From Salidesulfovibrio onnuriiensis (lineage in GTDB: Bacteria > Desulfobacterota > Desulfovibrionia > Desulfovibrionales > Desulfovibrionaceae): a stretch of 64,000 nucleotides of DNA. The stretch lies in contig NZ_CP040751.1 of NCBI RefSeq assembly GCF_008001235.1, positions 1,099,001-1,163,000 of the forward strand. Reading direction: 5' to 3'. Below, in pieces: positions 1 through 64,000 of this stretch. The notes below the pieces were generated by a model. The model ran no database searches. It was given only the letters and a program-made list of their open reading frames with translations, and was not told where the DNA came from. The position numbers were made by a program, and so were the translations under genes. The number at the start of each line of letters is the position of its first letter. Positions within the stretch are counted from its first letter, which is position 1.

Positions 1-2
1 TG

Positions 3-1112
3 GTGGTGGCCCGCTGCGTCCAGGGTGTGGGCGCGGCCTCCCTGTTCGCCATCGGCATGACCATCGTGGCCCTGTACGTGCCGCCCCACATGCTGGGCAA
101 GGCCTACGGGCTGGTAGCCACGTCCGGGGCCCTGGGCCTGACCTTCGGCGCGCCCCTGGGAGGGCTCATCACCGGCCTGTTCGACTGGCGCGGCGTGTTC
201 CTGGTCAACGTGCCCATCGGCATCCTGGCCTGGATGCTGACCCGCCAGGCCGTTCCCCGGACCGAGGAGAGGAACGAGGTGGGCAAGCCCTTTGACATCA
301 TGGGCGCGCTGCTCAGTTCCGCGGCCCTGTTTTCCCTGGTCTGGGCCGCTTCGGCCTGTGAGCGCCAGGGATGGCAATCCCCGGATTTCCTCATCTTTTC
401 CGGGCTTGCCGTGGCGCTTGCCGTCCTGTTCATCCTGCAGGAGCGCCGCCATTCCAGCCCGCTGGTCAACCCGGCCCTGTTCCGGGACCGGGGATTCCCC
501 CTGGCCGTGAGCGTGGGCATGATTCTCATGTTCACCCTGGGCGGAGTGGCCCTGATCATTCCCTTCCACCTCATCTGGGGCAAGGGGCTTTCCGTGGAAA
601 CGGCCGGGCTGGTCATGGCCATGTTCTCGGGCGTGGGCGCGGTGCTCAGTCCCTTCACCGGCAGGCTGGCCGACAAGGTGGGCGCGGCGCGGCTCTGTCT
701 GGCGGCCATGGTCCTGGGAGCAGGCGCCTCCCTGTTTTTCGCCAATACCGCCCAGATGCCGGGCCTGACCACCACCTTCATTTTTCTGCTGGTTTTCGGC
801 CTGGGAACCAGCCTGTTCTTTCCGGGCGGCAACGCCCTGATCATGCAGCTGGCCCCCCGGGAACACAAGGGAACCGCGGGCGCGGTCAACGCCACCTCGC
901 GCACCCTGGGCATGGCGCTGGGCGCTTCCATTTTCGCGGCCCTGCTGCCGCACCACGGCGTTACCGGCGAGCTGCCCCCCGGGGCCATGTTCGTGCCCTG
1001 GACCTTTGCGGCCGTGGTCCTGGCCGTGGCCCTGCTGATGTGTTTCCCGCTGGTCACGGACGAGCGCCGCAAGAAGCGTGAACTGCGCGAGCGCGAAGGG
1101 AGCGGGGCCTAA
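3..1112 (+). CDS. MFS drug/proton antiporter, DHA2-type, 5'-truncated by window
   Basis: Carboxy-terminal part of a major facilitator superfamily exporter, probably of the 14-helix EmrB/QacA (DHA2) type. The gene begins before the window: the first visible residues (MVARCVQGVGAAS) already belong to a mid-protein helix, so the first codon here is not a real start. Visible support is the antiporter motif-C region near residues 40-55 (TSGALG..FGAPLGG) followed by about ten hydrophobic segments, ending in a basic cytoplasmic tail. The substrate cannot be read from the sequence. The stop TAA shares its last base with the ATG of the next gene (TAATG), so the two are probably translationally coupled although their functions look unrelated. 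Confidence 0.85.
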   Translation: MVARCVQGVGAASLFAIGMTIVALYVPPHMLGKAYGLVATSGALGLTFGAPLGGLITGLFDWRGVFLVNVPIGILAWMLTRQAVPRTEERNEVGKPFDIMGALLSSAALFSLVWAASACERQGWQSPDFLIFSGLAVALAVLFILQERRHSSPLVNPALFRDRGFPLAVSVGMILMFTLGGVALIIPFHLIWGKGLSVETAGLVMAMFSGVGAVLSPFTGRLADKVGAARLCLAAMVLGAGASLFFANTAQMPGLTTTFIFLLVFGLGTSLFFPGGNALIMQLAPREHKGTAGAVNATSRTLGMALGASIFAALLPHHGVTGELPPGAMFVPWTFAAVVLAVALLMCFPLVTDERRKKRELREREGSGA

Positions 1113-2230
1113 TGGACTGCATCCTGTGCGGCAAATGCCTGGAGGTCTGCCCCCTGTTGCGGGCCACGGGCCGCGAGGAGCTGGGGCCGCGCGCCAAGGC
1201 GGACCTGTCCGCCCTGCTGCGGGGGGACGCCGTGGCGCTCGACGCCGAGGATGTGGCCCGTCTGGCCGGGCTGTGCCTGGGCTGCCGGCGCTGCCGGGAA
1301 AAATGCCCGCAGGGCGTGGATGTCCCGGCCTTGGTGGCCGGGCTGCGCGCCGAGCATCCGGATTTCCGGGCCTGGTTGTGGAAGACCTGGCTCAAGCGGG
1401 CTCGGGAGCTGTGGCCCAGCTCCGGCATGGCCGCCAAGTTGATTCCCGAAAAATTCCAGCCCGAACGGCTGGCCCCGTTTCTCAAGGCCCTTTCCCTGCT
1501 CAGGGGCGGCCCGCATGTGCGGCCGTTCGTGGCCGTGGAGGCGCTGCCCGATCTCCGGGGCGAAACCGTGCTGCTTTTTTCCGGGTGCACGGCCCGGTAT
1601 GTGCGCAAGGAGTGGCGCAGGGCGGCCGAGAAGCTGCTCGAGGCCATGAACGCCGGGCTCCACAAGGATAAGTTCGAATGCTGCGGCATGGGCCTGGAGT
1701 CCGCCGGTTTCGGCCCGGACGCGGCCAGGATGCGCGAGAAAAACATTCGGGCCTGGCGCAGGGCCGGGAAGCCCCGGGTCGTGACCCTGTGCGTTTCCTG
1801 CCACAAGGGCCTGGCCGACTATGCGGACGGCTTCGAGGACGCGGCCGAGGCAGGGGAGTGGGCCGAGGCGCTGACCCCCATTTCCGCGCTTTTACTGGAT
1901 GGTCGTTATATGCTAACCGAAAACGCTCCTGCGCGGGTGGGGTATCACCGCCCCTGCCATGCGACCGGGAACGATCTGGATCATGCCCTGCTGGCGTCAG
2001 TCCTTGGGGAGCGACTGCCGACGCCGGACGGGCGTGAATGCTGCGGGTTCGGCGGCATCATGCAGCTCGGCGCGCCCGAGCTCTGCTCCCAGGTTAATGA
2101 GCGCTGCTGGCAGAGCCTCGCGGGCTCGGAAACGGTGATCACGGGCTGTTCGGCCTGCGCCGCGCAGCTCACGGCCACGGCTCCCGAAGGGGTTCGGGTG
2201 GGCCACTGGCTGGAAATGTTCGATTTGTAG
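1112..2230 (+). CDS. (Fe-S)-binding protein with two 4Fe-4S motifs and CCG domains (GlcF/LldE/HdrD-like)
   Basis: Cytoplasmic iron-sulfur electron-transfer subunit of 372 aa. It opens with a ferredoxin-type motif C-x2-C-x2-C-x3-C (residues 3-13) and a second cluster motif CLGCRRCREKCP near residues 53-64. It then carries two cysteine-rich CCG domains, seen as C-CG-M-G near 190 and CCGFGG near 310. This is the architecture of the iron-sulfur subunits of glycolate/lactate oxidases and of heterodisulfide-reductase-like proteins. No flavin subunit lies alongside, so the electron donor and acceptor are unknown. The start overlaps the stop of the MFS gene by one base. Confidence 0.85.
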   Translation: MDCILCGKCLEVCPLLRATGREELGPRAKADLSALLRGDAVALDAEDVARLAGLCLGCRRCREKCPQGVDVPALVAGLRAEHPDFRAWLWKTWLKRARELWPSSGMAAKLIPEKFQPERLAPFLKALSLLRGGPHVRPFVAVEALPDLRGETVLLFSGCTARYVRKEWRRAAEKLLEAMNAGLHKDKFECCGMGLESAGFGPDAARMREKNIRAWRRAGKPRVVTLCVSCHKGLADYADGFEDAAEAGEWAEALTPISALLLDGRYMLTENAPARVGYHRPCHATGNDLDHALLASVLGERLPTPDGRECCGFGGIMQLGAPELCSQVNERCWQSLAGSETVITGCSACAAQLTATAPEGVRVGHWLEMFDL

Positions 2231-2302
2231 GGGAGTAGAAAAGGGGCCGCACCGGTCCCGCAGGCGGTTCGAATGTACTTTTACTGAAATGGGGTGGGAC
2301 CT

Positions 2303-3205
2303 GTGATCAAAAAGATTTCTCCGCTCGGGGTCTTCGGCAATTCATTTAAACTGATCTGGAAACGCAAGCTGGCTGTTCTGGCCTATCTGGCCGTCGGCGT
2401 GCTCATGCTTGGCGTCTGTTTCGCATTTCTCACGCTCTGGGGCACGGTTGTCCCGGATAACGCAACCGGGGAACAGTTTACGCAACAGGTGCCGTCCCTG
2501 TGGTTCATTTTCGGCGGATTCGGGGTCATTGCGTTCTTTCTGCTCGGGTACAAGGCCTGGAGCCTGAGCCTGCAATACCATTTTTTTCTCGCCCAGGCCG
2601 GGCAGAGCAAGTATCTCCCGCCGAAGCTGCTGACAAAAACGATCTTTGGCGTCGGCTACAGCTATGCCATTGGCATCGTCACCGGGTTCATCACCCTGCC
2701 CATCCCGCTGCTGGGCGTTGCGAAATACGCGGGCATGAACTCCATGATGGCACTCCTGTCGCTGTCGCAGGACATTACCTTCCTGGCGGCGGTATTCACG
2801 CTCTGGGCCGTGCTCAGCGCCGCACTATATGTCAGGCTGTCCCTGGTGTTCCCGGCAATCGCCTACGGCAGGAATTCCGGGCTGCTGGATGTCTGGCAGA
2901 TATCCAAAGGCCACGGGATACGGCTGTTCGTTTCCGCGCTGCTGTTCTTCCTGTTCATGGCGCTCACCGTGCCGCTGGCCGTTTGCGCCCAATTCATGGA
3001 CGGTATGGGGGGCATTGCCCTCCTGTCGCTGGCGGGAATCATCCTGGTCCTGAGCGAAGTGCTCTGGAACGCCATGTATGCGGTCTGGTACAAGGAACTG
3101 CTGCTCAGGGGCATCAGGCTGAAGCGCGCGGGCGCTGGGCCGACGCAAAGGTCCATATCCACACGGGGTGTCATGCAGCCCGCAACCGTGGATCTGAAAT
3201 TGTAA
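2303..3205 (+). CDS. Multi-TM membrane protein, paralogue 1 of 4
   Basis: Inner-membrane protein of unknown function, about 300 aa with six or so hydrophobic segments. It shares two motifs with the next three genes. The first is an amino-terminal S-x-K-L-x-W-x-R-K stretch just before the first helix. The second is a mid-protein stretch, here YVRLSLVFPAIA, followed about 20 residues later by a K-G motif. I chose GTG 2303 because a GGGGTGGG purine tract lies about 4 bases upstream. GTG 2294 in the same frame is the alternative. The arrangement of the second motif resembles glycerophosphodiester-phosphodiesterase membrane domains, but this is only a resemblance. A hairpin follows at 3216-3237. 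Confidence 0.75.
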   Translation: MIKKISPLGVFGNSFKLIWKRKLAVLAYLAVGVLMLGVCFAFLTLWGTVVPDNATGEQFTQQVPSLWFIFGGFGVIAFFLLGYKAWSLSLQYHFFLAQAGQSKYLPPKLLTKTIFGVGYSYAIGIVTGFITLPIPLLGVAKYAGMNSMMALLSLSQDITFLAAVFTLWAVLSAALYVRLSLVFPAIAYGRNSGLLDVWQISKGHGIRLFVSALLFFLFMALTVPLAVCAQFMDGMGGIALLSLAGIILVLSEVLWNAMYAVWYKELLLRGIRLKRAGAGPTQRSISTRGVMQPATVDLKL

Positions 3206-3215
3206 ACAAACCGAT

Positions 3216-3237
3216 AGCCCGCCTTAGAAAGCGGGCT
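3216..3237 (+). other. Intercistronic hairpin without U-tract
   Basis: Seven-base-pair perfect stem (AGCCCGC/GCGGGCT) with an eight-base loop, directly after the first paralogue. It has no following T run, so it is more likely an mRNA-processing or stability hairpin than a full terminator. Confidence 0.5.
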
Positions 3238-3328
3238 TCACATTGTCTCGGGCACTGCCGAAGGGAAGGGCGAGGGCCCCGGCGGGTGACGGGATGATCA
3301 CTATAGCAAAACGATAAAGGTACACATC

Positions 3329-4189
3329 ATGATTGGAAGCATAACCGTTGGAAGCATTCTCAAAGATTCACTGAAACTTGCCTGGAACAGGAAATGGGTT
3401 ATCCTCGCTTTCCTGCTTTTTTCCTTGCCGGTGCTTGTGGCCGTGGTCATGGGCGGAGCGTTTTTTCTGGGGATCTTTGAACCTCTGAATCTCTCGGATG
3501 CGGGGAGTGCCGCCCTAGCTGTCCTGATGGGGCTGATTTTTCTATTCCTTATGGGAGCGTTCGGGATGTGCGTTTATTATAACTTCGTTACTGCACTGCG
3601 TGGTGAACCCCGCTTTATCCCAGCCAATCTGGCCCGAAAAACCATGCGTTCGTGTCTGACCATGTTTGTTCTCGCCATCATCGCGCTACTGGTCAGCTTT
3701 GCAGCGGCCATCCCCTTCGGCCTTATCTTTACAGCGACTCTCACCGCGACGCAGTCCTTACCTCTTATCATGGCGGGAGGCATTCTGGGCGGCATTGCGT
3801 TCGGGTTCGTTGTATCTGCGATCATCTACCGCATGAGCATCGTGTTTCCCGGTATTGCCATGGACGAGACCAAAACCATCGGAGGAGCATGGGACCTGGC
3901 CAAAGGGTTCACCCTGAAGATGGTCATGGTTCTTTTCATCATTGAAATCCCTTCGATAACGATGGACATTATTCACGGGTATCTTCAGCTGACCTACCCC
4001 ATGAATGTTAACATACTTCTTGGTGGAACGATTGCATCCTATATTCTGTACACACTCGTAGGCACCGTAAACTTCCTCACCATTGTTGTCTGGTATGAGA
4101 AATTACATGTAAGACACGCGGAAAGGCTTGAAGCCAAAACGGAGCTCCAGCCCGAATCCACCGCCGACGAAGTTGCCGATCTGATTTAA
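3329..4189 (+). CDS. Multi-TM membrane protein, paralogue 2 of 4
   Basis: Inner-membrane protein of unknown function (286 aa, about six helices). The first helix follows a DSLKLAWNRK motif equivalent to that of its neighbours. The second shared motif is IYRMSIVFPGIA, followed by a W-D-L-A-K-G stretch. The acidic carboxy-terminal tail (about 25 aa) is probably cytoplasmic. It is somewhat AT-richer than the flanking genes. A good rho-independent terminator follows at 4197-4223, so transcription from here may stop before the third paralogue. Confidence 0.75.
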   Translation: MIGSITVGSILKDSLKLAWNRKWVILAFLLFSLPVLVAVVMGGAFFLGIFEPLNLSDAGSAALAVLMGLIFLFLMGAFGMCVYYNFVTALRGEPRFIPANLARKTMRSCLTMFVLAIIALLVSFAAAIPFGLIFTATLTATQSLPLIMAGGILGGIAFGFVVSAIIYRMSIVFPGIAMDETKTIGGAWDLAKGFTLKMVMVLFIIEIPSITMDIIHGYLQLTYPMNVNILLGGTIASYILYTLVGTVNFLTIVVWYEKLHVRHAERLEAKTELQPESTADEVADLI

Positions 4190-4196
4190 CCAACAC

Positions 4197-4223
4197 GGCC
4201 CGCCTCTCAGGGCGGGCCTTTTT
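4197..4223 (+). terminator. Rho-independent terminator
   Basis: Stem GGCCCGCC/GGCGGGCC with a six-base loop followed by TTTTT, eight bases after the stop of the second membrane paralogue. Confidence 0.85.
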
Positions 4224-4235
4224 CCTACGACATAA

Positions 4236-5012
4236 ATGACATCCCTTTCCCTCGCAAAAGAATCCCTCTCCCTGTTGTTGCGCAACCGCCTCATGACAGG
4301 CGCATACCTGCTGGCGTTCACCGCAGTCTATCTGCTGACCCTTCTGATTCCTTTTCACGATCACATGCCGTTTCTCGTCTCGGGGCTGGCAGGGGATCTG
4401 TTCAGTTTCCTGTTTCTGGCGCCGTTGGCGATCCTGTTCTACGGAAAACTGCTGTCCCGGTCCGGCGTGGAGAGCGGACACGCTCTGCTGCTGCGCAGGG
4501 CGCTGCTCTTCCTGGCCGGAATGTTTCTCATCAAGGTGATTTTCTGGCTGGGGGACGGGCTGCTCTCTGTGCTGGTTCCCTATCCCGAGGACATGGCCGA
4601 CGATGCCGCGTTCGAGCGCTACGACGCGGTTATGCGCACCAGTCGGTACGTACTCCAGGCCCTCTGCTGCCTGTGTTTCTCCCGGGTGGCGCTGTTCTTT
4701 CCGGCCCTGGCGCAAGGCGGCAAACGCCCGCTGGTACGCGCCTGGAAACGGGGACGCGGCCAGACGCTCGGGCTGTACCTCGGCCTGGCTGTCCTGGTGG
4801 TGCCGCTGGAAACAGTCAGTTACGTGCTGTTCGATCTGTATTGGGAGAGTCTCTTTCGCTGGACCGAATATTTCTTCCGCATCTCCGAAGACACCTTCTA
4901 CCTGCGCATGAACGCGGCGGGCGCGTTCATGAGCGCGCTCATGTTCATCCTGCTGGCCGGAGGGCTGTGCGCGGCGTATGCGGCAGTGGAGCAACAAAAG
5001 GACGACGCATGA
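4236..5012 (+). CDS. Multi-TM membrane protein, paralogue 3 of 4
   Basis: Inner-membrane protein of 258 aa with about six helices. It begins SLSLAKESLSLLLRNR before the first helix, nearly the same phrase as in the fourth paralogue, and carries the second motif SRVALFFPALA plus W-K-R-G. No convincing Shine-Dalgarno sequence precedes ATG 4236, which lies only 12 bases past a terminator T run, so the exact start is uncertain. Its stop overlaps the ATG of the fourth paralogue (ATGA), indicating coupled translation. Function unknown. Confidence 0.7.
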   Translation: MTSLSLAKESLSLLLRNRLMTGAYLLAFTAVYLLTLLIPFHDHMPFLVSGLAGDLFSFLFLAPLAILFYGKLLSRSGVESGHALLLRRALLFLAGMFLIKVIFWLGDGLLSVLVPYPEDMADDAAFERYDAVMRTSRYVLQALCCLCFSRVALFFPALAQGGKRPLVRAWKRGRGQTLGLYLGLAVLVVPLETVSYVLFDLYWESLFRWTEYFFRISEDTFYLRMNAAGAFMSALMFILLAGGLCAAYAAVEQQKDDA

Positions 5013-5785
5013 CCAAGATCAATCCGTTCTCCCTGGCAAAGGAATCCTATGCCCTGCTGTGGCGAAACCGCCGCATGGCCGGGGCGTTCATCGTGATATA
5101 CGTATTGGTCTATTCGTTGGTGAGCTTGGTCCCCCTATACCACATTGTTCCCTCATCGCATGTGTTTTTCAAACTATTCACCAGTCTGCTTCTGGCCCCG
5201 GCGGTCGTGGCCCTGTATCAGGTATTTCTCGCTGCTCCGGATGAGCGAAACAAGCTGTACATTCCGCACGACATCGGTAAAAAAACCGTACTTTTGGCGA
5301 CCAGTCTTTTCGTCTTCAAGATAGGCTACTGGTTGGTTTGTCTAAAGCTTCCCAACTTTTTTCTTCAGCCGGTCAACCCAACAGATTCCGCTGCTTGGAG
5401 ACAGTTCTCGAAACAGATGATGATCGTAGGTCCGGCATCGGTACTAATTTATGCCTATTGCGTGACCAAGGTGGCTCTCTTTTTCCCAACCATGGTCGCA
5501 GGACGAAGCTATCCCTTAAGAACCGGCTGCAAACTGACGCGTGGCAATGTGACTCGAATATTTATGGGCCTGACAGTGGCGGTCATTCCCGTTTATCTGT
5601 TGAGCCTCGGGCTGGCAGTGGGGCCGACGGCCTTTTTTTTCATATGGTTCAGTAATTTAAACACTCTGCCAATGTGGCTGCACGGGATGCTCATGATGGC
5701 AGTCAATTCGGTCTTTGAATCGATGCCGTTCATGGTCGCGACCGCCGGATTGAGCACGGCGTACAAAACACTGACCGATTCCTGA
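5009..5785 (+). CDS. Multi-TM membrane protein, paralogue 4 of 4
   Basis: Inner-membrane protein of 258 aa, translationally coupled to the third paralogue by an ATGA overlap. The amino-terminal FSLAKESYALLWRNRR motif and the internal TKVALFFPTMV motif place it in the same family as the three preceding genes. The in-frame open region extends upstream inside the previous gene, but the start at 5009 is preferred because it aligns with the paralogues. It is AT-richer than the upstream genes. No known enzymatic motif is visible. Confidence 0.72.
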   Translation: MTKINPFSLAKESYALLWRNRRMAGAFIVIYVLVYSLVSLVPLYHIVPSSHVFFKLFTSLLLAPAVVALYQVFLAAPDERNKLYIPHDIGKKTVLLATSLFVFKIGYWLVCLKLPNFFLQPVNPTDSAAWRQFSKQMMIVGPASVLIYAYCVTKVALFFPTMVAGRSYPLRTGCKLTRGNVTRIFMGLTVAVIPVYLLSLGLAVGPTAFFFIWFSNLNTLPMWLHGMLMMAVNSVFESMPFMVATAGLSTAYKTLTDS

Positions 5786-5848
5786 TTCCCGACTCGCCCG
5801 GTTTGGCAATTGGCAATGGCGGCCTGCCTTTCTCTTTGGTATAAGCGG

Positions 5849-5877
5849 TTGACCCGAGCCCGAACAGGTCTTAACTG
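5849..5877 (+). promoter_or_regulatory. Candidate sigma-70 promoter for secA
   Basis: TTGACC at 5849-5854, a 17-base spacer, then TAACTG at 5872-5877, about 55 bases before the secA start. The -35 is good and the -10 is moderate. Confidence 0.45.
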
Positions 5878-5931
5878 CATACGGGCGGATGACATCGATA
5901 CCCACTCCACCCCCTAAGGAGAATCATATAA

Positions 5932-8472
5932 ATGCTCAAATTCCTTTTTGGATCCAAGAACGACCGCTACCTGAAAAAACTGGAGCCCATCATCGCCCAG
6001 ATCAATGATCTGGAGCCGCAGATGCAGGCTCTTTCCGACGAGGATTTCCCGGCCAAGATCAATCAGTGGAAGGACGAGGTCCAGAACCAGGGCCGCGACC
6101 TGGACGACCTCCTGCCCGAATGCTTTGCGCTGGTGCGCGAGGCGGGCCGACGCGCCATGGGCATGCGCCATTACGACGTGCAGCTCATCGGCGGCATGGT
6201 CCTGCACCAGGGCAAGATCTCGGAAATGAAGACCGGTGAGGGCAAGACCCTGGTGGCGACCCTGGCCGTGGTGCTCAACGCGCTTTCCTGCAAAGGTGTG
6301 CACGTGGTCACGGTCAACGACTACCTGGCCAAGCGCGACGCCGAGTGGATGGGGCAGCTTTACGGCTTCCTGGGCCTTACCGTGGGCGTTATCGTGCACG
6401 GGCTTTCCGACGAGGAACGCAAGGCCGCCTACGCCTCCGACATCACCTATGGCACCAACAACGAATTCGGGTTCGACTACCTGCGCGACAACATGAAGTT
6501 CTACAAGGAACAGCTCGTGCAGCGCGAACTCAACTACGCCATCGTCGACGAAGTTGACTCCATCCTCATCGACGAGGCGCGCACCCCGCTGATCATCTCC
6601 GGCGCGGCCGACTCGGCCTCGGGCCTGTACCAGCGCATCAACGGCCTGGTGCCCAGCCTGAAGATGTCCACCCCACGCGATCCCGAGGACAAGGACACCC
6701 CGCCGGACGGCGACTTCGAGCTGGACGAGAAGGGCAAGACCATCACCCTGACCGACGCGGGCGTGGAAAAATGCGAGGAGCTGCTGGGCATCGACAACCT
6801 GTTCGACCCGCAGCACATCTCCCTGCAGCACCACATCCTGCAGGCGCTCAAGGCGCACCACTGCTTCCATCTCGACGTGGACTACATGGTCACCGAAGGC
6901 CAGGTGGTGCTGGTGGACGAATTCACGGGTCGTCCCATGCCGGGCCGCCGCCTGTCCGAGGGCCTGCACCAGGCCATCGAGGCCAAGGAAGGCGTGAAGG
7001 TGGAATCCGAGAACCAGACCCTGGCCTCCATCACCTTCCAGAACTATTTCCGCATGTATGAAAAGCTGGCGGGCATGACCGGTACGGCGGACACCGAATC
7101 CGTGGAATTCAACCAGATCTACGGGCTCGAGGTCATCGTCATCCCCACGCACAAGGACATGATCCGCAAGGACCACCCGGACGCGATCTTCAAGAGCCAG
7201 CAGGAAAAGTACAACGCCATCGCCCTGGATATTCAGGACTGCTACAAGCGCGGCCAGCCCGTGCTTGTGGGCACCGTGTCCATCGAGAAGTCCGAGCTCA
7301 TCTCGCGCATGCTCAAGAAGCTCAAGGTGCCGCACAACGTGCTCAATGCAAAGCACCACGAAAACGAGGCCCAGATAGTGGCCGAAGCCGGTGAAAAGCA
7401 GAAGGTCACCATCGCCACCAACATGGCCGGCCGAGGCACGGACATCAAGCTGGGCGAAGGCGTCAAGGAACTGGGCGGCCTGCACATCCTGGGCACCGAA
7501 CGCCACGAATCCCGGCGTATCGACAACCAGCTGCGCGGCCGTTCCGGTCGCCAGGGCGACCCGGGCTCCTCGCGTTTCTATCTGGCCCTGGACGACGATC
7601 TCATGCGTCTGTTCGGCTCGGACCGGCTCAAGGGCATCATGGAGCGCCTGGGCATGGAAGAGGGTCAGGCCATCGAGAACAAGATGGTCTCGGGGGCCAT
7701 TGAAAAGTCCCAGACCCGGGTGGAAAACCACCACTTTGAAATCCGCAAGCAGCTCCTGGAATACGATGACGTCATGAACCAGCAGCGCCACGCCATCTAT
7801 GAACTGCGCCGCGACCTCATGTCCGCGGAAAGCATGGACGGCATTGTCGAGGAATACGCCGAGGACCTGTTCGAGGAGATCCTTTCCCCGGCCCTGGCCG
7901 AAAAGAACCTGGACGACGAGACCAAGGCCGCCGTGCGCCTTCGCCTGGAAGAGGTCTTCGACTTCGGCCGCTACGAGGGCTTCCGCAATTCGGACGAACT
8001 GCCGGGCCTGGATCAGGCCATGGCCTGGACCAAGGACATCCTCAAGGTGCTGGAGGCTTCCGCCCCCGGTCATTACCAGGAAATCCTGCGCTACTTCCTG
8101 CTGGAGTCCCTGGACCGCAACTGGAAGGAACACCTGCTGAACATGGACCACCTGCGCGACGGCATCGGACTGCGCGGCTACGGCCAGAAGGACCCCAAGC
8201 AGGAATACAAGCGCGAAGGCTTCGAGCTGTTCCAGGAGATGATCTACACCATCAAGGAAACAGCCATGCGCGCCTTCTGCCACCTGCGCATCGAGGCCGA
8301 GGTCAAGGAAGAGGAATTTCAGCACGAAACCAACGAGGACGTGGAATACCAGGACAGCGAATCCTCCCGCAGGAAGCAGACCACGGTGCGGCGCGACGCC
8401 CCCAAGGTGGGCCGCAACGATCCCTGCCCCTGCGGGTCGGGCAAGAAATACAAGAAGTGCTGCGGCAAGTAG
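5932..8472 (+). CDS. secA: Preprotein translocase ATPase SecA
   Basis: Motor ATPase that drives unfolded preproteins through SecYEG at the inner membrane. At 846 aa it has normal length. Walker A is [13 protein letters not shown] (TGEGKT at residues 101-106) and the Walker B/DEAD-like box is [13 protein letters not shown] (around 206-218). The preprotein-binding, helical wing and second nucleotide-binding domains follow, with [13 protein letters not shown] intact. The carboxy-terminal zinc/SecB-binding motif is complete (C832, C834, C843, C844; C-x-C-x8-C-C), which suggests SecB or ribosome interaction. AAGGAG lies about ten bases before the ATG. It appears monocistronic, with its own promoter and a strong terminator. 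Confidence 0.98.
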
Positions 8473-8495
8473 GCCGTAGGCGTTTCAGGCATATG

Positions 8496-8527
8496 AGGCC
8501 GCCGTCCCTTGGGACGGCGGCCTTTTT
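8496..8527 (+). terminator. Rho-independent terminator of secA
   Basis: Perfect 13-base-pair stem (AGGCCGCCGTCCC and its complement) with a two-base apex followed by TTTT. Confidence 0.93.
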
Positions 8528-8667
8528 GTGTTAATTGGCCGAAAAAAAACAAACCGATTATTATGAAAAACCTAAAGATTCGTATCCGGTGCGCCGAAAT
8601 ATAGGAAACAGGATATTGTTTTCCAAGCGACTTCTGTTGTCCCCTGCGGCATCACACGGAGAGATCC

Positions 8668-10302
8668 ATGAACGAAATATCCGGCTTCACGCCTGTTCTC
8701 TATTCGCAAACGTCCCTTACGGACACTGCTGCGTCTTCCAAGGCGACGCAGCAGCAATCCCGGCAATCGACCTTCGACCACGCCGAAATCTCCAAGGAAG
8801 GCCTGGCCCGGCTGGAGGAGCAGACCTGGAGAAAAGCCATGGAGCAGGCCGAGGCAAGCTCCGGAGCCGAAGGCGGGGAGACGAACCAGAGCCTCTGGAC
8901 CTCCCGCTACGGCCTGGAAAGCGGCACCTTCTTCAAGGCGGACGGGAGCAAGGAAATCGTTTCGGTCAAGGACAACGAGATAGAGATCCTGAAATACCAG
9001 GGAGATCGGCTGGTCAGCAAAACCACGGGATTCGCCGATTCCACCAGTGCGACGACCAATACCGAATACTATGACGAAGAAGGCAAACTCATACAGACGG
9101 CAAGCGTCATCGTCAGCGGGATTGACGACACGTCCTCCAAGGAGAGCCGCGCCTCGCTGCAGCGAAGCATGCAATGGTTCAAGGACGGGGAGGTCGTCAG
9201 GGAAATGCGGGATTGGAACGTGGTGCAGGCCAATTACAAGCCTGTTGATCCGGAGCACATGTCCGCCGATACCTTGGAAGGCATGATCGGTGCCACAACC
9301 CGGGACAAACTGTCCTCCTCCTACGGTGCGAGCTTCCGGGAATACAGCAACGGCAAACTGATCCGTTCCGCCGAGATATCCCATTCCCTTACCGCCGAGG
9401 GAGTCCTGAACCGGTCCAGAGACAAGGATGTCGAATTCGACCGGGCAAAGCCCGTTTTTTCGACCGTCATCAATGACTACGATGAAGAGGGAAACCTTGT
9501 CAGGGAAGCGGCTTTTTCCGAAAAGATCGGCACCAAACCCAAGGGCATGTTCAAGCCGAGCGTGGCCTTGCTGGAACAGAATTCCCGTGTCTCCTGGTAT
9601 ACGGACGGAAAACTGGTCAAGAGAACCGAGGGAGAACTCGAAGTCGAAGAGTCCAGGGCGTCCAATCTCCCGTCACGCGCGGACATGCTCGGCGTCCTGG
9701 GGCTGAGCCAGGAGGACTATGTGAAACCAAAGCCTCAGTCCGCCGGTGAACTGCTCTCCGCAAAATTCGCCAAGGCCATTGGCCAATCCACTGACGCCAG
9801 CGATCCGGGCTGGGAAGAGGATTACGTCAATGCAGGCGATCCCGATACGCTGCGAAACACACGGTCGCCATATTCGATATCCGTTTCCAACGAGGTCTAT
9901 AGCGAAGGCCGGTTGGTTGCCCGTCAGGTGGATGAGGAACGCTCAGAGGAAAATACGCTTCCCCTCGAATCCCGCTTCCGCACGGGAAGAGGGTTGACCG
10001 AAGGCTCTATCCCGGAACTGCTCCACAGCAGCCGGCATGTGGACGAAAGTTTCGAGAACGGGATTGTCAGCACCCGGGGCGAGATCGACATGCACGAAAC
10101 CCTGAAGCAGGACGACCGGGGGCTTTACACGGTGGAGACAGTGCAAAACGCCACGCTGCTCAAATCCGGGAACACGGAAAGGGACTTCCGGACCATGGGC
10201 CGTGAACTCAAGGATGTGGACCCGGAATTTGGCAAGGCCTCGGAAATGTGGGAACGGGAGGCGGACCTGACCGTGGATGATATTATGGGGATGTTGGGCT
10301 GA
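8668..10302 (+). CDS. Hypothetical protein with degenerate Y-x-D/E-G-K-L-V repeats
   Basis: I do not recognise the family of this 544-aa protein. It is hydrophilic, has no signal peptide or membrane helix, and is strongly charged. About six short repeats of the form Y/W-x-(D/S)-(E)-G-(K/N/R)-L-(I/V)-x-(R/T) occur near residues 134, 170, 225, 270, 310 and 410 (for example YYDEEGKLIQT, WFKDGEVVRE, EYSNGKLIRS, WYTDGKLVKR). They resemble MORN/YwqK-like antiparallel strands. The amino terminus (FDHAEISKEGLARLEEQ) resembles the start of some flagellum-associated proteins. A GGAGA sequence precedes ATG 8668, and the gene is isolated between two terminators. Confidence 0.75.
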   Translation: MNEISGFTPVLYSQTSLTDTAASSKATQQQSRQSTFDHAEISKEGLARLEEQTWRKAMEQAEASSGAEGGETNQSLWTSRYGLESGTFFKADGSKEIVSVKDNEIEILKYQGDRLVSKTTGFADSTSATTNTEYYDEEGKLIQTASVIVSGIDDTSSKESRASLQRSMQWFKDGEVVREMRDWNVVQANYKPVDPEHMSADTLEGMIGATTRDKLSSSYGASFREYSNGKLIRSAEISHSLTAEGVLNRSRDKDVEFDRAKPVFSTVINDYDEEGNLVREAAFSEKIGTKPKGMFKPSVALLEQNSRVSWYTDGKLVKRTEGELEVEESRASNLPSRADMLGVLGLSQEDYVKPKPQSAGELLSAKFAKAIGQSTDASDPGWEEDYVNAGDPDTLRNTRSPYSISVSNEVYSEGRLVARQVDEERSEENTLPLESRFRTGRGLTEGSIPELLHSSRHVDESFENGIVSTRGEIDMHETLKQDDRGLYTVETVQNATLLKSGNTERDFRTMGRELKDVDPEFGKASEMWEREADLTVDDIMGMLG

Positions 10303-10351
10303 TATCATTGGAGAAGTCCCAGAATAAAAAACAAATCTTCAGTCGCCCATG

Positions 10352-10385
10352 AAAAAGCCCTGCCAATGAGAGCAGGGCTTTTTTT
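10352..10385 (+). terminator. Rho-independent terminator
   Basis: Stem AAGCCCTGC/GCAGGGCTT with an eight-base loop. It is flanked by A5 on the left and T5 on the right, so it could work in both directions. It follows the repeat protein gene. Confidence 0.9.
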
Positions 10386-10471
10386 ATGGACATACCCTTC
10401 AAAAAAAACTACATCCCCGCTGCAACCCGGAAAAGGGTTTGATTTCATAGTGATAAAGTGAGTTATATTAA

Positions 10472-10930
10472 TTGGATAGAGAAAAAATCATCGTCGGTTG
10501 GCGCGAATGCGTGGAGCTGCCGCAATTGGGTGTGGGCGCGGTGCGCGCCAAGGTGGATACCGGGGCCCTGACCTCGGCCCTGCACGCCTTTTTTGTGGAG
10601 CCCTTCGAGCGCGACGGCCAGGAATGGGTGCGTTTCGGTCTGCATCCGTTCCAGAAGGATGAATCCGTGGAGATCATCTGCGAATCGCCGGTGCACGACC
10701 GCCGCGAGGTGACCAACTCCGGCGGCCAGACCGAGGAGCGCTACGTCATCCGGACGCTCATGCGCCTGGGCGGCGTGGAAAAGCGCATTGAACTGACCCT
10801 GACCAACCGCGAGGAACTCGCCTACCGCATGCTGCTGGGCCGCCGGGCCCTGCGCAAGATCGCGGTGGTGGACCCCTCGAAATCATATCTGCTCGGGCGT
10901 TGTCCCGATAAAGAGGACGCCCTTTCATGA
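10472..10930 (+). CDS. RimK-associated retropepsin-like zinc/aspartic protease family protein (DUF785 type)
   Basis: Small cytoplasmic protein (152 aa) of the family often annotated as ATP-dependent zinc protease, with a retropepsin-like fold. The conserved V-G-W-R-E-x-V-x-L-P opening, the D-T-G-A motif (D29-T30-G31) and R-x-x-L-R-K near the end are visible. The probable start is TTG 10472; no in-frame ATG lies nearby and the Shine-Dalgarno signal is weak. It overlaps rimK by ATGA. This gene pair is widespread, and the protein is thought to act with RimK-type glutamate ligases in processing glutamate-modified targets. The precise role here is inferred from that association. Confidence 0.85.
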
Positions 10931-11832
10931 ACATTGCCATTCTTTCCCGCAAGCCGGAGCTCTATTCCACCGCCCGGCTGGCGGAAGCCGCAAAGGAACG
11001 CGGCCACAGCGTGCGGGTCATCAACCCGCTGCGCTGCTACATGAACATCACCAGCCACCAGCCCACCATCCACTACAAGGGCGAGGAGCTCACGGACATT
11101 GACGCGGCCATCCCGCGCATCGGCGCGTCCATCACCTTTTACGGCACGGCCGTGGTGCGCCAGTTCGAGATGCTGGGCGTCTACTGCATCAACGAATCCG
11201 TGGCCATCACCCGGTCGCGCGACAAGTTGCGCAGCCTGCAGCTGCTGGCCCGCAAGGGCATCGGCCTGCCCGTGACCGGTTTCGCCAACTCCACCATGTA
11301 CACCCAGGACCTCATCGACATGGTGGGCGGCGCACCCCTGGTCGTCAAGCTCCTGGAGGGTACCCAGGGCGTGGGCGTGGTCCTGGCAGAAACGCCGCAG
11401 GCGGCCGAGAGCGTCATCGACGCCTTCCGTGGCCTCAAGGCCAACTTCATGGTCCAGGAGTACATCAAGGAGGCCAAGGGCTGCGACATCCGCTGCATCG
11501 TGGTGGGCGGCAAGGTGGTGGCGGCCATGAAGCGCAAGGGCAAGGAAGGGGATTTCCGTTCCAACCTGCATCGGGGCGGCACTGCTTCGGCGGTGCGCAT
11601 CACCCCCGAGGAGCGCTCCACGGCCGTGCGTTCGGCAAAGATCATGGGCCTCAACGTGGCGGGCGTGGACCTGCTGCGCTCCAATCACGGCCCGGTGGTC
11701 ATGGAGGTCAATTCCTCGCCCGGCCTGGAAGGCATCGAGGACGCCACCGGCAAGGACATTGCCGGGATCATTGTCGAATACATGGAAAAGAACGCCGCGC
11801 CCAACAAGACCAAGACCAAGGGCAAGGGATAA
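10927..11832 (+). CDS. rimK: RimK-family ATP-grasp glutamate ligase
   Basis: ATP-dependent ligase of 301 aa that adds glutamate residues to a protein carboxyl terminus; in E. coli RimK the target is ribosomal protein S6. Family features visible are the amino-terminal [18 protein letters not shown], the ATP-grasp stretch [16 protein letters not shown] (near 135-150), [17 protein letters not shown] (near 200), and the metal-binding [14 protein letters not shown] (near 258-272). It is translationally coupled to the upstream protease-like gene. The target in this organism may be S6 or another protein, since homologues vary. Confidence 0.92.
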
Positions 11833-11847
11833 ATTTCGCCTCCGGCG

Positions 11848-11880
11848 GGCAAGGGGAATACTTCCCCTTGCCTCTCCTTT
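11848..11880 (+). terminator. Hairpin after rimK
   Basis: Perfect 11-base-pair stem (GGCAAGGGGAA and its complement) with a three-base loop. It is followed by a C/T-rich tail (TCTCCTTTC) rather than a pure T run, so it is a plausible but imperfect terminator. Confidence 0.6.
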
Positions 11881-11882
11881 CA

Positions 11883-11929
11883 ATAAACAGAGTCCGCTGC
11901 TCGCAATGCGAGCAGCGGACTCTGTTTAT
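11883..11929. repeat. 47-bp perfect palindrome between convergent genes
   Basis: Two perfect 23-base arms (left 11883-11905, right 11907-11929) around a single central base. The ends read ATAAAC and GTTTAT. It sits between the convergent rimK and DUF3124 genes. It probably acts as a bidirectional terminator, but it is far longer and more perfect than its neighbours and lacks a proper T run. Confidence 0.85.
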
Positions 11930-11954
11930 GTGCCGGATTTTGTCCCGGATACGG

Positions 11955-12422
11955 CTACTTGTCTTCGCTGATGACCCAGCCCTCGCAGACAAAGGAGATG
12001 CCCTGAGTGGAGGCCGTGCCGATCATGACCGCCTGGATCACGGGCGCATTGACCACCATGTCCCCCTTCCAGTGCACCAGGAAGTTGGCGCCCGAGCCGC
12101 CGCTGTTGTCGCGTTCGGGGATGTAGAATTCGGCCGTACCCAGCGGCTGCACGATAATGGGTTTTTCCAGGTGGTTCTTCACCAGGATGCCGTCGGAATC
12201 GTAGTAGCGCACCAGGGTGACCTTGATGGTGTTGGACGGGTCGGTATTGCGGATGCTGAGCAGGGCGGAAAGATTGTAGGGTTTGCCCTTGATGCCCTGG
12301 TAGATGTGCGAATACACGGGAACGTAAACGTCCTGCCCCTGGGACAGCTTGACGCTTTCCGCGGCCAGGGGCGCGGCGTTCAGCAGGATGGCGAATATGG
12401 CGATAAGTATTTTTTTCAACAT
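11955..12422 (-). CDS. DUF3124 family exported protein
   Basis: Exported protein of 155 aa with a classical signal peptide (MLKKILIAIFAILLNAAPLAAES). The mature part shows the DUF3124 signature: VYVPVYSHIY, LSIRNTD, V-R-Y-Y-D-S-D-G, and D-N-S-G-G-S-G-ANF-x-V-x-W. Function is unknown for this family, which is common in cyanobacteria and deltaproteobacteria. The open frame extends 21 codons further upstream, but the start was set at the methionine that begins the signal peptide. It is monocistronic and convergent with rimK. Confidence 0.85.
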   Translation of the reverse strand: MLKKILIAIFAILLNAAPLAAESVKLSQGQDVYVPVYSHIYQGIKGKPYNLSALLSIRNTDPSNTIKVTLVRYYDSDGILVKNHLEKPIIVQPLGTAEFYIPERDNSGGSGANFLVHWKGDMVVNAPVIQAVMIGTASTQGISFVCEGWVISEDK

Positions 12423-12499
12423 GATAGCTCTCCATGCAGGGTTGCGCTTTCGTTCCTGTATGCCCTCTCCGGCGGCTTGTTGCAAGCGGGATTCACATT

Positions 12500-12529
12500 T
12501 TGTCCTTCCTTGTGCCCACCGTGCATAAT
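12500..12529 (+). promoter_or_regulatory. Candidate promoter for the binding-protein gene
   Basis: TTGTCC at 12500-12505, an 18-base spacer, and CATAAT at 12524-12529, about 35 bases upstream of the next ATG. Confidence 0.4.
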
Positions 12530-12564
12530 TGCTAATGGTCTCGGGGAGTCACGAGGAGACGAGC

Positions 12565-13320
12565 ATGATTCGATGGGGCCTTGCGATAGTATTCGCCGTA
12601 TGCATGACCGCGCCCTCCATGGCGGGCGGTAAATTTCTCGTCGGCGTGGAGGACATCCGCTACTATCCCCAGTACTCCACCAACAACGGCATCTATACGG
12701 GCTACGGTCGCTCGGTGCTGGACGGATTCGCCAAAAGCCGCGGCTATGAATTCGAATACATCCCGCTTCCCGTGCTTCGGCTTTACGAGCGCTTCTTCAA
12801 GACCGACGAGCTGGATTTCAAGTATCCGGACAATCCCGATTGGCAGCGCTCCCTGCGCCCGGTCCGGGATATCTGGTACAGCGAGCAGATATCCGAGGCT
12901 TACGACGGTGTCATGGTCCTGCCGCTTCGCAAGCGCATGGAGGTGGAGCAGCTGCGCGTGCTCGGAACCGTTCGCGGCTTCACGGCGACCCGGTATGAAA
13001 ACCTCATCGATTCCGGCCAGGTGGAGCTTGTGTATACCGACGACTATCTCTCGCTCATCGAGATGGTCCTCCAGGGCAGGGTGGACGGCGGGTTCGGCTG
13101 TCTCGCCGTGGCCCGCTACAACCTGGAGCACATGGAACGCTCGCCCGAGGCCCTTACATTGGCACCCAATTTGCCGTATACAAGGGTTGCCTACCGCCTT
13201 TCCACGCGGAAGCATCCGAGAATAATCCGGGAATTGAACGAATACCTGCAAACGAACAAGGAACGACTCAAGCTGCTTCTGGACCGGTACGGCCTGGGCA
13301 GACGGATTCGAAAACCCTAA
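12565..13320 (+). CDS. Periplasmic solute-binding-like protein (type 2 periplasmic fold)
   Basis: Exported protein of 251 aa: the signal peptide MIRWGLAIVFAVCMTAPSMAG is followed by a domain that reads like the extracellular solute-binding family 3. Supporting phrases are KFLVGVEDIRYYP, a GRSVLDGFAKSRGYEFEY stretch, and a GRVDGGFGCLAVARYNL region near the expected second-lobe motif. No permease or ATPase gene is adjacent, which is typical of the many orphan binding proteins of Desulfovibrio. GAGGAG lies eight bases before ATG 12565. The ligand is unknown. Confidence 0.8.
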   Translation: MIRWGLAIVFAVCMTAPSMAGGKFLVGVEDIRYYPQYSTNNGIYTGYGRSVLDGFAKSRGYEFEYIPLPVLRLYERFFKTDELDFKYPDNPDWQRSLRPVRDIWYSEQISEAYDGVMVLPLRKRMEVEQLRVLGTVRGFTATRYENLIDSGQVELVYTDDYLSLIEMVLQGRVDGGFGCLAVARYNLEHMERSPEALTLAPNLPYTRVAYRLSTRKHPRIIRELNEYLQTNKERLKLLLDRYGLGRRIRKP

Positions 13321-13369
13321 CGCGGCCCTGCCGCACCCTGCTTTCCATAAATCACCATAGGAGACACCC

Positions 13370-14194
13370 ATGAAACGAGTGATTCTCTTGCTTGTCCTGT
13401 GCCTGTGCCTGGGCTGCGCCAAAAAGGCGGTGGAACCCGCGCCGGAAAAAACCGCTCCAAAAACCGTTGCCGAGGATACGTCCGCGCAGCAGGTGGAGCG
13501 CACTTTGTCGCCTTCCTGCGTGGCCGTTTACGACCTCAAGGCCCGGCAATGGGACGTGGACAACAACGACCGCGCCTCCGAGGCATTCTTGCCTGCGTCC
13601 ACCTTCAAGATCCTGCACACGCTCATCGCCTTGCAGTCCAGCGTGGTCACCAAGGACGAGGTCTTCAAGTGGGACGGCGTGAAGCGCAATTATGAGCCCT
13701 GGAACCGGGACCTGACCCTGGAGCAGGCCTTCCGCCATTCCGCCATCTGGGTTTTCCAGCGCATTGCCAAGCGCATCGGCAAGGAGCGCATGCAGAACTA
13801 CGTGGACCTGGTGGGCTACGGCAACGGCGATATTTCCGGGCAGCTGGATTCCTTCTGGCTGGACGGCAAGCTGCGCATCACGCCCCGCCAGCAGGTCTGG
13901 TTCCTCACGCACCTGTACCAGAACGACCTGCCGTTTTCCTCCGCGCACATGGACTACGTGAAGCGGCTCATGCGCCGGGACAGCGGCAAGGGCTGGACCA
14001 TGCACGCCAAGTCGGGCTGGGCCCAGCGCGCCAAGCCGCAGGTGGGCTGGCTCGTGGGCTGGGTGGAAAAGGACGGCAGCCCGTGGTTCTTCGCCACCAA
14101 CGTGGAGATCAACCAGCGCAGCGATGCGGCCAAGCGGTACGCGCTGACCGAGACGCGGCTTCGTGAACTGGACGTGATCCCTGCGGAAAAGTAA
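13370..14194 (+). CDS. Class D (OXA-type) beta-lactamase-like lipoprotein
   Basis: Serine beta-lactamase/penicillin-binding fold of 274 aa. Class D landmarks are all placeable: S77-T-F-K80 (nucleophile and carbamylatable lysine), S124-A-I126 where S-x-V is usual, Y150-G-N152, a tryptophan at 163 equivalent to the OXA active-site W, and K214-S-G216. The signal peptide ends in CLGC16, a near-lipobox, so it is probably a lipoprotein anchored in the outer or inner membrane. The isoleucine in the second motif is a departure from consensus. It could hydrolyse beta-lactams or be a BlaR-like or cell-wall-related relative; activity cannot be read from sequence. It follows the binding-protein gene by 50 bases. 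Confidence 0.85.
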   Translation: MKRVILLLVLCLCLGCAKKAVEPAPEKTAPKTVAEDTSAQQVERTLSPSCVAVYDLKARQWDVDNNDRASEAFLPASTFKILHTLIALQSSVVTKDEVFKWDGVKRNYEPWNRDLTLEQAFRHSAIWVFQRIAKRIGKERMQNYVDLVGYGNGDISGQLDSFWLDGKLRITPRQQVWFLTHLYQNDLPFSSAHMDYVKRLMRRDSGKGWTMHAKSGWAQRAKPQVGWLVGWVEKDGSPWFFATNVEINQRSDAAKRYALTETRLRELDVIPAEK

Positions 14195-14206
14195 CCGAAA
14201 ATTCGC

Positions 14207-14235
14207 TTGGAAGCCGGACCTGGCTGCGCTATTTT
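14207..14235 (+). promoter_or_regulatory. Candidate promoter for argJ
   Basis: TTGGAA at 14207-14212, a 17-base spacer, TATTTT at 14230-14235, about 37 bases before the argJ start. Confidence 0.45.
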
Positions 14236-14271
14236 GCAGCGTCGGACACATAACCTTTTCGGAGAATTACG

Positions 14272-15456
14272 ATGACAGTCATGCCTAAAGGCTTCAGGTT
14301 CGCGGCCATCGAGGCCAACCTGAAATACAGCGGCCGCAAGGACCTTTCCATGCTCGTGAGCGATACGCCCGCCTCCGCAGCGGGCGTGTTCACCACCAAC
14401 AAGTTCCAGGCGGCCCCCGTGCTGCACTGCAAGGCCATGCTCGAACGTTCGCGAAAGCAGTCCGCCTTTTTGGTCAACGCGGGCTCGGCCAACGCCTGCA
14501 CCGGAGAAGAGGGCATGAACAATTGCCGCGAGGTCCTGAGCCTGGTGGCCGAGGCCACGGGCGTGCCCGCCGACGAGATCCTTCCGGCCTCCACCGGCGT
14601 CATCGGCCTGCAGTTCAACATGGACAAGTGGCGCGCGGCCATGCCCGCCCTGGCGGAAAACCTGGGCAAGGCCACGCCCGAGAACGTGTCCGAGGCCATC
14701 ATGACCACGGACACCCGGCCCAAGCTGGTATCCACCTCCGTGGACCTCTCGGGCGGCGAGGTCCGTCTGTTGGGCATGTGCAAGGGCGCGGGCATGATCA
14801 GCCCGAACATGGCCACCCTGCTGGCCTTTGTGTGCTGCGACGCGGACGTGGATCCTCAGCGCTGGCAGGAGATCCTGGAGTACTGCGCGGACAACAGCTT
14901 CAACCGCATCACCATTGACGGCGACACCAGCACCAACGACAGCTTCATGGGCCTGGCCAACGGCGTGTCCGGCGTGAAGGCCGAGTCCGAGGAGGACCTG
15001 CGCACCCTGTGCGACGTGCTGCTGCGGCTCTCCCAAGAGCTGGCCTACATGATTGTGGAGGACGCCGAGGGCGGCACCAAGGTGGCGCGCATCGAGGTGC
15101 GCGGTGCGCGCGACGAGATCGACGCCGAGCTGGTGGCCCGGGCCATCGGCTGTTCGCCCCTGGTCAAGACCGCCCTGTTCGGCTGCGACGCCAACTGGGG
15201 GAGGATCATGTGTGCGGCCGGGTATTCCGGCGCGGAGTTCGACCCCCAGGCCGTGAGCCTGGAAGTGGGCGGCATCTGCATCTTCAAGGACGGCATGCCC
15301 GTTCCCGGCGACATGGACAAGCTTCTGGAACCGGTCATGAACGAGGTGGATATTCCCATCACCGTGACCCTGGGCAGCGGTTCGGGCACGGCATCGCTGT
15401 TGGCCTCGGACCTGACCAAGGAGTATGTGGAGATCAACGCGGACTACCGGAGTTAG
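14272..15456 (+). CDS. argJ: Glutamate N-acetyltransferase / amino-acid N-acetyltransferase ArgJ
   Basis: Arginine biosynthesis enzyme of 394 aa that transfers acetyl from N-acetylornithine to glutamate. In bifunctional forms it also uses acetyl-CoA. It is an autoprocessed Ntn-type protein: the self-cleavage motif K-G-A-G-M-I-S-P-N-M-A-T-L-L is present, so Thr182 should become the amino-terminal nucleophile of the beta chain. Other conserved parts are VNAGSANACTG (near 68-78) and the GDTSTND stretch (near 216-222). GGAGAA precedes ATG. No other arg gene is adjacent. A small tautomerase gene follows after three bases. Confidence 0.96.
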   Translation: MTVMPKGFRFAAIEANLKYSGRKDLSMLVSDTPASAAGVFTTNKFQAAPVLHCKAMLERSRKQSAFLVNAGSANACTGEEGMNNCREVLSLVAEATGVPADEILPASTGVIGLQFNMDKWRAAMPALAENLGKATPENVSEAIMTTDTRPKLVSTSVDLSGGEVRLLGMCKGAGMISPNMATLLAFVCCDADVDPQRWQEILEYCADNSFNRITIDGDTSTNDSFMGLANGVSGVKAESEEDLRTLCDVLLRLSQELAYMIVEDAEGGTKVARIEVRGARDEIDAELVARAIGCSPLVKTALFGCDANWGRIMCAAGYSGAEFDPQAVSLEVGGICIFKDGMPVPGDMDKLLEPVMNEVDIPITVTLGSGSGTASLLASDLTKEYVEINADYRS

Positions 15457-15459
15457 CCC

Positions 15460-15660
15460 ATGCCCATACTTACCGTAAAAACCTGGGCAGGCATCAGCGA
15501 GGACCAGAAGCGAGACATGGTGGAGACCTTCACCCGCGAATCCTGCCGCATCCTGGACTGCAAGCAGGAGCATGTCATGGTCGTCATCGAAGAGGTGGAC
15601 CGGGCCAATTGGGGGTTGGAAGGGGGGCTTGCAAAGGATTTGTATCCGAAGAAGGAATAG
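15460..15660 (+). CDS. 4-oxalocrotonate tautomerase family protein (copy 1)
   Basis: Small tautomerase of 66 aa. The mature protein would begin with the catalytic proline P2 (MPILTVKTW). The family pattern G-I-S-x-x-Q-K-x-x-x-V, and V-x-V-x-I-E-E-V-x-x-x-N-W-G near 40-52, are present. The start has GGAG eight bases upstream, inside the end of argJ, so it is probably cotranscribed with argJ. A clear paralogue lies at 25137-25334. The substrate is unknown. Confidence 0.88.
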   Translation: MPILTVKTWAGISEDQKRDMVETFTRESCRILDCKQEHVMVVIEEVDRANWGLEGGLAKDLYPKKE

Positions 15661-15735
15661 CCCGCCTCTTTGTTCCATGCCCTTCCAGGGCAATATCCCC
15701 GTGCAGCAGCATTCCTTGGTTTGAGAACCATTTGA

Positions 15736-15784
15736 GGAAAGGAGGAGAGGGAGGGGCCTGCAGCCCCTCCCTCTCCTCCTTTCC
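15736..15784. repeat. Perfect polypurine/polypyrimidine hairpin, 22-bp stem
   Basis: Left arm 15736-15757 is almost all purine (G/A with one terminal C), the loop is CTGCA, and the right arm 15763-15784 is the exact complement. It lies after the argJ-tautomerase pair. It could act as a terminator (no T run follows) or form an unusual DNA structure. Confidence 0.8.
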
Positions 15785-15879
15785 TGCGACCTATCCTCCT
15801 CTCCCACCCCGCCTTTGCCGTGCGTCGGCCCTTTGCCTAATACACTGAGTATCCCTCCTGTTCGCCGTGGCGCGTATTC

Positions 15880-15909
15880 TTCAGTCTGCAATTTAAAAAA
15901 TCTTATAAT
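15880..15909 (+). promoter_or_regulatory. Promoter of the small RNA, consensus -10
   Basis: Perfect TATAAT at 15904-15909 preceded by an AT-rich stretch. The -35 is weak (TTCAGT at 15880-15885, 18-base spacer). The predicted transcript starts at about 15915-15917. Confidence 0.6.
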
Positions 15910-15914
15910 TGCGA

Positions 15915-16037
15915 TGAGCTAACAATCTACACTCTACCACGTTGGCAACTGACAGGTGGTACATACTTGGTGGGAGCCTCCACGTAGAGTGTGCACTTGT
16001 AGCCCGCTCAATAGACCGAAGCCTAGAGCTGTTTTTT
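15915..16037 (+). ncRNA. Structured small RNA of unknown family, about 120 nt
   Basis: Gene-free stretch with promoter, nested helices and intrinsic terminator. The core stem is ACACTCTAC (from about 15928) with GTAGAGTGT (about 15984-15992). Inside it, TACCAC pairs with GTGGTA and GTGG with CCAC. Outside it, ACAA pairs with TTGT, and GAGC at 15916-15919 can pair with GCTC at 16006-16009. The same GCTC can instead pair with GAGC at 16026-16029, extended by TAG/CTA, to form a terminator stem followed by GTTTTTTG. The downstream gene is on the opposite strand, so this looks like a standalone RNA rather than a leader. It does not match SRP RNA or tmRNA signatures by eye. A divergent 6S-like RNA cannot be excluded. 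Confidence 0.6.
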
Positions 16038-16060
16038 GCCTTCTTTTTTTCTGCGCCAGC

Positions 16061-16103
16061 AAAAAAAGAAGGTCGCCCGAGGGGGCGAAACCCCTGAGCG
16101 ACC
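16061..16103 (-). terminator. Terminator of the helicase operon
   Basis: Read on the minus strand, a GGTCGC...GCGACC stem with an inner AGGGG/CCCCT stem and small loop (16071-16103) is followed by TTCTTTTTTT (complement of 16061-16070). It lies about 45 bases after the helicase stop codon. Confidence 0.85.
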
Positions 16104-16147
16104 GAGTTACTTCTCTTGGTGACTGCGCGTCAGCGCACCCTCCGTCA

Positions 16148-19030
16148 CTACCAGCTCACCGGCAATTTCACCTTTTGCCCGGCCTTGTTGGTAAAGAAGA
16201 CGTACCCGTTCTCGCGGCCGAAGAGATACACGTCGCGGGTGACGATCACGTCCTGGCGGCAGTACTCGGTGATCAGGTCCAGGCGGCCTTCCTTCCACCA
16301 TTTCAGGGCCATGAGCCCGTCCGCGGACTTGCCCGCATCCAGGGTGGCCTGGGCGATGTTGTCCAGCTTGACCCGGTAGCCGAGACGCTCGTGCACCTTG
16401 ACCAGCAGGTCCAGGCTGGGCAGCGCGCGGAACTTGAACGGGTGCAGCCCGCCCAGCACGGCATAGTCGAATTTGATGTGGTTGAAGCCGATGACCAGGT
16501 CGAGCTCCTGCAGGTGTTTGACCAGGTCGTCCATCTGCTCCTGCTCGTAATCATACATCTGGTCGGTTTCGGAGTCGTACAGGCAGGCGATGGACACGCC
16601 CATGCGGTCGGCCCGGTTCCAGCCGCCCACCTCGTCGGCGCTGTAGCGGGTTTCGATATCCAGCACGCCGTAGCGGTTGGGCGTGGCGGGTTTGTCGTCG
16701 TAGTCGAGCAGATTCACGTCTATATCCTTGGGTTTGATGGTCTTGGGGTCGCCGGAGAGGATGGCCTCCAGCACGAACTGGGACGCGGCCTTGTCAATGG
16801 GCCGGTTGCCCGATCCACATTTCGGCGAATGCACGCAGGAGGGGCACCCCAGCTCGCATTCGCAGTCCCGGATGGTCTTGAGGGTGGTTTTCACCAGCTC
16901 GTCGGCCTTTTCAAAGGCCTGGCGCGTCAGCCCCGCGCCCCCGGGCACGCCATCGTAGATGAATACGGCCGGGCCTTCCACCTGCTCGTGGAGCGGGGTG
17001 GAGATGCCGCCCAGGTCGTTGCGGTCGGTCATGACCAGCAGGGGCAGGATGCCGATGGCCGCGTGCTCGAAGGCGTGGATGCCGCCCATGAAATGCAGGA
17101 ATTCGTCCTCGCAGCGCTGCCGGATGTCGTGGCCCACCTCGAACCAGACGCCCTCGGTCTCGAACACGTTGGGCGGAACCTCCAGGGGTACGATGCCCAG
17201 CAGCTTGCCGCCGCGCACGGCCCGTTTCTCGTAGCCCGTGACCTGTTCGGTGACGCGCAGCTTGCCGAAGAATACCCGGGTGCCGAAGCAGGCCTTCTGT
17301 CCCAGCACCTGCAGGATCTGGGTGGACTTGTTCTTGCGTACCCGGGTGTAGTAGCCGACCTTCTTTTTGACGGCCAGCACCGCGCCCGCGCCCGAATCCA
17401 CCTCCTGGATCACGTAGGTGTCGCCCCGGTGCAGGTAGACCGCGCCCGGATGGGTCTCCATCCAGACCCGGTACTGGTCCGTGGTGCCGATGATCGGGGC
17501 CTTTTCCCCGCCCCTGGTCACGTCCTCGATATGCAGGCTGTGCCCCGCGCTGCGCAGGTCCACGTCCCGGTGCGGCCGCTTGCGGTGCGAAATGATTTCC
17601 ATGGGCAGACCGGGCGCGTCCGGCACCACCTCGAAGAGCTGCCCGTCCCGTATGAGAAATTCCACGCGTTCGGACATCTCAATGGGAGCCAAGAAACTTT
17701 CGCCTCGGCGCATGGTCATTTCTGCCGCCGCGCAGATGAGGTGGCGGTCCATGACCACCGGGTTGAACGGGTTGAGCATGACCGATTCGGGCGGCCGGGA
17801 AAAGAAGTCGTCCGGGTTGCGCATGAAGTACTGGTCCAGGGCGTCCTCCTGGGCCACGAGCACCACGGCCGAGTCCTGCCGGGCGCGTCCCACGCGGCCG
17901 CCGCGCTGCTGGGTGGCCATGACCGTGCCCGGGTAGCCGACCATGATGCACAGGTCCAGGCCGCCGATGTCGATGCCCAGTTCCAATGCGCTGGTGGAGA
18001 TGACCGCGAACAGGTCGCCGTCGGACATGCGCTGCTCTATCTCGCGCCGTTCCTCGGGCAGGAATCCGGCGCGGTAGGCGGAAATCTTGTTCTTGTACGG
18101 GCCGGAACGCTCGGCGCACCACATGGCGATGAGTTCGGTGAGCTTGCGCGACTGGCAGTAGACGATGGTGCGCATCTCCCGGTGCAGGGCGGACTGCAGA
18201 AGTTGTATGGCGGCCTGGGCCGGGCTGTCGTGCGGGTTGAGAAAGACCATGTGCCGCGCACCCTGGGCGGCCCCGGATTCCCGGATCTCGTGCACCTCCA
18301 GACCGGTGAGCATCTCGCACAGTTCGCCGGGATTGCCCACGGTGGCCGAGCAGAACACGAAGGTCGGTCGGGAACCGTAGTATTCGCACAGCCGCAGCAG
18401 GCGGCGGAAGACCATGGCCATGTGCGAGCCCATGACGCCCCGGTAGGTGTGCACCTCGTCCACCACGATGTGTGTCAGGCCGGAAAGCATCTCGGCCCAT
18501 TTGTCGTGGTGGGGCAGCACCGAGAGATGGACCATCTCCGGGTTGGTCAGCAGCACGTTGGGCGGGTTTTCCCGGATCTTGCGCCGGAAGTGGGGCGTGG
18601 TGTCGCCGTCGTAGATGGCCGCCGTGGGGCGGCGTTCCTCGGGCATGAGCGCGGCCAGCCCGTTGAAGCTCTTGAGCTGGTCCTGGGCCAGGGCCTTGAG
18701 CGGGAACATGTACAGGGCCTTGGCGTCCGGGTCGCGCAGGCATTCCTCGATGACCGGCAGGTTGTAGGTCAGGGTCTTGCCGCTGGCCGTGGGCGTGGCC
18801 ACCACCACGTTGCGTCCGGCCCGGATGTAGTTGTGGGCCTCGGCCTGGTGGGAATAGAGCCGGTCGATGCCGAGGGTTTCCAGGGCGTGGCGGATGGCCT
18901 TGTGCCAGGGCCTCTTGGGCTCGGCAAAGCGCGCCTCGCTGCCGGGCAGCAGCCGGTGGTGGGCCACCTGATGGCCCAGCTTCTCGGATTCCAGCAGGGC
19001 CTGGATGTATTCCTCGACATGGTTGATCAT
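16148..19030 (-). CDS. Fused MrfA-like helicase / MrfB-like exonuclease
   Basis: DNA-repair-type protein of 960 aa. Residues 1-700 form a superfamily 2 helicase of the MrfA/YprA type: Walker A ATPTASGKT (about 78-86), DEVH (191-194), SATVG and QQRGGRVGRA in the second RecA domain. A DUF1998-type zinc site follows (five cysteines between 723 and 738, C-x-C-x3-C-x2-C-x5-C). Residues 785-960 form a DEDD-type 3'-5' exonuclease like MrfB/YprB: D791-I-E793, GFNHIKFD855, and YCRQD near 927. In Bacillus subtilis MrfA and MrfB are separate proteins that repair mitomycin C damage; here they are one chain. The gene starts three bases after the PLD gene stop, at the end of an operon that begins with radA or earlier. 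Confidence 0.9.
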   Translation of the reverse strand: MINHVEEYIQALLESEKLGHQVAHHRLLPGSEARFAEPKRPWHKAIRHALETLGIDRLYSHQAEAHNYIRAGRNVVVATPTASGKTLTYNLPVIEECLRDPDAKALYMFPLKALAQDQLKSFNGLAALMPEERRPTAAIYDGDTTPHFRRKIRENPPNVLLTNPEMVHLSVLPHHDKWAEMLSGLTHIVVDEVHTYRGVMGSHMAMVFRRLLRLCEYYGSRPTFVFCSATVGNPGELCEMLTGLEVHEIRESGAAQGARHMVFLNPHDSPAQAAIQLLQSALHREMRTIVYCQSRKLTELIAMWCAERSGPYKNKISAYRAGFLPEERREIEQRMSDGDLFAVISTSALELGIDIGGLDLCIMVGYPGTVMATQQRGGRVGRARQDSAVVLVAQEDALDQYFMRNPDDFFSRPPESVMLNPFNPVVMDRHLICAAAEMTMRRGESFLAPIEMSERVEFLIRDGQLFEVVPDAPGLPMEIISHRKRPHRDVDLRSAGHSLHIEDVTRGGEKAPIIGTTDQYRVWMETHPGAVYLHRGDTYVIQEVDSGAGAVLAVKKKVGYYTRVRKNKSTQILQVLGQKACFGTRVFFGKLRVTEQVTGYEKRAVRGGKLLGIVPLEVPPNVFETEGVWFEVGHDIRQRCEDEFLHFMGGIHAFEHAAIGILPLLVMTDRNDLGGISTPLHEQVEGPAVFIYDGVPGGAGLTRQAFEKADELVKTTLKTIRDCECELGCPSCVHSPKCGSGNRPIDKAASQFVLEAILSGDPKTIKPKDIDVNLLDYDDKPATPNRYGVLDIETRYSADEVGGWNRADRMGVSIACLYDSETDQMYDYEQEQMDDLVKHLQELDLVIGFNHIKFDYAVLGGLHPFKFRALPSLDLLVKVHERLGYRVKLDNIAQATLDAGKSADGLMALKWWKEGRLDLITEYCRQDVIVTRDVYLFGRENGYVFFTNKAGQKVKLPVSW

Positions 19031-19033
19031 CAG

Positions 19034-19792
19034 TTAATACGGAGGTTCCTTGTAAATCTTTGGTCCGAGTGTCTGAACAGCCTCGTATAGTGTGCGATCA
19101 TTGCTGAACATCCATTCAAATTCGCTGTTCAGCTTTTCAATTACTTTTCCATCCTGAATTCGTACGCAAGACTCGTAGCTTTTGTTAAACCCGCTATAGG
19201 TGAAGTTTAACGACCCTAAGAAAGCAATTTCATCATCGATGATGTAGTACTTAGCATGTGCGAGATATGCTTCGTCTGCTTTAACTTCATTGGGAGAAAC
19301 TACAACCGCAAATCTGAGATTTTGAGAATACGTATAATCGTAAATTCGAATCTTTCCGTAAAAATTCCGAACTATGAAACTTAGCACGCTTGCGGCAAGG
19401 AATGCCCATCTCCACCGAATGAAATGCTCCGCAATCTGAAAAGAGCCAAATTCAAAATTAAAGGAAGCGCCAAAAAGGAGGAGAAAAACCAATCCAAGGG
19501 TCAGGGTGACAAGACGCCCCTGCTTGCGCTTTTGCAAAGCATCTTCACGGGCATGTCGATGCTGGTTGATGAGTTTCTTATAAAACCCATTATTAACGGC
19601 TTCGCTGGTGGTAATCATGCTCACATCAATGTTGCGGGAGCATTTGTCCACAAGGAGATCAAGGAAAGAATAAGAGACATACGGAGAAAAGACCTTCACG
19701 CTTTTCCGTGCGTTTTTAAGTGCCTCTTCAAGTCCTTTCCCAGCGTTTCGTCCTATGTATAGTTCACAAGAATCGACAGTCGTTCTGAGCAT
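19034..19792 (-). CDS. PLD-like (single HKD) membrane protein
   Basis: Protein of 252 aa with one phospholipase D-type catalytic motif, H-A-K-Y-Y-I-I-D-D followed by FLGSLNFTYSG (residues about 179-201). Two hydrophobic helices lie between residues 94-110 and 128-141, within the PLD-like fold. Proteins with one HKD motif usually dimerise. Family members act on phospholipids or on DNA (nucleases), and the sequence does not decide between them. The gene is visibly AT-richer than both neighbours, which suggests recent acquisition. I chose ATG 19792. GTG 19819, which overlaps the upstream stop as GTGA, is an equally reasonable coupled start adding nine residues. Confidence 0.78.
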   Translation of the reverse strand: MLRTTVDSCELYIGRNAGKGLEEALKNARKSVKVFSPYVSYSFLDLLVDKCSRNIDVSMITTSEAVNNGFYKKLINQHRHAREDALQKRKQGRLVTLTLGLVFLLLFGASFNFEFGSFQIAEHFIRWRWAFLAASVLSFIVRNFYGKIRIYDYTYSQNLRFAVVVSPNEVKADEAYLAHAKYYIIDDEIAFLGSLNFTYSGFNKSYESCVRIQDGKVIEKLNSEFEWMFSNDRTLYEAVQTLGPKIYKEPPY

Positions 19793-19815
19793 TCCCAACC
19801 CCAGATTGAAAGCAA

Positions 19816-20960
19816 TCACTTCAGATATTTGGTGAAATCCTCGCGCACGATTTGGTGCAGCGCGGGCAGGTTCTCCTGCGAGGTCTCGGCGAAGATGAAG
19901 GCCAGCACCGGGAATTCGCGGTAGTCGATTCTGCGGAACTCCAGCACGTTCTCGAACAGGCGCTCGATGCCGTCCCAGTCCACGGAGCGGATGGCGTTGC
20001 GGTCCACGGAGGAGGGCAGGTCGGCCACGACCATGCTGTAGGTCTTGCCCCGGCGCGGGGCCAGGATGGACGGCCAGTCCGGGCGGCGATCCTGGAAATA
20101 GTATTCGTACGGGTCGAAGCCCCAGGCGTGGGCGGTGATGTCGGCCACGCACCAGCCCGCAAAGCGCAGGGGGTTGGCCTCGATGGGCAGCACGTTTCCG
20201 TCCCGGTCCACGCGCACCTCGATGTGGGATGGGTAGTTGCGGAACCCGCAGGCATCGCCGATGTCCTGCATGACGCGCGTGAAGCGTTCCAGATGCGCCT
20301 CGATGATTTCCGGCGAGGTCAGATAGAGCCGGTCGCCGACGTCGTCGCCCGAGGCGAAGATGTGCTTGAGGATGTTGAGCAGCACGGCGTTGCCGTCATT
20401 ATCCCAGTACACGTCCATGGCGTACTCGTCGCCGTCGATGGCCTGCTCCACGATGAATCTGCCCGCATCCACCACGTCGGCCGGGTAGTTGGCGTTGAAT
20501 GCGGCGATCTCGGTGCGCAGTTTTTCCAGGACAGGAAGCCAGTCCTCGGCGGTATCCACGCAGTGCACGCCCATGCTGAAGAAGCCGCGGGCGGGCTTGA
20601 CCACCAGCGGGAATCGCAGCGTGTCCGCGTCCATGGATTCCAGCTCGTCCAGGGAGCCGGACGTGAACCAGTAGTCGCGGAAGATGGCGGCGGTCAGCTC
20701 GCGGAACCGGACCTTGTCCTTACAGGCGTGCGCCATGCGCGGGATGTCCGTGTGCCCGAAGAGTTCGAACACGTCCTGGAGCGTGCTTTCCGAGTTGGTG
20801 TACAGCCGCCTGCCCAGGCCGGCGGCAAAGGTCTTGGCGTCCGCGTATTTGAGTTCGTCGCCGCACAGGGCGCGGGCCTCGGGCGTATCAAGAACCGCGA
20901 GCCCCTGTCTTTCGACCGAGGCCCGGAGAATGTCGGAAACATAGGGGGGAGCGAGAACAA

Positions 20961-20964
<4 letters not shown>
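19816..20964 (-). CDS. ATP-grasp domain protein
   Basis: Probable carboxylate-amine/thiol ligase of the ATP-grasp superfamily (382 aa). Typical parts are FPLVVKPARGFFSMGV (ATP-binding, near 118-133), a FIVEQAIDGDEYAMDVYWD stretch (near 168-186), and the metal-binding EVRVDRDGNVLPIEANPLRF (near 250-268). The substrate is unknown. It overlaps the upstream response-regulator gene by ATGA and abuts the PLD gene downstream, so it is expressed with radA and the regulator. Confidence 0.8.
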
Positions 20965-22340
<1,376 letters not shown>

Positions 22341-22407
22341 TATATCTCCAAAAGGCGAGGTTGAATTCGTTTGTAACGACTTGGTATAGCCCGTCGGGCC
22401 TCACTCT

Positions 22408-23736
22408 TCAAGTCGGTGCATTTCCCTTGCCGAACAGCCGCTGCTGCAGGGCGGCGAGAGTGCGGCAGGAATCCGGATGCACGCCCTGATAGCCGAGCCG
22501 GTCGCACTGCTTGAGCCGGGTTTCGTGGGCCGTGACCGGGCGTACCTGTCCGTTGAGGTCGACCTCGCCCCAGAACACGGCCGCCTCGGGCAGGGGCTGG
22601 TCGAAGAGCGAGGACAGCAGCGCCGCCACCACGGCCAGGTCCAGGCCCGGGTCCTTGGTGGCCAGGCCGCCGCTGACCTTGGCATAGATGTCGTAGTTGC
22701 TCAGGTTCAGGCGCAGCCGTTTCTCCAGCACGGCCAGCAGCAGATGCAGCCGGTTGGTGTCCAGGCCCAGGGCCGTGCGGCGCGGGATGGACAGGTAGGA
22801 GCGGCTCACCAGGGCCTGCACCTCCACCACAAAGGGCCGCTGTCCGTCCACTGCCATGGCCACGGCCGTGCCCGAAAGCCCGGAATCGCGCGTGCCCAGG
22901 AAAAACGTGGACGGATCCTCCACCACCTCCAGGCCCGTGTCGCGCATGGTGAAGACCACCAGTTCGTCGCTGGGGCCGAAGCGGTTCTTGAGCACCCGCA
23001 GCACGCGGGAGAAATGTTTCCGGTCCCCCTCCAGATACAGCACGGTGTCCACCATGTGTTCCAAGAGCTTGGGGCCGGCGATCTGCCCGTCCTTGGTCAC
23101 ATGGCCCACCAGGATGAGCGTGGTGCCGGTCTTCTTGGTCCTTTCCACCAGTTCCTGGGCCACTGCCTTGACCTGGCTGACGCTGCCCGGGATGCCTTCG
23201 GCGCTGGGCGAGGCCAGGGTCTGCACAGAATCCACGATGAGCAGTTCGGGCGGGTCGCTTTCCAGGATGTCCAGGGCGTCCTCCACCCGGTTGGAGGCCA
23301 GGGCCATGAGTCCCGGACCCAGCAAGCCGAGACGGTCGGCGCGGGTGCGCAGCTGGGGCAGGGATTCCTCGCCCGAAAGATACACGGCGTTGCCGTGCAT
23401 GACGGCCTGCTTGCCCGCAAGCTGGAGCAGGAGGGTGGACTTGCCGATGCCGGGCTCGCCGCCCAGCAGGATGGCCGCGCCGGGCACCAGCCCCTTGCCC
23501 AGCACCGTGTCCAGGGCGTCGATGCCCGTGGGCCGCGCCTGATGGTCTTCGGGCTTGAGATCCTCCAGCAGGGTGGCCTTGTTCACCACCTTGGGGTCGC
23601 GCACGGCCCGGGACGACTTCTTGTCCACGGTGAGCGGCTCCAGGGTGTTCCATTCCCTGCATTTGGGGCACTGGCCCGCCCATACGGACGACTGGGCCCC
23701 GCACTCGGAGCAGCGGTATATCTGTTTTGTCTTCAT
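22408..23736 (-). CDS. radA: DNA repair protein RadA (Sms)
   Basis: Branch-migration ATPase of homologous recombination, 442 aa. It has an amino-terminal four-cysteine zinc finger (C9, C12, C23, C26), Walker A GEPGIGKST (93-101), the RadA-specific K-N-R-F-G motif (250-254) and a carboxy-terminal Lon-protease-like domain with TKDPGLDLA. This is the family's usual length. It lies upstream of the response regulator, ATP-grasp, PLD and helicase genes on the same strand, which gives the operon a recombination/repair theme. Confidence 0.96.
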   Translation of the reverse strand: MKTKQIYRCSECGAQSSVWAGQCPKCREWNTLEPLTVDKKSSRAVRDPKVVNKATLLEDLKPEDHQARPTGIDALDTVLGKGLVPGAAILLGGEPGIGKSTLLLQLAGKQAVMHGNAVYLSGEESLPQLRTRADRLGLLGPGLMALASNRVEDALDILESDPPELLIVDSVQTLASPSAEGIPGSVSQVKAVAQELVERTKKTGTTLILVGHVTKDGQIAGPKLLEHMVDTVLYLEGDRKHFSRVLRVLKNRFGPSDELVVFTMRDTGLEVVEDPSTFFLGTRDSGLSGTAVAMAVDGQRPFVVEVQALVSRSYLSIPRRTALGLDTNRLHLLLAVLEKRLRLNLSNYDIYAKVSGGLATKDPGLDLAVVAALLSSLFDQPLPEAAVFWGEVDLNGQVRPVTAHETRLKQCDRLGYQGVHPDSCRTLAALQQRLFGKGNAPT

Positions 23737-23777
23737 TTATATTTTCTCTTCAAGCTTTTTTGTTGGGCTGAATTTCA

Positions 23778-25136
23778 TCAGCCCGCCACAGCCTTGCTGT
23801 AGAATCGGCACGTCAAATCCTGCCACCAGATAAAGCCCAGTTCGGCGTCCGCATACCATGCGGCGGTAAAGGCCTTGCGGTCCGCACTCCAGAGCCGGGA
23901 GCGGGCCTGGTCAAAGGCGGTTTCGATACAGAACCTGCCCGGTTCGGTGCTGCCCGTGAACAGGGTGGAGAGTTCCTCCACCGTGGGCAGCCGCCAGTCG
24001 TTGCGGCCGCCGAAATTCCGTTTGTTCAGGCGCTCCACGTGCTGCACGGCCCGCGGCCATGTCAGCGGATAGCGCGAGCCGGACTGTTCCCAGACCAGTC
24101 CGGTGCAGCGGTCGTGCACCGTGCCGTCGCCCGCGTCCTGGAAACCGCCGCAGCCGTATTCCAGGGGCCGCCATAGTTCGTCCAGGCCGAACGCCTCGCG
24201 GGCCTGTGCGGTGGTGAATTTCCCGGGGGCGCGGCGCGGCCGCCAGCCCGTGTCGTGGCGTTCCACCATGTCCTCGTCGAAATAGGAGCAGACCTCGCCC
24301 TTGTGCTCGGCCCAGGCCCGGGCCAGTTCGTCCTGGGCTTTGAGCATGTCCAGGGCGTCGGCAAAGCGCTCCTCGGGCTTGTCTGCCAGGGCCTTGGCGA
24401 AAAACGTGTCCCAGCGTGCATCCAGGTCCGCATGCAGGTTGGAAATATCCGTGCCGATGGCGCCTTCCTTGGGCAGCCTGCCCACAAGCATGCGGAACAG
24501 GGTTACGCCCACGGAATAGCAGTCGGACCGGGCGTCCGCGCTTTCGGGGTCGGCCTCCTGCTCCGGGGCCGTGTAATACGGCGAACCCACGACCATGCCC
24601 TTGTGGCGCGGGGTTTCCTCGCCGCGCAGCCGGCTCAGGCCGAAGTCGATGAGCTTGACCTCGTCATGGCCCTCCTGGGTTTCGGTCAGCATGACGTTGA
24701 AGGGCTTCACGTCGCGGTGGATGATGCCCTCGTAGTGCAGCCGGTCCAGCCCGGCGAGCATCTGGCGGGCGATGGACAGGGACCGGTCCACGCCCAGCAG
24801 CCGGGAAGGGCGCTCCACCTCGTAGTTTTCGCCCATGACCACGCCCAGGTTGTTGCAGTAGTAGTCCATGGCAAAGTGGGGCGGCCTGTCCTTGTCGCGC
24901 TCGCAGACATCGAAGATGCCGGTGATGTTGGGGTGGCCGATGGAGGCCATGGTCACGGCCTCCTGCAGGAACATCCGCTCCACGGTCTTCCTGCCCATGA
25001 GGTCCTCCATGATCTCGGCGGGCCTGCAGACCTTCAGCGCCACCACGCGGCCGGTCACGGGCATGGCCGCCTTGTAGACCGCGCCCATGCCGCCGCGTCC
25101 CAGCAGGCCGAGTATGCGATAGCGTCCGATGAACAT
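23778..25136 (-). CDS. Hanks-type Ser/Thr protein kinase with carboxy-terminal DUF1566 domain
   Basis: Protein kinase of 452 aa, all core residues present: glycine loop GRGGMG (13-18), K35 (VALK), E59, HRD at 140-142 with K144 and N147, DFG at 164-166, and APE near 191. There is no transmembrane helix. After a linker, residues about 340-450 form a DUF1566 (Lcl) module (G-T-V-H-D-R-C-T-G-L-V-W, then W-x-x-A, LNKRNFGGRNDWRLPT-x-E-E-L). DUF1566 is usually seen in surface or secreted proteins, so its use on a cytoplasmic kinase is unusual. Its ATG directly abuts the stop of the upstream tautomerase gene, and radA follows after 41 bases. Confidence 0.9.
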   Translation of the reverse strand: MFIGRYRILGLLGRGGMGAVYKAAMPVTGRVVALKVCRPAEIMEDLMGRKTVERMFLQEAVTMASIGHPNITGIFDVCERDKDRPPHFAMDYYCNNLGVVMGENYEVERPSRLLGVDRSLSIARQMLAGLDRLHYEGIIHRDVKPFNVMLTETQEGHDEVKLIDFGLSRLRGEETPRHKGMVVGSPYYTAPEQEADPESADARSDCYSVGVTLFRMLVGRLPKEGAIGTDISNLHADLDARWDTFFAKALADKPEERFADALDMLKAQDELARAWAEHKGEVCSYFDEDMVERHDTGWRPRRAPGKFTTAQAREAFGLDELWRPLEYGCGGFQDAGDGTVHDRCTGLVWEQSGSRYPLTWPRAVQHVERLNKRNFGGRNDWRLPTVEELSTLFTGSTEPGRFCIETAFDQARSRLWSADRKAFTAAWYADAELGFIWWQDLTCRFYSKAVAG

Positions 25137-25334
25137 TTATTGGTCCGGAAAGCGTTCCGAGCACAGCTCGCCCGCCGCGCCCCAGTTCTCTTTTGGGATT
25201 TCAACGATGATGACCGAGACCGCCTCGCGCGGGCAGCCCAGCACGCGGCAGGCCGTTTCGGTCATGGACTGGACCAGGTCCAGCTTCTGGGCCTTGGTGA
25301 TGCCCTCCCAGGTCTCGACGCGCATGATAGGCAT
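25137..25334 (-). CDS. 4-oxalocrotonate tautomerase family protein (copy 2)
   Basis: Tautomerase of 65 aa with catalytic P2 (MPIMRVETWEGI). It is clearly paralogous to the copy at 15460-15660: both share W-x-G-I-x-x-x-Q-K, C-R-x-L-x-C, V-x-V-I-x-E-x-x-x-x-N-W-G. The open frame runs far upstream of this methionine, but the upstream part overlaps the binding-protein gene and has no family similarity. Zero bases separate its stop and the start of the kinase gene. Confidence 0.85.
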   Translation of the reverse strand: MPIMRVETWEGITKAQKLDLVQSMTETACRVLGCPREAVSVIIVEIPKENWGAAGELCSERFPDQ

Positions 25335-25417
25335 GAATGCTCCTGTGAATTGAATGCGTGAATGATCTCGCATCTTGTACCCAAGGCGGAAGGCGGTGTC
25401 GAGGCCCGGGCGAGTGT

Positions 25418-26299
25418 TCAGGGGCGTGCATCCCGGCCCAGCCTGAGCCACAGGGTCGCGTCCTGGAGCGGTGTCTGCTTGGGCAGGAAGGGGTTTTCCA
25501 GGTGCAGGATCACGGCGTCGTCGTATTTGGAGAGGGGGAAAAGCGGAGCCGTCACCGGATGATTTTTCATCAGTTCCAGGAAGGAACCGTCCTTGATTGC
25601 CTCGCGCAGCCCCGTCTCGATCCGCTTCGCCAGAGGGCCGTCCGCCCGGCTGGTGAAGAAATACATGGGTAGCGGGTAGGCGATGAGCAGGGAGTCGAAG
25701 GCCACCAATCCCCGGTCCGCGACCTGGGTCTGTTCGGCATAGACCTCGTTCACTCCCCTGGGGAAATAGTCGACCCGGCATTTTTGGACCATGTCGTACA
25801 TGAAGGAAAAGTTGGGCACCCGGTACACCTTGAGCCCCGCATGCTCCAGGATGTCCGAGTCGGGCCAGTGCGACCCCTGCACCGCCGTGTATTTCCGCAG
25901 ATCCGCCAGGGACCGGATTTTTGAGAAGTCGGCCGTGAATTTTTTGCAGATGACCGGCACCCGGTATCCCAGCAGTCCCCCGATCAGGGGTATCCTGACG
26001 GGCAGCAGATCCTGCTCGCGCTGGCGGTTGGTCCCGGCCCAGTCCACATTGATTGCCCCTCCGCTTCCCAGTTCCATGAGCGCACGGCCCTGAGCCACAT
26101 TGAAGTTCGTCACCTTGATGCTGGCCGGACCGTATTTGGCGCACGTCTTGTCCAGGGCCAGCTGCAGGAGCTTGAGGTAATAGTCGTGGCTGGCGTCATC
26201 CGGCCCCTGGGGCGGACGCACCCTGATCACTGTTTCCTCGGCGAACAGCGGTGCCGGAGCAAGAAGCAGGAGGATGAGGACACATATCAAGCGATTCAT
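25418..26299 (-). CDS. Periplasmic solute-binding-like protein
   Basis: Exported protein of 293 aa. Signal peptide MNRLICVLILLLLAPAPLFAEE is followed by a type 2 periplasmic-binding-like domain (YYLKLLQLALDKT, G-G-A-I-N-V-D-W, S-L-A-D-L-R-K-Y-T-A-V-Q-G near the second lobe). It has no adjacent permease. It differs in sequence from the binding protein at 12565-13320. Start chosen at the signal-peptide methionine with a GGGGGA purine tract just upstream. The ligand is unknown. Confidence 0.78.
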   Translation of the reverse strand: MNRLICVLILLLLAPAPLFAEETVIRVRPPQGPDDASHDYYLKLLQLALDKTCAKYGPASIKVTNFNVAQGRALMELGSGGAINVDWAGTNRQREQDLLPVRIPLIGGLLGYRVPVICKKFTADFSKIRSLADLRKYTAVQGSHWPDSDILEHAGLKVYRVPNFSFMYDMVQKCRVDYFPRGVNEVYAEQTQVADRGLVAFDSLLIAYPLPMYFFTSRADGPLAKRIETGLREAIKDGSFLELMKNHPVTAPLFPLSKYDDAVILHLENPFLPKQTPLQDATLWLRLGRDARP

Positions 26300-26395
26300 G
26301 GGCGTTCCCCCGTTGCATACGAATCCAAGCCTGGGTTTCAGGGCATGCCGGACCGTAGGACGGACCGACGTTACCGACAATTATAGAGGACCTGG

Positions 26396-26923
26396 TCAGC
26401 GCGTTGCCTTGGTCCGGGAAAGGGCCAGGGCCAGGGCCGTGGACACCTTGATCAGCTCGCTGTTGCCCTTGCGGACGGTGCCGGCCATGCGCCGGGCAAT
26501 GGCCATGATCAGCCGCGCGCCCAGTTCGGGCTCCTGCTCGGTGAGCCGGAAAAAGCGATCCCGGTCCGTGACCAGGAATTCCGCGTCGTCCAGCACCTGG
26601 ATGGTGGCCGAACGAATGTCGCGGTCGATGAGGGCGATCTCGCCGAACAGGGGGTAGTCGTGCTCGTCCAGGGTGGCCAGCACCTTGCGCGAGGAACCCG
26701 CCTCCAGGATGGGCAGGCTCATGCCCGGCAGGAGCATGGACTTGGTCACGCGCACCCGGCCGTGCACGAGAACGAACATTTCGTCCCCCTGCTCGCCCTC
26801 GCGGATGATCTCCTGCCCGGCGGGCACGGAGCGGGGCTCGAAGATGGTCTTGGCCCGCTCGATCATGGGCGCGGGCAGCCCGTGGAACAGGGAGATGGCT
26901 TCCCAGGCGATGTCGTGTTTCAT
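26396..26923 (-). CDS. Cyclic-nucleotide-binding domain protein
   Basis: Single CRP/cNMP-binding beta-roll of 175 aa with no DNA-binding domain. Visible family pattern: V-P-A-G-Q-E-I-I-R-E-G-E-Q-G-D-E-M-F-V-L-V-x-G, then PLFGEIALID-x-D-x-R-S-A-T, the phosphate-binding cassette region with E95 and R105. Its start overlaps the stop of the K+ channel gene (ATGA), so the two proteins are made together. It may act as the channel's detachable ligand-binding subunit; this is inference. Confidence 0.85.
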   Translation of the reverse strand: MKHDIAWEAISLFHGLPAPMIERAKTIFEPRSVPAGQEIIREGEQGDEMFVLVHGRVRVTKSMLLPGMSLPILEAGSSRKVLATLDEHDYPLFGEIALIDRDIRSATIQVLDDAEFLVTDRDRFFRLTEQEPELGARLIMAIARRMAGTVRKGNSELIKVSTALALALSRTKATR

Positions 26924-28101
26924 CGCGCTGCTCCCGGCTTGAGGAAGAGCACCGCGTCGTAGGCCTCGAGGCGTTCGTCGTCCGGCGGGTTGGCCAGCAC
27001 GCGCGGCCCCATGTCTCCCATGCTCGTGTCCTGCCCCGAGTACTCGAACAGTTCGAGGATGAACTGGTCCAGGGCCGCGCCCTCGTCCAGCACGTCCTCC
27101 AGGGAAAGCTGTCTGCCCACCTGGCACAGGGCCAGGGGCAGCCTGCCGTCGCTGCGGAACCGGGCCATGAGCTGGCCCCAGTTGAGTAGCCGCTCCTCGC
27201 CGGAAAGGGGCAGGAAGTCCATGCGGTTGCTCCCGGCCATGCCCAGCATCTCCTGGACCAGGCTCCACATGGAGGGGTTGGCGCCTATGAGCCCCAGGAT
27301 CTGGCTGGTGAGCCGCCCGAGCACCAGGATTTCGTTGACCCCGGCGCGCAGCAGGTGCTTGCGGTTTTCGGGCAGGGCCACCTCGCCGTAGAGCGGCACC
27401 TTGGGGGCCAGCTCGCGCACGGCCAGGGCCGCGTACAGGGTTTCCTGGTCCGCGTCCTTGGCGGACTGGTTCTGGGTCTGGGAAAGGAGGTAGACCACCT
27501 TGGCCCTGTGGGGCCGAGCCTTCTGGAGCACGGCCTCCTGGGTGACGCCGCCCCAGACGAAATGGAGCCTGTCGCCCATGTCCAGCTTGAAGGCGATGGA
27601 TTCCCGTTCGTCCGGGCCCAGCGGATTGACCAGCACCAGGCCCGAGGCCGTCGAGTCGCCATGGCCGAGCACGCCGTTGCCGCGCAGGGCCTCCACCAGT
27701 TCCAGGCCGAAGTCGTTCCAGCCGACGATGATCACGTGATTGGACATGTTCACCTTGAGCAACCCCTTGCGCTTTCTGGCCTTGCGCTCCACGAGCATGG
27801 AGGCCAGGTTGCCTGTCAGGGTGGAGACCAGGCCGATGCCGCAGATCATGACGACCACGCCCATGAGCTTGCCGCCCACGGTGCCGGGCACCATGTCGCC
27901 GTAGCCCACGGTGGTCAGGGTGACCACGGTCCACCACAGCGCCCCGAACACGTCGTGCTCCGCTCCCCGGGAAACGTGCTCGAAGAACCAGAAACCGAGC
28001 GTGCCGAAGCAGAGCATGCCCAGGATGAGCAGGGTCAGTTTCCCGAAGGGGCTGCGGCACCATCCGAAGACGGCGTCGCGGACAATGACGGCTTGGCGCA
28101 T
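26920..28101 (-). CDS. Two-helix potassium channel with RCK-like domain
   Basis: Ion channel subunit of 393 aa: helix 1 (about 21-41), pore loop with selectivity filter T-T-V-G-Y-G-D (63-69), helix 2 (about 78-103), then a cytoplasmic RCK/TrkA-N-like domain starting NHVIIVGWNDFG (near 122). ATG 28101 is preferred because AAGGTGG lies just upstream; a GTG three codons earlier is possible. It is first in the long minus-strand run and is coupled to the cyclic-nucleotide-binding gene by a four-base overlap. Confidence 0.92.
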   Translation of the reverse strand: MRQAVIVRDAVFGWCRSPFGKLTLLILGMLCFGTLGFWFFEHVSRGAEHDVFGALWWTVVTLTTVGYGDMVPGTVGGKLMGVVVMICGIGLVSTLTGNLASMLVERKARKRKGLLKVNMSNHVIIVGWNDFGLELVEALRGNGVLGHGDSTASGLVLVNPLGPDERESIAFKLDMGDRLHFVWGGVTQEAVLQKARPHRAKVVYLLSQTQNQSAKDADQETLYAALAVRELAPKVPLYGEVALPENRKHLLRAGVNEILVLGRLTSQILGLIGANPSMWSLVQEMLGMAGSNRMDFLPLSGEERLLNWGQLMARFRSDGRLPLALCQVGRQLSLEDVLDEGAALDQFILELFEYSGQDTSMGDMGPRVLANPPDDERLEAYDAVLFLKPGAAR

Positions 28102-28268
28102 GGCGTCCACCTTTTTCCGGTATTACCCCATTCTATGACCGAAGGGAGCATTGCCGTCAAACGCGTTAGTTTTTCGGGGGCGGCGGGGCTTTTCCTCCCG
28201 GGGCGGTCCATGGTAAGGCCAACCAGCGCGGTTTGCGCCGCAATCACCTCAACCAACGGGAATCATTC

Positions 28269-28721
28269 ATGCACATCTGGGTCGATGCCGACGCCTGTCC
28301 CAACATCATCAAGGAAGTCCTGTACAAGGTGGCCGTGCGCCGCGAAGTGGCGGTGACCCTGGTGGCCAATACCCATCTGTCCGTGCCGTCCTCGCCACAC
28401 ATCGACACGCTTCGGGTCGGGGCCGGGTTCAACGTGGCCGACGACAAGATAGCCGAACTGGCCGAGCCGGGCGATCTGGTCATCACCGCCGACATCCCGC
28501 TAGCCGACAAGATCGTGGACAAGGGAGCCACGGGCCTGAACCCGCGCGGCGAGCTTTACACCGAGGACAACATCAAGGGGCTCTTGCGCATGCGCAACCT
28601 CATGGAGGAGCTGCGCAGCGGGGGCATGACTGCCGGCGGTCCCGCGCCCATAGGCCCCAGGGACAGGCAGGAATTCACCAACCAGCTGGATAAATTTCTG
28701 ACCCGGGCGCTTTCCGCATAG
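28269..28721 (+). CDS. YaiI/YqxD family protein (DUF188)
   Basis: Conserved protein of 150 aa with an amino-terminal M-H-I-W-V-D-A-D-A-C-P and ITADIPLADK, G-A-x-x-L-N-P-R-G-E-L-Y-T, typical of DUF188. The fold is PIN/nuclease-like, but biochemical function is not established. Divergent from the K+ channel gene and followed by a strong bidirectional terminator. Confidence 0.93.
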   Translation: MHIWVDADACPNIIKEVLYKVAVRREVAVTLVANTHLSVPSSPHIDTLRVGAGFNVADDKIAELAEPGDLVITADIPLADKIVDKGATGLNPRGELYTEDNIKGLLRMRNLMEELRSGGMTAGGPAPIGPRDRQEFTNQLDKFLTRALSA

Positions 28722-28741
28722 CCCAGGGAGTATTGATCACG

Positions 28742-28775
28742 AAAAAAGGCGGCCCCGCATGGAGCCGCCTTTTTT
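28742..28775. terminator. Bidirectional rho-independent terminator
   Basis: AAAAAAGGCGGC and GCCGCCTTTTTT as perfect arms around a ten-base loop. It separates the DUF188 gene from the AT-rich island and could serve both strands. Confidence 0.92.
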
Positions 28776-28857
28776 CGCGATTTCAATAAGATTCTTTTTG
28801 AACTGTTTCTAAAATAATTCTCTATTCACGAAGGCCAAGGAGTACATAGCTTCCTAG

Positions 28858-29361
28858 TTATTGAGCAACATGGAATGCAATAGCTAATCCTTTCATGCCA
28901 ACTGTCGCATTACGCAAGACGTCTTCTTGTGCAGCGATCATTGGCAGATCCTTTGCTCCATGAAAAAGATTGTTTCGGATGCGTGAACAGATAAAGGCAA
29001 CGGCTTTTACTCTGGCTGTTTCATCTGCGTTTATATTTTCAATGATATGAATTGTTTCCTCTTCAAACCGGCGTTCGTGACCCATTTGAAATAATCCATC
29101 AAAATATCTTGCACCATCTTCTCCGGAGTATCTTTGTGCATAAAAACGATAGGCTTTATCGACATATTCATTTGATGACACTGCAAATTCTTTCATATAG
29201 CGATCAAAAGCCTTGCATCCAAGGCTGTCTCCGTTGTCGCCAAATCTATTGACGATTTTATTTTCGGCATACGACCACATCAATACAAAATCACTCACAT
29301 AAGAGAAGTCCTGATTGGGATTATCAAAACCCTCGTTTTGGGCTATCCATCTTGCTATCAT
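28858..29361 (-). CDS. HEPN-motif protein in AT-rich island
   Basis: Protein of 167 aa with a canonical HEPN ribonuclease motif R-x4-H (R129-N-N-L-F-H134, followed by G-A-K-D) near the carboxy end, and an acidic helix (W-S-Y-A-E-N-K) near the amino end, as in many HEPN toxins and ApeA-type defence proteins. The gene is markedly AT-rich compared with the chromosome, implying transfer. ATG 29361 has AAGGA seven bases upstream. An upstream in-frame ATG at 29403 has no ribosome-binding site. It has a good promoter at 29425-29454. No obvious antitoxin partner is adjacent. The RNase role is inferred from the motif. Confidence 0.7.
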   Translation of the reverse strand: MIARWIAQNEGFDNPNQDFSYVSDFVLMWSYAENKIVNRFGDNGDSLGCKAFDRYMKEFAVSSNEYVDKAYRFYAQRYSGEDGARYFDGLFQMGHERRFEEETIHIIENINADETARVKAVAFICSRIRNNLFHGAKDLPMIAAQEDVLRNATVGMKGLAIAFHVAQ

Positions 29362-29424
29362 AAAAAATCCTTTTATTTCGCGTTGATAAAGCTTGGTTGG
29401 CATTTATAGTCATGTCGACTCAGT

Positions 29425-29454
29425 AGTATCGTTTAAAATATATATAATTGTCAA
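29425..29454 (-). promoter_or_regulatory. Promoter of the HEPN-motif gene
   Basis: On the minus strand a perfect TTGACA (29449-29454), an 18-base very AT-rich spacer, and GATACT (29425-29430). The transcript would start about 60 bases before ATG 29361. The rest of 29404-29694 is AT-rich with no gene visible. Confidence 0.6.
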
Positions 29455-29694
29455 TAAATAGGATAAAAGAGGATAAAAACCATCTATAAGACAGCCGTAG
29501 AACGTGTGCTGGTTTCACCCGGGCGCTTTAGCATAGCCTAGGCAAACCGTGCTCTCTAAAAAGCGGCCACTTTCGAAACAAGGAGTTTCCCACAAAAGAC
29601 AGAAAAAGGCATCCATTCTTTGAAGGTCTTATAGTTGTGTTTCTCCGAGAGGTCGTATTTTTGATAGTAGGTTTGGAGGAATGCAGTGTTGAAC

Positions 29695-30396
29695 TTAACA
29701 AGCAATAGCCTGAAATGTACAGGTCGTCAGTATCAAAATAGACGCGCAGGTGACAGTAATTGGACCAAAATAATCAAAAACCATGAACGTCCAGTAGGTC
29801 TTATACTGGTGTTTCCAAAATCCTTTTTCGAAACCGAGGAGTTGATTCCCTGCAAGACGGTTGAAGGCCTCAATGTTACTGGAGAGACTCGACAGTGCTA
29901 TCAAATTTGGGTTGTTATTCGTGTCTACGTCCAATTTTTGAGGGTCTATTTCATTCACCTTCTCAATAGCTTGTATCAACCCATGTTGTTGCTCGTCCAT
30001 GAAGATGGTCCTGAACGTAGTCTGCTCGACAGGAGAACTTACAGAGCTCATTCCCAGTTCACTACCGCGTGGCCGATTAGCCTCAGAATTCTTGAGTCCA
30101 GTCGAGCGAAGCCTCCAATGATCAAAAGTATTCCACCCAAGCATGAAGAAATAAACCATAAAATAGAGCGTAAAAACTATCAGGATGACGTTGATATGGT
30201 CCTTCGGGATCGTCAATGTCACACCCCAAATAGAGAACTCTCCGCCGAGTTGAGAGTCATAAAAAATTTGAAACCAGCAAAGCATGCTGAAGATAAGCAT
30301 GTTTCGCCTAGTCCTGTATGTTTGCGAACTCAACTCAATGAAGGGATTTTCCTTCATGTAGTCGGTGCGGGCCTTCTTGTCTTCTTGGTCAGTCAT
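29695..30396 (-). CDS. Hypothetical three-TM membrane protein in AT-rich island
   Basis: Protein of 233 aa I do not recognise. Two helices lie near residues 33-50 and 70-92, then a soluble charged middle part of about 90 residues, then a carboxy-terminal helix (about 207-230). AAGGA lies eight bases before ATG 30396; ATG 30405 in the same frame is less well placed. The gene is AT-rich and unlike its chromosomal neighbours. It lies next to the HEPN-motif gene on the same strand but 330 bases upstream, so joint function is only a possibility. Confidence 0.65.
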   Translation of the reverse strand: MTDQEDKKARTDYMKENPFIELSSQTYRTRRNMLIFSMLCWFQIFYDSQLGGEFSIWGVTLTIPKDHINVILIVFTLYFMVYFFMLGWNTFDHWRLRSTGLKNSEANRPRGSELGMSSVSSPVEQTTFRTIFMDEQQHGLIQAIEKVNEIDPQKLDVDTNNNPNLIALSSLSSNIEAFNRLAGNQLLGFEKGFWKHQYKTYWTFMVFDYFGPITVTCASILILTTCTFQAIAC

Positions 30397-30507
30397 GGTA
30401 GGCATCCTTGCTTTTGCATTATTTCAAGAACGATAACGCCAAATACATCCGTTGTCTTCTATTCAAAAAAGCAATCTCAGATTTCAAAATCGATAGAGGG
30501 AAAATAA

Positions 30508-30684
30508 ATAACAGAAGCAAAGTATCTCATTGTTGAGGCCGAGGTCAGATATTGGGAAGACGCCGCTATCAACGGCGTTGAAGACTCGGAAGGCGACAAG
30601 GTTCCGTTTCGTGACGGCGCAATGTGGAAGCCGGTCATAGACCTTGAAAAAGGTAAGGTTTGCCGATCAGGTAACCTGGAATAA
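30508..30684 (+). pseudogene. 58-codon remnant of a conserved hypothetical gene
   Basis: The plus strand from 30508 to the TAA at 30682-30684 encodes a dense protein-like stretch (EAKYLIVEAEVRYWEDAA, then NGVEDSEGDKVPFRDGAMW, then K-P-V-I-D-L-E-K-G-K-V). An in-frame stop lies immediately upstream at 30505-30507 and there is no initiation codon at the head. After G-K-V the frame changes character and ends. I recall similar W-E-D-A-x-x-N-G-V-E-D phrases in small mobile-element-type hypothetical proteins, but could not check this. It looks like a fragment truncated at both ends at the edge of the AT-rich island. Confidence 0.5.
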
Positions 30685-30698
30685 TGTTTCGCCCATGA

Positions 30699-30745
30699 AA
30701 ACGCCCCCCTGTTCGTTATGGCAAACAGGGGGGCGTTTGATTTTT
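30699..30745 (+). terminator. Rho-independent terminator
   Basis: Stem AACGCCCCCCTGTT with its complement around a nine-base loop, followed by TTTGATTTTT. It follows the gene remnant and may be left from the original transcription unit. Confidence 0.8.
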
Positions 30746-30816
30746 AAGCGTTTTCGTCAACATTCACGGAAAGCGTCTTGGGCATGGAGCCGCCTTTTTA
30801 TTTGCGTATGAAGCCG

Positions 30817-32094
30817 TTATTCCGGCCTGACGACCTCGAGGCCGCCCATGTAGGGGCGCAGCGCTTCGGGGATCACCAGGGAGCCGTCTTCCTGCTGGTA
30901 GTTTTCCAGCACGGCCACCAGGGTGCGGCCCACGGCTAGGCCCGAGCCGTTCAGGGTGTGCACGTACTGCTTCTTCTTGGAATCCCTGGGCTGGAACTTG
31001 AGGTTGGCGCGCCGGGCCTGGAAGTCCTCGCAGTTGGAACAGGACGAGATCTCGCGGTACTTGTCCTGGCCGGGCAGCCATACTTCCAGGTCGTAGGTCT
31101 TGGCGGCCGAGAAGCCGATGTCGCCGGTGCACAGGGAGATGACCCGGTAGTGCAGGCCGAGCTTCTGGAGAATCTTTTCCGCACAGGCGGTCATGGTTTC
31201 CAGGGCCTCGTAGGATTTATCCGGATGGGCCAGGTTGACCATCTCCACCTTCATGAACTGGTGCTGGCGGATGAGCCCCTTGGTGTCCTTGCCGTAGGAG
31301 CCGGCCTCGGAACGGAAACAGGGGGTGTGTGCCGTCAGCAGCAGGGGCAGCTGGTCCTCGTCGAGCACCTCGCCGGAGTAGAGGTTGGTCAGCGGCACCT
31401 CGGCCGTGGGGATCAGGTAGTATTCCGTGCCCCGCAGCTTGAACAGGTCTTCCTCGAACTTGGGCAGCTGGCCCGTGCCGGTCATGGTTTCGCGGTTGAC
31501 GATGAACGGCGGGATGATCTCGGTGTAGCCGTGCTCCTCCAGGTGCGTGTCGAGCATGAAGGTGGCCAGGGCGCGCTCCAGGCGGGCCGCCCACTTGCGG
31601 CTGACCACGAAGCGTGCGCCCGTGAGCTTGGCCGCGCGTTCGAAATCGAGACCGCCCAGTTCCACGCCCAGTTCCCAGTGTTCCTTGGGCGTGAAGTTCA
31701 TTTCCGGCTTTTCGCCCCAGTAGCGCACCACGGGGTTGTCGTCCTCGGATTCTCCGAAGGGCGTGGATTCATGAGGGATATTGGGAATGGCCATGAGCCA
31801 TTCCTGTTCGGCGGCCTCCACTTCGGAGAGCTCGGCGTCCAGTTTCTTGATGCGGCCGGAAACTTCTCCCATGGCCTGGATCAGGTCGGAGGCGTCTTCC
31901 TTGTTGCGCTTGCGCTCGGCCACTTCCTTGCTGGCCCTGTTGCGCTCGGCCTTGAGCTCTTCCACCTGGCCGATGATTTCCTTGCGTTTTTCGTCAAGGG
32001 TCAGAAATTCCTGTACGTCGAGCTTGGAGCCGCGCTTTTTCAGGCTCTCCCGGACGATCTCCGGGTTGCTCTGCATGAGTTTCAGGTCAAGCAT
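30817..32094 (-). CDS. serS: Seryl-tRNA synthetase
   Basis: Class II aminoacyl-tRNA synthetase of 425 aa that charges tRNA-Ser and tRNA-Sec. The amino-terminal coiled-coil arm (residues about 28-105) precedes the catalytic core. Motif 2 is [22 protein letters not shown] with the following F-x-K-V-E, and motif 3 is [16 protein letters not shown] near 385-400. Length and order are normal. It is transcribed alone, divergent from the glycosyltransferase-like gene. Confidence 0.98.
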
Positions 32095-32255
32095 GGTAAA
32101 TATTACTCCTGCGTTCGTTTTGCTCCCCCGCTGATACCCGAACTTGGCGAGGAATTGAAGCCCCCGGAAGCAGGGGAATGCGAATCCGCGTCCGGTTGAC
32201 GGTTGCGGCGGAGCGGCTTATAGCGCAGCCAGAACCATATCAGAGAAGAAAGAGC

Positions 32256-33299
32256 ATGTATCCCGTTTATTGCTATACGTCCGTCAACTGCTGCTACCTG
32301 CCCAAGGCGCGGGTGCTGGCTAAGACACTGAAGGCGGTCCATCCGGACTGGCATTTCACCTGCGTGCTGGCCGACCGGTGCGAGCTTGATATCGACTGGG
32401 CCGCCGAGCCGTTCGACGCGCTCATGACCCTGGACGATCTCGGCGTGGCCAAGGATGCAGGGTGGGTCTTTCGGCACAACGTGGTGGAGCTGTGCACGGC
32501 CGTGAAGAGCATTGCACTGCAGAAGCTTTTTGACCAGGGCGCGGAAAAGGTTGTTTTCCTGGACCCGGACATGGCCGTGTTTGGCCCCCTGGACGAGGCC
32601 GTGGACCTGCTGGACCGGAGCCCGGTCATCCTCACCCCCCATCAGATCGTTCCCCAGCAGGGGCTTGCCAACGTCATGCACCACGAGCTGTACAGCATGA
32701 AATACGGGGTCTTCAATCTCGGTTTTCTGGCCGTGGCCAATCGCGGGCAGGGCGTCGGGTTCGCGAAATTCTGGCGCGAGCGGCTGACCACCCTGTGCTT
32801 CGACGAGGTCTGCAACGGCATGTACACGGACCAGAAATGGTGCGACTTCGTGCCGGTCTTTTTCCCGGAAACCCATGTGCTGCGCGACCCCGCCTGCAAT
32901 GTCTCCACCTGGAACCTGACCCGGCGTCTGGTGCGGGGCTCGTTTGCAAAGGGTTTCACGGTCAACGGGTCTCCCCTCAAGTGCTACCACTACACCAGCT
33001 ACGACTCGGGCGAGGGCAGGGCCATCATCCAGCGCGAGCACCCGGACAACGAAGCTTTGGTGGAGCTCTGGGATTGGTATGACGGGCAGCTGGAACAGAA
33101 CGGGCAGGGTGAGCTGGGCCATGCGCCCTGGTTCTACGGTCGTTTCGACAACGGCGAACCCGTCGCCAATGAGATGCGCATGGCCTACCGCCGCATTCCC
33201 GGCATGCTGCAGCGGTTCCCGAATCCCTTCCGCACGGGCGAAAGCTCATTCCTCGAATGGTGGAGAGAGGAAGGGCACGTCAGCCGTCTGGCTATTTAA
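32256..33299 (+). CDS. Glycosyltransferase-like protein (GT-A fold, GT8-like)
   Basis: Cytoplasmic protein of 347 aa. The amino end YPVYCYTSVNCCYLPKARVLAKTL and the metal-binding D-P-D motif in V-V-F-L-D-P-D-M-A-V-F (near 105) are typical of GT-A-fold transferases related to family 8. A region F-N-L-G-F-L-A-V near 157 and H-Y at about 247 fit the same fold. Donor and acceptor are unknown. ATG 32256 was chosen over an in-frame ATG 26 codons earlier because the family similarity begins here. Its stop overlaps the stop of the convergent membrane-protein gene. Confidence 0.8.
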   Translation: MYPVYCYTSVNCCYLPKARVLAKTLKAVHPDWHFTCVLADRCELDIDWAAEPFDALMTLDDLGVAKDAGWVFRHNVVELCTAVKSIALQKLFDQGAEKVVFLDPDMAVFGPLDEAVDLLDRSPVILTPHQIVPQQGLANVMHHELYSMKYGVFNLGFLAVANRGQGVGFAKFWRERLTTLCFDEVCNGMYTDQKWCDFVPVFFPETHVLRDPACNVSTWNLTRRLVRGSFAKGFTVNGSPLKCYHYTSYDSGEGRAIIQREHPDNEALVELWDWYDGQLEQNGQGELGHAPWFYGRFDNGEPVANEMRMAYRRIPGMLQRFPNPFRTGESSFLEWWREEGHVSRLAI

Positions 33300-33712
33300 T
33301 CGATCCCCGTCGTCTTGTTGTAGAGGTAGGCCCGGTACACGGCCAGCATGGCCGCCAGCAGGGTCAGGCTCAGGAGCTCCCGCGCCCATAGCGTCCAGAC
33401 CGTGAAGCCCAGGATCACCGCCCAGACGAGCGTCCGGAACAGTTTTTTCCCGTTCATGGGCGTGTTGATCCACTGCACTTCCGCCGCGATGAGCCGGTCC
33501 ACGCTCCGGCGCCACCGGCCCGGGGGCATCGGGGGCAGGGGCAGGATCAGCAGTCCCGTGCCCAGTAGGATGAGTCCGGCGGCCACGCACAGGCCGCTGT
33601 GCAGGAGCAGGGCCAGGCCCATCAGGCACAGGCCGCAGCAATGCGCCGTGAAGTTCCACGGTTGCCGGTGGCGGCTGACGGCCAGGTCCAGGAGGTCGCG
33701 CGGGGTGAGCAT
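33296..33712 (-). CDS. Hypothetical four-TM membrane protein
   Basis: Small membrane protein of 138 aa with about four hydrophobic helices (residues about 22-40, 42-58, 90-105, 110-126) joined by a basic loop with M-P-P-G-R-W-R-R. No recognised domain. It is convergent with the glycosyltransferase-like gene, the two stop codons overlapping at 33296-33299. Confidence 0.7.
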   Translation of the reverse strand: MLTPRDLLDLAVSRHRQPWNFTAHCCGLCLMGLALLLHSGLCVAAGLILLGTGLLILPLPPMPPGRWRRSVDRLIAAEVQWINTPMNGKKLFRTLVWAVILGFTVWTLWARELLSLTLLAAMLAVYRAYLYNKTTGID

Positions 33713-33780
33713 GAGCCGATTTTAGCAGGCCGCCTGAAAATCGCAATCTGCTTTGCCTTCGCAAAAAATCAGGCCGCTTA

Positions 33781-33796
33781 TGTATTGTGCAATACA
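33781..33796. promoter_or_regulatory. Candidate operator palindrome
   Basis: TGTATTG-TG-CAATACA, a perfect 7-base inverted repeat in the 249-base gap upstream of pncC. It has the size and symmetry of a dimeric repressor or activator site. The bound protein is unknown. Confidence 0.4.
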
Positions 33797-33961
33797 CTGC
33801 GTAACCTGGATTTTTGTGTTTTCGCGCACCTCACGCTTTTGAACGGCCCGCGGGTTGTGCCTCCCTTTGCCGGCAGGGCTTCAAAAAGGCTTATTGCAAT
33901 TGATTGTCCCCTCTTTTAGAGAGTTGGGATCAATCTCGTATTCACATTCACGGAGGAATAT

Positions 33962-34447
33962 ATGGACAGAATGCTCATCCAGCGCGCGGTCCAGGAAGTG
34001 GGCGAGCTGCTCGGCCTGGAAAAATACACGCTGGCCACGGCCGAATCGTGCACCGGCGGCCTGCTGGCCAGCACCCTCACGGACGTTTCCGGCAGTTCAC
34101 AGTGGTTCCGGGGCAGCGTGGTGGCCTATTCCAACGAGGTCAAGCAGGGGCTGCTCTCCGTCCCCGAGCGGGACCTGGCCGATCATGGCGCGGTGAGCGA
34201 AGCCGTGGTCAAGGCCATGGCAGAGGGCGTGAAAAAGGCCGTGGGCGCGGATGTTTCCGTGGCCATTTCCGGCATTGCCGGCCCCACGGGTGGCACCCCG
34301 GACAAGCCCGTGGGCACGGTCTGGATGGCCTGGTCCTGGCCCTATGGCACCAAGACCAAGATCTACAGGTTCGACGGCGGCAGGGACGCGGTCAAGGCGC
34401 AGAGCGTCATGGCGGCTATCAATGGCCTGATGGCCATCCTCCGGTAA
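33962..34447 (+). CDS. pncC: CinA-family nicotinamide-nucleotide amidohydrolase PncC
   Basis: Stand-alone CinA carboxy-terminal domain (161 aa), which deamidates NMN to nicotinate mononucleotide in the pyridine-nucleotide salvage cycle. Conserved parts are T-A-E-S-C-T-G-G-L-L (near 26-35), G-S-V-V-A-Y-S-N-E-V-K (near 51-61), G-A-V-S-E and S-G-I-A-G-P-x-G-G-T-P-x-K-P-V-G-T-V (near 102-120). The amino-terminal MoaB-like domain of full CinA is absent, as in E. coli PncC. A strong GGAGGAA precedes the ATG. Confidence 0.93.
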   Translation: MDRMLIQRAVQEVGELLGLEKYTLATAESCTGGLLASTLTDVSGSSQWFRGSVVAYSNEVKQGLLSVPERDLADHGAVSEAVVKAMAEGVKKAVGADVSVAISGIAGPTGGTPDKPVGTVWMAWSWPYGTKTKIYRFDGGRDAVKAQSVMAAINGLMAILR

Positions 34448-34484
34448 CGGCTGTCCAGAAGGGCTTGTCTGGTTCGTCGCTTCA

Positions 34485-34534
34485 GGAAAGGCAAATCCTC
34501 ACGTATGATGAAATACGGTCCGGTTTGCCTTTCC
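34485..34534 (+). terminator. Nested hairpin after pncC
   Basis: Outer perfect 11-base-pair stem GGAAAGGCAAA/TTTGCCTTTCC with an inner CGTAT/ATACG hairpin, followed by TTTGC. Possible terminator or structured 3' end. The remainder of 34535-34713 shows no gene. Confidence 0.5.
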
Positions 34535-34713
34535 TTTGCTCCTGCCATCCAAGCTCTTCTGAACAGCCGCGAGGATTTCAGTCTTTTGGGGGCTGGATCC
34601 AAAGCTGTTGAAAACCTGGCGGCGTAAATTTTTCGGTGCCTCATTGTCCGCCGGGAACGCTGCGAAAATTCTGTTTGAACAGCCTGTTGATAGGCCGTGG
34701 CGGGGATTTTCGG

Positions 34714-34743
34714 TTGACCTTCGGCCCCGGTCTTTGGTTATAT
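34714..34743 (+). promoter_or_regulatory. Promoter of nrdD copy 1
   Basis: TTGACC at 34714-34719, an 18-base spacer, TTATAT at 34738-34743. The transcript would begin about 15-20 bases before the cobalamin riboswitch. Confidence 0.55.
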
Positions 34744-34765
34744 TCTCCTGGTCAGAGCTTATTCA

Positions 34766-34931
34766 CTTCAGGTGGCGTTTCACGCCGTAACCAAGAGGGA
34801 ATCCGGTGAAAGTCCGGAGCGGTCCCGCCGCTGTAATCCCCGTATCAGTCCTGCTTGCGGAACCACTGCCGCAAGGCGGGAAGGAAAGCAGGATGGGGAG
34901 AGCCAGAAGACCTGCCTGAAGCATTTCCGAA
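34766..34931 (+). ncRNA. Cobalamin (B12) riboswitch, copy 1
   Basis: Aptamer bounded by a P1 stem CTTCAGG (34766-34772) and CCTGAAG (34925-34931). The core contains GGAATCCGGTGAAAGTCCGG followed by AGCGGTCCCGCCGCTGTAA, and the B12 box AGCCAGAAGACCTGCC at 34911-34926. The nrdD start is 154 bases further on with no intrinsic terminator visible between, so control may be translational or through a structure I cannot resolve. B12 is expected to lower expression of the downstream gene. Confidence 0.93.
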
Positions 34932-35085
34932 CGCGACGCAGTACGAGGATACTGCCTGCGGGCACGAAATATTTGCTAATCACAACGGCCACCCGGCCGG
35001 GCGGTTCCGCCGTCCTGTCCTCATCGATGGCCCAAAGCACGACATTGGGATTCACTCCTCGTGTCGTTTCGGAGTTTTTACTTAC

Positions 35086-37146
35086 ATGCCCAAACAGATT
35101 CTCAAGCGCGATGGCTGCATTGAAACCTGGTCCGTAGACCGCATCGCCGCCGCAGTTTTCAAGGCCCTCAAGGGCAGCGGCATCAAGGACCCCCTGCTTT
35201 CCAAGCGCCTGGCGCGCAAGGTGGAGGAGAAGCTCAAGGGAGTGGATGTCCCCGAGCAGGAGCAGGTGCAGGACATGGTCCAGCAGGTTCTCATGGAGGC
35301 CCGGCTCTACAAGGTGGCCGAGCGCTACATCATCTACCGCGAAAAGCGCCGCGAAATGCGCAAGCAGGACGAGACCTACATGGACGTCGCCGACATGGTG
35401 GACGCCTACCTGGACAACTCGGACTGGCGCGTGAGCGAAAACTCCAACATGGTTCACTCCTTTCAGGGCCTGATCCTGCACATGGCCGGATCGGTGCAGG
35501 CCCGCTACGTGCTGGAAAAGTATCCCGAGGAAATCCGGGACGCCCACAAGCACGGATACATGCACATCCACGACCTTTCCTTCGGCCTGGCCGGCTACTG
35601 CTCGGGCTGGAGCCTGCGCGACCTGCTGCTGGAAGGCTTCAACCTGCGCGACCGCTGCTGCTCGGCCCCGGCCCAGCACTTTGACGCCGCCTGCGGCCAG
35701 ATCGTCAACTTCCTGGGCACCCTGCAGAACGAATGGGCGGGCGCACAGGCCTTCAACAACGTGGACACCTACCTGGCTCCGTTCATCCGCCACGACGGCC
35801 TGACCTACGAAGAGGTCAAGCAGCAGATGCAGAAGCTGATCTTCAACCTGAACACCACGTCCCGCTGGGGCGGACAGAGCCCGTTCACCAACTTCACCTT
35901 CGACTTTGCGCCCCCGTCGCACATCGCCAACGAGCCCATCATCATCGGCGGCGCGTTCCAGGACTCCACCTACGGCGAATACGCCGAGGAAATGGCTATG
36001 ATCAACAGGGCCTTCCTGGAGGTCATGCTCGAAGGCGACGCGGACGGCCGCATCTTCTCCTTCCCCATTCCCACCTACAACGTGACCCCGGACTTCCCCT
36101 GGGAATCCGAGGCCGGGAAGCTGCTCCTGAAGATGACCGCCCGCTACGGCGCTCCCTACTTCCAGAACTTCATCAACTCGGATCTCAATCCCGAGGATGT
36201 GCGCTCCATGTGCTGCCGCCTCCAGATGGACCTGCGCGAGATCCGCAAGAAGACCGGCGGCCTGTTCGGCGCGGGCGACCTCACCGGCTCCATCGGCGTG
36301 GTCACCCTGAACCTGCCCAAGCTGGCCTACCTGGCCCACAATGAAGAGGACTTCCTGGACCTGATCACCGAATATTCGGAAATGGCGCGCGACTCCCTGG
36401 AGTACAAGCGCAAGATGGTCCAGCGCAGCCTGGATGCGGGCATGTTCCCGTTCTCCCGCCGCTACCTCAAGAACGGCTACAAGGGCCATTTCTCCACCAT
36501 CGGCGTCATCGGCGGCCACGAAGCCTGCATCAACCTGCTGGGCAAGGGCATCGAGACCGAGGCGGGCGTGCGGCTCATGCGCCGCGTGCTGCAGCACCTG
36601 CGCCGCATCATCGTCCGTTTCCAGGAAGAGACCGGCAACCTCTACAATCTGGAGGCCACCCCGGGCGAAGGCACCTGCTACCGTCTGGCCAAGATCGACA
36701 AGGAGCTTTACTCCGACATCGCCACCGCCGGGGACGAGGTGCCGTACTACACCAACTCCACGCTGCTGCCCGTGGGCATCACCACGGACGTGGTTTTCGC
36801 CCTGGAGCACCAGGACCAGCTTCAGACCCAGTACAACGGCGGCACCGTGTTCCACTCCTTCATCGGAGAGGCCGCCCCGGACGAGGAAAGCGTCAAGAGC
36901 TTCCTGATCAAGTCCATGACCAACACCAAGATCCCGTACATCTCCCTGACGCCGACCTTCTCCATCTGCGAGGAGCACGGCTACCTGGCGGGCGAGCACT
37001 TCAACTGCCCGCACTGCGACAAGGAGGCCGAGGTCTACACCCGCGTGGTGGGCTACTACCGCCCGGTGTCCCGCTGGAACAAGGGCAAGCGCGAGGAATA
37101 CAAGGAACGTTCCGAATATTCCATGGACTCTGTCTGCTGCGGATAA
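35086..37146 (+). CDS. nrdD: Anaerobic (class III) ribonucleoside-triphosphate reductase NrdD, copy 1
   Basis: Oxygen-sensitive glycyl-radical enzyme that makes deoxynucleotides, 686 aa. The amino-terminal ATP-cone (residues about 1-95: Q-I-L-K-R-D-G ... V-D-R-I) gives allosteric control. The glycyl radical site is R-V-V-G656-Y with the following R-P-V-x-x-W-N-x-G-K, and a cysteine-rich zinc site with C-P-H-C lies just upstream. The active-site cysteines are probably in S-M-C-C-R-L near 370. The activase NrdG is not in the window. ATG 35086 has GGAG upstream; codons further upstream belong to the riboswitch leader. It is controlled by a cobalamin riboswitch, which fits a B12-independent enzyme backing up a B12-dependent one elsewhere. 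Confidence 0.97.
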   Translation: MPKQILKRDGCIETWSVDRIAAAVFKALKGSGIKDPLLSKRLARKVEEKLKGVDVPEQEQVQDMVQQVLMEARLYKVAERYIIYREKRREMRKQDETYMDVADMVDAYLDNSDWRVSENSNMVHSFQGLILHMAGSVQARYVLEKYPEEIRDAHKHGYMHIHDLSFGLAGYCSGWSLRDLLLEGFNLRDRCCSAPAQHFDAACGQIVNFLGTLQNEWAGAQAFNNVDTYLAPFIRHDGLTYEEVKQQMQKLIFNLNTTSRWGGQSPFTNFTFDFAPPSHIANEPIIIGGAFQDSTYGEYAEEMAMINRAFLEVMLEGDADGRIFSFPIPTYNVTPDFPWESEAGKLLLKMTARYGAPYFQNFINSDLNPEDVRSMCCRLQMDLREIRKKTGGLFGAGDLTGSIGVVTLNLPKLAYLAHNEEDFLDLITEYSEMARDSLEYKRKMVQRSLDAGMFPFSRRYLKNGYKGHFSTIGVIGGHEACINLLGKGIETEAGVRLMRRVLQHLRRIIVRFQEETGNLYNLEATPGEGTCYRLAKIDKELYSDIATAGDEVPYYTNSTLLPVGITTDVVFALEHQDQLQTQYNGGTVFHSFIGEAAPDEESVKSFLIKSMTNTKIPYISLTPTFSICEEHGYLAGEHFNCPHCDKEAEVYTRVVGYYRPVSRWNKGKREEYKERSEYSMDSVCCG

Positions 37147-37196
37147 ACTGACAATGGCCCGGGGCGGTTTTGCCGTTCCGGGCTTTTTGGAGGCCC

Positions 37197-37433
37197 ATGA
37201 TACTCAACTCCAACCAGCTCAAGGCCCTGCAGCAGCGCAACGACGAGGAACTGCGCAAGGGGGAATACGCCAAGCACGGCTACCCCGCGCACACCATTCG
37301 CGACCTGCTGCAGACCGTGGAATCCATGAAACGCGAGAAGAAGAAGTGGAAGAAGCTGGCCCAGGAGCGGGGGCAGGCCCTGAAGACCATTCAGGAGATT
37401 GCCGAGAAGATGAACGGCTCCAACGGCGACTGA
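37197..37433 (+). CDS. Small coiled-coil-like hypothetical protein
   Basis: Protein of 78 aa, highly charged and predicted mostly helical: L-N-S-N-Q-L-K-A-L-Q-Q-R-N-D-E-E-L, then a K/E-rich helix (KREKKKWKKLAQERGQALK). GGAGG lies five bases before ATG 37197. It sits 50 bases after nrdD copy 1 and before a strong terminator, so it shares the riboswitch-controlled transcript. It has no counterpart after copy 2. Function unknown. Confidence 0.75.
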   Translation: MILNSNQLKALQQRNDEELRKGEYAKHGYPAHTIRDLLQTVESMKREKKKWKKLAQERGQALKTIQEIAEKMNGSNGD

Positions 37434-37457
37434 ACACGCGCTTCTTATATGCATCAC

Positions 37458-37503
37458 AGGCTCCCGCACCGTTTGTTTCAGACGGTGCGGGAGCCTTTTT
37501 TTT
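37458..37503 (+). terminator. Rho-independent terminator of nrdD copy 1 unit
   Basis: Perfect 15-base-pair stem AGGCTCCCGCACCGT and its complement, nine-base loop, followed by eight T. Confidence 0.95.
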
Positions 37504-37537
37504 GTTGTAATATCAAAGAATTAAATAAAATTATCGA

Positions 37538-37565
37538 TTGACCTGTGTTTATTTGCGCGTATAAT
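37538..37565 (+). promoter_or_regulatory. Promoter of nrdD copy 2
   Basis: TTGACC at 37538-37543, a 16-base spacer, perfect TATAAT at 37560-37565. The start would fall at about 37572, just before the second riboswitch. One of the best promoters in the window. Confidence 0.8.
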
Positions 37566-37583
37566 ACGATGCGTAAAGAGCCA

Positions 37584-37723
37584 ACTTTTGGCGGCGTTCG
37601 TCCATCCATGTCGGACGCCATCAGGAAATCCGGTGCAACCCCGGAGCGGTCCCGCCACTGTGAATTGCGGTCAAAACCCTGGAAAATGGATTTGCCGCGA
37701 AAGCCAGAAGCCCTGCCAGAAGT
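37584..37723 (+). ncRNA. Cobalamin (B12) riboswitch, copy 2
   Basis: P1 stem ACTTTTGGC (37584-37592) with GCCAGAAGT (37715-37723). Core GGAAATCCGGTGCAACCCCGG then AGCGGTCCCGCCACTGTGA, and B12 box AGCCAGAAGCCCTGCC at 37703-37718. Shares the layout of copy 1 but is shorter between core and B12 box. After both aptamers a similar TACGAGGAT-x-CxGCCT stretch occurs and may be part of the expression platform. Confidence 0.92.
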
Positions 37724-37893
37724 ATTTCCCCGCCGACGCGGTACGAGGATGCCGCCTCAGGCTGCGAAACATCTTTTCCCTTCACCGGCCATGGGTCGAG
37801 CGGTGCGGCCGCCCGACAAGACAGCATGGCCCCCTTGCGACACAGAAAGCGCATGACTTGTTGCGCCTGGTGTCGTTTTCGGAGTTTTCTTAC

Positions 37894-39954
37894 ATGCCTC
37901 AACAGATTCTCAAACGTGACGGACGCATGGAAACATGGTCCACGGACCGCATTGCAGGAGCCATTTTCAAGGCCCTGAAAAGCAGCGACATCAAGGATCC
38001 CCTCCTGGCCAAACGGCTGGCCGGCAAGGTGGAGGACAGACTCGGGGACGCGGAAATTCCCGAGCAGGAGCAGGTGCAGGACACGGTCCAGCAGGTGCTC
38101 ATGGAGGCCCGGCTTTACCGGGTGGCCGAGCGCTACATCATCTATCGCGAAAAACGTCGTGAACTCAGAAGGCAGGACATGACCTACATGGACGTGGCCG
38201 GCACCGTGGACGCCTACCTGGATAACTCGGACTGGCGGGTGAACGAGAATTCCAACATGGTTCACTCCTTCCAGGGCCTGATCCTGCACATGGCCGGATC
38301 GGTGCAGGCCCGCTACGTACTGGACAAGTATCCCGTGGAGATCCGCGACGCACACACCCACGGCTACATGCACATTCACGACCTCTCCTTCGGCCTGGCC
38401 GGATACTGCTCGGGCTGGAGCCTGCGCGACCTGCTGCTGGAAGGCTTCAACCTGCCGGGCCGGTGCAGTTCCGCCCCGGCCAACCACTTTGACGCGGCCT
38501 GCGGCCAGATCGTCAACTTCCTGGGCACGCTGCAGAACGAATGGGCGGGCGCACAGGCCTTCAACAACGTGGACACCTACCTGGCTCCGTTTATCCGCCA
38601 CGACGGCCTCAACCACGAAGAAGTCAAGCAGCAGATGCAGAAGCTGCTTTTCAACCTGAACACCACGTCCCGCTGGGGCGGTCAGAGCCCGTTCACCAAC
38701 TTCACCTTCGACTTTGCTCCACCGGCCCACATGGCCAACGAGCCCATCATCATAGGCGGTGCGTTCCAGGATTCCACCTACGGCGAATATGCCGAGGAAA
38801 TGGCCATGATCAACAGGGCCTTCCTGGAAGTCATGCTCGAAGGCGATGCGGACGGGCGCATCTTCTCCTTCCCCATCCCCACCTACAACGTGACCGAGGA
38901 TTTCCCTTGGGAAACCGGTCCGGGCAGCCTGCTGCTAAAACTCACGGCCCGGTACGGCGCGCCCAACTTCCAGAACTTCATCAACTCGGATCTCAATCCC
39001 GAGGACGTGCGCTCCATGTGCTGCCGCCTGCGCATGGACCTGCGCGAGATCCGCAAGAAGACCGGCGGCCTGTTCGGCGCGGGCGACCTCACCGGCTCCA
39101 TCGGCGTGGTCACCCTGAATCTGCCCAAGCTGGCCTACCTGGCGCACAATGAAGAGGATTTTTTGGACCAAATCACCGAGTATGCGGAAATGGCGCGCGA
39201 CTCCCTGGAGTACAAGCGCAAGATGGTCCAGCGCAGCCTGGATGCGGGCATGTTCCCGTTCTCCCGCCGCTACCTCAAGAATGGCTACAAGGGCCATTTC
39301 TCCACCATCGGCGTCATCGGCGGGCATGAGGCCTGCCTGAACCTGCTGGGCAAGGGCATCGAGACCGAGGCGGGCATCCGCCTCATGCGCAGAGTCCTCA
39401 AGCATCTGGGCGGGCTCATTGCCCGATTCCAGGAGGAAACCGGCAACCTCTACAACCTGGAAGCCACCCCGGGCGAAGGGACCTGCTACCGTCTGGCCAA
39501 GATCGACAGACAACTCTATGCGGACATCGTCACCGCAGGCGGCGACATGCCCTACTACACCAACTCAACGCTGCTGCCCGTGGGCATCACCACGGACATA
39601 CTCTTCGCCCTGGAGCATCAGGACCAGTTGCAAACTCTGTACAACGGGGGCACGGCGTTCCATTCCTTCATCGGCGAGGCCGCCCCGGACGAGGAAAGCG
39701 TCAAGAGCTTTCTGATCAAGGCCATGACCCACACTAAGATCCCGTCCATATCGCTCACGCCCACCTTCTCCATCTGCGAGGAGCATGGCTACCTGGCGGG
39801 CGAGCACTTCAACTGCCCGCATTGCGGCAAGGAGGCCGAGGTCTACACCCGCGTGGTGGGCTACTACCGCCCGGTGTCCCGCTGGAACAAGGGCAAGCGC
39901 CGGGAATACGAAGAACGCACTGAATATTCCATGGAATCTGTCTGCTGCGGATAA
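37894..39954 (+). CDS. nrdD: Anaerobic (class III) ribonucleoside-triphosphate reductase NrdD, copy 2
   Basis: Second 686-aa NrdD, co-linear with copy 1 and nearly identical over long stretches. Differences concentrate in the ATP-cone (for example R-L-G-D-A-E-I against K-L-K-G-V-D-V) and in scattered surface positions. All catalytic parts are kept: S-M-C-C-R-L, the C-P-H-C zinc site and R-V-V-G656-Y-Y-R-P-V. The codons upstream of ATG 37894 belong to the leader; GGAG lies nine bases before the ATG. It has its own promoter, riboswitch and terminator, so the whole unit was duplicated rather than the reading frame alone. Confidence 0.97.
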   Translation: MPQQILKRDGRMETWSTDRIAGAIFKALKSSDIKDPLLAKRLAGKVEDRLGDAEIPEQEQVQDTVQQVLMEARLYRVAERYIIYREKRRELRRQDMTYMDVAGTVDAYLDNSDWRVNENSNMVHSFQGLILHMAGSVQARYVLDKYPVEIRDAHTHGYMHIHDLSFGLAGYCSGWSLRDLLLEGFNLPGRCSSAPANHFDAACGQIVNFLGTLQNEWAGAQAFNNVDTYLAPFIRHDGLNHEEVKQQMQKLLFNLNTTSRWGGQSPFTNFTFDFAPPAHMANEPIIIGGAFQDSTYGEYAEEMAMINRAFLEVMLEGDADGRIFSFPIPTYNVTEDFPWETGPGSLLLKLTARYGAPNFQNFINSDLNPEDVRSMCCRLRMDLREIRKKTGGLFGAGDLTGSIGVVTLNLPKLAYLAHNEEDFLDQITEYAEMARDSLEYKRKMVQRSLDAGMFPFSRRYLKNGYKGHFSTIGVIGGHEACLNLLGKGIETEAGIRLMRRVLKHLGGLIARFQEETGNLYNLEATPGEGTCYRLAKIDRQLYADIVTAGGDMPYYTNSTLLPVGITTDILFALEHQDQLQTLYNGGTAFHSFIGEAAPDEESVKSFLIKAMTHTKIPSISLTPTFSICEEHGYLAGEHFNCPHCGKEAEVYTRVVGYYRPVSRWNKGKRREYEERTEYSMESVCCG

Positions 39955-40006
39955 ACTGACAATGGCCGGGGCGGTTTTACCGTTCCGCACTTCTTACGGA
40001 ACAACC

Positions 40007-40041
40007 AAAGGCCCCTGCCGCATTGTGCGGCAGGGGCCTTT
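40007..40041. terminator. Bidirectional terminator
   Basis: Perfect 16-base-pair stem AAAGGCCCCTGCCGCA and its complement with a three-base loop, T-rich on the right (TTTTCTTTC). Lies between convergent nrdD copy 2 and the sensor kinase. Confidence 0.93.
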
Positions 40042-40066
40042 TCTTTCTTCAGGCTCGTCCGAGGCC

Positions 40067-41380
40067 CTATACCTTGGGCAGCACCACCCGCAGCATGAAC
40101 CCCTGGGGCGTGTTTTGGGCCTTCACCGTGCCGCCGTGGTGCTCGACTATGCGTTTGACCAAAGCCAGGCCGAGGCCCGTGCCGGGCGCGGTCTCGCCCG
40201 GGCCGCGGCGGAACGGCTCGAAAATGGTTTCCAGGTCCTTGTCCGAGAGCGGGCGTGCCGTGGAGTTGATCACCTCCAGGACACACCGGTCCGGCTCGTC
40301 GATGCCCCGGAAGGTGATGCGGCCGTTCTGGGGCGTGAACTTCACGGCGTTGCCCACTATGTTGTCCAGCATCCAGGCCATGGATTCCTCCTCCACCTCC
40401 AGGTAGTAGTCCTCCTGCGAATCCACGTGCAGTTCGATGTTCTTGGCGGCCATGAGATGGCCGTAGGATTCCAGAATGGAGGCAAAGAGCTGGGCCAGGT
40501 TGACCGGGTAGCGCTCCTCGGGGCGCAGGGAAACCTTGGAGAGCTGGAGGATGCGGCCGATGAGCCGGTCCATAGCCTCGATCTCCCGCTCCATGTCGTC
40601 CAGGTTCTTGACCAGCCGTTCATTGTCCGTGCCCGAGAGCTTTTCCGAGAGCATCTGCTGGATGACCCTCAGCCGTGCCAGGGGGCTGCGCAATTCGTGG
40701 GAAACGTTGGCTGTCAGCTCCCGGCCGCTTTCGATCATGCCCTCGATGTTGTCGGCCATGGCGTTGTAGGTGTCGGCCAGCACCGAAATCTCTCCCTTGC
40801 CGCAGCATATCTTGGTCGCCCGCGCCGAAAGGTCGCCCTCGGCGAAGCGGGCCATGACCTCGCGCAGCCGGTGCAGGGGGCGGGTGATGTGCCGCGCGAT
40901 GGGCCAGGAGAGCAGGGCGATGGTCAGGATGACCGCCACCAGCCCGGTGAAGAAGAGCCGTTCCCCTTCCTTGTGCACGAAGTCGTCGAAGATGAAGGAC
41001 ATGGTGCCCGGGGTGCCGTCCCGCAGGGTGACCGGGACATAGCCCTCGTCATCCCAGTCCCCGGCCTCCTCGAGGTCGGGAAGCGGGCCGTCGAAGCTCT
41101 TGAACCGGACTCCCCCGTGTATGTCCGTGATCCATATCTTGCCCTGGATGCCGATGGCGATCTTGTGGAAGACCTTGACCACCTCGGGGTCGTTCAGGGG
41201 TGGGAGCCGGCCATGGTCGTCGGCCATGATGAAGGAGATGACGTCGGCCACGGGCCGGTCGTGTTCTGTCTTCATTTTCCGGGAAACCACGGTGAAGGTC
41301 ATGGCCACCACGAAGGTGAGCAGGACCAGCATGATCATGACCGAGAAGAAGAACTTGATGTACAGGCGGTTGATTCTCAT
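40067..41380 (-). CDS. CpxA-like sensor histidine kinase
   Basis: Inner-membrane histidine kinase of 437 aa. Helix 1 (about 9-32), a periplasmic sensor of about 110 residues, helix 2 (about 142-160), HAMP (about 162-215), then H228 in N-V-S-H-E-L-R-S-P-L-A-R-L and an HATPase domain (N-x-x-x-N-A-V-K-F, G-x-G-L-G-L-A-L-V). The H-box wording and gene order resemble CpxA. Its start overlaps the response regulator stop (ATGA). Signal unknown; envelope stress is the likely theme by analogy. Confidence 0.9.
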   Translation of the reverse strand: MRINRLYIKFFFSVMIMLVLLTFVVAMTFTVVSRKMKTEHDRPVADVISFIMADDHGRLPPLNDPEVVKVFHKIAIGIQGKIWITDIHGGVRFKSFDGPLPDLEEAGDWDDEGYVPVTLRDGTPGTMSFIFDDFVHKEGERLFFTGLVAVILTIALLSWPIARHITRPLHRLREVMARFAEGDLSARATKICCGKGEISVLADTYNAMADNIEGMIESGRELTANVSHELRSPLARLRVIQQMLSEKLSGTDNERLVKNLDDMEREIEAMDRLIGRILQLSKVSLRPEERYPVNLAQLFASILESYGHLMAAKNIELHVDSQEDYYLEVEEESMAWMLDNIVGNAVKFTPQNGRITFRGIDEPDRCVLEVINSTARPLSDKDLETIFEPFRRGPGETAPGTGLGLALVKRIVEHHGGTVKAQNTPQGFMLRVVLPKV

Positions 41381-42075
41381 GCGCTCCCCACGAACTTGTA
41401 GCCCGAACCCCAGACCGTGCGGATGCGCTTCTCGTGGCCCTCGTATTCCTTGAGCAGGCCGCGCAGCTTGCTCACGTGCACGTCGATGGTTCGGTCATAG
41501 GCCTCGTAATCGCGGCCCCAGGCCAGGTTCATGAGTTTTTCGCGGGAGAGCACCACGTCCGGGTGGCGCATGAATACGGACATGAGGTTGAATTCGGCCG
41601 AGGAAAGTTCGTGTTCGTCGCCGTTCACCAGGAGCATCTGGCGCGGGGTGTCCAGGGTCAGGCCGCCCGCCTGGAGCTGGGTGGCCCCGTCGAATTCCGA
41701 GGCCGTGGGGGCAACGGTCCTGCGCAGGACCGCCCGGATGCGGGCCAGCAGTTCGCGGGGGTTGAAGGGCTTGGGAATGTAGTCGTCCGCGCCGAGCTCC
41801 AGGCCCACGATGCGGTCCGAATCCTCGCCCTTGGCCGTGAGCATGATCACCGGCACGCGGGAAACGCCTCTGATCTCGCGCAGGACTTCGAAGCCGTCCA
41901 TGCGGGGCATCATCACGTCCAGGAGCACAATGTCCGGACGCTTGGCCGCTACCGTGCTTGCGGCCGTGGTTCCGTCCGGAAGCTCCAGGATGGTGTGGCC
42001 GTATTCCTCAAAATATTCCCTCAGGATTTCCCTGAGCTTCACATCGTCGTCAACAATGAGAATCGTCTCGTTCAT
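41377..42075 (-). CDS. CpxR-like OmpR-family response regulator
   Basis: Response regulator of 232 aa: receiver with D53 (L-L-D-V-M-M-P), conserved K in Y-I-P-K-P-F-N, and a winged-helix OmpR-type domain (E-L-S-S-A-E-F, L-S-R-E-K-L-M, D-R-T-I-D-V-H-V-S-K-L-R). Overall wording is close to CpxR. A CpxR-type GTAAA-N5-GTAAA box lies 64-78 bases upstream on the same strand, suggesting autoregulation. Confidence 0.92.
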   Translation of the reverse strand: MNETILIVDDDVKLREILREYFEEYGHTILELPDGTTAASTVAAKRPDIVLLDVMMPRMDGFEVLREIRGVSRVPVIMLTAKGEDSDRIVGLELGADDYIPKPFNPRELLARIRAVLRRTVAPTASEFDGATQLQAGGLTLDTPRQMLLVNGDEHELSSAEFNLMSVFMRHPDVVLSREKLMNLAWGRDYEAYDRTIDVHVSKLRGLLKEYEGHEKRIRTVWGSGYKFVGSA

Positions 42076-42138
42076 GTTCTCCTCCCCGAAATCCCCTATA
42101 GGCCCTTTCGGTCAAAAAAACAGGGCCATTCAGGAGGT

Positions 42139-42153
42139 TTTACACTTGTTTAC
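42139..42153 (-). promoter_or_regulatory. CpxR-type binding box
   Basis: Minus strand reads GTAAA-CAAGT-GTAAA, exactly the GTAAA-N5-GTAAA form described for CpxR in enterobacteria. It sits between the divergent regulator gene and the small secreted-protein gene, so one site could control both. Confidence 0.7.
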
Positions 42154-42245
42154 ACTTTTTAGCCTTCGGGCAAAACCCTGGGGATGTTTCCGGGCTATAA
42201 GGATATCAGGAGAATTGTTCCTGCTGTGAATATATTGATAATATC

Positions 42246-42644
42246 ATGAGAAGAAAGAAGAACAGACTTACATATCTGCTGCTGTGCGCGGTGCTGCTGG
42301 TGTCGCTGGCGGGCATCTGCCTGGCCCATGTGGACGGCAAATCCCTCTCGGACGGGCGCGTTGCGGTGGTCCTGGACGATGCGGTCCCCGGGAATTCCTT
42401 TCCCTTGTCCAGCGTCGAAGCCCCAAGAACGGAAAAGCCTTCGGACCTGGGGGTGCTGAACGCCTGGCGCGGCCTGCTGAAGCAGTTGTGCGAGGAGGAC
42501 GGCGAAGCGGAGGCCTCGCTGGTGGAACGCGTCCACCAGAATGATTTTTCCGGAAACGCTTCCGACCAGGAAGACGAGATGGATGAACGGAAAGGCCGCC
42601 CCGAAACCCGGCGCGCGGCCTCCCCGTTGCTCAGGCTCAATTGA
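42246..42644 (+). CDS. Small secreted protein in CpxP position
   Basis: Protein of 132 aa with a clear signal peptide (residues 1-27, basic start, hydrophobic core LLLCAVLLVSLAG, cleavage near C-L-A-H). The mature part is hydrophilic and acidic with no recognised domain; the LTxxQ motifs of CpxP are absent. It is divergent from the CpxRA-like pair with a CpxR-type box between them, which is the arrangement of cpxP in E. coli. ATG 42246 lacks a strong Shine-Dalgarno. Its stop abuts the stop of the convergent NYN gene at a TGATCA palindrome. Confidence 0.7.
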   Translation: MRRKKNRLTYLLLCAVLLVSLAGICLAHVDGKSLSDGRVAVVLDDAVPGNSFPLSSVEAPRTEKPSDLGVLNAWRGLLKQLCEEDGEAEASLVERVHQNDFSGNASDQEDEMDERKGRPETRRAASPLLRLN

Positions 42645-43877
42645 TCAGGCCCGCCCGTTGCTTGTGGGCAGCAGCCAGGTGAAGAGCTTCTGGATGCGGT
42701 CGTCGTCCAGGTTGAGCTGGGCGGCGACGCAGAGGTTCTTGACATTCTGCACAAAGGCCTTGGCCAGTTCCAGGGCCGTATCGCTTCCGTCCTTTCGATA
42801 GACATACCCGGACCGGCCGATGCCGATGAGCACGAAGTTGACGTGCTGGCGCGAGACCGGGATGTCCTTTTCCACCAGATTGTCGCGCACGGTCTTGGAT
42901 GTGGCCGTGAGCTGGAAACCGTGCTCCGAGACCTCCCGGGAAATCTCATCGAAAAGTGCCTTGTAGTGGCTGGGCAGCAGGAGCGGCACGTCCGTGACCT
43001 GATGCACCAGCTTGGCGAACTGGAACAGTTCCGGATGGCTCAGCTCGAAGTCGGTGTTGGGCGAGGTCTCCTTGGGGGGCTCGTGCTTGGCCGGGTCGAA
43101 GACGTAGCCGGGGATGACCGAGGATATGAGCAGGTCGCCCAGGTCCAGGGCATAGAGGAAATCCCGGAATTTCTCGGCCCCGAACCAGGAGTCGCAGGGC
43201 AGGCAGCGGGTGAAGCGCTGGCGGATCTTGGCCGCAAGGGTGGCCATGACCACGGGCGAACCCGAGCCGCGCACCGTGTCGACGATGAAGTCCCTCACCT
43301 GGTCCTTGAGGGTCTGCACCGAGGCGATATCCTGCATGGCCGCCGGGATTTCGGCGTAGTCCAGGGCCTCCTCGATGAACTGGTCCTCGCTGAGGAGCAT
43401 GGAGCATGCGGCCTTGTAGGCCGGGGAGGTGGGGCCCACGGGCAGCACCGTGGTCATGCGCGCGTTTTCCCGCAGCTTGATGAGCACGGGCGTGAAGTCC
43501 GCATCCCCGGAAAAGATGATGAACTCGTCGTAGTGGATGTCCCGGTTCAGGGTGTCCAGAATGTCCAGCACCATGTGGATGTCGGCGCTGGTCTTGCCCT
43601 GCTTGGTCAGGGGCGGACAGTCGGTGACGCCGAAGGCCGAGGTTATGAAGTGGGGCCGGAAATCATGGAAGCTCTGGGGGTTGAGATAACACTTGCGGAT
43701 CAGGATGGATCGTTTGCGGTCTTCGGCGCCCTCGGGCATGGCGTATTTGCACAGCCAGGAGAGCCAGCGCTGGGGCTGGGTGGCGAATTTCTCGGCCAGA
43801 TCCGGGTCCTGATCGTAGAGCCTGATGTATATGTTGTCGAAATCAATGAATAATGCGCTTTTAATGGGAGTGTCCAT
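42645..43877 (-). CDS. NYN-domain protein with OST-HTH/LOTUS-like region
   Basis: Protein of 410 aa. Residues about 8-175 form a NYN (PIN-like) nuclease domain: A-L-F-I-D-F-D-N at 8-15, K-x-A-D-I-H-M-V-L-D near 97, and IIFSGDADFTPVL near 118-130, giving the usual acidic metal-binding set. The rest contains one or two winged-helix OST-HTH/LOTUS-like modules (for example around 187-260). Such proteins are thought to bind or cleave RNA. AAGGA precedes ATG 43877; codons further upstream are not conserved in style. Confidence 0.85.
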   Translation of the reverse strand: MDTPIKSALFIDFDNIYIRLYDQDPDLAEKFATQPQRWLSWLCKYAMPEGAEDRKRSILIRKCYLNPQSFHDFRPHFITSAFGVTDCPPLTKQGKTSADIHMVLDILDTLNRDIHYDEFIIFSGDADFTPVLIKLRENARMTTVLPVGPTSPAYKAACSMLLSEDQFIEEALDYAEIPAAMQDIASVQTLKDQVRDFIVDTVRGSGSPVVMATLAAKIRQRFTRCLPCDSWFGAEKFRDFLYALDLGDLLISSVIPGYVFDPAKHEPPKETSPNTDFELSHPELFQFAKLVHQVTDVPLLLPSHYKALFDEISREVSEHGFQLTATSKTVRDNLVEKDIPVSRQHVNFVLIGIGRSGYVYRKDGSDTALELAKAFVQNVKNLCVAAQLNLDDDRIQKLFTWLLPTSNGRA

Positions 43878-43967
43878 AGTCCTTCTCTTGGGTGACGTTT
43901 GAGGACTATTGGTAGCTTCTATGGGTCGTTGAGTCAACCACTTGCGCGGATTTACAGGGGTAAGATG

Positions 43968-44153
43968 CTACTTTTTTTCGTTTTTTCCTTCGGGCTGTTT
44001 CATTCCCGCATCGAATCCGTCCAGCACGGCCGACACCGTGTCCAGCAGGCTTTCGGGAATGGTTCCCTCCGTGTCCAGGGACTTTTCGGCCAGGGAGGGG
44101 TCGGCCCCCTGTTCCGCGAGCAGCCTTTTGACCGCCTTGAGGTGCTTTTCCAT
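43968..44153 (-). CDS. Small hypothetical protein, 61 aa
   Basis: Acidic small protein (M-E-K-H-L-K-A-V-K-R-L-L-A-E-Q-G start) with no known domain and a lysine-rich end. GGGAAG lies just upstream of ATG 44153. It follows the lipoprotein gene by 11 bases and is probably cotranscribed with it. The much longer open frame around it runs through the lipoprotein gene in another frame and is not used. Confidence 0.55.
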   Translation of the reverse strand: MEKHLKAVKRLLAEQGADPSLAEKSLDTEGTIPESLLDTVSAVLDGFDAGMKQPEGKNEKK

Positions 44154-44164
44154 GGCGCTTCCCG

Positions 44165-44629
44165 CTATTCCAGGGAAAGGACCGGGTACCCGGCAAAGTC
44201 CCATTCGGGGCCGGGAGGCGTCCTTTCCACCATGAGGGTTTCCCGCAGGACCTTGCCCACGGGCGAGGCGTGTTTTTCCGCATAGACGTGCCAGACCCCG
44301 CCGCCCTTGGTGCGCCCCACCAGGTCCAGGCTTTCGCCCTGGCCCTCCGGCGAGATGGTCAGCAGGGTGACCTTGCGCTCCAGGTAGTTGTCCTTCTGGG
44401 CGGTCTTGAGCACGAAGGCGGAGTACTGGTAGCCGGTGAGGGGGTTTTCCCACTTCACGCTCTGGCGGTCGGCGGATTTGTGCAGGGTCTGGGCCACCTT
44501 TTCCGCGTCGATCCAGTCCATGTACGTGGCCGTATGGGAATCCGCGAACAGGTCCGCGGGCTTGATCTTTTTGCAGGCCGTCACCAGGAGCGGCAGGCAG
44601 AGGAACAGGATAAGTGCGCTTTTTTTCAT
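44165..44629 (-). CDS. Putative lipoprotein
   Basis: Protein of 154 aa with a lipoprotein signal peptide MKKSALILFLCLPLLVTAC (lipobox L-V-T-A-C, Cys19). The mature domain includes W-x-x-P-L-T-G-Y-Q-Y-S-A-F and ends W-D-F-A-G-Y-P-V-L-S-L-E; I do not recognise the family. GAGG lies six bases before ATG 44629. Confidence 0.75.
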   Translation of the reverse strand: MKKSALILFLCLPLLVTACKKIKPADLFADSHTATYMDWIDAEKVAQTLHKSADRQSVKWENPLTGYQYSAFVLKTAQKDNYLERKVTLLTISPEGQGESLDLVGRTKGGGVWHVYAEKHASPVGKVLRETLMVERTPPGPEWDFAGYPVLSLE

Positions 44630-44913
44630 GTATAACCTCGAAAGAAGCATTGGCGCGCCCTTGCCGTGCCTGGCTTTCTTGCCGGGAAGCCATGGCCGGA
44701 TGCGCTCCCCCTTGTTCCAGTTTCGGGCGCGGTTCGTCAAGGCCGGGCTTTCACAACCAACTCGACTTCCGCCCCGGCCCGTGATAATGACCGCCGAAAA
44801 ATGGAGAGGGCTTACCGGTTCTTTCCTTTTCCCGCCCGGACACCTTTACCGTCGTTGGTCGAGGCCATTTCCCGCCGGGCGGGTTTTTGCACACAATCAG
44901 CGGGAGCATATCC

Positions 44914-45081
44914 ATGGAAAAGTATCAGAAGCAGGCCATGCAGGTGGCCAAGGAAGTGGTCATCAAGTTCATCGAGGTGGGCCGCATTTCCCCCGCCAAC
45001 TTCGGCGAGCACTTCAACACCATATACACCGACGTCCTCAAGACCGTTTCCGAACCGGAAGCGGAGCAAGGCGAGGAATAA
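44914..45081 (+). CDS. Small conserved-looking protein upstream of menG, 55 aa
   Basis: Protein of 55 aa (M-E-K-Y-Q-K-Q-A-M-Q-V-A-K-E-V-V-I-K-F-I-E-V-G-R with I-S-P-x-N-F). GGGAG lies eight bases before ATG 44914. It ends seven bases before menG, so it is probably in the same operon. No domain recognised. Confidence 0.7.
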   Translation: MEKYQKQAMQVAKEVVIKFIEVGRISPANFGEHFNTIYTDVLKTVSEPEAEQGEE

Positions 45082-45088
45082 CCGGCCC

Positions 45089-45835
45089 ATGACCGACCAG
45101 GACGGAAAATCCGTCGAAATATCCGGCGCGCACCGCGAGCACGGCCGCCAGGTGGTGGACATGTTCAGCCGCATCGCGGGCTGGTACGATTTTCTCAATC
45201 ATTTCCTGAGCGCGGGCCAGGACATCTACTGGCGCTACCGCCTGGCGCGGGCCGCGAACCCGGCCCCGGACGGCACGGTGCTCGACCTGGCCGCGGGCAC
45301 CATGGACGTTTCCGTGGAACTGCTGCGCCAGTACCCCGGCATCCGGGTGGCCGCTCTGGACTACACCTACGAGATGCTGGCCCAGGGCAGGAAGCGCAAG
45401 CTGCGCCACGGGCGTGAGAACGTCATCTTTCCGGTGCGGGCAGACGGCCGGGCCCTGCCCATGCCCGACGCAAGCGTGGACGCGGTCACCATCGCCTTCG
45501 GCATCCGCAACATCCTGCCGCGCGAGGCGGCCTACAAGGAGGTCCTCCGGGTGCTCAAGCCGGGAGGGCGTTTCTGCATTCTGGAGTTCGGCACGGGCAG
45601 CCGCCGGGTCTGGAAGGGGGTGTACAATTTCTATCTGGACAGGCTGCTTCCGCTCATCGGCAAGATCGTCTCGGGCGATTCCGGGGCCTACCGCTATCTG
45701 GCCGACACCATCCGGTCCTTTCCGGACGAGCGCAGCCTGGCCGCCGAGATGGTGGACGCGGGCTTCGAAAGGGTTTACCACGTGCCCATGATGTCGGGCA
45801 TTGTGTATCTCCATGTCGGCGAGAAGGCGGGCTAG
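45089..45835 (+). CDS. menG: Demethylmenaquinone methyltransferase
   Basis: UbiE/MenG methyltransferase of 248 aa performing the final SAM-dependent step of menaquinone synthesis. Family signatures: M-F-x-x-I-A-x-x-Y-D-x-L-N-x-x-L-S-x-G near 25-43, SAM motif V-L-D-L-A-A-G-T near 64-71, and A-F-G-I-R-N near 132, followed by E-V-L-R-V-L-K-P-G-G. Menaquinone is the respiratory quinone of sulfate reducers. mqnB and a polyprenyl synthase lie 1.6-3 kb downstream on the same strand. Confidence 0.93.
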   Translation: MTDQDGKSVEISGAHREHGRQVVDMFSRIAGWYDFLNHFLSAGQDIYWRYRLARAANPAPDGTVLDLAAGTMDVSVELLRQYPGIRVAALDYTYEMLAQGRKRKLRHGRENVIFPVRADGRALPMPDASVDAVTIAFGIRNILPREAAYKEVLRVLKPGGRFCILEFGTGSRRVWKGVYNFYLDRLLPLIGKIVSGDSGAYRYLADTIRSFPDERSLAAEMVDAGFERVYHVPMMSGIVYLHVGEKAG

Positions 45836-46038
45836 CCGGCCGCGGAGCGTGCGAACGACACCACGAGGATGCCGAGGATGATGGAGGTCAGCCCCAGGAT
45901 GCGCAGGTGGCGCTTGGGCTGGGCCGCCAGGGTCAGGAGCACCTTGGGCATGCGTTCTGCGAACAGAAAATAGGGGATGCCCTCGAAGACGAAGGCCAGC
46001 CCCAGGGCGCTGAGAAAGAGTGTCCAGTCGATATTCAT
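45832..46038 (-). CDS. DUF2065 family small membrane protein
   Basis: Protein of 68 aa with two helices: L-F-L-S-A-L-G-L-A-F-V-F-E-G-I-P-Y-F, then a P-K-V-L-L-T-L-A loop and a second helix. The E-G-I-P-Y-F-L-F-x-x-R-M-P pattern is that of DUF2065 (YjeT-like). Convergent with menG, overlapping by four bases at the stops. Confidence 0.85.
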   Translation of the reverse strand: MNIDWTLFLSALGLAFVFEGIPYFLFAERMPKVLLTLAAQPKRHLRILGLTSIILGILVVSFARSAAG

Positions 46039-46108
46039 GCTATTTTTCTAAACCGGGCAAAGCCTTATTGTCCACCAGTGATATCGCAAAACCATTGGAG
46101 TCATGAAT

Positions 46109-47428
<1,320 letters not shown>

Positions 47429-47440
47429 CGGGAAAACCCC

Positions 47441-48136
47441 ATGCTCGCTTTCGTCACCGCCACCGCCAAGGAGATGCGCGCGGCCCTTTCCGGGCTGGGG
47501 GCGCCCGTGGTGGAGCAGGGCGGCATGGTCTCCTGGAAGTACATGGGCCGGGACTGGCTGCTGTGCGTCAGCGGCGTCGGTCTCGTCAATGCCGGGATCA
47601 TGACCGGCCGCATCCTGGAGCGGGGCGCTCGCGGCGTGCTCAATGCGGGCGTGGCCGGCACCTTTGCCCCGGACGCCGCGCCCATGGGCTCGGCCTGGCT
47701 GGCGGATGTCGAGGTCTGGCCCGAGTACGGGCTGCAACGCGAGGACGGTTCCATTGATCCGCGCGGCATCGGCTTTCCCCTGGGCCAATCCGGAGGCGAG
47801 CCCGTGTTCGACCGGGTGGGCCTGGATCCGCGCGCTGCGGCCGCCGCCATGGACCTGTCCGGGGCCCAAGGGATCCCCGAGGCCGCCTTCCTGAGCGTCA
47901 GCGCGGTGACCGGCACGGGCAAGCGCGCGCAGAAGCTGAGGAAAGTGTTTGACGTGCGGCTGGAGAACATGGAAGGGTTTGCCTTTGCACTCGGCTGCGC
48001 CCAGGCGGGTGCGCCGTTCCTCGAACTGCGCACCGTGTCCAATGTGGTGGGTTCGAGGAGCAAGGAGGACTGGAATCTTGAGGGGGCGCTGACCGCGTTG
48101 GGGGATGCCTGTTCCCGAGTACTACAAGCGAGCTGA
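47441..48136 (+). CDS. mqnB: Futalosine hydrolase
   Basis: Nucleoside hydrolase of 231 aa in the futalosine route to menaquinone, releasing hypoxanthine from futalosine. It has the nucleoside-phosphorylase fold: V-S-G-V-G-x-V-N-A near 43-52, N-A-G-V-A-G near 67-72, and M-E-G-F-A near 176 with V-S-N-x-V-G-x-R near 206. Next gene, a polyprenyl diphosphate synthase, starts two bases after the stop, tying it to quinone synthesis. Confidence 0.92.
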   Translation: MLAFVTATAKEMRAALSGLGAPVVEQGGMVSWKYMGRDWLLCVSGVGLVNAGIMTGRILERGARGVLNAGVAGTFAPDAAPMGSAWLADVEVWPEYGLQREDGSIDPRGIGFPLGQSGGEPVFDRVGLDPRAAAAAMDLSGAQGIPEAAFLSVSAVTGTGKRAQKLRKVFDVRLENMEGFAFALGCAQAGAPFLELRTVSNVVGSRSKEDWNLEGALTALGDACSRVLQAS

Positions 48137-48137
48137 C

Positions 48138-49106
48138 ATGACAGAATTGCTGCAATATTTCGAAAGGGAGCTGCCGGGCGTCAACGCCTTTCTGGTGGAC
48201 GAGGCCGCCAGGCTGAACGGCCTGGTGCGCGAGGTGGCCCTGCATATCCTCAAATCCGGGGGCAAGCGCATCCGGCCCATGCTGACCATTCTCATGGCCC
48301 GGGCCCAGGGCTACGCCAAGGACGACTTCCTGCCCATGGCCTGCGCCCTGGAACTGCTGCACTCCGCCACCCTGCTGCACGACGACTACCTGGACGACGC
48401 GGACATGCGCCGCGGCAGCAAGGCCTCCCATCTGGTTTTCGGCCGCACCGAGACCATCCTGGCGGGCGACGCGCTGTTGGCCCTGGCCAATGAAATGGGC
48501 GCGCGCTACGGCAAGGCTCGGCTTTCGGCCCTGCTGGCCAAGGGCACCATGGAGACCGCCGTGGGCGAGATCGAGGAGATCCAGTTTTCCAAGAATCCGG
48601 CCCTGGACAGGGACGTGTACATGGATATCATTATCGGCAAGACCGCCCGGCTCATCGAGACGGCCTGCCGCTGCGGCGTGGCCATGGCCACGGATTCCAC
48701 CGAGGCGGAGGACGCCGCCGGGGAATACGGCCTGAACCTGGGCATCGCCTTCCAGCTGGTGGACGACGCCCTGGACTACGCCTCCCCCACCACCGAAACC
48801 GGCAAGCCCGAAGGGGGAGACCTCAAGGAGGGCAAGGTGACCCTGCCCCTCATCCTGCTCATGGAGGATGCGGACGAGGCCGCCAACGAGGAACTGCTGG
48901 ACGCGCTCCGGGAAAAACGGCTTACCCCGGACCAGTGTGTTTCCATCGTGGAGCAGGTGGTGGACGGCGGATACGCCGACAGGACGCGGCAGGAGGCCGC
49001 GGCATACGTGGAGCGGGCCAAGCAGGCCCTGGCGGGCTTCCCGGACTGTCGGGAAGTGACCGTGCTCAAACAGGCAGCCGACTACGTGCTGACCAGGACA
49101 AAGTAA
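48138..49106 (+). CDS. Long-chain polyprenyl diphosphate synthase
   Basis: Trans-prenyltransferase of 322 aa that builds the menaquinone side chain (hepta/octaprenyl type). First aspartate-rich motif D-D-Y-L-D-D at 82-87 followed by R-R-G, second D-D-A-L-D at 209-213, G-G-K-R-I-R-P near 41-47. Chain length cannot be read reliably. Start at ATG 48138, one base after the mqnB TGA; the frame continues eleven codons upstream inside mqnB. Confidence 0.93.
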   Translation: MTELLQYFERELPGVNAFLVDEAARLNGLVREVALHILKSGGKRIRPMLTILMARAQGYAKDDFLPMACALELLHSATLLHDDYLDDADMRRGSKASHLVFGRTETILAGDALLALANEMGARYGKARLSALLAKGTMETAVGEIEEIQFSKNPALDRDVYMDIIIGKTARLIETACRCGVAMATDSTEAEDAAGEYGLNLGIAFQLVDDALDYASPTTETGKPEGGDLKEGKVTLPLILLMEDADEAANEELLDALREKRLTPDQCVSIVEQVVDGGYADRTRQEAAAYVERAKQALAGFPDCREVTVLKQAADYVLTRTK

Positions 49107-49108
49107 AC

Positions 49109-49138
49109 AAGGCCGATCGGGAAACCGATCGGCCTTTT
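49109..49138 (+). terminator. Rho-independent terminator
   Basis: AAGGCCGATCGG-GAAA-CCGATCGGCCTT, a perfect 12-base-pair stem with a stable tetraloop, followed by TT. Confidence 0.9.
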
Positions 49139-49169
49139 CAGTTAATAAGGACGCTAAGGAGCGAAGACA

Positions 49170-52157
49170 ATGCTGTTTCGTGTTGAAGTTGGTTTGAAGG
49201 CGCACGTGCGCGACGTTTTGGGCGAGCGGGTGGTCCGCAAGATCGAGAACGAACTGCACCTGGCCGTGGACGGGATCCGCATCATCAACGTCTATACACT
49301 GGAAGGCCTCACTCGGGAACAGGTGGACCTGGCCCTGGAGCGGGCCGCCCTGCACGACCCCGTGCTGCACGAGGTCTCGCTTGCGCCCCTGGCCCGGGAC
49401 TTCGACTGGGCCCTGGAGGTGGGCTTCCGCCCCGGCGTCACCGACAACGCGGGCCGCACCGCCCGCGAGACCCTGGGCGTGGTGCTGGGCATCCCCACCG
49501 GCGGCGTCAGGGTCTACACCTCCAACCAGTATCTCATCTCCGGCGCGCTGGACGAGGCCACAGTGGAGCATGTCGCCAAGGACCTGCTGGCCAACGAGCT
49601 GATCCAGCGCTTCGAATACAAGTCCGCCGCCGAGTGGAAGGCGCAGTCCGGCTTCGAGGCCAAGGCCGCCGAAGTCACGGGACGGGCCAGCGACGAGGTG
49701 GCCGTCATCAATCTTTCGGCCATGAGCGACGCGGAGATGATGGATTTCTCCCGGGCCAACACCCTGGCCCTGTCCCTCAAGGAACTGCACACCATCCGCG
49801 ACTACTATGCGCGGCCTGAGGTGAAGGAGGAGCGCGCCGCCCTGGGGCTGCCCGCCGACCCCACGGACGCGGAGGTCGAGGTGCTGGCCCAGACCTGGTC
49901 CGAGCACTGCAAGCACAAGATCTTCAGCTCGCAGATCACCTATGCCAACAAGGACACGGGCAAGATTTCCTCGGTGGACAGTCTGTACAAGACCTATATC
50001 CAGAACAGCACCAAGGCCATCCGTCAGCGCAACGCCGAGTCCGGCAAGTACGGCGACTACTGCCTGTCCGTGTTCAAGGACAATGCCGGGGTCATCGACT
50101 TTTCCGAGGACCTCAACGTCTGCGTGAAGATGGAGACCCACAACAGCCCGTCCGCCCTGGACCCCTACGGCGGGGCCCTCACCGGCATCGTGGGTGTGAA
50201 CCGCGACCCCATGGGGACCGGCATGGGCGCCAACCTGCTGTGCAACACCGACGTTTTCTGCTTTGCCTCGCCGTACCATGAGGGCGAGCTGCCGCCCCGG
50301 CTGCTGCACCCGCGCCGCGTGTTCGAAGGCGTGCGCGAGGGCGTGGAGCATGGCGGCAACAAGTCCGGCATCCCCACGGTGAACGGCTCCATCGTCTTTG
50401 ACGAGCGCTACCTGGGCAAGCCCTTGGTCTACTGCGGCACCATCGGCTCCATGCCCAAGACCGTGGCCGGACGCCCCAGCCATGAGAAAAAGGCCCGGGA
50501 CGGCGACATCATCGTCATGTCCGGCGGCCGCATCGGCAAGGACGGCATCCACGGCGCCACCTTTTCGTCTGAAGAACTGCACGAGGGCTCCCCGGCCACT
50601 GCCGTGCAGATCGGCGACCCCATCACCCAGCGCAAGATGTACGACTTTCTCATGCGCGCCCGCGACCGGGGCCTGTATAACGCCATCACAGACAACGGCG
50701 CGGGCGGCCTGTCCTCGTCCGTGGGCGAGATGGCCGAGGACTCGGGCGGGTTCGACATGGATCTGGCCAAGGCCCCGCTCAAGTACGACGGCCTGCGCCC
50801 GTGGGAGATCCTCATTTCCGAGGCCCAGGAACGCATGACCATGGCCGTTCCCGCGGACAAGCTGGACGAGTTCATGGCCCTTTCCAGGGAGATGGACGTG
50901 GAGTCCACGGCCCTGGGCACCTTCAATTCCAAGGGCAGGTACCTGGTTCGCTACAACGACAAGATCGTCACCTGCCTGGACATGGAGTTCCTGCACGGCG
51001 GCGTTCCCCAGATGGAACTGGAGGCCGTGTGGGAGCGCCCGGTCATCGAGCAGGGCGGGACGCCGGACGTGGCCGACCACGGGGCGCTGCTGCACGACAT
51101 GCTCGGCCGCCTGAACATCTGCTCCAAGGAATACGTGGTGCGCCAGTACGATCACGAGGTGCAGGGCCGCAGTGTGGTCAAGCCCATGGTCGGGAAAAAG
51201 AGCGACGGCCCGTCCAACGCGGGCGTGCTGCGCCCGGACCTGGCCTCGGAGCGCGGCCTGGTGGTTTCCCACGGCATCTGCCCCAAGTATTCGGACATCG
51301 ACACCTACTGGATGATGGCCAACGCCATTGACGAGGGCATCCGCAACGCCGTGGCCGTGGGCGCGGACCCGGACTACATGGCCGGCGTGGACAACTTCTG
51401 CTGGTGCGACCCGGTCCAGTCCGAGTCCACCCCGGACGGCCGCTACAAGCTGGCCCAGCTCGTGCGCGCCAACGAGGCCCTGTCCCACTACTGCCTGGGC
51501 TTCGGCGTTCCCTGCGTCTCGGGCAAGGACTCCATGAAAAACGACTACAAGGGCGGCGGCCACAAGATTTCCATTCCGCCCACCGTGCTCTTCTCGGTCA
51601 TCGGCGTGGTGCCCGACGTGAACAAGTGCACCACCTCGGACTTCAAGCGTCCCGGCGAGCTGGTCTACGTGCTCGGCCTGACCCGGCCCGAGCTGGGCGG
51701 TTCCGAGGTCTCCTCGCAGCTCGGTTTTTCCAGCGCGGAGGTGCCCCAGGTGGACCTGCTCTCGGCCAAGGCCCGCTACGCCTCGGTGTTCGCGGCCCTG
51801 CAGCGGGGGCTCATCACGGCCTGCCACGACCTTTCCGACGGCGGCCTGGCCTGCGCCGCAGCCGAAATGTGCATCGGCGGACGCCTGGGCGCGGCAATCG
51901 ATCTGGACCGGGTGCCCACCTGCGGCGGCATGAACCTGACCGGGCTGCTGTACAGTGAGTCGGCCAGCCGGTTCCTGGTCACGGTGCCCCAGGCCCAAAA
52001 GGGCGAATTCGAGGCCCTGTTCGCGGGTCAGAAATTCGCCGGAATCGGACAGGTGGTCGCCGAAGAGGAACTGACCATGACCAGAGCCGGAAAGACGGTG
52101 GTGCAGGCGGGCGTGGAGGGCCTGGCAAAGGCCTTCAAGGCCACCCTGGACTGGTAG
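49170..52157 (+). CDS. purL: Phosphoribosylformylglycinamidine synthase, PurS-PurL fusion
   Basis: Purine biosynthesis enzyme converting FGAR to FGAM, 995 aa. Residues about 75-155 look like PurS (F-R-P-G-V-x-D-x-x-G-x-x-x), and from about 200 on it is PurL: W-S-E-H-C-K-H-K, K-M-E-T-H-N-S-P, a duplicated AIR-synthase-like fold with D-N-G-A-G-G-L-S-S, and V-S-G-K-D-S-M-K-N. The glutaminase domain is absent, so a separate PurQ elsewhere must supply ammonia. It is intermediate between the small (about 740 aa) and large (about 1300 aa) forms. AAGGAG precedes ATG, and it is transcribed alone. Confidence 0.95.
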   Translation: MLFRVEVGLKAHVRDVLGERVVRKIENELHLAVDGIRIINVYTLEGLTREQVDLALERAALHDPVLHEVSLAPLARDFDWALEVGFRPGVTDNAGRTARETLGVVLGIPTGGVRVYTSNQYLISGALDEATVEHVAKDLLANELIQRFEYKSAAEWKAQSGFEAKAAEVTGRASDEVAVINLSAMSDAEMMDFSRANTLALSLKELHTIRDYYARPEVKEERAALGLPADPTDAEVEVLAQTWSEHCKHKIFSSQITYANKDTGKISSVDSLYKTYIQNSTKAIRQRNAESGKYGDYCLSVFKDNAGVIDFSEDLNVCVKMETHNSPSALDPYGGALTGIVGVNRDPMGTGMGANLLCNTDVFCFASPYHEGELPPRLLHPRRVFEGVREGVEHGGNKSGIPTVNGSIVFDERYLGKPLVYCGTIGSMPKTVAGRPSHEKKARDGDIIVMSGGRIGKDGIHGATFSSEELHEGSPATAVQIGDPITQRKMYDFLMRARDRGLYNAITDNGAGGLSSSVGEMAEDSGGFDMDLAKAPLKYDGLRPWEILISEAQERMTMAVPADKLDEFMALSREMDVESTALGTFNSKGRYLVRYNDKIVTCLDMEFLHGGVPQMELEAVWERPVIEQGGTPDVADHGALLHDMLGRLNICSKEYVVRQYDHEVQGRSVVKPMVGKKSDGPSNAGVLRPDLASERGLVVSHGICPKYSDIDTYWMMANAIDEGIRNAVAVGADPDYMAGVDNFCWCDPVQSESTPDGRYKLAQLVRANEALSHYCLGFGVPCVSGKDSMKNDYKGGGHKISIPPTVLFSVIGVVPDVNKCTTSDFKRPGELVYVLGLTRPELGGSEVSSQLGFSSAEVPQVDLLSAKARYASVFAALQRGLITACHDLSDGGLACAAAEMCIGGRLGAAIDLDRVPTCGGMNLTGLLYSESASRFLVTVPQAQKGEFEALFAGQKFAGIGQVVAEEELTMTRAGKTVVQAGVEGLAKAFKATLDW

Positions 52158-52318
52158 CTTTCCGCAACATTTCAGCCCCCCTGAAGAAGGGAATTGTTAC
52201 GGGATAGGCCCTTTACTCAATGTGGAAAAACCGCTATACGGGTGGGAAGGGTGAGATTCTGTAAGGTTCTAATTTTTCAATGATTCCGGGCGTGATGCGC
52301 GGAGAGGGAGCTGGCAAA

Positions 52319-52804
52319 ATGGGAGATACCAACCGGTGGAGGGCGGGCTGTCTCGCGTGTGCGGCGGCAGCCCTGCTTTGGGTCTGTTTCCAGGCGTCGG
52401 CGGGGGTGGCCGGTTCGGACAGGTACGTGGGGTCCGAGGCGTGCGCCGACTGTCATGAAACCCAGTACGAAAACTACAAGAAATTCTCCAAGAAGGCGCA
52501 TTCCAGCAAGTCGGTCAAGATGATGGCCGGGGACCTGACGCCTTCGGAACTCAAGGAATGTTATGCCTGCCATGTGACCGGCTACGGGAAGCCGGGCGGG
52601 TTCGTCTCCTTTGAGGAGACCCCGGCCATGGCCGACGCCGGATGCGAGGTCTGCCACGGTCCCGGGTACGACCATATCGAGGCCGACGGGGACCCCGAGC
52701 TCATCAAGGGCAGTCTGGAGATTTCCGACTGTGAATCCTGCCACAACGCCGAGCGCGTGTCCGCGTTCGACTACAAGCCGCTACTCTACGGCGGCGCGCA
52801 CTAG
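52319..52804 (+). CDS. Exported four-haem cytochrome c (c554-like)
   Basis: Periplasmic protein of 161 aa: signal peptide (residues about 1-31) and four C-x2-C-H haem sites (C-A-D-C-H, C-Y-A-C-H, C-E-V-C-H, C-E-S-C-H). The first, in Y-V-G-S-E-A-C-A-D-C-H-E-x-x-Y, is the usual opening of cytochrome c554-type domains. Its start has GGAGAGGGAG upstream, and upstream in-frame ATGs lack one. It ends nine bases before a haem-motif chemoreceptor gene, which implies a functional pair in redox or oxygen sensing. Confidence 0.88.
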   Translation: MGDTNRWRAGCLACAAAALLWVCFQASAGVAGSDRYVGSEACADCHETQYENYKKFSKKAHSSKSVKMMAGDLTPSELKECYACHVTGYGKPGGFVSFEETPAMADAGCEVCHGPGYDHIEADGDPELIKGSLEISDCESCHNAERVSAFDYKPLLYGGAH

Positions 52805-52813
52805 GAGGCGGGC

Positions 52814-54829
52814 ATGGATTTCATTCGCAAGTCGCTGGGAGTCAAGGTTATCCTGCTTTCCTCGCTGCTCACCATAGTGGCTTTCGCAGGGCTGTTCATC
52901 TATAATTCCTATACCAATTACGACCACGCGCTGCATGAGGTGGAATCCGCCTCGTCCCGCGTGGCCGACATGCTGTACATGGCCATCGAGGACCCCATGA
53001 GCATCGGGGACAACGAAGGCACGGAGCTCAAGTTCCTGCAGATGGCCGAGCGCTACCCGGACACCAAGGCCTATCTCGCGGATTACAAGGGCGAGATCAC
53101 CTATTCCACGGAGGACAAGGCCCTCCGGCAGAGCGTGTTCGACGTTCGCAGGGAGGCGGGACTGCCCGAGATGATCCAGGAAGGGCTCGGGATCTCCATG
53201 ACCCGGGGCAGGCTCATGGAGATCGATGGGCGGCAGCAGTTCGTGGAGGTCAAATCCATCGAGAACAGCCCGTCCTGCCACCACTGCCACGGCAAGTCCC
53301 GGAAGATTCTGGGCGCCATGGTCCTGGCGGTGGACGTCAGCCCGCAGTTCAGCGCCCTCCGGGATAACCAGATCCGGTCCGCGGGCATTTCCGTGCTCGG
53401 CGTGGCCGCGCTCCTGGCGGCGCTCATCCTGTTCATGAACCGCAACATCATCAGCCGCATCGCCACCATCACGGCCAGCACCGAAGAGGTCAGCCGGGGC
53501 AACCTGGACGCCGAGTTCCACGTCAGGGGCGAGGACGAGCTGGGCAAGCTGGGCAACTACCTGGCCGAGATGGTGGACCAGATCAAGGACCAGCTCCAGT
53601 ACAACCGGTCCGTGCTTTCCGGCATTATCGTGCCGCTGTTCGTCACGGACGAGCTCGAGCGTTTCACCTACCTGAACGAGCCCCTGGAGGCCATTCTGGG
53701 CAGGAGCGTCGCCGAGGTGGAGGGCCGGACGGTCACCGAGGTCTTCGATTGCCTGGAGGGCGAGGAGTCCTGCGATGCGGCCCACGTGATCCAGAGCGGC
53801 AAGACCCTGAGCGGCAACTTCCGCTACACCAACCCGGAGGGCGTCACCTATCCTCTGCATTTCGAGTGCTCACCGCTCCTGGATGCGGACGGCAGGACCG
53901 TGGGCGCCATCGGCGTGCTCATCGACCTGACCCGCGAGGAACGGGACAAGGCGGACATCGAGTCCCAGCGCCAGAACCTGCTGGTGGTGGCCAACGAGGT
54001 CACCGAGGTGGCCATGGCCCTGAACCGCGCCTCCGAGGAACTCTCGGCCCAGATGGACCAGCTGGCGGGCGGCGTGGACACCACGGCCGACCAGACCAGC
54101 CAGGTGGCCACGGCCATGGAGCAGATGAACTCCACGGTGCTGGAGGTGGCCCGCAACGCAGCGGAAACCTCCGACGCCTCGGACACGGCCAACAAGGTGG
54201 CCGTGGAGGGCGGGGAAGTGGTGCGCAGGACCGTTTCCGAGATCAATGAAGTGGCCAAGACCACGGAGAGCCTGGCGGCCTCCCTGAGCGACCTTTCGGA
54301 CCGGGCCCAGGGCATCGGCCAGGTCATCAACGTCATCAACGATATCGCTGACCAGACCAACCTGCTGGCGCTCAACGCGGCCATCGAGGCGGCCCGAGCG
54401 GGCGAGGCCGGTCGCGGCTTTGCCGTGGTCGCCGACGAGGTGCGCAAGCTGGCCGAAAAGACCATGAGCGCCACCAAGGAGGTGGAGGAGGCCATCTATC
54501 TCATCCAGCAGAGCACCAGCGAGGTGGTGGGCGAGATGGACGGCACCAAGGAACGGGTGGTCAATGCCTCGGAAATGGCCCAGGGCTCGGGTGAGGTCCT
54601 GAGCAAGATCGTCAAGGAGGCGGGCACCATCGCCACCATGGTTTCCGGCATAGCCGCCGCGGCCGAGGAGCAGTCCGCCACCAGTGATCAGATCAACTCC
54701 AGCGTGACCCAGATCAACGATCTCTCGCAGGAGGTGCTGGGCGGAATTCAGGAATCCAATCGGGGGATCCAGGAGGTGGCCGAGATGTCGCAGAAGCTCG
54801 CCACTCTGGTGGAGAAATTCAAGAACTAG
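52814..54829 (+). CDS. Methyl-accepting chemotaxis protein with periplasmic haem motif and PAS domain (DcrA-like)
   Basis: Chemoreceptor of 671 aa. Helix 1 (about 12-30), periplasmic domain 31-188 containing a C-H-H-C-H c-type haem motif at 155-159, helix 2 (about 189-208), HAMP (about 209-260), a cytoplasmic PAS domain (about 265-390), and the signalling coiled coil with the conserved hairpin [16 protein letters not shown]. There is no CheR-binding pentapeptide at the end. The periplasmic haem resembles DcrA of Desulfovibrio vulgaris, an oxygen/redox chemosensor. GGAGG precedes the ATG, nine bases after the cytochrome gene. Confidence 0.93.
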
Positions 54830-54871
54830 CCCGGTAGTTGCGTTTTTCCCCGAAACACTGTTACCAACCAA

Positions 54872-54905
54872 AAGGTCGTGGCTGTTTGCGGTCGCGGCCT
54901 TTTTG
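54872..54905 (+). terminator. Rho-independent terminator
   Basis: AAGGTCGTG/CGCGGCCTT stem with two wobble pairs and a loop of about twelve bases, followed by TTTT. It ends the cytochrome-chemoreceptor operon. Confidence 0.7.
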
Positions 54906-54927
54906 TTCAAGATATCGCGGATTCTTC

Positions 54928-54956
54928 TTGACGAAGGAAAGAATCTTTCTTAGGAA
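54928..54956 (+). promoter_or_regulatory. Candidate promoter of perR
   Basis: TTGACG at 54928-54933, a 17-base spacer, TAGGAA at 54951-54956 (weak -10). The adjoining operator at 54959-54976 overlaps the expected start of transcription. Confidence 0.4.
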
Positions 54957-54958
54957 TA

Positions 54959-54976
54959 ATTATCGTTAACGAAAAT
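54959..54976. promoter_or_regulatory. Candidate Fur/PerR operator
   Basis: ATTATCG-TTAA-CGAAAAT, an 18-base AT-rich inverted repeat with one mismatched pair, 13 bases before the regulator's ATG. Size and composition fit a Per/Fur box and autoregulation. Confidence 0.55.
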
Positions 54977-54989
54977 ATGGGGAAGTGCC

Positions 54990-55388
54990 ATGTCCAATGA
55001 AATGGGTTTCAGATTATCCAAACAACGTAAGGTCATCCTCGAGGAATTGAGGAAGGTGACCAGCCATCCGACAGCCGACGAGGTCTACGACATGGTGCGC
55101 GAGATCATACCGCGCATCAGCCTTGGGACCGTGTACCGCAACCTGGAGTTTCTCAGCAGCCAGGGGTTGGTGCTCAAGCTGGGCGGGCCCGGAACCCAGA
55201 AGCGTTTTGACGGCAATTCCAGCCCCCATCCGCATATCCGCTGCGCCAAATGCTCCAGGATTGAGGATGTCATGTGCGAGGTAATGGTCCCCGCGCTCCC
55301 CGAGGAATATGCCCGGGGATTCGAAATCCACAACTGCAACGTGGAGTTCGTGGGCCTGTGCCCCAAGTGCCAGGGAGAATCCCATTAG
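54990..55388 (+). CDS. perR: Fur-family regulator, PerR type
   Basis: Metal-dependent repressor of 132 aa. Winged helix with T-S-H-P-T-A-D-E-V-Y near 23-32 and I-S-L-G-T-V-Y-R-N-L near 43-52, the H-P-H-x-x-C-x-x-C zinc site near 79-86 and a second C-P-K-C near the end. It sits directly upstream of rubrerythrin and other oxygen-defence genes, which supports a peroxide-sensing (PerR) rather than iron-sensing role. Confidence 0.88.
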   Translation: MSNEMGFRLSKQRKVILEELRKVTSHPTADEVYDMVREIIPRISLGTVYRNLEFLSSQGLVLKLGGPGTQKRFDGNSSPHPHIRCAKCSRIEDVMCEVMVPALPEEYARGFEIHNCNVEFVGLCPKCQGESH

Positions 55389-55494
55389 CATTTCGCCGTG
55401 AGGGGTGACTTTCAAGTTTTCGTTGTGCTATTGCAATTGTTGACCCGGCATTCGCGCCGGGCGGTTCACGCTGAACGACCTCAAGGAGGAATAC

Positions 55495-56067
55495 ATGTCC
55501 ATCAAAGGCACCCGTACCGAACAGAACCTGCTCAAGGCCTTTGCAGGCGAGTCGCAGGCAAGAAACAAGTACAATTATTTCGCGAGTATCGCCAAGAAGG
55601 AAGGATACGTCCAGATTTCCGCCATCTTCGAGGAGACCGCCAACCATGAAAAAGAGCACGCCAAGCGGCTGTTCAAGTTCATGGAGGGCGGCGAGGTGGA
55701 GATCACCGCTTCCTATCCGGCGGGCGTGCTGGGCAACACGGTCCAGAATCTCAAGGAAGCCGCCGGCGGCGAGCACTACGAATACGAGACCATGTATCCC
55801 GAATTCGCCCGCATCGCCCGCGAGGAGGGCTTCAACGAGATTGCGGCCGTGTTCGAGAACATCGCCGTGGCCGAGACCTATCATGAAGAGCGCTATCTTG
55901 CCCTGGTCAAGAATATCGAGGCAGGCAAGGTCTTCGTGAAGGACAACGAGATCGTCTGGCGCTGCCGCAACTGTGGCTACAACCACAAGGGCACCACGGC
56001 CCCGGAAAAATGTCCCGCCTGCGCGCATCCCCAGGCCCATTTCGAGATCAAGGATACCAACTGGTAA
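55495..56067 (+). CDS. rbr: Rubrerythrin
   Basis: NADH-linked peroxidase of anaerobes, 190 aa. The diiron four-helix domain carries the E-x-x-H pattern (E-K-E-H near 52-55, and A-E-T-Y-H near 126-130). The carboxy-terminal rubredoxin domain has C157, C160, C173 and C176. AAGGAGG precedes the ATG. It is the first structural gene after perR; a short CCCGGC/GCCGGG hairpin lies in the leader at 55444-55461. Confidence 0.97.
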   Translation: MSIKGTRTEQNLLKAFAGESQARNKYNYFASIAKKEGYVQISAIFEETANHEKEHAKRLFKFMEGGEVEITASYPAGVLGNTVQNLKEAAGGEHYEYETMYPEFARIAREEGFNEIAAVFENIAVAETYHEERYLALVKNIEAGKVFVKDNEIVWRCRNCGYNHKGTTAPEKCPACAHPQAHFEIKDTNW

Positions 56068-56091
56068 ACCTCAGCATACGGAGAAGAGACT

Positions 56092-56481
56092 ATGGCTATC
56101 AAACTCGGCGAAGTATACAAATGTGAAGTGTGCGGCAACATTGTCATGGCCATCCACGAAGGCGCTGGCGATCTGGTCTGTTGCGGCCAGGAAATGAAGC
56201 TCTTCAAGGAAAACACCGTGGACGCCGCCCAGGAAAAGCACGTGCCGGTCATCGAAAGGAACGGCGACGAAGTCACGGTCAAGGTCGGTTCCGTGGCGCA
56301 TCCCATGGAAGAAAAACACTACATCGAGTGGATCGAGCTCTGTGTGGGCGACACCTGCCTGTACAAGATGCTCAAGCCGGGCGAGACTCCGGAAGCCACC
56401 TTCTGCGTCAAGGGCCTTTCCGGCGCCCTGAAGGCACGCGAATACTGTAATCTGCATGGCCTGTGGGCCGCAGAGGCTTAG
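56092..56481 (+). CDS. dfx: Desulfoferrodoxin (2Fe superoxide reductase)
   Basis: Superoxide reductase of 129 aa that reduces superoxide to peroxide without releasing oxygen. The desulforedoxin-like centre I has C11, C14, C30 and C31. The catalytic centre II has H50, H70, H76, C119 and H122 (C-N-L-H-G), with the usual E-K-H-V-P. Known also as rbo. It follows rubrerythrin by 24 bases and precedes the rubredoxin gene. A short hairpin (CGGGGG/CCCCCG, 56497-56515) lies after it. Confidence 0.97.
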
Positions 56482-56544
56482 GCGAAAAGGAACTGTCGGG
56501 GGCTTCTGGCCCCCGTTTCCGGAAAGCAAACAGCGGGAGGAAGC

Positions 56545-56982
56545 ATGGCGGCACCCGAAGACATGTGGCAATGCCAGACAGTCAATTGCGGCTACATCTA
56601 CAACCCGGACAAGGGCGACCGCAAGGGCAAGATCCCCAAGGGCACCAAGTTCGAGGATCTTCCCGACGACTGGCGCTGCCCGGTTTGCGGCGGAACCAAG
56701 AAATGTTTCAGGCCCCTGGTCGGTCCCGGTTCCACCAAGGCGGACTGCGAGCTGCCCACGGTTTCCGGCCCCGGTGAATCCACTCCTGCCGATACGGCAG
56801 ATAAACAGGAGAAAAATGGTATGGAAAAATATGTTTGCAACATCTGTGGTTACGTGTATGACCCCGCAGTGGGCGACCCCGACAACGGCGTGGAGCCGGG
56901 CACCAAATTTGCCGATGTCCCGGACGATTGGACCTGCCCCGTGTGCGGCGCATCCAAGGACGATTTCTCGCCCGAAGTCTAG
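56545..56982 (+). CDS. Two-domain rubredoxin (rubredoxin-like plus classical rubredoxin)
   Basis: Electron carrier of 145 aa with two rubredoxin domains in one frame. Domain 1 (about 5-60) has C10-x4-C15 and C45-P-V-C48: the extra two residues between the first cysteines are unusual. A linker of about 30 residues rich in S/T/P/E follows. Domain 2 (from M93) is a standard rubredoxin, C98-x2-C101 and C131-P-V-C134. A ribosome-binding site and ATG inside the frame (56807-56823) could also make domain 2 alone (53 aa). The likely electron acceptors are the superoxide reductase upstream and the flavodiiron oxidase downstream. Confidence 0.9.
56807..56823 (+). promoter_or_regulatory. Internal ribosome-binding site and start for classical rubredoxin
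   Basis: AGGAG at 56807-56811, nine bases before ATG 56821, in frame within the two-domain rubredoxin gene. The product from here to 56982 would be a normal 53-aa rubredoxin starting M-E-K-Y-V-C. Confidence 0.6.
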
Positions 56983-57025
56983 AACCGGTTCCTTGGAACC
57001 CGTATTTTCTTGACGAAGTAAGGAT

Positions 57026-57066
57026 CGCGGTCCACCTTACTGGTGGACCGCGTTTTGTATTTTTTC
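57026..57066 (+). terminator. Terminator or attenuator before roo
   Basis: Perfect 11-base-pair stem CGCGGTCCACC and its complement with loop TTACT, followed by GTTTTGTATTTTTT. It lies 44 bases before the roo start, so it may separate roo or limit read-through into it. Confidence 0.75.
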
Positions 57067-57109
57067 AACGCCGCGCCCCGCGGCACAAGCGTTATGGCGG
57101 AGAGTTTTC

Positions 57110-58312
57110 ATGAAACCCGTTGAATTGAAAAAAGACATCTGGTGGGTCGGTTGCGTGGACTGGAACCGGCGCAACTTCCACGGCTACTCCCTTTCCCCCC
57201 TGGGCACCACCTACAACAACTACCTGATCGTGGACGAGAAGGTCACGCTGGTGGATACGGTGGACAAGAGCTTCTGGAGCAGGCTCAAGTGCAACCTGGC
57301 CCAGGTGCTGGGCGACCGCAAGATCGACTATTTCGTCATCAACCACCTGGAGCCGGACCATGCCGGCTGCCTGGCCGAGGCCGTTGCATACTACAAGCCC
57401 GAGAAGATCTACACCTCTCCCATGGGCGAGAAGGCCATGCAGGCCCATTTCCACTACAAGGACTGGCCCGTCGAGGTGGTGCCCACCGGCACCGAGGTCT
57501 CCATAGGCAGGCACACCCTGAATTTCGTGGAAACCCGCATGCTGCACTGGCCCGACAGCATGGCCACCTACGTGCCCGAGGCCAAGCTCATGTTCACCAA
57601 CGACGCCTTCGGCCAGAACATCGCCAGCAGCGAACGCTTTGCCGACGAGTACGATCGCCACGTGCTGGAACAGAGCATGCGCCACTACTACGCCAACATC
57701 GTGCTGCCGTACTCTCCCGTGGTGCTCAAGACCCTGGCGGCCATCGAGGACATGGGCATCGAGATCGACACGGTCTGCCCGGACCACGGCCTGATCTTCC
57801 GCGGCGACGACGTGGCCTGGGTCATCGAGAAGTACAAGGAATACGCCGAGCAGAAGCCCAAAAACAAGGCCGTCATCGTCTATGACTCCATGTGGCACTC
57901 CACCGAGCACATGGCCGAGGCCGTGGCTGCGGGCCTGGCCGACAAGGGCGTGAGCGTCAAGATCATGTCCGTGAAGGCGGACCACCACAGCACGATCATG
58001 ACCGAGATCTTCGACGCGGCCGCCGTGGTGGTGGGCTCTCCCACCCACAACAACGGCATCCTGCCGCTCATGGCCGACATGCTCACCTACATGAAGGGCC
58101 TGCGCCCCATGAACAAGCTGGGCGCCGCCATCGGCTCCTTCGGCTGGTCCGGGGAATGCGTCAAGATCCTGAACGGCTGGCTGGAAGACATGAAGATGGA
58201 AGTGGTCGAGCCCAACCTCAAGGTCAAGCACGTGCCCACCCACGACGACTACCAGCAGTGTTACGACCTGGGCGTGTCCCTGGCCGAACGCATCAAGGAA
58301 AAGATCGGCTAG
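57110..58312 (+). CDS. roo: Rubredoxin:oxygen oxidoreductase (flavodiiron protein)
   Basis: Flavodiiron oxidase of 400 aa that reduces oxygen to water (and often nitric oxide) with electrons from rubredoxin. The metallo-beta-lactamase-like diiron domain has H79-L-E81-P-D83-H84, with further ligands downstream. The flavodoxin-like FMN domain starts near 255 (A-V-I-V-Y-D-S-M-W-H-S-T-E). Order and length match Desulfovibrio ROO. It terminates the perR-rbr-dfx-rubredoxin cluster. Confidence 0.97.
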   Translation: MKPVELKKDIWWVGCVDWNRRNFHGYSLSPLGTTYNNYLIVDEKVTLVDTVDKSFWSRLKCNLAQVLGDRKIDYFVINHLEPDHAGCLAEAVAYYKPEKIYTSPMGEKAMQAHFHYKDWPVEVVPTGTEVSIGRHTLNFVETRMLHWPDSMATYVPEAKLMFTNDAFGQNIASSERFADEYDRHVLEQSMRHYYANIVLPYSPVVLKTLAAIEDMGIEIDTVCPDHGLIFRGDDVAWVIEKYKEYAEQKPKNKAVIVYDSMWHSTEHMAEAVAAGLADKGVSVKIMSVKADHHSTIMTEIFDAAAVVVGSPTHNNGILPLMADMLTYMKGLRPMNKLGAAIGSFGWSGECVKILNGWLEDMKMEVVEPNLKVKHVPTHDDYQQCYDLGVSLAERIKEKIG

Positions 58313-58336
58313 CCCGTTTCCTTCCGAGAGCAGCAG

Positions 58337-58365
58337 GCGGCCCTGTTCAACAGGGCCGCTTTTTT
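58337..58365 (+). terminator. Rho-independent terminator of roo
   Basis: GCGGCCCTG-TTCAA-CAGGGCCGC stem-loop followed by six T. Confidence 0.92.
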
Positions 58366-58461
58366 GTATGGAAGGGCTTCCCCAAGGTTGCAAGCCTTTG
58401 GATATATGGATATAGACTCCCTCTCTCTTTCAAGAGGTTCCCGAGCATACAAGGAGAAAAC

Positions 58462-59076
58462 ATGAGTGGCGGCAATGGGCGTAACCGGATGACGCGTCTG
58501 GCGGACTTTCTTTTCGAGTGCGGCATGCTCCGCAAGACGCCGAGGACCGGCTACCAATTCCTGGGTTCCGGATCGGAAAACGTGGCCGAGCATTCGTTCC
58601 GCACCGCAGTCATCGGCCATGTGCTGGCCAAGATGGCCGGGGCCGATCCCGCCCGCACCACCTACATGTGCCTGTTTCACGACCTGCACGAGGCCCGCAC
58701 CGGCGACTTCAACTACGTGAACCGCATCTACAACGGCTCGGAACGCACCGAAGCCGTGAAGCATGCGGTGGCAGGCACCGGCCTGGAAGAGGACATGCTC
58801 GGCTACTGGAAGGAGCTGGAGGAAACCGAGACCCTGGAGGCCCGGCTGGCCCAGGATGCGGATCAGCTCGACTTCATTCTCAACCTCAAGGAAGAGGCGG
58901 ACATGGGCAACCGGTACGCCGTGGAATGGCTGGAGATCGCCCTGCAGCGCGTGCGCACCGAGTGGGGCAGGGAGCTGGCCGAGACCATTGCGGAAACCGA
59001 CCACAAGGAATGGTGGTTTTTGGCCCGGGACGAGGCATGGTGGACCCGCAAGAACGGCGGCCACAAAAAAGAATAA
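58462..59076 (+). CDS. HD-domain phosphohydrolase (YfbR/HDDC2-like)
   Basis: Metal-dependent phosphohydrolase of 204 aa. HD residues: H44 (A-E-H-S-F), H73-D74 (L-F-H-D-L-H-E) and a distal D in A-Q-D-A-D-Q-L-D near 137-142. The wording matches 5'-deoxynucleotidase YfbR and HDDC2-type proteins, which cleave deoxynucleoside monophosphates. GGAG lies eight bases before ATG 58462. The frame continues upstream through roo in another frame and is not coding there. Confidence 0.87.
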   Translation: MSGGNGRNRMTRLADFLFECGMLRKTPRTGYQFLGSGSENVAEHSFRTAVIGHVLAKMAGADPARTTYMCLFHDLHEARTGDFNYVNRIYNGSERTEAVKHAVAGTGLEEDMLGYWKELEETETLEARLAQDADQLDFILNLKEEADMGNRYAVEWLEIALQRVRTEWGRELAETIAETDHKEWWFLARDEAWWTRKNGGHKKE

Positions 59077-59280
59077 TTGGGCTAATTGTAAAAATATGTT
59101 GGATTAGCCAAGCATATATCTATACCACTTGCCGTTTTCCGTCACATTTTGTAAGGACGGGTTGGTTCGGGGCGATGGATATATTCCGCGCCTTCGGCAA
59201 GCAAATGTCATTGAGTCACGTCCGGCTGGGGAGCATTGGAAAGGGCGCGGCTGGTTCCCATATTTCTGGGGAAGGGTCAT

Positions 59281-60084
59281 ATGTCGCATGAAGCCCGGGG
59301 TCTGGCGGCCCCGTTCAACACACTTGGCAGGTTCAGCCTGCATGTGCTCGGAGAAATGGGCGCTCTGTTCATTTTCTTTCTGGATGCCCTCCGGCTCGTC
59401 TTTGCGGGCTGGGGCCAGTTTGCCAAGACCGTCAGGCAAATCTACTTCATCGGGGTCCAGTCCATCAGCGTCATCGCCCTGATCGGCCTGTTCACGGGCA
59501 TGGTCATGGGCATGCAGCTCTATTTCGCCCTTTCCGTGTTCGGCGCGGACGGCTTCCTGGGAACGGGCGTGGCCCTGTCCATGGTTCGCGAGCTTGCGCC
59601 GGTGCTGACGGCCATCATGCTCACGGGGCGCGCCGGTTCGGCCATGACCGCGGAAATCGGGGTCATGCGCATTTCCGAGCAGATTGACGCCCTGACCATC
59701 ATGGACATCAACCCCATGCGCTATCTGGTGGCCCCCAAGATGGCGGCCAGCATCATCAGCTTCCCCATCCTGACCGCGTTCTTCAATCTCATCGCCATCG
59801 GCGGCGGCTGGCTCACCGGGGTCAAGCTCCTGGGCGCCAACGCGGGCGTGTACTGGTACAGGGTCAACGCGGCCCTGAGCTGGGACGACATCGAGGGCGG
59901 CTTCCTCAAGGCCCTGGTCTTCGGCGCGCTGGTCTGCACCATCTGCTGCTACGAGGGATATTTCACTCATACCCGCGGCCACGCAGGTCCGGAAGGCGTC
60001 AGCCAGTCCACCACCAATGCGGTGGTCAAGTCCTGCGTCATCATCCTCATGGCCGACTACATCCTGACATCCCTGCTCTGGTAA
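59281..60084 (+). CDS. mlaE: Phospholipid ABC transporter permease MlaE
   Basis: Inner-membrane permease of 267 aa of the Mla system, which moves phospholipids between the inner and outer membranes. Family regions: G-V-Q-S-I-S-V-I-A-L-I-G-L-F-T-G-M-V, T-G-R-A-G-S-A-M-T-A-E-I-G-x-M, E-Q-I-D-A-L. About five helices. Purine-rich GGGGAAGGG precedes ATG 59281. First gene of a complete mlaEFDCA operon. The 204-base gap upstream (59077-59280) shows no gene. Confidence 0.95.
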   Translation: MSHEARGLAAPFNTLGRFSLHVLGEMGALFIFFLDALRLVFAGWGQFAKTVRQIYFIGVQSISVIALIGLFTGMVMGMQLYFALSVFGADGFLGTGVALSMVRELAPVLTAIMLTGRAGSAMTAEIGVMRISEQIDALTIMDINPMRYLVAPKMAASIISFPILTAFFNLIAIGGGWLTGVKLLGANAGVYWYRVNAALSWDDIEGGFLKALVFGALVCTICCYEGYFTHTRGHAGPEGVSQSTTNAVVKSCVIILMADYILTSLLW

Positions 60085-60094
60085 GGACGAAGCA

Positions 60095-60922
60095 ATGACC
60101 ACGGCACCTGGCATACAACTCAAGAATCTCAGCGTGGGCTACGGGGGAAAAACCGTGGTCGGCGACATGAATATAGAGATCCCCGGCGGCAAGCTGACCA
60201 TGGTGGTCGGCGGTTCCGGCTGCGGCAAATCCACCCTGCTCAAGCACATCCTCCGTCTGCACGCGCCCATCGCGGGCAGCATCGGCATCGGCGGCCATGA
60301 CGTGTTTTCCCTGTCCGGCAAGGCCTTCCGATGTCTGCGCCAGCGCATGGGCGTCCTGTTTCAGGACGGCGCCCTGCTCGGGTCCCTGCGCCTGCTGGAC
60401 AACGTGGCCCTGCCCCTGCGCGAGCACACGCGGCTCAGCGAGGCGGAGATCAGGGACATCGTGCGGCACAAGCTGGAGCTGGTGGGGCTGGGGCACGCCC
60501 TGGACCTGTATCCCAACGAACTTTCCGGGGGCATGCGCAAGCGCGCTGGCCTGGCCCGCGCCCTGGTCATGGACCCCCAGGTGCTGTTCTGCGACGAACC
60601 CACTTCCGGCCTGGACCCGGTCATGTCCGCCGAACTGGACCAGCTGCTCCTGGAGATGATGGGCCATTTCGACATGACCATGGTGGTGGTGACCCACGAC
60701 CTGGCCAGCATGCGCGCCATCGCCGACTACGTGGTGGTGCTGGGGGACGGGCGCTGCCTGTTCCAGGGCACGGTGGAAGAGCTGGAGACCCAGCAGGATC
60801 CCTATCTGCGCAGGTTCCTGGACCGCATGGCCGAAGACCGCGACACCCCGCGCCTGACCATGCCGCCCATGGACCGCACCAAAATGAAACTCAACTGCAC
60901 CAGACTTCTGGGTGAGGAATAG
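60095..60922 (+). CDS. mlaF: Phospholipid ABC transporter ATPase MlaF
   Basis: ABC ATPase of 275 aa powering the MlaE permease. Walker A G-G-S-G-C-G-K-S (39-46), signature L-S-G-G-M (143-147), Walker B V-L-F-C-D-E-P-T-S-G-L-D (near 166-177), and the switch histidine in V-V-V-T-H-D. It follows mlaE by ten bases. The last 30 residues (after D-R-M-A-E-D) extend beyond the core fold and may contact MlaE or a small partner. mlaB is absent from this operon. Confidence 0.95.
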   Translation: MTTAPGIQLKNLSVGYGGKTVVGDMNIEIPGGKLTMVVGGSGCGKSTLLKHILRLHAPIAGSIGIGGHDVFSLSGKAFRCLRQRMGVLFQDGALLGSLRLLDNVALPLREHTRLSEAEIRDIVRHKLELVGLGHALDLYPNELSGGMRKRAGLARALVMDPQVLFCDEPTSGLDPVMSAELDQLLLEMMGHFDMTMVVVTHDLASMRAIADYVVVLGDGRCLFQGTVEELETQQDPYLRRFLDRMAEDRDTPRLTMPPMDRTKMKLNCTRLLGEE

Positions 60923-60951
60923 GCTCCAACAACGTGGAAGAGCGAGGCATC

Positions 60952-61398
60952 ATGACTAAGTACAACAAGCAGACCGCTGTGGGCATTTTCGTTTTTCTGG
61001 GCATCGTCGCCGTGTCCTACATGAGCATCAAGCTCGGCAACGTGACCCTGTTTTCCGACGATTACTACAATGTAAAGGCGGATTTCACCAATGTGGCCGG
61101 GCTCAAAGTCAATGCCCCGGTGCAGATATACGGCGTCGAGGTCGGTTTCGTGGAGAGCATCACCCTGAACCAGAAGGACGGCACCGCTCATCTGGAGCTG
61201 ATGATCCACAAGGGGATCCAGTTGACAGATGATGCCATTGCTTCTATCAAGACCAGCGGACTTATCGGTGATAAGTACGTCAGCATTTCGCCCGGCGGCG
61301 TCGGGGACCCCGTGGGAGACGGGGGTGTTCTCTTCGATACCCAGCCGGCCATCGACCTTGAAGACCTGATCAGCAAGTTCGCGATCGGGTCCGTTTAG
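60952..61398 (+). CDS. mlaD: MCE-domain lipid-binding protein MlaD
   Basis: Inner-membrane-anchored periplasmic protein of 148 aa with one helix (about 10-28) and an MCE domain (about 38-115: V-K-A-D-F-T-N-V-A-G-L-K-V-N-A-P-V-x-I-x-G-V-x-V-G-x-V). It forms a hexamer on MlaFE to pass phospholipids. GAGG precedes ATG 60952; an in-frame ATG six codons earlier is less likely. Confidence 0.95.
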   Translation: MTKYNKQTAVGIFVFLGIVAVSYMSIKLGNVTLFSDDYYNVKADFTNVAGLKVNAPVQIYGVEVGFVESITLNQKDGTAHLELMIHKGIQLTDDAIASIKTSGLIGDKYVSISPGGVGDPVGDGGVLFDTQPAIDLEDLISKFAIGSV

Positions 61399-61413
61399 GA
61401 GTGGAGAATACAA

Positions 61414-62049
61414 GTGAAAAAAGCATATTATTCCGGAATTGCGGCTTTGCTGCTCTGTTGCTTTTTGGCGGCAGCGGTCCCGGCTGCGGCGGACATGTCG
61501 CCCACCGAGACCATCCAGGAGGCCGTGGATAGAATCATTGTGGTGCTCAAGGACCCCAAGGTCAACACCAAGGACGGCAAGAGCAATGTCATCCATGTCC
61601 TGAGCGACATGGCGGACGACTATTTTGCCTTTGACGAACTGACCATGCGTTCGGTGGGCAAGCCCTGGCTCGCAATGAGCGAGGAGCAGCGCGCCGAGTT
61701 CATAAAGTCCTTCCGCAGGCTGCTTGAACTTACCTACCTGCAGAAGATCCGTCAGTACGATGACGAGAAAGTCGAGTACAAAAGGGAGCTTGTAAAGGGT
61801 GACAAGGCCATGGTCTTGACGAATGTCCTTGCCAAGGATAGTGTATACTCCGTTAATTATAAGCTCATTAAGCGCGAGGGCCGCTGGTATGTCTATGACA
61901 TCATCGGCGAGAACATCAGTCTGGTGAAGAACTACCGCCAGCAGTTCAACGAGATTCTGCATGATGGTTCGGTGCAGGATCTTATTGAAAAGATAAAAGA
62001 AAAAGTTGCCAAGCTCGAGGCGTCCAAGGACGAGCCCGAGCAGCAATAG
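61414..62049 (+). CDS. mlaC: Periplasmic phospholipid carrier MlaC
   Basis: Soluble periplasmic shuttle of 211 aa. GTG start with GGAG upstream, signal peptide residues 1-26 (A-A-A-V-P-A-A-A-D), then the MlaC/Ttg2D fold (D-M-A-D-D-Y-F-A-F-D-E-L-T near 65-78, F-R-R-L-L-E-L-T-Y near 102, and W-Y-V-Y-D-I-I-G-E-N-I-S-L-V near 165). Carries phospholipid between MlaD and MlaA. Confidence 0.93.
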   Translation: MKKAYYSGIAALLLCCFLAAAVPAAADMSPTETIQEAVDRIIVVLKDPKVNTKDGKSNVIHVLSDMADDYFAFDELTMRSVGKPWLAMSEEQRAEFIKSFRRLLELTYLQKIRQYDDEKVEYKRELVKGDKAMVLTNVLAKDSVYSVNYKLIKREGRWYVYDIIGENISLVKNYRQQFNEILHDGSVQDLIEKIKEKVAKLEASKDEPEQQ

Positions 62050-62076
62050 GGCACATTACCCCACGGGGAGAAGGAT

Positions 62077-62871
62077 ATGCGTAGCGAATTCTGGTATGCG
62101 GTGCTGGTGACGGTCCTGCTCTTGTTTGCGCTTCCGGCCATGGCCGGTCAGGACGGCGACACCACGGTGGAGGGCGTCCAGATTGCCCAGTTCGACGACG
62201 ACGAGATCTGGGACGATTCCGGGCAGATCATCACCGAGAAGCTCGACCGGGAAGACGCCCAGGTCAGCGATCCGCTCAAGGGCTGGAACTACTTCTGGTT
62301 CACCTTCAACGACGCCATGTATCGCGGGGTTCTGGAACCTGTTGCACAGGGCTACGCTTTCATCATTCCCGAACGTCCCCGCGGCTGGGTCAGGAATTTC
62401 TTCACCAACCTCATGTACCCGGTTCGCTTTGTGGGCTGCGTCATGCAGGGCAAGTTCGATTCCGCGGGCATGGAAACCTCCAAGTTCATCATCAACTCCA
62501 CCATCGGTCTCGGCGGCCTGGCCGACCTGACCGAGGGGCGCAAGACCGTGCGGCCCATCGCCACCGGAGAGGAAGACATGGGGCAGTCCTTTGGCCGCTG
62601 GGGCATCGGCAACGGTCCCTACCTGGTCTGGCCCTTCCTGGGGCCCAGCACCCTGCGTGACTCCGTGGGGTCCGTGGGCGATTACTTCCTGACCCCCACC
62701 AGCTACCTGAATCCCTGGTACTGGTCCGTGGCCGCCAAGTCCTACGACCGCATCAACCGGTTGACCTTCGAGTTCGGGCGCTACGAATCCCTGACCGACA
62801 GCTCGGTGGATCCCTACGCCGCCGTGCGCGACGCCTACATCAAGCTGCGCGCCAAGAAGGTCCGGGAATAA
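62077..62871 (+). CDS. mlaA: Outer-membrane MlaA (VacJ) family protein
   Basis: Outer-membrane component of 264 aa that removes phospholipids from the outer leaflet. Conserved pieces: D-P-L-K-G-W-N-Y-F-W-F-T-F-N-D near 66-80, P-R-G-W-V-R-N-F-F-T-N-L near 106, and W-G-I-G-N-G-P-Y-L-V-W-P-F-L-G-P-S near 176-192. The signal peptide ends A-M-A-G with no lipobox cysteine, unlike the E. coli lipoprotein. Last structural mla gene of the operon. Confidence 0.93.
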   Translation: MRSEFWYAVLVTVLLLFALPAMAGQDGDTTVEGVQIAQFDDDEIWDDSGQIITEKLDREDAQVSDPLKGWNYFWFTFNDAMYRGVLEPVAQGYAFIIPERPRGWVRNFFTNLMYPVRFVGCVMQGKFDSAGMETSKFIINSTIGLGGLADLTEGRKTVRPIATGEEDMGQSFGRWGIGNGPYLVWPFLGPSTLRDSVGSVGDYFLTPTSYLNPWYWSVAAKSYDRINRLTFEFGRYESLTDSSVDPYAAVRDAYIKLRAKKVRE

Positions 62872-62879
62872 CCGGCCGC

Positions 62880-63362
62880 ATGAAGATCGCGGTCATCTCA
62901 GACACCCATTTCACGAATTGTCCCGCCGGACTCGAGTCGGTCTACAAGACCTGGCTTGAGCCGGCGGATTTCTTGTTGCATTGCGGCGACATCACTTCCT
63001 TTGACTGCTGGAGCTTCCTCCTGCAGCATCCCAACTTCCATGCGGCCCGGGGCAATTGCGACTGGGATCCGCAGCTGGTGGACATGGTTGAGCCCATGGT
63101 CACCCTGGACCTGGGCGGGCTGACCGTGGGGCTGACCCATGGCTGGGGACCGCGTCCCCAGGTGCCGCTTCAGGTGGCCCGGGCCTTTGGGCCGGAATAC
63201 GACCTGGTCTGTTACGGGCACACCCACCAGCGCGACTGGTCCGTGGTGGAGGGGGTGCGCCTGTGCAACCCCGGCAGCCTCGGCGAATCCGGTTCCCTGG
63301 CCGTGATCACGGTGCAGGAGAACGGCGACATGGACTGTTCTTTCCATTCCGTGGACTTCTGA
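62880..63362 (+). CDS. YfcE/MJ0936-type metallophosphoesterase
   Basis: Calcineurin-like phosphoesterase of 160 aa with all metal motifs: D-T-H near 8-10, G-D near 36, G-N-C-D near 58-61, H near 84 (T-H-G-W-G), and G-H-T-H near 113-116, followed by N-P-G-S-L. Such proteins are cyclic-nucleotide or general phosphodiesterases. It begins eight bases after mlaA, so it probably shares the mla transcript; no strong ribosome-binding site is seen. Confidence 0.92.
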   Translation: MKIAVISDTHFTNCPAGLESVYKTWLEPADFLLHCGDITSFDCWSFLLQHPNFHAARGNCDWDPQLVDMVEPMVTLDLGGLTVGLTHGWGPRPQVPLQVARAFGPEYDLVCYGHTHQRDWSVVEGVRLCNPGSLGESGSLAVITVQENGDMDCSFHSVDF

Positions 63363-63410
63363 TTTTTCTTGAACAGTAGATATGACGGGTTGAGCCGGAA
63401 TCAGCCTACA

Positions 63411-63444
63411 AATGTTAGGATGTTTTTCAAAAACACCTAACATT
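63411..63444 (+). terminator. Long hairpin after the mla-phosphoesterase operon
   Basis: AATGTTAGG-A-TGTTTTT, central C, AAAAACA-CCTAACATT: 16 paired bases with one bulge, followed by GTTTTGTT. Probable terminator, although its symmetry also suits an operator. Confidence 0.6.
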
Positions 63445-63748
63445 GTTTTGTTACGCGCGATTTGCGGTTCGAAATTACATTGATGTTAAAAGGTTGGCTG
63501 TTCGCTGAAAATTATGGGCTGTTTTTGTCAAAAAAAGGCTGTTTGGTGAATATGTCTCGGGCAAAGATTGGGGATTGAACAAAAAACGATCTCGTTTTTT
63601 TCGTTTTAACCAGTTAATTTGTAGAAAACGGTTGACGAAACATTGAAATGGCGCAATGAGGGTTGGAAAGTGTTTGGGCGGCCGGGCCGCATGACGCCCG
63701 GAATTGTATGTCTTGTCGCACCGCGACCAAAACAGGAGACCGGAATAC
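63445..63748. other. AT-rich intergenic region before gdhA
   Basis: 304 bases with no gene. It contains a second short hairpin (AAAAAACGA-TC-TCGTTTTTT, 63581-63600) that could terminate transcription from either side, and a TTGACG at 63632-63637 whose matching -10 (around 63655) is poor. The gdhA promoter is therefore not identified with confidence. Confidence 0.5.
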
Positions 63749-64000
63749 ATGGAAATTCTGGAACTGATCAAGGCGAGGGACCCGAACGAGCGCGAGTTTC
63801 ACCAAGCGGCAGGCGAAGTGGTCGAATCGATCAAGCCTGTCATGGACCGCAACCCGCAGTATAGAAGCGCGGGCATATTGGAACGAATCGTAGAACCCGA
63901 GCGGGTGATCCTCTTCAGGGTCCCCTGGGTTGACGACCAGGGCGATGTGCACGTCAACCGGGGCTTCCGTATCGAGATGAACAGCGCCATCGGCCCCTAC
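63749..64000 (+). CDS. gdhA: NADP-type glutamate dehydrogenase, 3'-truncated by window
   Basis: First 84 residues of glutamate dehydrogenase, which aminates 2-oxoglutarate. The start reads like E. coli GdhA: R-D-P-N-E-x-E-F-x-Q-A, L-E-R-I-V-E-P-E-R-V-I-x-F-R-V-x-W-V-D-D, V-N-R-G-F-R, and S-A-I-G-P-Y at the window edge. AGGAG lies upstream of ATG 63749. The rest of the gene lies outside the window. Confidence 0.93.
   Translation, partial: MEILELIKARDPNEREFHQAAGEVVESIKPVMDRNPQYRSAGILERIVEPERVILFRVPWVDDQGDVHVNRGFRIEMNSAIGPY

Follow-up and report, generated by a model that had tools for sequence, protein, structure and literature searches.

Tandem, diverged cobalamin riboswitch–nrdD units in Salidesulfovibrio onnuriiensis

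Introduction

NrdD, the class III ribonucleotide reductase, is an oxygen-sensitive enzyme that makes DNA precursors. In 2004, nrdD(G) of Desulfovibrio vulgaris and Desulfuromonas was described as lying behind a B12-element, NrdJ being the alternative enzyme that depends on B12 (PMC545781). Cobalamin riboswitches also precede the nrdDG and nrdAB genes of Propionibacterium acnes (PMC3848588) and the nrdD gene of a Chlorobium (PMC8620254). Tandem riboswitches sensing one ligand have been reported (PMC9481103), and the riboswitch of M. tuberculosis ppe2 has been proposed as a class IIb variant (PMC11260477). The single riboswitch–nrdD unit is already known; the new part is a tandem pair of diverged units. 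We analyzed such a pair in a window of 64,000 nt of the sulfate reducer Salidesulfovibrio onnuriiensis (GCF_008001235.1, NZ_CP040751.1, positions 1,099,001–1,163,000, forward strand); all coordinates are positions in this window. Since one riboswitch–gene unit is doubled within a single genome, one cell offers an older-type and a remodelled switch, each with its matching gene, for comparison. The pair offers a clean test of how a cobalamin aptamer copes when its P6 extension is lost and a B12-box base is changed. It also tests whether duplicated riboswitches divide their response.

Results

The window carries two nrdD genes, each preceded by its own leader (Table 1). Pairwise alignment shows that 613 of 686 residues of the two proteins are identical (89%), with no gaps, in agreement with the sequence-only reading of this DNA, which had described two similar genes of equal length lying head to tail. 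An assembly artefact is ruled out because about 11% of coding bases are different between the copies, as are their leaders and flanks. Both proteins exceed the cut-off of the NCBIfam model TIGR02487 (535.7 and 521.1 bits; cut-off 326.35) and those of the Pfam models PF13597 and PF03477 (ATP-cone). The RVVGYY and C..C motifs at the C-terminus of both copies align with those of solved NrdDs, and we take them to be the glycyl radical and zinc sites.

Table 1. Features of the two riboswitch–nrdD units and the gene between them.
Feature	Positions	Strand	Basis
Copy 1 promoter-like pair, TTGACC-19-TATATT	34714-34744	+	read from sequence, absent from scan list
Copy 1 cobalamin aptamer, long form with P6 extension	34753-34933	+	RF00174, 95.6 bits, E 1.5e-22
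Copy 1 P13 stem; L13 loop CGAGGA (34944-34949), L5 partner within 34819-34829	34938-34955	+	
Copy 1 short helix directly 5' of ribosome-binding site; arms 35039-35045 / 35061-35067	35039-35067	+	
nrdD copy 1, 686 aa	35086-37146 (stop included)	+	TIGR02487, PF13597, PF03477 matches
Small gene, 78 aa	37197-37433	+	comparison of relatives
Terminator-like hairpin 3' of small gene	37458-37496	+	terminator scan
Copy 2 promoter-like pair, TTGACC-16-TATAAT	37538-37565	+	promoter scan
Copy 2 cobalamin aptamer, without P6 extension, P2 longer	37572-37734	+	RF00174, 51.9 bits, E 4.7e-10
Copy 2 P13 stem; L13 loop CGAGGA (37744-37749), L5 partner within 37646-37656	37738-37755	+	
Copy 2 short helix directly 5' of ribosome-binding site; arms 37837-37843 / 37870-37876	37837-37876	+	read from sequence
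nrdD copy 2, 686 aa	37894-39954 (stop included)	+	TIGR02487, PF13597, PF03477 matches
Terminator-like hairpin 3' of copy 2	40007-40041	+	terminator scan

An Rfam scan of the whole window at gathering thresholds (31.5 bits for RF00174) returned two matches in all. Both were cobalamin riboswitches, one in each nrdD leader, as had been predicted. In the copy 1 aptamer, the P8–P12 extension positions of the model are matched, which by the criterion of PMC11260477 places it in class I (AdoCbl-type). In copy 2, 33 model positions are skipped and replaced by a single base, so that the same criterion does not assign it to class I. The B12 box has the majority sequence in copy 1; position 37711 in copy 2 is a C, the sole C at that base among 42 pattern-matched boxes. 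The lower score of copy 2 (51.9 versus 95.6 bits), the missing extension and the odd B12-box base were counted against the reading preferred below, together with six changed residues in the copy 2 protein.

The elements of the putative kissing loop are retained. L5 (UCCCG) and L13 are the same in both copies and, judged by eye, pair with one bulge. P1 and P13 are fully paired in both leaders, and between the copies one A-U pair has become U-A in P1 and one A-U pair has become G-C in P13. Across 33 leaders, 87.2% of P13 cells are paired versus 70.1% in shuffles, and both sides have changed in 8 of 9 pairs. For copy 2, minimum-energy folding failed to recover the aptamer, and these folds were given no weight. 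The short helix before the ribosome-binding site is at chance level in both copies: 10 of 20 shuffles were as good for copy 1 and 15 of 20 for copy 2, where the helix ties in score with the one reported by the helix search. Counted on the same side as the low copy 2 score were this result, the failure of the motif rule to find L13 in 15 of the 55 distinct type A leaders, and the lack of an Rfam match upstream of nrdD in 3 of 20 type A loci (type A is the nrdD type of the tandem pair).

We also assessed the signals around the aptamers. Each copy had been credited with its own promoter, and both promoter-like pairs are present as described, including the TATAAT of copy 2. However, the promoter scan of the region was not above chance (1 found versus a shuffle mean of 1.3), and the copy 1 pair was not on its list. 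Each copy had also been credited with its own terminator. The two terminator-like hairpins have the longest stems of the terminator scan, but the first directly follows the small gene and not copy 1, and the scan overall stayed at chance (7 found versus a mean of 6.3). Intrinsic termination is not favoured as the switching mechanism, because the scan listed no plus-strand terminator between the aptamer and the start codon in either leader.

The small gene does lie only after copy 1, as had been noticed. A scan beginning at 37170 gave no Pfam or NCBIfam match for it. It turned out to be a regular companion of type A nrdD in relatives, and it is the part missing from copy 2.

The differences between the proteins include the ATP-cone. 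Copy 2 has Arg at positions 11 and 93, where copy 1 has Cys and Lys, respectively. In an alignment read by eye, P. copri NrdD has Arg11 and Arg91 at the corresponding places, where they contact the nucleotide or the partner cone. Arg11 is also found in 6 of the 34 other type A rows of the alignment (36 rows, two of them copy 2). Six residues of copy 2 are changed at positions invariant in the 34 other type A proteins. Two of the six are at R506 and Y618; read by eye, the chains of T. maritima and P. copri also have Arg and Tyr there.

The class II enzyme presupposed by the sequence-only reading is encoded in the genome (NrdJ_Z, TIGR02504, 722.6 bits; cut-off 399.95). The absence of nrdG near the pair was noted correctly: the only NrdG above its cut-off genome-wide is encoded elsewhere, next to a third nrdD that has no riboswitch and was out of sight of the sequence-only reading. 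Thus, B12 would not close all class III capacity, a point also counted against the preferred reading. Control by NrdR was set aside, as the genome gave no NrdR match.

Within the genus, 31 of the 32 full-length nrdD genes of type A follow a riboswitch, versus 0 of 31 genes of type B, the paralogous nrdG-linked type. All 36 genus genomes have an nrdJ match, and the tandem pair was seen in 1 of the 36. In two relatives, a riboswitch–metE unit adjoins the riboswitch–nrdD unit; metE encodes the other B12-independent isozyme.

Discussion

We favour, with a probability of about one half, a lineage-specific tandem duplication of a B12-riboswitch class III unit in which both leaders are off-switches and their responses have diverged. 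In each leader, cobalamin binding would favour the L5–L13 kissing loop and P13, and these would either close the ribosome-binding region or expose the RNA to Rho. NrdD would be made once B12 is too scarce for class II NrdJ, and activation of both copies would have to come from the NrdG encoded elsewhere. In copy 2 the aptamer is remodelled, the promoter is a different one and the enzyme evolves faster; this copy most likely responds over a cobalamin range, or with a strength, unlike that of copy 1. That the copies may answer to different B12 or dNTP ranges had been suggested from the sequence alone, and the aptamer differences could alter the response. The idea that NrdD is repressed when B12 serves a class II enzyme had been put forward earlier, and it agrees with the matches in both leaders, with the presence of NrdJ and with published precedents (PMC545781, PMC3848588). 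Judging from gene content, a switch that silences nrdD as long as B12 keeps NrdJ running is well motivated by NrdJ, the single NrdG, the unswitched third nrdD, the lack of an NrdR match and the genus-wide riboswitch pattern. For sulfate reducers, the genome studied means that a B12-switched NrdD can be kept beside an unswitched nrdG-linked NrdD and NrdJ, with no recognisable NrdR.

It is possible, though we rather doubt it, that copy 2 serves dosage only, adding NrdD under B12 shortage, and that its aptamer, altered no further than the family tolerates, has the same response as that of copy 1. The length of the P6 accessory region is highly variable across cobalamin riboswitches (PMC9600662), and two near relatives rely on a short aptamer as their only type A switch (51.7 bits in G148, 57.4 bits in G212/L025). 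The two copies also share derived sites in runs (the longest is 8 for copies 1 and 2, p 0.015, and 13 for copy 1 and locus L024, p 0.009). This suggests a mosaic in which the copies have exchanged sequence, and coding stretches that look exchanged would keep the enzymes alike. Promoter spacing, aptamer shape, the B12-box base and protein rate, however, all differ together. A two-channel B12 gauge appears unlikely. Copy 1 would carry a class I-type switch, and copy 2 a reduced, class II-like switch for another cobalamin form or level, with an enzyme whose Arg11 and Arg93 in the ATP-cone and six changed invariant residues would go with a different dNTP set point. If true, the sensor and the enzyme of a riboswitch unit would both have split in a single duplication.

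Relaxed selection on a duplicate heading to loss seems to us an improbable account of copy 2. It would explain the 39 first- and second-position changes on the copy 2 path versus 20 on that of copy 1 (p 0.018), the six changes at otherwise invariant positions, including R506 and Y618, and the lower GC3 (0.837 versus 0.902). Extra copies do get lost: in the same genus, G128 has a second copy of the whole unit (L163), which, unlike the tandem copy, lies elsewhere in its genome, and its nrdD breaks off after residue 545 next to a transposase. Against this, the copy 2 frame is open and full length, and dN is far smaller than dS (0.058/0.363 against copy 1; 0.063/0.508 against L024). Third positions are over-represented among its changes (38 of 77 versus one third if neutral, p 0.004), the codon-position make-up does not differ significantly from that of copy 1 and L024 (p 0.23), and leader pairs are preserved by compensatory change. 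The codon data indicate that the copy 2 protein evolves faster, yet is still under purifying selection. Least probable is the acquisition of copy 2 from an unsampled relative, with insertion beside the resident unit. Copy 2 does branch outside copy 1 and L024 (support 94/91 for the group of three and 93/61 for copy 1 with L024), its dS to L024 is 0.508 versus 0.318 for copy 1, and the L024 locus has no trace of it. However, no donor was found: among the best 120 of 7999 candidates scored, copy 1 is the nearest other protein to copy 2. Shared derived sites point in conflicting directions, with 20 for copies 1 and 2, 25 for copy 1 and L024 and 10 for copy 2 and L024, and give no consistent date for the duplication. 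Conversion of the copy 2 N-terminus from the third nrdD was rejected; copy 2 is closer to it than copy 1 only in the first of six 60-base windows (0.75 versus 0.72).

The favoured duplication can be set beside the known systems. The Desulfovibrio vulgaris and Desulfuromonas system shares with the pair a cobalamin riboswitch, a class III reductase, a genome with NrdJ and the same proposed off-switch; the passages cited describe single units (PMC545781), whereas here two diverged units lie in tandem. Propionibacterium acnes and Chlorobium likewise have B12-independent reductases behind cobalamin riboswitches. These are other reductase operons, and the passages cited describe none in which one unit is doubled in tandem (PMC3848588, PMC8620254). 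On the two features compared, the copy 2 aptamer resembles that of M. tuberculosis ppe2, lacking the P8–P12 extension and UCU in J6/3, but ppe2 is another gene in another host (PMC11260477). As in the tandem riboswitches of PMC9481103, more than one cobalamin switch lies close together on one chromosome. In the cases cited there, the switches share one leader or lie between neighbouring genes, whereas in S. onnuriiensis each switch has its own copy of the gene.

The Tandem nrdD Units and Their Setting in the Genome

In the single-contig 3.89 Mb genome of S. onnuriiensis, two nrdD genes lie head to tail. Pairwise alignment of their proteins showed identity at 613 of 686 positions with no gaps, and both passed the NrdD and ATP-cone models. 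Using Rfam on the entire window, we obtained two matches, both cobalamin riboswitches, one 5' of each nrdD copy. This confirms the duplicated riboswitch-nrdD unit described by the sequence-only reading, which had also given each unit its own promoter and terminator. Promoter-like pairs and terminator-like hairpins are present at the sites it named, but the scans were not above chance overall (one promoter found against 1.3 by chance, seven terminators against 6.3). Their support is their position and, for copy 1, the TTGAC and TATATT words of its promoter-like pair, which recur in L024, a near relative with a single copy 1-like unit.

Positions of the features discussed
Feature	Sequence	Position	Remarks
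nrdD copy 1	window	35086-37146	686 codons
Small companion gene	window	37197-37433	78 aa
nrdD copy 2	window	37894-39954	686 codons
Third nrdD	source genome, C1	3299013-3301049	
Riboswitch-nrdD unit	G128:C1, locus L163	4418-7531	nrdD matches residues 1-545 only, followed by transposase gene (DDE_Tnp_1)
Riboswitch of that unit	locus L163	4418-4597	
Riboswitch-metE	locus L036	8358-11061	
Riboswitch-metE	locus L031	2173-4647	

The PF13597 model detects three NrdDs in the genome: copy 1, copy 2 and a third one, encoded directly 3' of the only NrdG above cut-off. No riboswitch was found at this third nrdD. The class II enzyme supposed by the sequence-only reading is also present, as the only PF02867 gene encodes a 746-aa NrdJ that exceeds the NrdJ_Z cut-off. 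Four cobalamin riboswitches were found in the genome (150 of 312 candidates scored). The third lies before a gene for a TonB-dependent receptor, which is accompanied by CbiS-like and BtuF-like genes; the fourth precedes a run of CbiK-like, BtuC-like, BtuD-like (by eye), BtuF-like and CbiL genes. Of the specific models for these proteins, only CbiL exceeded its cut-off. The NrdR model TIGR00244 gave no match in the genome; in the control it detects NrdR in 9 of 14 known genomes.

Two Types of nrdD Loci in Relatives

We compared 80 loci from named genomes, with flanks of up to 6 kb and often shorter. In twenty, the NrdD resembles copy 1 (type A) and nrdG is absent from the locus; the other 60 carry the paralogous form resembling the third copy (type B), each with nrdG about 700 bases or less upstream. 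No second nrdD was seen within these flanks in any locus. An Rfam cobalamin match lies just 5' of nrdD in 17 of the 20 type A loci, the exceptions being L027, L030 and L032, and core words are still visible in the last two. In the genus set (36 genomes, our own included; about 50 RNA candidates scored per genome), a riboswitch lies within 1 kb upstream of 31 of the 32 full-length type A genes, which are spread across 31 genomes, and of none of the 31 full-length type B genes. The one exception, G199, is the Salidesulfovibrio brasiliensis contig of L027, where no cobalamin riboswitch was detected upstream of the type A nrdD. Leaders such as L030, L032, L033 and L041, several of them from Halodesulfovibrio, have another form of B12 box (GCCAGCC...) and a weak or absent Rfam score; they are possibly a different aptamer subtype. 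nrdJ matches occur in all 36 genomes, in a few as fragments or split frames only.

Within the genus set, the source genome alone has the tandem pair. In the wider family nrdD is matched in 190 of 199 genomes, with no further tandem pair among the matches listed. In the protein search (7999 candidates scored, 120 listed), copy 2 is the sole member of its cluster, and the nearest other protein is copy 1, at 89%.

Matches to the small gene that follows copy 1 were obtained at 36 of the 49 other type A loci and at none of the 60 type B loci; several loci in these counts represent the same gene twice. The gene mostly lies directly after nrdD, and about 4 kb off in L030. The search returned 70 proteins, itself counted, and the frame containing the gene has no Pfam or NCBIfam match. 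The small protein may belong to the function of type A NrdD. In L024, which has no second nrdD, the gene has nrdD on one side and, on the other, the genes that follow copy 2 in the window. Therefore, either copy 2 was inserted at the junction of the small gene with the sensor kinase gene, or L024 has lost it.

Divergence of Copy 2

The copy 2 aptamer lacks the P6 extension of copy 1 (33 model positions), and by our assignment its P2 has eight pairs against five. P1 (8/8 pairs) and P13 (6/6) are formed in both copies, counting G-U, each with one compensatory difference (A-U to U-A in P1, A-U to G-C in P13), and the L5 and L13 loops are identical. In 33 leaders picked out of the 40 type A leaders having L13, 87.2% of P13 cells are paired against 70.1% after shuffling, falling to 28–39% when the partner is shifted. 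Both sides had changed in eight of nine pairs, a value as high in 3 of 500 shuffles. Of the 55 distinct type A leaders, 15 yielded no L13 by our rule, so this covariation covers only the part of type A that includes the window. Among 42 distinct B12 boxes matched by our pattern, one base is A in 40, T in one and C in copy 2; in our reading of the Rfam structure line it falls in the J6/3 stretch. Short nrdD aptamers also occur in two near relatives, G148 (51.7 bits) and G212/L025 (57.4 bits). On the tree, copy 2, copy 1 and L024 form a group that excludes these two relatives. Since copy 1 and L024 have the long form, loss of the extension probably happened more than once.

The dN/dS values were 0.058/0.363 for copy 1 and copy 2, 0.028/0.318 for copy 1 and L024, and 0.063/0.508 for copy 2 and L024. 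The copy 2 lineage has 77 changes of its own, 38 at third positions, which is above one third (p 0.004). Changes at first and second positions together number 39 in copy 2 and 20 along the path to copy 1 (p 0.018). Compared with 34 other type A proteins, E148V, Y358N, Q380R, R506G, V588A and Y618S are unique to copy 2; copy 1 has three such changes, all mild. As we read the alignment, the T. maritima and P. copri chains likewise have Arg and Tyr at the positions of R506 and Y618. In the ATP-cone, Arg11 and Arg93 of copy 2 are Cys and Lys in copy 1, and Arg11 also occurs in 6 of the 34 other proteins. P. copri NrdD has an Arg11 that reaches across to the other cone's nucleotide and an Arg91 that is salt-bridged to the other cone (PMC11226230). 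Judged by these dN/dS, codon-position and residue comparisons, copy 2 is a constrained gene that carries real changes. The activity of its enzyme may be altered or may be lowered.

Probable Mode of Control and Comparison with Known Systems

In riboswitches of this class, the L5-L13 kissing loop and P13 become more stable once ligand is bound (PMC10653944), and the ligand-bound nrdD leaders would behave likewise. For neither leader did the terminator scan list an intrinsic terminator on the + strand from the aptamer to the start codon. Across 42 leaders (40 of type A, with 2 of type B included by chance), we scored the best helix joining the sequence past P13 to the last 40 bases ahead of the start; it is longer than in shuffled sequences (mean score 7.84 against 6.59, sd 1.14). 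In many genus members this helix links about -70 with about -13, with sequences that differ between species. In the window copies it is shorter, nearer and within chance, equalled by 10 of 20 shuffles for copy 1 and 15 of 20 for copy 2. Putative translational control, with or without Rho, fits these leaders. The putative B12 off-switch is well supported by context, and it is plausible that the two copies answer to different ranges, as the sequence-only reading suggested.

In the genus member G128, locus L163 contains a second riboswitch-nrdD unit that is independent of the pair in the window. It adjoins a gene resembling a TonB receptor, which has a riboswitch of its own. In L036 and L031, riboswitch-nrdD adjoins another cobalamin riboswitch with metE behind it. 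metE encodes the methionine synthase that does not need B12, and the two units form a cluster of B12-independent isozymes. In titles and abstract openings of the open-licence literature we found no report of such a tandem pair. Papers on P. acnes (PMC3848588) and Chlorobium (PMC8620254) discuss related cases. For D. vulgaris, a B12-element before nrdD(G) was proposed in 2004, with NrdJ preferred in the presence of B12 (PMC545781).
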